Shown in pieces: positions 1 to 12,041 of a stretch of 12,041 bases of DNA. Numbering within the stretch: the stretch's first letter is position 1; each line of letters starts with the position of its first letter. Origin of the DNA: Hyphomicrobiaceae bacterium (lineage in GTDB: Bacteria > Pseudomonadota > Alphaproteobacteria > Rhizobiales > HXMU1428-3). The position numbers were made by a program, and so were the translations under genes. The notes beneath the pieces were generated by a model. It saw only the letters and a list, made by a program, of their open reading frames with translations, had not been told where the DNA came from and ran no database searches. The DNA is taken from assembly GCA_028285025.1 (NCBI GenBank), contig JANQQH010000162.1, forward strand, positions 1 through 12,041. Reading direction: 5' to 3'.

Positions 1-39
1 ATCGCGCTTAAAGCCAATATTTTTTGCTGTAATTAACAT
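1..39 (-). CDS. znuC: Probable zinc ABC transporter ATP-binding protein ZnuC, N-terminal fragment
   Basis: Only the first 13 codons are in the window, reading MLITAKNIGFKRD from an ATG at position 39; the rest lies beyond the left edge. A start of this kind, hydrophobic residues followed by a short 'KNIGF' stretch, is typical of the first beta strand of ABC transporter ATPases, before the Walker A motif. The start lies 9 nt after the zur stop codon, and zur-znuC-znuB is a common gene order in alphaproteobacteria. ZnuC would power zinc import through the inner membrane with ZnuB and the periplasmic binding protein ZnuA. The assignment rests mostly on context; another short gene cannot be excluded. 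Confidence 0.5.
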   Translation of the reverse strand, partial: MLITAKNIGFKRD

Positions 40-48
40 AAAACCATC

Positions 49-552
49 TTAATCGGCCTGCTGGCAAAAACGGCACAATCCCTTAATCTCCAATTGCCCG
101 TGCGTACTGTGAAAATCTACATGCTTGGCAAATCGCTCGATTAAAGGAGCAAGCGAGGCCCCATCCCCTTCACCAATTGTCCCACACTCATCACAAACAA
201 GAAACACCAACGGATGGTTTGAGCAGCAAGCTTGATCAGTTTCCAAAGGACGCTGGCAGGCAAAATAAGAATTCGTGCTCTCAAGCCGATGAATAAGCCC
301 GGCTTGCCGCAAAAAATCGAGGCAGCGATAAACAGAAATCGGTGAAAGTTTGCGCCCTTGTGCGGCAAAATTATCCAAAATCTGATAGGCTCCAATCGAC
401 TTATGACTGGCGGCCACTTCACACAAAACATCACGGCGCAAACGAGTAAACCGCAAACCTTCCCGGTTGCAATAGTGCTCAGCAAACTCAATTAAGGTTT
501 TGGAGCAATGAGCATGATCATGATCAGCATGAGGAAAAATAGCGTTGGACAT
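49..552 (-). CDS. zur: Zinc uptake regulator Zur (Fur family)
   Basis: This 167-residue protein is a Fur-family repressor that, in its zinc-bound form, shuts off high-affinity zinc uptake genes. The N-terminus is rich in His and Asp (residues 8-15). The winged-helix DNA-binding part spans roughly residues 20-95, with the family-typical stretch SVYRCLDFLRQAGLIHRLES at 73-92. The dimerisation part carries two CxxC pairs, C120/C123 and C160/C163, which form the structural zinc site in Zur and Fur proteins; 'HPLVFLVCDECG' closely fits Zur. The start at 552 is chosen because the reading frame stays open to 789 but the extra 79 residues are low-complexity Phe/Ser-rich translation of the AT-rich spacer, while a GAAGG ribosome site (560-564) sits 7 nt upstream of this ATG. 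A 14-nt-period direct repeat of GTAAAGCCTT (554-563, 568-577) duplicates that site. The gene is probably cotranscribed with znuC and autoregulated. Confidence 0.9.
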   Translation of the reverse strand: MSNAIFPHADHDHAHCSKTLIEFAEHYCNREGLRFTRLRRDVLCEVAASHKSIGAYQILDNFAAQGRKLSPISVYRCLDFLRQAGLIHRLESTNSYFACQRPLETDQACCSNHPLVFLVCDECGTIGEGDGASLAPLIERFAKHVDFHSTHGQLEIKGLCRFCQQAD

Positions 553-585
553 TGTAAAGCCTTCAAAGTAAAGCCTTTCATTTAC

Positions 586-606
586 AAATGTAATATTATC
601 ACACGG
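586..606. promoter_or_regulatory. Zur-box-like palindrome over the zur -10
   Basis: The core TGTAATATTATCACA (589-603) is an imperfect 15-bp palindrome with 6 of 7 arm positions paired. The 21-nt site matches about 17 of 21 positions of the gammaproteobacterial Zur consensus as I recall it (AAATGTTATANTATAACATTT). It covers the -10 hexamer of the zur promoter, so bound repressor would block transcription. An adjacent palindrome, CATTTACAAATG (579-590), overlaps its edge. Site and regulator sit together, which supports zinc-dependent autoregulation of zur-znuC. Confidence 0.55.
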
Positions 607-621
607 TATGATCTGCGTAAA
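593..621 (-). promoter_or_regulatory. zur promoter (-35 and -10)
   Basis: On the minus strand a -35-like TTTACG (616-621) and a -10 TAATAT (593-598) are separated by exactly 17 nt, at the right distance upstream of the zur start. This is a good match to a housekeeping sigma-70 promoter. It was found by eye only. Confidence 0.55.
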
Positions 622-730
622 TACGGATGCAACATTAAAAAAACTGAGCAAAAAGAAAAAACTGTCATCTGAAAAAAATTCAGTAATATTAAAACAAACG
701 CGAATCATATGTCTTAAAAAGTGAAAAACA

Positions 731-1249
731 ATGCCATCCAGAATAGAAATCATCCAAGATGACATTTTAAACTTGCCTGTGCAGGCCATCGTTCTGCCCT
801 CAACCCCAACATTAAAGCCTGAAACCGCTGAACAACAAGCAATATACGCCCAAGCAGGGCCTAAATTGGCGCAAGAATGCGCCCATGTTGCCTCATGCCC
901 AATTGGCCAAGCCCGGATAACCAGAGGCTATGATTTAGGGGCCAATTTCATCATTCATGCTGTCGGCCCCGTTTGGGGCGGCGGAGAGGCTGACGAAGAT
1001 CAACAATTGGCCAGCTGTTACAGCCAAATTTTTGAACTGGTTAAAAGTTTCGAGATTGCCTCTATCGCAATTCCCCCAATCTCCACAGATGAAAAAGGGT
1101 TTCCCCCCCAGCGAGCAGCGCATATAGCGATGAAAGAACTAATTTCTCACTTAAAAGAGAACCCCAATATTGGCCGCATTATTTTATGCTGCGACGATGA
1201 AGCAAGCATTCAAACCTATGAAGCCGCCTTCGATAAATGCACAAGCTAA
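731..1249 (+). CDS. Degenerate macro-domain protein
   Basis: This 172-residue protein is a single macro domain, the fold that binds ADP-ribose and often removes it from proteins. Supporting segments are DDILNLPVQAIV (10-21, the GDITxLxVDAIV strand), QAGPKLAQEC (41-50), GQARITRGYDLGANFIIHAVGP (59-80, split here as GQARITRGY and FIIHAVGPVW) and IAIPPISTDEKGFP (112-125). The adenine-contacting Asp (D11) is kept. The NAAN motif is replaced by LPST (22-25), the Gly-rich loop before the catalytic Asp is replaced by KPETAEQQ (29-36), and the STGxxG loop reads STDEKG (118-123). ADP-ribose hydrolysis is therefore unlikely; binding of some nucleotide ligand is possible. No strong ribosome site precedes the ATG. 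It lies 24 nt before the RimK-like gene, probably in one operon. Confidence 0.85.
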   Translation: MPSRIEIIQDDILNLPVQAIVLPSTPTLKPETAEQQAIYAQAGPKLAQECAHVASCPIGQARITRGYDLGANFIIHAVGPVWGGGEADEDQQLASCYSQIFELVKSFEIASIAIPPISTDEKGFPPQRAAHIAMKELISHLKENPNIGRIILCCDDEASIQTYEAAFDKCTS

Positions 1250-1273
1250 CACAATAACAATGAGATAAAACAC

Positions 1274-2680
1274 ATGGATCAAACATCTCATGAAACGCTC
1301 GAGCAATTAACAGTCGGCTGGCGTGAATGGGTTAAGTTACCCCAATTGGGGCTAGAAGCCATACATGCAAAAATTGATACGGGCGCCAAAACGTCAGCCC
1401 TTGATGCACAAGACATCGAAACCTTTGGTCCCATCGATCGCCCAAAGGTGCGTTTTGGCGTCAAACCCATTGATGGCAATGATGATGTCATCATCTATTG
1501 TACCGCCCCTATTATAGACAAGCGCTACGTCACCAGCTCTAACGGAGAAACAGAGTTTCGCACCATTATTGAAACCAAACTGGGTATAGGCGAACAAACC
1601 TGGCCAATAGAAGTCTCGCTAACCAACAGAAAAAATTTAGCTCACAGAATGCTCTTGGGCCGCAGCGCCATGGACGCGGCCAATTTGGTGGTCGAGCCCA
1701 GTGAAGACTATTTGCTTCAGCTTTTATCCTTTGATGTTTACAAAAATGTAAAAACCCAAAGCCCCGTTGCCCGCGCGTTGCGCATCGCGTTGTTGACAAT
1801 GGAACCAGACAATTATTCCAACGGCCAGTTGATCAATGTGGCTCAAGAACGTGATCATGTGATTGAACCGATTGAAACCACAAGTTGCTATATGAACATC
1901 AATTCCATCACCAGCGGCTTGCATTATAATGGCGAACAATTGCCCCGTTTTGATGCCATCATACCGCGCATTGGCACGCAGATTACAGCTTACGGCACCT
2001 CGATCGTGCGCCAATTTGAAATGACTGGGGCTTATTGTTTAAACACAGGCCATTCTATTTCATCCTCTCGCGATAAATTACAAGCCCACCAGGTGATGGC
2101 CCGCCATGGCTTACCCATGCCCATCACTGCTTTTGCCAGTTCACCAAAAAACACAGAAGATTTAATCAAGCTTGTAGGCGGCGCGCCTCTGGTTGTAAAA
2201 TTATTGAGAAGCACCCAAGGCAAAGGGGTTGTCTTGGCTGAAACCAAAAAGGCTGCCGAATCGGTAATTGATGCCTTTCGCGGCATTGATGCTGACTTTC
2301 TGGTGCAAGAATTTATTGCTGAATCAGACGGATCAGACATACGGTGTTTGGTGTTGGGCAATAAGGTGATTGCCACCATGCAACGGCGGGCCGAACCAGG
2401 TGAATTTCGCGCTAACATTCACCAAGGCGGGTCCGCCAACAGTGTCAAAATCACCAAGCTAGAACGCCAGATCGCTGTAAAAGCAGCCAAATCTTTTGGT
2501 CTCACTCTGGCCGGGGTTGATATTCTGCGCTCCAACAAAGGCCCACTTTTATTGGAGGTAAACTCGTCTCCTGGTCTTAAAGGCATTCAACAAGTAACAG
2601 ATAAAAATCTAGGTGAGGAAATAATTAAACATATTGAAAGCAAAGTTTTTCGCCCAGCAAAAAGATCGGTGGCGAAATAG
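1274..2680 (+). CDS. rimK: RimK-type ATP-grasp ligase fused to zinc-protease-like domain
   Basis: This 468-residue protein joins two domains. Residues about 15-155 match the ATP-dependent zinc protease / RimB family, an aspartyl-protease-like fold, with KIDTGAKTSALDA (33-45) and MLLGRSAM (126-133) as signatures. Residues about 167-460 are a RimK-like ATP-grasp ligase: SSSRDKLQAHQVMARHGLPMP (start of the ATP-grasp core at 263), VVKLLRSTQGKGVVL (307-321, nucleotide-binding Lys and Gly loop), QEFI (345-348), GVDIL (414-418) and EVNSSPG (428-434, metal-binding Glu and Asn). RimK adds glutamate residues to the C-terminus of ribosomal protein S6, and related enzymes make other glutamate-containing peptides. 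E. coli RimK is about 300 residues, so the extra length is the fused protease-like domain. Gene order suggests cotranscription with the macro-domain gene. The substrate is not known; it may not be S6. Confidence 0.88.
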   Translation: MDQTSHETLEQLTVGWREWVKLPQLGLEAIHAKIDTGAKTSALDAQDIETFGPIDRPKVRFGVKPIDGNDDVIIYCTAPIIDKRYVTSSNGETEFRTIIETKLGIGEQTWPIEVSLTNRKNLAHRMLLGRSAMDAANLVVEPSEDYLLQLLSFDVYKNVKTQSPVARALRIALLTMEPDNYSNGQLINVAQERDHVIEPIETTSCYMNINSITSGLHYNGEQLPRFDAIIPRIGTQITAYGTSIVRQFEMTGAYCLNTGHSISSSRDKLQAHQVMARHGLPMPITAFASSPKNTEDLIKLVGGAPLVVKLLRSTQGKGVVLAETKKAAESVIDAFRGIDADFLVQEFIAESDGSDIRCLVLGNKVIATMQRRAEPGEFRANIHQGGSANSVKITKLERQIAVKAAKSFGLTLAGVDILRSNKGPLLLEVNSSPGLKGIQQVTDKNLGEEIIKHIESKVFRPAKRSVAK

Positions 2681-2836
2681 ACATGTTTAAAAACTCTTAA
2701 AAACAAGACAAATATTGGCACATTTTTTTAAAGAAAAAACTGCTTCCAACCGAAATTGGTAACGTCATATTAATCTGAAACAGTCAGTCTTTGGGTTCGT
2801 GTGATTTCTTGTGATTTTGTTTTGGATAGTAATCTT

Positions 2837-4786
2837 ATGCTTCTTAAATTCCCAACCAGTGTTGACGCCCATATTCATGCCATTGGCACACTTTTGGACC
2901 AAACAACCAAAAACCCCCATCATGAGCAAACCATGGCATGCCAAAAAGTCTCCAACGGGTTCCCAGAAGAAGCTCGCCCTTTATGTGAATTAGATGGTGT
3001 TGTCGGCGCCCATGATATTGCCGGATTATTGACCAAACAGGCGACAACAGATGGCGCTATTTGCGTTCGCGCCACCAACCCCTTTTATGATCCCAGTGCC
3101 AACCCCAACCATTGTTGGATGGTCGTGAACCAGGTAAAATTAGTTGGTGATTTATCAGGCCCTATAAAGCAAGAAAATCTATTTGCCTCAAATTTTGTCA
3201 TCAATGGTCGTTTATGGGAACGTCACGCTCCAGATTTAATCCCCACACTGAACACCGCGCCTTTTGAACAGCCAGATATCTTGATTGAAGGAAAAACCGG
3301 CTGCAAGATCGTTAATCCTGTTAAATTAGAGCCAAATCCAGTTGAAGACCTCACATTAAGCGATTTACCTCAAGGGGTTGGGATCATCTTGGGGGCCTTG
3401 GCCTCTGGCTATCCTGGCCAATTTGGCACTGAAAGTTTCGCCAATGTCGATGAATTCTTAGCCGCTATGCAATTTACCCTCAAATTACTGCCTGCCGCTT
3501 TGCGCCATACGATTTCCTTTGCCTACGGCTTTGCCCACCGCCAGCCAATTTGCGCCCTTCAGTATTTTGAAGACAGACAATTAAATTCAGGTGCGTTCAT
3601 GAAACCGATTGCCGCCATTCCTCACGGCGCTGAAAGTTCAATGAAATGCCAACAAATTCGCGGCCTGTTTGCAGAACGGCTCAAAAATGCATACGCTCCG
3701 ACACTCCATTTAAATGAACTGGATGAATTTGAAGATGATGATGAACTGTTTGAAGAAGAAGGCTTATTCGATGAGTTGACAGGTCTTGCCCGTGAAACCA
3801 GCGCCTCATTAGGACAAATTCTCAATGAACTCGGCCTGCATATTCGGGCAGATGAAAGTTTTTTAAAGCCAGAAACCCAAACGAAAAACGCAGCCCTGTT
3901 GGCATTTGACCAACTATTGCGCGGCCAAGACACCACCCCGCTCGTCTCTGGCCTTTATACCCTGTTTAGTGATTTTGATAGCGCTCCACACATTTACGAA
4001 CAGTTGATTGAGGCAATAAACACCCATTTCAAGCCTCAAACCTTGCAACTTGCAAGTTCACTTGGGGCCGCTATTCGTGATGAGCCTTTTAACATCCAAG
4101 ACCCAGAGTTTCTAACCCAAATCGAAGATTTGCTATGTCTGGCTAGCCGCTTGCCGATCGCAGAGCCCTTTCTTGAATACCGCTCGCGCATCATAGAAGG
4201 AGCCGCAGACGGGTTGCGCCAATATATGTCCCATCAACCCTTCTTAACGCCCAAACAACTGATAGCCCTTTCCGAATATGAGCAAGTCTCAGACATGGTC
4301 GCCTGCATTTTGGAAACCGGAGACTGGACCTTCACACAACGCTTAAATATCAGCTTCACAATTTTTGCCCTGTCGGGTGAAGGGTACATTCAAGACGCAG
4401 CCGCCCTTGCTCGCCGCTTACTACCACCAAGCGTTGTATCTCACCAATGGATTCACGCCCTAATTAATAGCCGCGCCCTGGTTGAAGGGTTTGAAACCTT
4501 AATTTTGCATCCTGATTATTTACCAGCAGAACAAGTGATCACAATCCTACACTCCATGACAGACCACCTGGCCCGAACAGGCCGCAAAGAAGTGGTCATA
4601 GAGCAGGTAACAAGACTAAGCCAAACTTTGCCCACTCAAGAAGCGGTCAATTTTTCATCCTCAGAGATTGAAATGCCAATAGAAGATGGCATGATGCTTA
4701 GATTACGCATGATGACCATTTTATCTGACGCCGCTGAACGCTTCCACGCCTCAGCCCAACACGCACGCCTTATTCTATCACGCTAA
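2837..4786 (+). CDS. Uncharacterised ~650-residue soluble protein, possibly GAP1-like
   Basis: No family is recognised with confidence. The ATG at 2837 gives 649 residues (numbering used here). A GTG at 2801 would add 12 residues and an ATG at 2924 would remove 29; none has a strong ribosome site. There is no signal peptide, membrane segment or P-loop. Residues about 55-175 contain 'RATNPFYDP' and 'HCWMV' (92-96). Residues 217-232 read LLPAALRHTISFAYGF, which resembles the 'LLP-x-x-LR-x-x-ISF-x-T' segment I recall from GTPase-associated protein 1 (GAP1)-type proteins. An extremely acidic stretch follows (about 294-313, 13 of 20 residues Asp or Glu). The rest, about 310-649, looks all-helical. 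It is the first gene of the cassette. The GAP1 link is a weak inference from one segment. Confidence 0.75.
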   Translation: MLLKFPTSVDAHIHAIGTLLDQTTKNPHHEQTMACQKVSNGFPEEARPLCELDGVVGAHDIAGLLTKQATTDGAICVRATNPFYDPSANPNHCWMVVNQVKLVGDLSGPIKQENLFASNFVINGRLWERHAPDLIPTLNTAPFEQPDILIEGKTGCKIVNPVKLEPNPVEDLTLSDLPQGVGIILGALASGYPGQFGTESFANVDEFLAAMQFTLKLLPAALRHTISFAYGFAHRQPICALQYFEDRQLNSGAFMKPIAAIPHGAESSMKCQQIRGLFAERLKNAYAPTLHLNELDEFEDDDELFEEEGLFDELTGLARETSASLGQILNELGLHIRADESFLKPETQTKNAALLAFDQLLRGQDTTPLVSGLYTLFSDFDSAPHIYEQLIEAINTHFKPQTLQLASSLGAAIRDEPFNIQDPEFLTQIEDLLCLASRLPIAEPFLEYRSRIIEGAADGLRQYMSHQPFLTPKQLIALSEYEQVSDMVACILETGDWTFTQRLNISFTIFALSGEGYIQDAAALARRLLPPSVVSHQWIHALINSRALVEGFETLILHPDYLPAEQVITILHSMTDHLARTGRKEVVIEQVTRLSQTLPTQEAVNFSSSEIEMPIEDGMMLRLRMMTILSDAAERFHASAQHARLILSR

Positions 4787-4805
4787 AAAGCCCAGACTTG
4801 GAGTA

Positions 4806-4927
4806 TGCCTTAACTTCCATGGTAAGATTTTTGCATTTTAAAAGCGGTTGTCAAGGACGCGGAGCGCAAGTGAAATCCTTGACAACCGCTTTTAAAATGC
4901 CAAAGTCTAACCATGGAAGTTAAGGCA
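4806..4927. repeat. Long inverted repeat, 52-bp arms (copy 1 of repeat family)
   Basis: The left arm (4806-4857) and right arm (4876-4927) are reverse complements at 49 of 52 positions, around an 18-nt loop (4858-4875). Both ends carry TGCCTTAACTTCCATGG. It begins 19 nt after the stop codon of the upstream gene. The transcript would fold into a very long hairpin, a likely RNase III target and possible 3'-end protector; there is no U-run after it, so it is not a standard intrinsic terminator. Two degraded relatives lie after the next two genes. The compact ends-plus-palindrome form suggests a non-autonomous mobile repeat (MITE- or REP-like), but no transposase is visible. Confidence 0.9.
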
Positions 4928-4982
4928 CGGGCTAGCCACATATTCATAAACACGTTAAACAGAAAAATAAGAGCTGTATCTT

Positions 4983-5007
4983 GCCTCAATTATGGATTAT
5001 TTGAGGC
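4983..5007 (+). promoter_or_regulatory. Hairpin burying the ribosome binding site of the next gene
   Basis: GCCTCAA (4983-4989) pairs exactly with TTGAGGC (5001-5007) across an 11-nt loop. The 3' arm contains the GAGG ribosome binding sequence (5003-5006) for the ATG at 5011. In RNA the stem would hide that site, suggesting translational control of the ATPase gene. A 7-bp stem can also occur by chance. Confidence 0.4.
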
Positions 5008-5010
5008 CCT

Positions 5011-8000
5011 ATGGCTAAGCAGACAAAAGCACATATCAATTTAAAAGCCCCCGGGCAGTATGATTATCTCACCAGCGTCGCCTTTGAGCACGACCAGAGC
5101 GAGTGTTTGCGCCTGTCTGAGATCAGGGTGCGCCATACAAACGGCGAAAAACCCTTTAAACTGCCGCTTAACTTGCTCACTTGGTACACAGAACACGCCC
5201 CGGCCGGGCGCGAGATCACCCGTGATGACAACAATCAACAAAACCATGCCAATCTTTTTGTTGATCTGGCCAGTCTGCAAGACCAGCTGGAAACATTCTC
5301 GCTCAAAGCGCCCTTTTTGCTCGAAATTGATATCAGCGAGCTGGACCGTAATGATGACGCGCTGATTCGCAAAGACAATGGCCTGCTGGATGTGGTTGTT
5401 TATCTCTATCACGGCCCGAAGTCCAAATGCGCCCTCTCCCTTTCACATTTAGGGCAAGCCTCTGCCGAAAAGGCAGCAAAGCCAACCTATTTGTTCCCCG
5501 GCCATTGTGGCCCTGATGGCCGGTTTGATCTTGCTGAATGTGTATTAAGATCCAACGAAGGCCCGCTTGACCCGCGCTCGGACAAACGCGTGTTAATTGC
5601 AAACCTGACACTTGATGCGCCTTATCAAAATCTGCGCCCGAAACTGATCAAACACATCAAACTGTACAAAGACCAAGAGCGTGAACCTAACGATTACATT
5701 CGTGACATTCACCACTATGAAGAACGCTACCAAACCTACCCTTGGGATCAAAAAATGCCATTCCCTGACGGTGCTCATCTTTTTGGCCCGCTTTTGCCGC
5801 AATCTCCAAAGGAAAAGGCACGCGGCTTAACACTGTCACTAGCAGCGCCGACAACAGACCCCCTATGGCATGAGGTGAAAAAAAGCCAACAAGCAAATGG
5901 CGGCAAACCCATCACCGGCCAGCTAGACCTGATCCTGCCAGAGCCAGAAGAAAATGTGATCGCAACAATTCCCCTTGGCCTGAGTATGGACAAACACCCC
6001 TGGCTCATCATCACCAACGCCCAAGCACTAAGTGCACCGGTGCTTATTCCGTTGGATAAAGAAGAAAAAAAACAAGATTTAACATTGTCACTGCCAGCTC
6101 TAACAACAACATCTGCCAGCCAACTTTTGTCAATCCAATATTATGACAACCATGTGCAATCAGATGTTGTCCAACAAGCCTTAACAGTTGCTTTTAACCC
6201 GCATAATAAGGCCAATAACACCCATGTCATCAAACCAGAGGTGCTCGAGCTTGCTGACCAAAACCGCCAAATGGTGCTGTTAAACCCTGTGCCGGGTTCA
6301 AAACAAAAAACCAAAGCAGGCACAAAGCTAAAACTAAAATGCGTCTGGCCAGAAAGCCAAAAAGCAATCACCTATACATTGACCATAAATTGGCTCAAGA
6401 CCGACCAAGCCCACGGCTTTGCCATTGATATTGGGTCAAAGGCGATTGCGATGGCCAAACAAAATGAGGGTAAGGTCAGCCCGATAAAATTAGGCGCTCA
6501 TGCGCCTCGTCATTTTATCAGCCCCTATTGCTTGCCCTCCTCAGTTATGCTTTCAACCAGCCTCAATAAACAAGATGCTCAAGAGCCAACCATCAAAGAT
6601 GAGAATTGGCGCGCCCAGACCTACCCTTTAAGCCTATCTTATTCGATCCCAGAATCATCATCACCGTTCGATCACCGGCTCACCACCTTGCAGCGCCATT
6701 ACGACATAGGCATGCCGGGCAAAGAGGTGAGCAGTGATGCCCAAACGAATTTAAAGAACCTCTTTACCAGCAATAAAACACAAAAACCAATCGCCAAAGA
6801 TGAATATTATATCGCGCGATATCAAGCTAAAGACAACCAATCAAGCCAAGATACGGGCCTTGTAAAAACCTTAGTCCCAAACCTGTTGTTGGCCGATTGT
6901 CTTTCAGAACTGATAAATTTTTACGGCACCTGTTTGCCGCGCATTCACGCTGATGAGCCTGCCACAGTGGAAGAAAAAAATGCTGCCGCTACGGTAAGGG
7001 AAGAGGGCACAACACTGGTGCTAACCCACCCAGACTATTTCACTGACACAGCCAAATATAATTATCGCCGCGCTGGCACAAAGGCCCTGGCCCACTATGA
7101 ACAGGGCAGTTTTCATACTCTGGGAGAAACAGCAGAACTGTTAGGCTTAAAAAGCCAGCACCAAATTGGCAACAACGTTCACCTTATATCAGAATGCACA
7201 AGTGGAGCCTATCAAGCCCTGATGCAATTGGCAGAGCAAGACCAACCGGCCAGACCAAAAACAGTTGAACAAATCCATCTCGAGATTGGCAGCCGAACAG
7301 CCAGCATCAGTGCCTATAGAGGATGGATTGGGGAAACAAATGCTGTTTTAGAACGCCAATATGGCACCATCACGCTGCCTTTGGGTGGTCAAACCTTGGC
7401 AAATGCCCTGGCCAATGAAGTGGCAAAAATTCTAGAAGAGGCGTTGAATAGCGGAGCCCCAATCACTCTTGAAGCCCCACTTCCCTTATCTCAAGACCAG
7501 TTTCAAGCCGCACAAACCCCACAAAATGAAGCCGAGCAGCTCCAGTTTCAGTTCATCAAAAACTTAAACCAAGCCATTGTGGACAGTTCTGAAAATACAG
7601 GCCTGCAAATCTGTTTGGCCAAAAGCTCACCTGGCAATTGGCTCTTTTCCTTGGCTTCAACCATTGCCATAGACAACGCACCCATTACCCTTTGGCAAGG
7701 CTTGCGCGAGGAAAAAATCATCCTAACCAGCAATGAACAGAAAACCGAATGGGAACTGACATTACACTGCTCTTGTGAAAAGATGAGTGAAAAAGTCGGG
7801 CCGCTTTCAACCTACCTTGCCTTTCTGACACAATTTCTGCCCAACACCATTAGCAATTGTTTTCCTGACGATTCTAACGTTGATGAGCCGCTCATCTCCA
7901 TAAGTGGTGGTACAGCTTTATTTACCCCCATCCAAGCGGAGATTGTAAAAACAGCTCAAAATTTAAAATGCCGTTTTTTGCCCGCACCAAAAAACTATGA

Positions 8001-8520
8001 ACAAGCCAAATTAGCTGTAGCAAAAGGCGCATTAAATCTGGTTGCTAATCAATCTAAATCCCCCGTTCGTATAACCAATCCAAGTTTATTGCTGATCCCC
8101 TTATCGCAAGAGGGGGCCCCCCATAATGATCTTTCCAGCATGTCACAAATTAAAAACAAAGCCTTGATTGCAAACAACAGCGCCCGAGGTCTTATCCCAA
8201 AGGGGTGTCATTCTATACAAGTGGTTGAAACCATCCCCGGCCTGGCTCATTTAATGGTCCATACCCCCCAGGCCATAAGCTGCCGCCCTTACTTGGAAGA
8301 CCTTGACACCGCCAACAAAACCCAATGGGCCATGGCAGAAAGCCAATGGCAATTTTGGCTGCAAGACTGCGCACAAACGATGCTCAACATGGGGGTTCCT
8401 GATACTGATCAGCCTATCCAATTGGAATGGCGCTACCAATCTCTACAAGAAAACGAAGCGCAACTTACGGTCGCCGATCACACTTATTGGATTAGCTCAG
8501 GTCTTACCCCATCAGATTAA
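5011..8520 (+). CDS. Large Hsp70/actin-like ATPase-fold protein with long N-terminal extension
   Basis: This 1169-residue protein has no signal peptide or membrane segment. Residues 1 to about 460 look mostly beta-stranded and are not recognised. From about 468 on, the landmarks of an Hsp70/actin-fold ATPase appear in order: FAIDIGSKAIAMA (470-482, phosphate 1, D473); LISECTSGAYQAL (725-737), corresponding to the Hsp70 'INEPTAAAL' segment; IHLEIGSRTASISAY (755-769, phosphate 2, with Glu758 where Hsp70 has Asp); LPLGGQTLANALANEV (789-804), corresponding to 'HLGGEDFDNRLV'; LISISGGTALFTPIQAEIV (961-979, adenosine motif); and AVAKGALNLV (1002-1011). No Hsp70 substrate-binding domain follows, although about 155 residues remain at the C-terminus. 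Salmonella SrfB is also thought to carry an actin-like core but aligns poorly by memory. The start is set by ATG at 5011 with GAGG 4 nt upstream, inside a hairpin. It is likely a cytosolic partner of the membrane protein encoded next. Whether it hydrolyses ATP is open. Confidence 0.8.
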   Translation: MAKQTKAHINLKAPGQYDYLTSVAFEHDQSECLRLSEIRVRHTNGEKPFKLPLNLLTWYTEHAPAGREITRDDNNQQNHANLFVDLASLQDQLETFSLKAPFLLEIDISELDRNDDALIRKDNGLLDVVVYLYHGPKSKCALSLSHLGQASAEKAAKPTYLFPGHCGPDGRFDLAECVLRSNEGPLDPRSDKRVLIANLTLDAPYQNLRPKLIKHIKLYKDQEREPNDYIRDIHHYEERYQTYPWDQKMPFPDGAHLFGPLLPQSPKEKARGLTLSLAAPTTDPLWHEVKKSQQANGGKPITGQLDLILPEPEENVIATIPLGLSMDKHPWLIITNAQALSAPVLIPLDKEEKKQDLTLSLPALTTTSASQLLSIQYYDNHVQSDVVQQALTVAFNPHNKANNTHVIKPEVLELADQNRQMVLLNPVPGSKQKTKAGTKLKLKCVWPESQKAITYTLTINWLKTDQAHGFAIDIGSKAIAMAKQNEGKVSPIKLGAHAPRHFISPYCLPSSVMLSTSLNKQDAQEPTIKDENWRAQTYPLSLSYSIPESSSPFDHRLTTLQRHYDIGMPGKEVSSDAQTNLKNLFTSNKTQKPIAKDEYYIARYQAKDNQSSQDTGLVKTLVPNLLLADCLSELINFYGTCLPRIHADEPATVEEKNAAATVREEGTTLVLTHPDYFTDTAKYNYRRAGTKALAHYEQGSFHTLGETAELLGLKSQHQIGNNVHLISECTSGAYQALMQLAEQDQPARPKTVEQIHLEIGSRTASISAYRGWIGETNAVLERQYGTITLPLGGQTLANALANEVAKILEEALNSGAPITLEAPLPLSQDQFQAAQTPQNEAEQLQFQFIKNLNQAIVDSSENTGLQICLAKSSPGNWLFSLASTIAIDNAPITLWQGLREEKIILTSNEQKTEWELTLHCSCEKMSEKVGPLSTYLAFLTQFLPNTISNCFPDDSNVDEPLISISGGTALFTPIQAEIVKTAQNLKCRFLPAPKNYEQAKLAVAKGALNLVANQSKSPVRITNPSLLLIPLSQEGAPHNDLSSMSQIKNKALIANNSARGLIPKGCHSIQVVETIPGLAHLMVHTPQAISCRPYLEDLDTANKTQWAMAESQWQFWLQDCAQTMLNMGVPDTDQPIQLEWRYQSLQENEAQLTVADHTYWISSGLTPSD

Positions 8521-8535
8521 AAAAGCGCCTGGGTT

Positions 8536-8578
8536 GTGCCTTAAATGCCAAAGTCTTAACCATGGGATTTAAGGCACG
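8536..8578. repeat. Internally deleted copy of the inverted repeat (copy 2)
   Basis: GTGCCTTAAAT (8536-8546) and ATTTAAGGCAC (8567-8577) are perfect 11-bp inverted repeats around a 20-nt centre. Positions 8543-8578 match the right arm of copy 1 (4895-4929) at 33 of 35 positions plus a 1-nt insertion, and the first bases match the left terminus of copy 1. It therefore looks like copy 1 with its left arm and loop deleted. It starts 16 nt after the stop codon of the ATPase gene. Confidence 0.75.
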
Positions 8579-8740
8579 CAGCAAGTCTCACAAGGTGGTA
8601 TTGTCGCACCGCGCAGTATATTTTCATTGAAAAAAGACCAATTTGCCTCAACGGAACCATAAATTCAGGTTATAAAGCTGGTTCTAAACTGTCAGCCTCA
8701 GCTATTTCGGGCTATAAATCGGGGGATTTTAAAAAAGAGT
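8579..8740. other. Leader region of the membrane-protein gene
   Basis: This 162-nt spacer has no open frame of note. It holds near-direct repeats GGTTATAAA (8668-8676) and GGTTCTAAA (8680-8688), 12 nt apart, and a second loose pair starting GCTAT at 8701 and 8711. No convincing -35/-10 pair was found. A weak AAGAG lies just before the ATG at 8741. Confidence 0.3.
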
Positions 8741-11113
8741 ATGTCTTTGTTTCGTGCACCAGCAATGGTTTTTGGCGGGCTTATGCGCTCTGCACTCACC
8801 AATGAGCGCTTATTCCTCATGGGGCTGACCAGCCTTGCTCTTTCGCTCGCCTCTGGCTGGACCACCTTTGAAGGCATGACGAATTTCACCAAATCCCCTG
8901 TTTTGTGTTTTCTCATCACCTTTGGCGTGCAAGGCATTATGCTGGTCAGTGCCTGGATGATTGGCGAGGCCTTAATTGCATTAAAAGACAAAAGAGCAGG
9001 TAAAAACAACAATGCTGCCAGCCAAATTATCTCCCATGTATTTCACGGGCCGATCTCGGTTTTAAAAATCTGGCTGATATGGATGGTGTTTTTATTCTCC
9101 ATGGCCATTTCAGTATTTTTCTCCTTTGATAGCTTGTTCAGCTCAATCTTTAGTGACGAAGAACGCAAACGCGCCGGTGAAATTCGCGCCCAAAGTGAAG
9201 TCGGCGCTGTTTTGTCAGATTTGAAACAGCGCGTTGAGCAACGAAAATTTGAAGCCATTGACACACTGATGGCCTCAGACGGGTGGAAAGCCTATAACAC
9301 GCGGCTTGATGAGCTGGTCAAAATCGCCCGTTCGGCCCCAGAATTGGTCGAACAACAATTGCTCACCAAACTGCGCAACGAACAAGCTGAGATCGCCCGC
9401 CATCAAGAAACGTTGGCGCAAGCAAAGGGCCAAAAAGCCGCCCTGAAAACCCGCCAGACCAAAATAAGCCAAAACATCACCAGGCTAAAACAAGACCGCC
9501 CAGGCTTAAGCGCTGAGGTTAATGACCTGCGCCAAAAACTGCAGGCCAAACAACGCCTGATTGATGAGAAAAAAGCCCAAGCCTTAGAAGAGGCGCGCGG
9601 CATCGGCGCCACAGGCAGGGAAGGGGAAGGCCCGAAATTTCGCGCCATTAAAGAACAAGAGCGTCGCTTAATAGCCGAGGGTGACGTGCTAAAAACCCAA
9701 AAAGATTTAGCCACCACACGGCTCGAAACGCTAGACAATCAAATCGGCACCCTTTCAAGAGAGCTTGAACTGTTAAACGGCGAAGTTGCTAAAATTGAAG
9801 GTCAAGCAGCCGTTGCTCAAACCTTTATTGAAGCCCAAGCTAAGCGCCAAACTGAAACCGCCAGCAAAGAAAATTCAGCAACTGCCAGCATAGACAGTTT
9901 GGACAAAGCCAGAGATTTGTTTTCCCAACAGCCCAATGGGCAAACCTTTTTAAGCATTCAGCAAAACTGTACCAACTTGCACAATGCTCTATCTCAGGTC
10001 CCCAAAATAGCACCGAGAATTGAGGGCATCTCATGTGAACCAGGCGCAGGCGCGGCTACGGTTGCTGCACGCATTTTCACGCTGCAAGAAGCCCAAGCGG
10101 CCCAAACCCAAAAATGCGTTATCGGCAAAACCAAGGCCAGCAGACGCATAGACAATCTGCTAAAAGTGGGCCAACGATGCATTCAAAACTCAGGCTTGCC
10201 TGAGGATGATGCCAATCAATTACGCACAGTTCTCAACCGGGTTGATTTAAATCGGGATGACAAAGCCAAAAACTTTGTTGTCACCTTAAACGCCTTTAAA
10301 GACGGCAACTGGTTGGCCTATTTGGCCCTTGGCCTGGCCATCGCCATTGACAGCCTGGTGTTTATCTCCGGCCTCATCGGGGCAAGAACCGCCTCTTATG
10401 AAAACACAGGCAGCCCGTCAGATATCATGAAATATGGGTTGGGCATGTCCATTGAATTGGAAGGCTCAGAACCAGAAGACATCTACACCCGTAAAATATT
10501 TTTTAGAAGCATCAGCGGCCCTTCCCCGATAGAAGGCTATCTTGCTATCGTTGACCGCAGCAATTTAACCCAAGAAGAACTGACCCATGTCAATAAAGTT
10601 CTGACCATTGCTGGCGATAAAATCCGCCAAGACGTTGGCAATCCTGACCTGTTCCATATTGAAGAAAAATTCTATCAAAATCTGGCGCGCCAAGTTTATT
10701 TATGGGATCAATTTAACCGGCCAAAGACCAAGAAACGGTCAATAAAACCCTCGCGCCAGAACAAAATCGCCAATGACAATTTAGAAGATGAGCCAAAAGC
10801 GTTTTCGCTTTCCAAATTTGGCCAGCCCTCAAAGGGGTCCATTATTAAAAAAGGGGAAACCCGCTCTTCCTTTTTAAAGAATGGCCCGGCTGACTTGAAT
10901 GTGCCAGAAGAAGCCACGCCTGCAACCTCAGTTCCTGTTATTGAGCGCAATGAGGAGGAAGAATTTGACCAAGCCTCAAACGATTTAAAAACAACACCGC
11001 TACAAGCGTTTAAAAAGCTCTCTCAAGCTTTGCCAAGCTTTGGAAAAACCAAACAAAAACAAGCCAATGCCCCCAAAACTCCTCCGGTAAAACCACCAGA
11101 AAACGATAATTAA
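8741..11113 (+). CDS. Inner-membrane protein with long coiled coil and four-cysteine segment
   Basis: The family of this 790-residue protein is not recognised. It has hydrophobic segments at about 24-44, 53-80, 108-128 and 524-549. Between the third and fourth lies a charged, heptad-rich coiled coil (about 139-385) and then a segment with four cysteines (C410, C432, C459, C480); the only other cysteine is C56, in a membrane segment. With the N-terminus inside, the coiled coil and cysteines would be periplasmic, where two disulfides could form, and residues 550-790 would be cytoplasmic. That tail has a compact part (about 565-645) and a disordered Lys/Pro/Glu-rich end. The hydrophobic N-terminus lacks a cleavage site. 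It is the last gene of the cassette and plausibly links the envelope to the cytosolic ATPase-like protein. DUF4407 proteins share a membrane-plus-coiled-coil plan, but I see no clear sequence match. Confidence 0.85.
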   Translation: MSLFRAPAMVFGGLMRSALTNERLFLMGLTSLALSLASGWTTFEGMTNFTKSPVLCFLITFGVQGIMLVSAWMIGEALIALKDKRAGKNNNAASQIISHVFHGPISVLKIWLIWMVFLFSMAISVFFSFDSLFSSIFSDEERKRAGEIRAQSEVGAVLSDLKQRVEQRKFEAIDTLMASDGWKAYNTRLDELVKIARSAPELVEQQLLTKLRNEQAEIARHQETLAQAKGQKAALKTRQTKISQNITRLKQDRPGLSAEVNDLRQKLQAKQRLIDEKKAQALEEARGIGATGREGEGPKFRAIKEQERRLIAEGDVLKTQKDLATTRLETLDNQIGTLSRELELLNGEVAKIEGQAAVAQTFIEAQAKRQTETASKENSATASIDSLDKARDLFSQQPNGQTFLSIQQNCTNLHNALSQVPKIAPRIEGISCEPGAGAATVAARIFTLQEAQAAQTQKCVIGKTKASRRIDNLLKVGQRCIQNSGLPEDDANQLRTVLNRVDLNRDDKAKNFVVTLNAFKDGNWLAYLALGLAIAIDSLVFISGLIGARTASYENTGSPSDIMKYGLGMSIELEGSEPEDIYTRKIFFRSISGPSPIEGYLAIVDRSNLTQEELTHVNKVLTIAGDKIRQDVGNPDLFHIEEKFYQNLARQVYLWDQFNRPKTKKRSIKPSRQNKIANDNLEDEPKAFSLSKFGQPSKGSIIKKGETRSSFLKNGPADLNVPEEATPATSVPVIERNEEEEFDQASNDLKTTPLQAFKKLSQALPSFGKTKQKQANAPKTPPVKPPENDN

Positions 11114-11129
11114 GACTACTCAATATCTC

Positions 11130-11145
11130 ACCATGGAAGTTAAGG
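11130..11145. repeat. Remnant of the inverted-repeat family (copy 3)
   Basis: ACCATGGAAGTTAAGG is identical to 4910-4925 in the right end of copy 1 and matches copy 2 (8560-8575) at 14 of 16 positions. It begins 17 nt after the stop codon of the membrane-protein gene, in the 59-bp gap between that gene and pyrF, which converge. Chance identity of 16 bp at the same relative position is unlikely. Confidence 0.6.
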
Positions 11146-11172
11146 GGAAATGAGGGTAAAACGCGGTTTAGC

Positions 11173-11880
11173 CTAACTAGCGTTAGATATTTCTTCTTGA
11201 ATGGCTTTGGCAGCCAGATGAGGATCATCTGCCTGGCAAATGGGGCGACCAACAACAATATGATTGGCCCCATTTGCAATGGCTTTGCCCGGTGTCATCA
11301 CCCGCGCTTGGTCTTGGGTGTCAGCGCCAGTAGGGCGAATGCCGGGCGTGACAATCAAATAGTCTGGCCCCACAAGGTGGCGAATATCACGCGCCTCATG
11401 GCCAGAGGCAACAAGTCCATCAAATCCAGCTTGCTTGGCAAGTTGCGCCCGTTTGAGCACCAGCTCTTGCGGGGAAAATTGAGTGATGCCTTGTTGCTGC
11501 AAATCATCGGTGTCAAGATTGGTCATCACGCTCACACCCAACAGCTTTAAGTCGGAAGAGCCGCGCCCGCGCACTGCTGCTTCAAGCGTTTTATGGTCGC
11601 AGACATGCAAAGTTAAAAAATCCACGCCCATTTTAGCAATATTAGCCGTTGCCTTTTCAACCGTGGTGCCAATGTCCAACAATTTTGCATCAACAAAAAC
11701 CCGCTTGCCTTGGCGCTTTAATTCCAAAGCTAGATCTTGTCCGCCTGCAAACAACAATTCCAATCCCACTTTGTAAAACTGGCATTGGTCACCAACGGTG
11801 GCAACAATGGCGCGCGCTTCCTCAACCGTTGGAAAGTCAAGCGCTACGATCAGCTTGTCAGAAGAAATCTGTGTGGTCAT
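11173..11880 (-). CDS. pyrF: Orotidine 5'-phosphate decarboxylase
   Basis: This 235-residue protein, of normal family length, catalyses the last step of UMP synthesis, decarboxylating OMP in the cytosol. It carries the family landmarks in order: LIVALDFP (10-17, D15), YKVGLELL (36-43, K37), the catalytic FVDAKLLDI (62-70, with the D64, K66 and D69 triad), LLGVSVMTNLD for the mid-barrel strand, VTPGIRP for phosphate binding, and NHIVVGRPI near the C-terminus. The usual 'DIPNTV' reads DIGTTV. The ATG at 11880 has AGG 8 nt upstream and starts 6 nt after the stop codon of the preceding gene, so the two are probably cotranscribed. It converges on the cassette. Confidence 0.97.
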   Translation of the reverse strand: MTTQISSDKLIVALDFPTVEEARAIVATVGDQCQFYKVGLELLFAGGQDLALELKRQGKRVFVDAKLLDIGTTVEKATANIAKMGVDFLTLHVCDHKTLEAAVRGRGSSDLKLLGVSVMTNLDTDDLQQQGITQFSPQELVLKRAQLAKQAGFDGLVASGHEARDIRHLVGPDYLIVTPGIRPTGADTQDQARVMTPGKAIANGANHIVVGRPICQADDPHLAAKAIQEEISNAS

Positions 11881-11886
11881 AAAAAC

Positions 11887-12041
11887 CTACTTATTTAAAA
11901 GGTGGGATGCTGCCTCAATAAGCCCTTTAACAGCACCTTGCAACATCACTTCAATTTGTGGCTCTTGAACCTCACCCTCTTGGCCAAGCATTTCATGGCC
12001 GCGCGCCACAGCAATTGTTTTCGGGATCACTTGCACCTGAT
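11887..12041 (-). CDS. Unidentified gene upstream of pyrF, C-terminal fragment
   Basis: An open frame enters from the right edge and ends at a TAG at 11887-11889, giving the last 50 residues, from QVQVIPKTIAVARGHEMLGQ to LIEAASHLLNK. The peptide is acidic in the middle and ends in an amphipathic helix. The frame is too short to identify the family. The 6-nt gap to pyrF indicates a shared transcript. Confidence 0.65.
   Translation of the reverse strand, partial: QVQVIPKTIAVARGHEMLGQEGEVQEPQIEVMLQGAVKGLIEAASHLLNK

Follow-up and report, generated by a model that had tools for sequence, protein, structure and literature searches.

Three large genes of an uncultured alphaproteobacterium that lie side by side on one strand, here called A, B and C, raise the question of whether they form a functional unit and, if so, what such a unit would do. 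The window, i.e., the whole stretch of DNA that was analyzed, comprises bases 1-12041 of contig C360, which belongs to a 2.41-Mb assembly of 549 contigs. It encodes, in order, a Fur-family regulator (minus strand), a macro-domain protein, a RimK/zinc-protease fusion, A, B, and C (plus strand), and PyrF (minus strand). An earlier, sequence-only reading had described A, B and C as a cassette set between housekeeping genes and consisting of an adaptor-like protein, an Hsp70-like ATPase and a membrane coiled-coil protein. The arrangement itself was borne out: all 3 genes are on the plus strand, encode 649, 1169 and 790 aa, and are flanked by the macro-domain and RimK/Zn-protease genes on one side and by pyrF on the other.

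The flanking genes were assigned by Pfam. The regulator, which is Zur-like judging by the znu neighbors of its relatives, was called at 49..789 on the minus strand, and its real start is probably inside this ORF. Next to the macro-domain gene (731..1249, plus strand) comes the fusion gene (1274..2680, plus strand), in which a RimK-like ATP-grasp enzyme is joined with a putative ATP-dependent zinc protease domain; this conserved upstream neighbor separates macro from A in the 4 longest loci of the genus. Downstream lies pyrF, encoding orotidine 5'-phosphate decarboxylase (11173..11880, minus strand). At the gathering threshold, no Rfam family matched anywhere in the window. By the measure of their conservation, the reading frames of A, B and C are genuine genes, since full-length homologs exist (21 rows for A, 21 including itself for B, and 33 for C) and dN/dS is low: of 57 pairs, dS could be estimated in 19, with ratios of 0.03-0.17, and the others were saturated.

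A repeat family shared by the 3' flanks of the genes had also been noted. Copies were indeed found after all 3: a full, unstranded palindromic interspersed element of 122 bp with 52-nt arms between A and B (4806..4927), and partial copies of the same family between B and C (8537..8576) and after C (11121..11145). The same element, however, gave at least 76 matches (both strands counted) at no fewer than 40 distinct places in the genome, a lower bound obtained with 40 of 89 candidates scored. It is therefore an ordinary interspersed repeat and uninformative about the cassette.

Gene A (2837..4786, plus strand) encodes a soluble protein, as judged from the ORF, its relatives and a hydropathy scan without any peak. 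From the first start codon, the ORF spans 2801-4786; translation probably begins at the ATG at 2837, which is the start common to the relatives and gives the length usual among them (649-654 aa). No Pfam, NCBIfam or PADLOC family was found for this protein. Its predicted model was poor (pLDDT 55) except for a well-predicted helical stretch at about 351-480, and a fold search with this model returned helical-repeat matches (best E 0.02), on which no conclusion is based. Of its 21 relatives, 20 are 67-95% identical and one is 55% identical. Across relatives, identity is about 70% for A and mostly 39-51% for B, a marked contrast for adjoining genes. The proposed adaptor role of A is unsupported, as nothing was found in its favor.

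Gene B (5011..8520, plus strand; from ORF, fold and alignment) encodes a protein with a beta-rich N-terminal region (1-460), a domain of the Hsp70/actin superfamily (about 466-1020) and a C-terminal alpha/beta region. The predicted fold of the central domain matches solved Hsp70/actin (ASKHA) members over its whole length. In an alignment that includes distant relatives, D473 and G475 are conserved in 24 of 24 rows, and E728 and G760 in 23 of 24 each, while position 758 is Asp in 18 of 21 genus-type rows and in 3 of 3 distant rows. We take these positions to be the phosphate-1 Asp and Gly, the connect Glu, and the phosphate-2 Asp and Gly. Alignment and fold thus agree with the Hsp70 core motifs that had been noticed in the sequence. 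The genus has a degenerate phosphate-2 loop, and the B protein of the window carries Glu at position 758, so that nucleotide hydrolysis by B appears doubtful.

B shares the fold of its central domain and the order of its motifs with both Hsp70/DnaK and MreB, but differs from them in the 460-residue beta-rich region ahead of this domain and in its degenerate phosphate-2 loop. No Pfam family matched B at E<=1, hence no HSP70 family either, nor did NCBIfam give a match that names it, and a sequence search of the PDB returned 11 chains at E<=1, the best at 0.26. One way to read these features is that B is a divergent Hsp70-type chaperone for envelope proteins, with C as membrane tether and A as co-chaperone. 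The Hsp70 fold would fit this, as would the extension of some DnaK alignments beyond the central domain to C-terminal residues (model range up to 1168), and dnaK and dnaJ lie downstream in 3 loci (L002, L004 and L005; Pfam identification in L004). Against it, the nucleotide domain of B is not N-terminal, its phosphate-2 loop is degenerate, MreB ties with DnaK in the structure comparison, and hhalign gave a probability of 0.3% against DnaK, i.e., no sequence-profile link. We consider such a chaperone module unlikely.

SrfB (PF07520) was considered as a parent of B, as it too measures about 1000 aa and has long stretches flanking an Hsp70-like motif set (consensus read by eye). Profiles and neighborhoods were compared and gave no support: B has no PF07520 match, only 10 genomes of 190 searched matched this family and that of the window is not one of them, SrfB loci have other neighbors, and the hhalign probability was 0.2%. 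The B profile, run against 8 SrfB loci, picked up a single SrfB (L087; E 0.008 within the ORFs of its locus) and none at the other loci. On such shallow alignments hhalign is insensitive, as the control comparison of DnaK with SrfB reached 18% at most, so a remote kinship of B with SrfB is still conceivable.

Gene C (8741..11113, plus strand) encodes a DUF4407-like membrane protein of 790 aa, as assigned from ORF, Pfam, hydropathy and alignment. Four membrane segments had been seen in it. Hydropathy peaks above the threshold were found at 54-72, 100-137 (two windows) and 528-546, while the fourth, N-terminal segment at about 24-43 stayed below the threshold. The coiled coil is likely, judging by composition at about 140-400 and by weak SMC-type matches. 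The clustered cysteines C410, C432, C459 and C480 do not vary across any of the 34 aligned rows. No Pfam, NCBIfam or PADLOC match names the protein. Four close relatives (P0046, P0048, P0050 and P0061) carry the DUF4407 label (PF14362), but C itself matches this family weakly, at 16.5 bits where the cut-off is 31.3, over residues 219-345 alone, within the coiled-coil part. More distant relatives are mostly longer: of 13 rows below 50% identity, 12 measure 1078-1132 aa and one 447 aa. In 3 long relatives (G001, G046 and G090) the C-terminal domain is matched twice, and these proteins seem to carry it in two copies; the C protein of the window has a single copy and a variable tail. In the tree, the C proteins of the genus form a supported clade (99/99); the root of the tree and the placement of 2 rows from SEDS operons (described below) are unsafe given long branches.

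Whether the 3 genes stay together was addressed in genome samples. Among 121 genomes of the order, A was found in 4, B in 5 (4 genomes of the genus plus G048, by a short match at E 2.3e-10) and C in 17. In a class sample of 240 genomes, A occurred in the genome of the window alone; B and C occurred in this genome, and each had one further weak match (G318 for B, G338 for C), which we rejected as chance from the ORFs there. In a larger sample of 377 genomes of the order, searched with a profile that already contained the G048 sequence, B was found in 11: 8 of the genus, G048, G492 (E 3.6e-8) and G602 (E 5.7e-6). With the B relative of G048 as query, 41 genomes gave the query itself and, weakly, G033. 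All 8 genomes of the family belong to a single genus, and every one of them has C.

Within this genus, the A-B-C order is kept in all 8 genomes (6 named loci, the window and G033), with A cut by the contig end in L003; by coordinates, the named loci, from Hyphomicrobiales MAGs, are the same contigs as 6 of the 8 genomes. In 5 of these 6 loci pyrF lies downstream, directly adjoining C in 3, and the macro and rimK genes precede A in the 4 genus contigs long enough to show them. The whole region is thus syntenic in the genus, and adjacency of A, B and C alone proves little.

Outside the genus the picture changes, as 12 other Hyphomicrobiales genomes among the 17 C-bearing genomes of the order have C without detectable A or B. 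We read 15 regions from 13 genomes of other families, 14 with a C relative and one (L052) with a B relative. A lone C has zur, znu or ispG genes nearby in 6 (L042, L043, L044, L049, L050 and L051) and adjoins a macro gene in 2 (L045 and L047), with reference neighbor genes named by Pfam (FUR, ABC-3, ABC_tran and GcpE); in L046, L048 and L053-L056 the neighborhood of C is different or cut, and in L055 C is split into 2 ORFs. The presence, complete or in part, of zur, znuC, znuB or ispG beside the 6 former C genes hints at a possible link of C with zinc supply. The lone copies of C at such loci suggest that C is the older gene there, and that rimK-A-B arrived between macro and C in the lineage of the window. 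The expectation that the genes stay together across genomes thus holds for one genus, but not beyond it, where C is scattered without A or B, and the cassette is not one ancient unit.

These data leave room for an explanation in which the genes are unrelated neighbors: C would be an old Hyphomicrobiales gene at the zur/macro locus, A and B would have been inserted once, and regional synteny would have kept the order. The 8 loci with a lone C near zur, znu, ispG or macro fit this, as does the retention of macro, rimK and pyrF in the genus, and the gaps within A-B-C, 63-657 bp in the 7 loci compared, argue against a tight operon. On the other hand, the adjacency persists despite divergence of B to about 40% identity, and relatives of B and of C each occur beside genes for a penicillin-binding protein (PBP) and a SEDS-like protein in other families. 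We regard mere neighborhood as a strong rival, if somewhat short of an even chance.

B relatives were recovered by hhalign in G492 (L098, E 1.9e-11), G602 (L099, E 1.3e-11) and G048 (L052, E 3.1e-12), and none of 16 shuffles reached the score in any of the 3 cases. In G492, B is followed by genes for a 281-aa protein with one hydropathy peak, a 521-aa protein, a PBP, a SEDS-like protein and a possibly C-like protein of 820 aa. In G602, the order is B, a 498-aa protein related to the 521-aa protein of G492 (E 7e-14), PBP and SEDS-like, with no C-like gene thereafter. On contig C359 of G048, a 622-aa protein, which showed no relation to A, is encoded ahead of PBP, SEDS-like and C, and B is located separately on contig C321. 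In 2 other families, a B relative thus stands at the start of a run that also encodes a PBP and a RodA-like (SEDS-like) protein, an arrangement that is new here. In literature searches on SEDS and PBP gene clusters, on ASKHA/Hsp70 proteins with FtsW and conflict systems, and on Hsp70-like, DnaK-like, actin-like ATPase and SrfB proteins, the titles and opening abstract lines held nothing that ties Hsp70-like proteins to such clusters or is otherwise relevant, and likewise none that names the MAGs of the genus.

All 3 PBPs exceed the PF00905 cut-off and have the motifs PGSTFK, SSN and KTGTA in common. RodA similarity in the SEDS-like proteins of G048 and G602 extends over about 110 residues (E 3e-5 and 5e-6) and scores far below the equivalog cut-off; the G048 protein also matches PF01098 below cut-off. 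The SEDS-like protein of G492 has no family match, but BLASTP links it to the other 2 (E 6e-54 and 9e-29). With starts set by the longest frame, the SEDS-like ORFs exceed 1000 aa (L053 2188-6144, L099 16095-19868 and L101 4331-7495), and in L053 and L099 the RodA similarity is limited to the 110 or so residues near the C-terminal end. The runs thus recall the RodA-PBP2 (SEDS-bPBP) synthase, as genes for PBP2-like and, weakly, RodA-like proteins accompany those of the distant B relatives; the runs differ in that the partner ORFs are far longer than the models and well below equivalog cut-offs, and the window locus has neither gene. An operon-type PBP was found in none of the 8 genus genomes, and in G048, G492 and G602, the source of the profile.

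The likeness of the 820-aa protein of G492 to C is marginal (hhalign E 0.0065; score 32.8, while the best of 60 shuffles scored 32.5). A search with the C profile did not find it, though its cysteines 440, 462 and 488 are spaced by 22 and 26, as in C relatives. B accompanied by PBP and SEDS is a matter of 2 genomes, C accompanied by them of one clear and one marginal case, and none of the contigs outside the genus shows a secure B together with a secure C.

A conflict system, whether anti-phage or signaling, had also been suggested. Large proteins, an ATPase-like fold and a membrane protein are compatible with one, and C has weak coiled-coil matches to the LmuB and JetC models of PADLOC (best E 1.1e-4). 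In addition, the B-PBP-SEDS run of G492 (L098, L100 and L101; G492:C3) has CHAT, vWA, protein-kinase and integrase-core genes in its vicinity, and this region may be a mobile island. A and B, however, have no PADLOC family at E<=1, all 8 genus genomes have the cassette at one and the same location, and a plasmid search gave no match for B or for the B relative of G492. Among 7 proteins of the distant operons, PADLOC gave one weak match, judged to be chance. A defense role is accordingly not favored, and we think it very improbable.

Instead, the presence of members of an Hsp70-fold family beside cell-wall-building enzymes in 2 distant relatives suggests a cell-envelope module that is unstudied and matches no named system, in keeping with the absence of naming matches in Pfam, NCBIfam and PADLOC. 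This is the direction of surface assembly that the sequence-only reading had left as one of its options, and its B-C partnership gains indirect backing from the same divergent PBP and SEDS-like pair. We favor, at a probability of roughly 0.4, that B and C form a cytoplasm-to-envelope pair for cell-wall or envelope assembly. Service of both to the envelope is the simplest account of their meeting in the genus and of the relatives of each around a PBP and SEDS-like pair elsewhere. C would be anchored in the inner membrane, with the coiled coil and the cysteine region facing the periplasm and the C-terminal domain facing the cytosol. B would be a cytosolic protein of the Hsp70/actin superfamily that binds nucleotide with its central domain and may hold partners with its beta-rich N-terminal region, and the nucleotide state could toggle how B engages C or wall-building partners. 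In the genus of the window, the pair would work without a dedicated PBP and SEDS pair, and A would be a genus-specific soluble accessory.

Several observations weigh against this pairing of B and C: the operon-type PBP is missing from all 8 genus genomes, B is undetectable in 12 of the 17 C-bearing order genomes, B and C are on separate contigs in G048, G602 lacks a C-like gene after the SEDS-like one, C-likeness is marginal in G492, SEDS similarity is below curated cut-offs, and the degenerate phosphate-2 loop makes hydrolysis by B doubtful. A more far-reaching version, which we hold to be rather unlikely, is that B defines a branch within the Hsp70/actin superfamily that is so far undescribed, and acts as the cytosolic switch of a dedicated envelope-assembly machine. 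The full operon would then encode an Hsp70-like protein, a soluble protein of about 500-620 aa, a PBP, a giant SEDS-like protein and the membrane coiled-coil protein C, and in the genus of the window, which lacks the synthase pair, B would have joined an older C plus A.

The actin-fold proteins MreB and FtsA steer the cell-wall synthases of rod growth and division. If an Hsp70-fold family repeatedly adjoins SEDS-PBP genes, this would add another kind of partner from the actin/Hsp70 superfamily to wall synthesis, and orphan membrane proteins of the DUF4407 type would gain a function.
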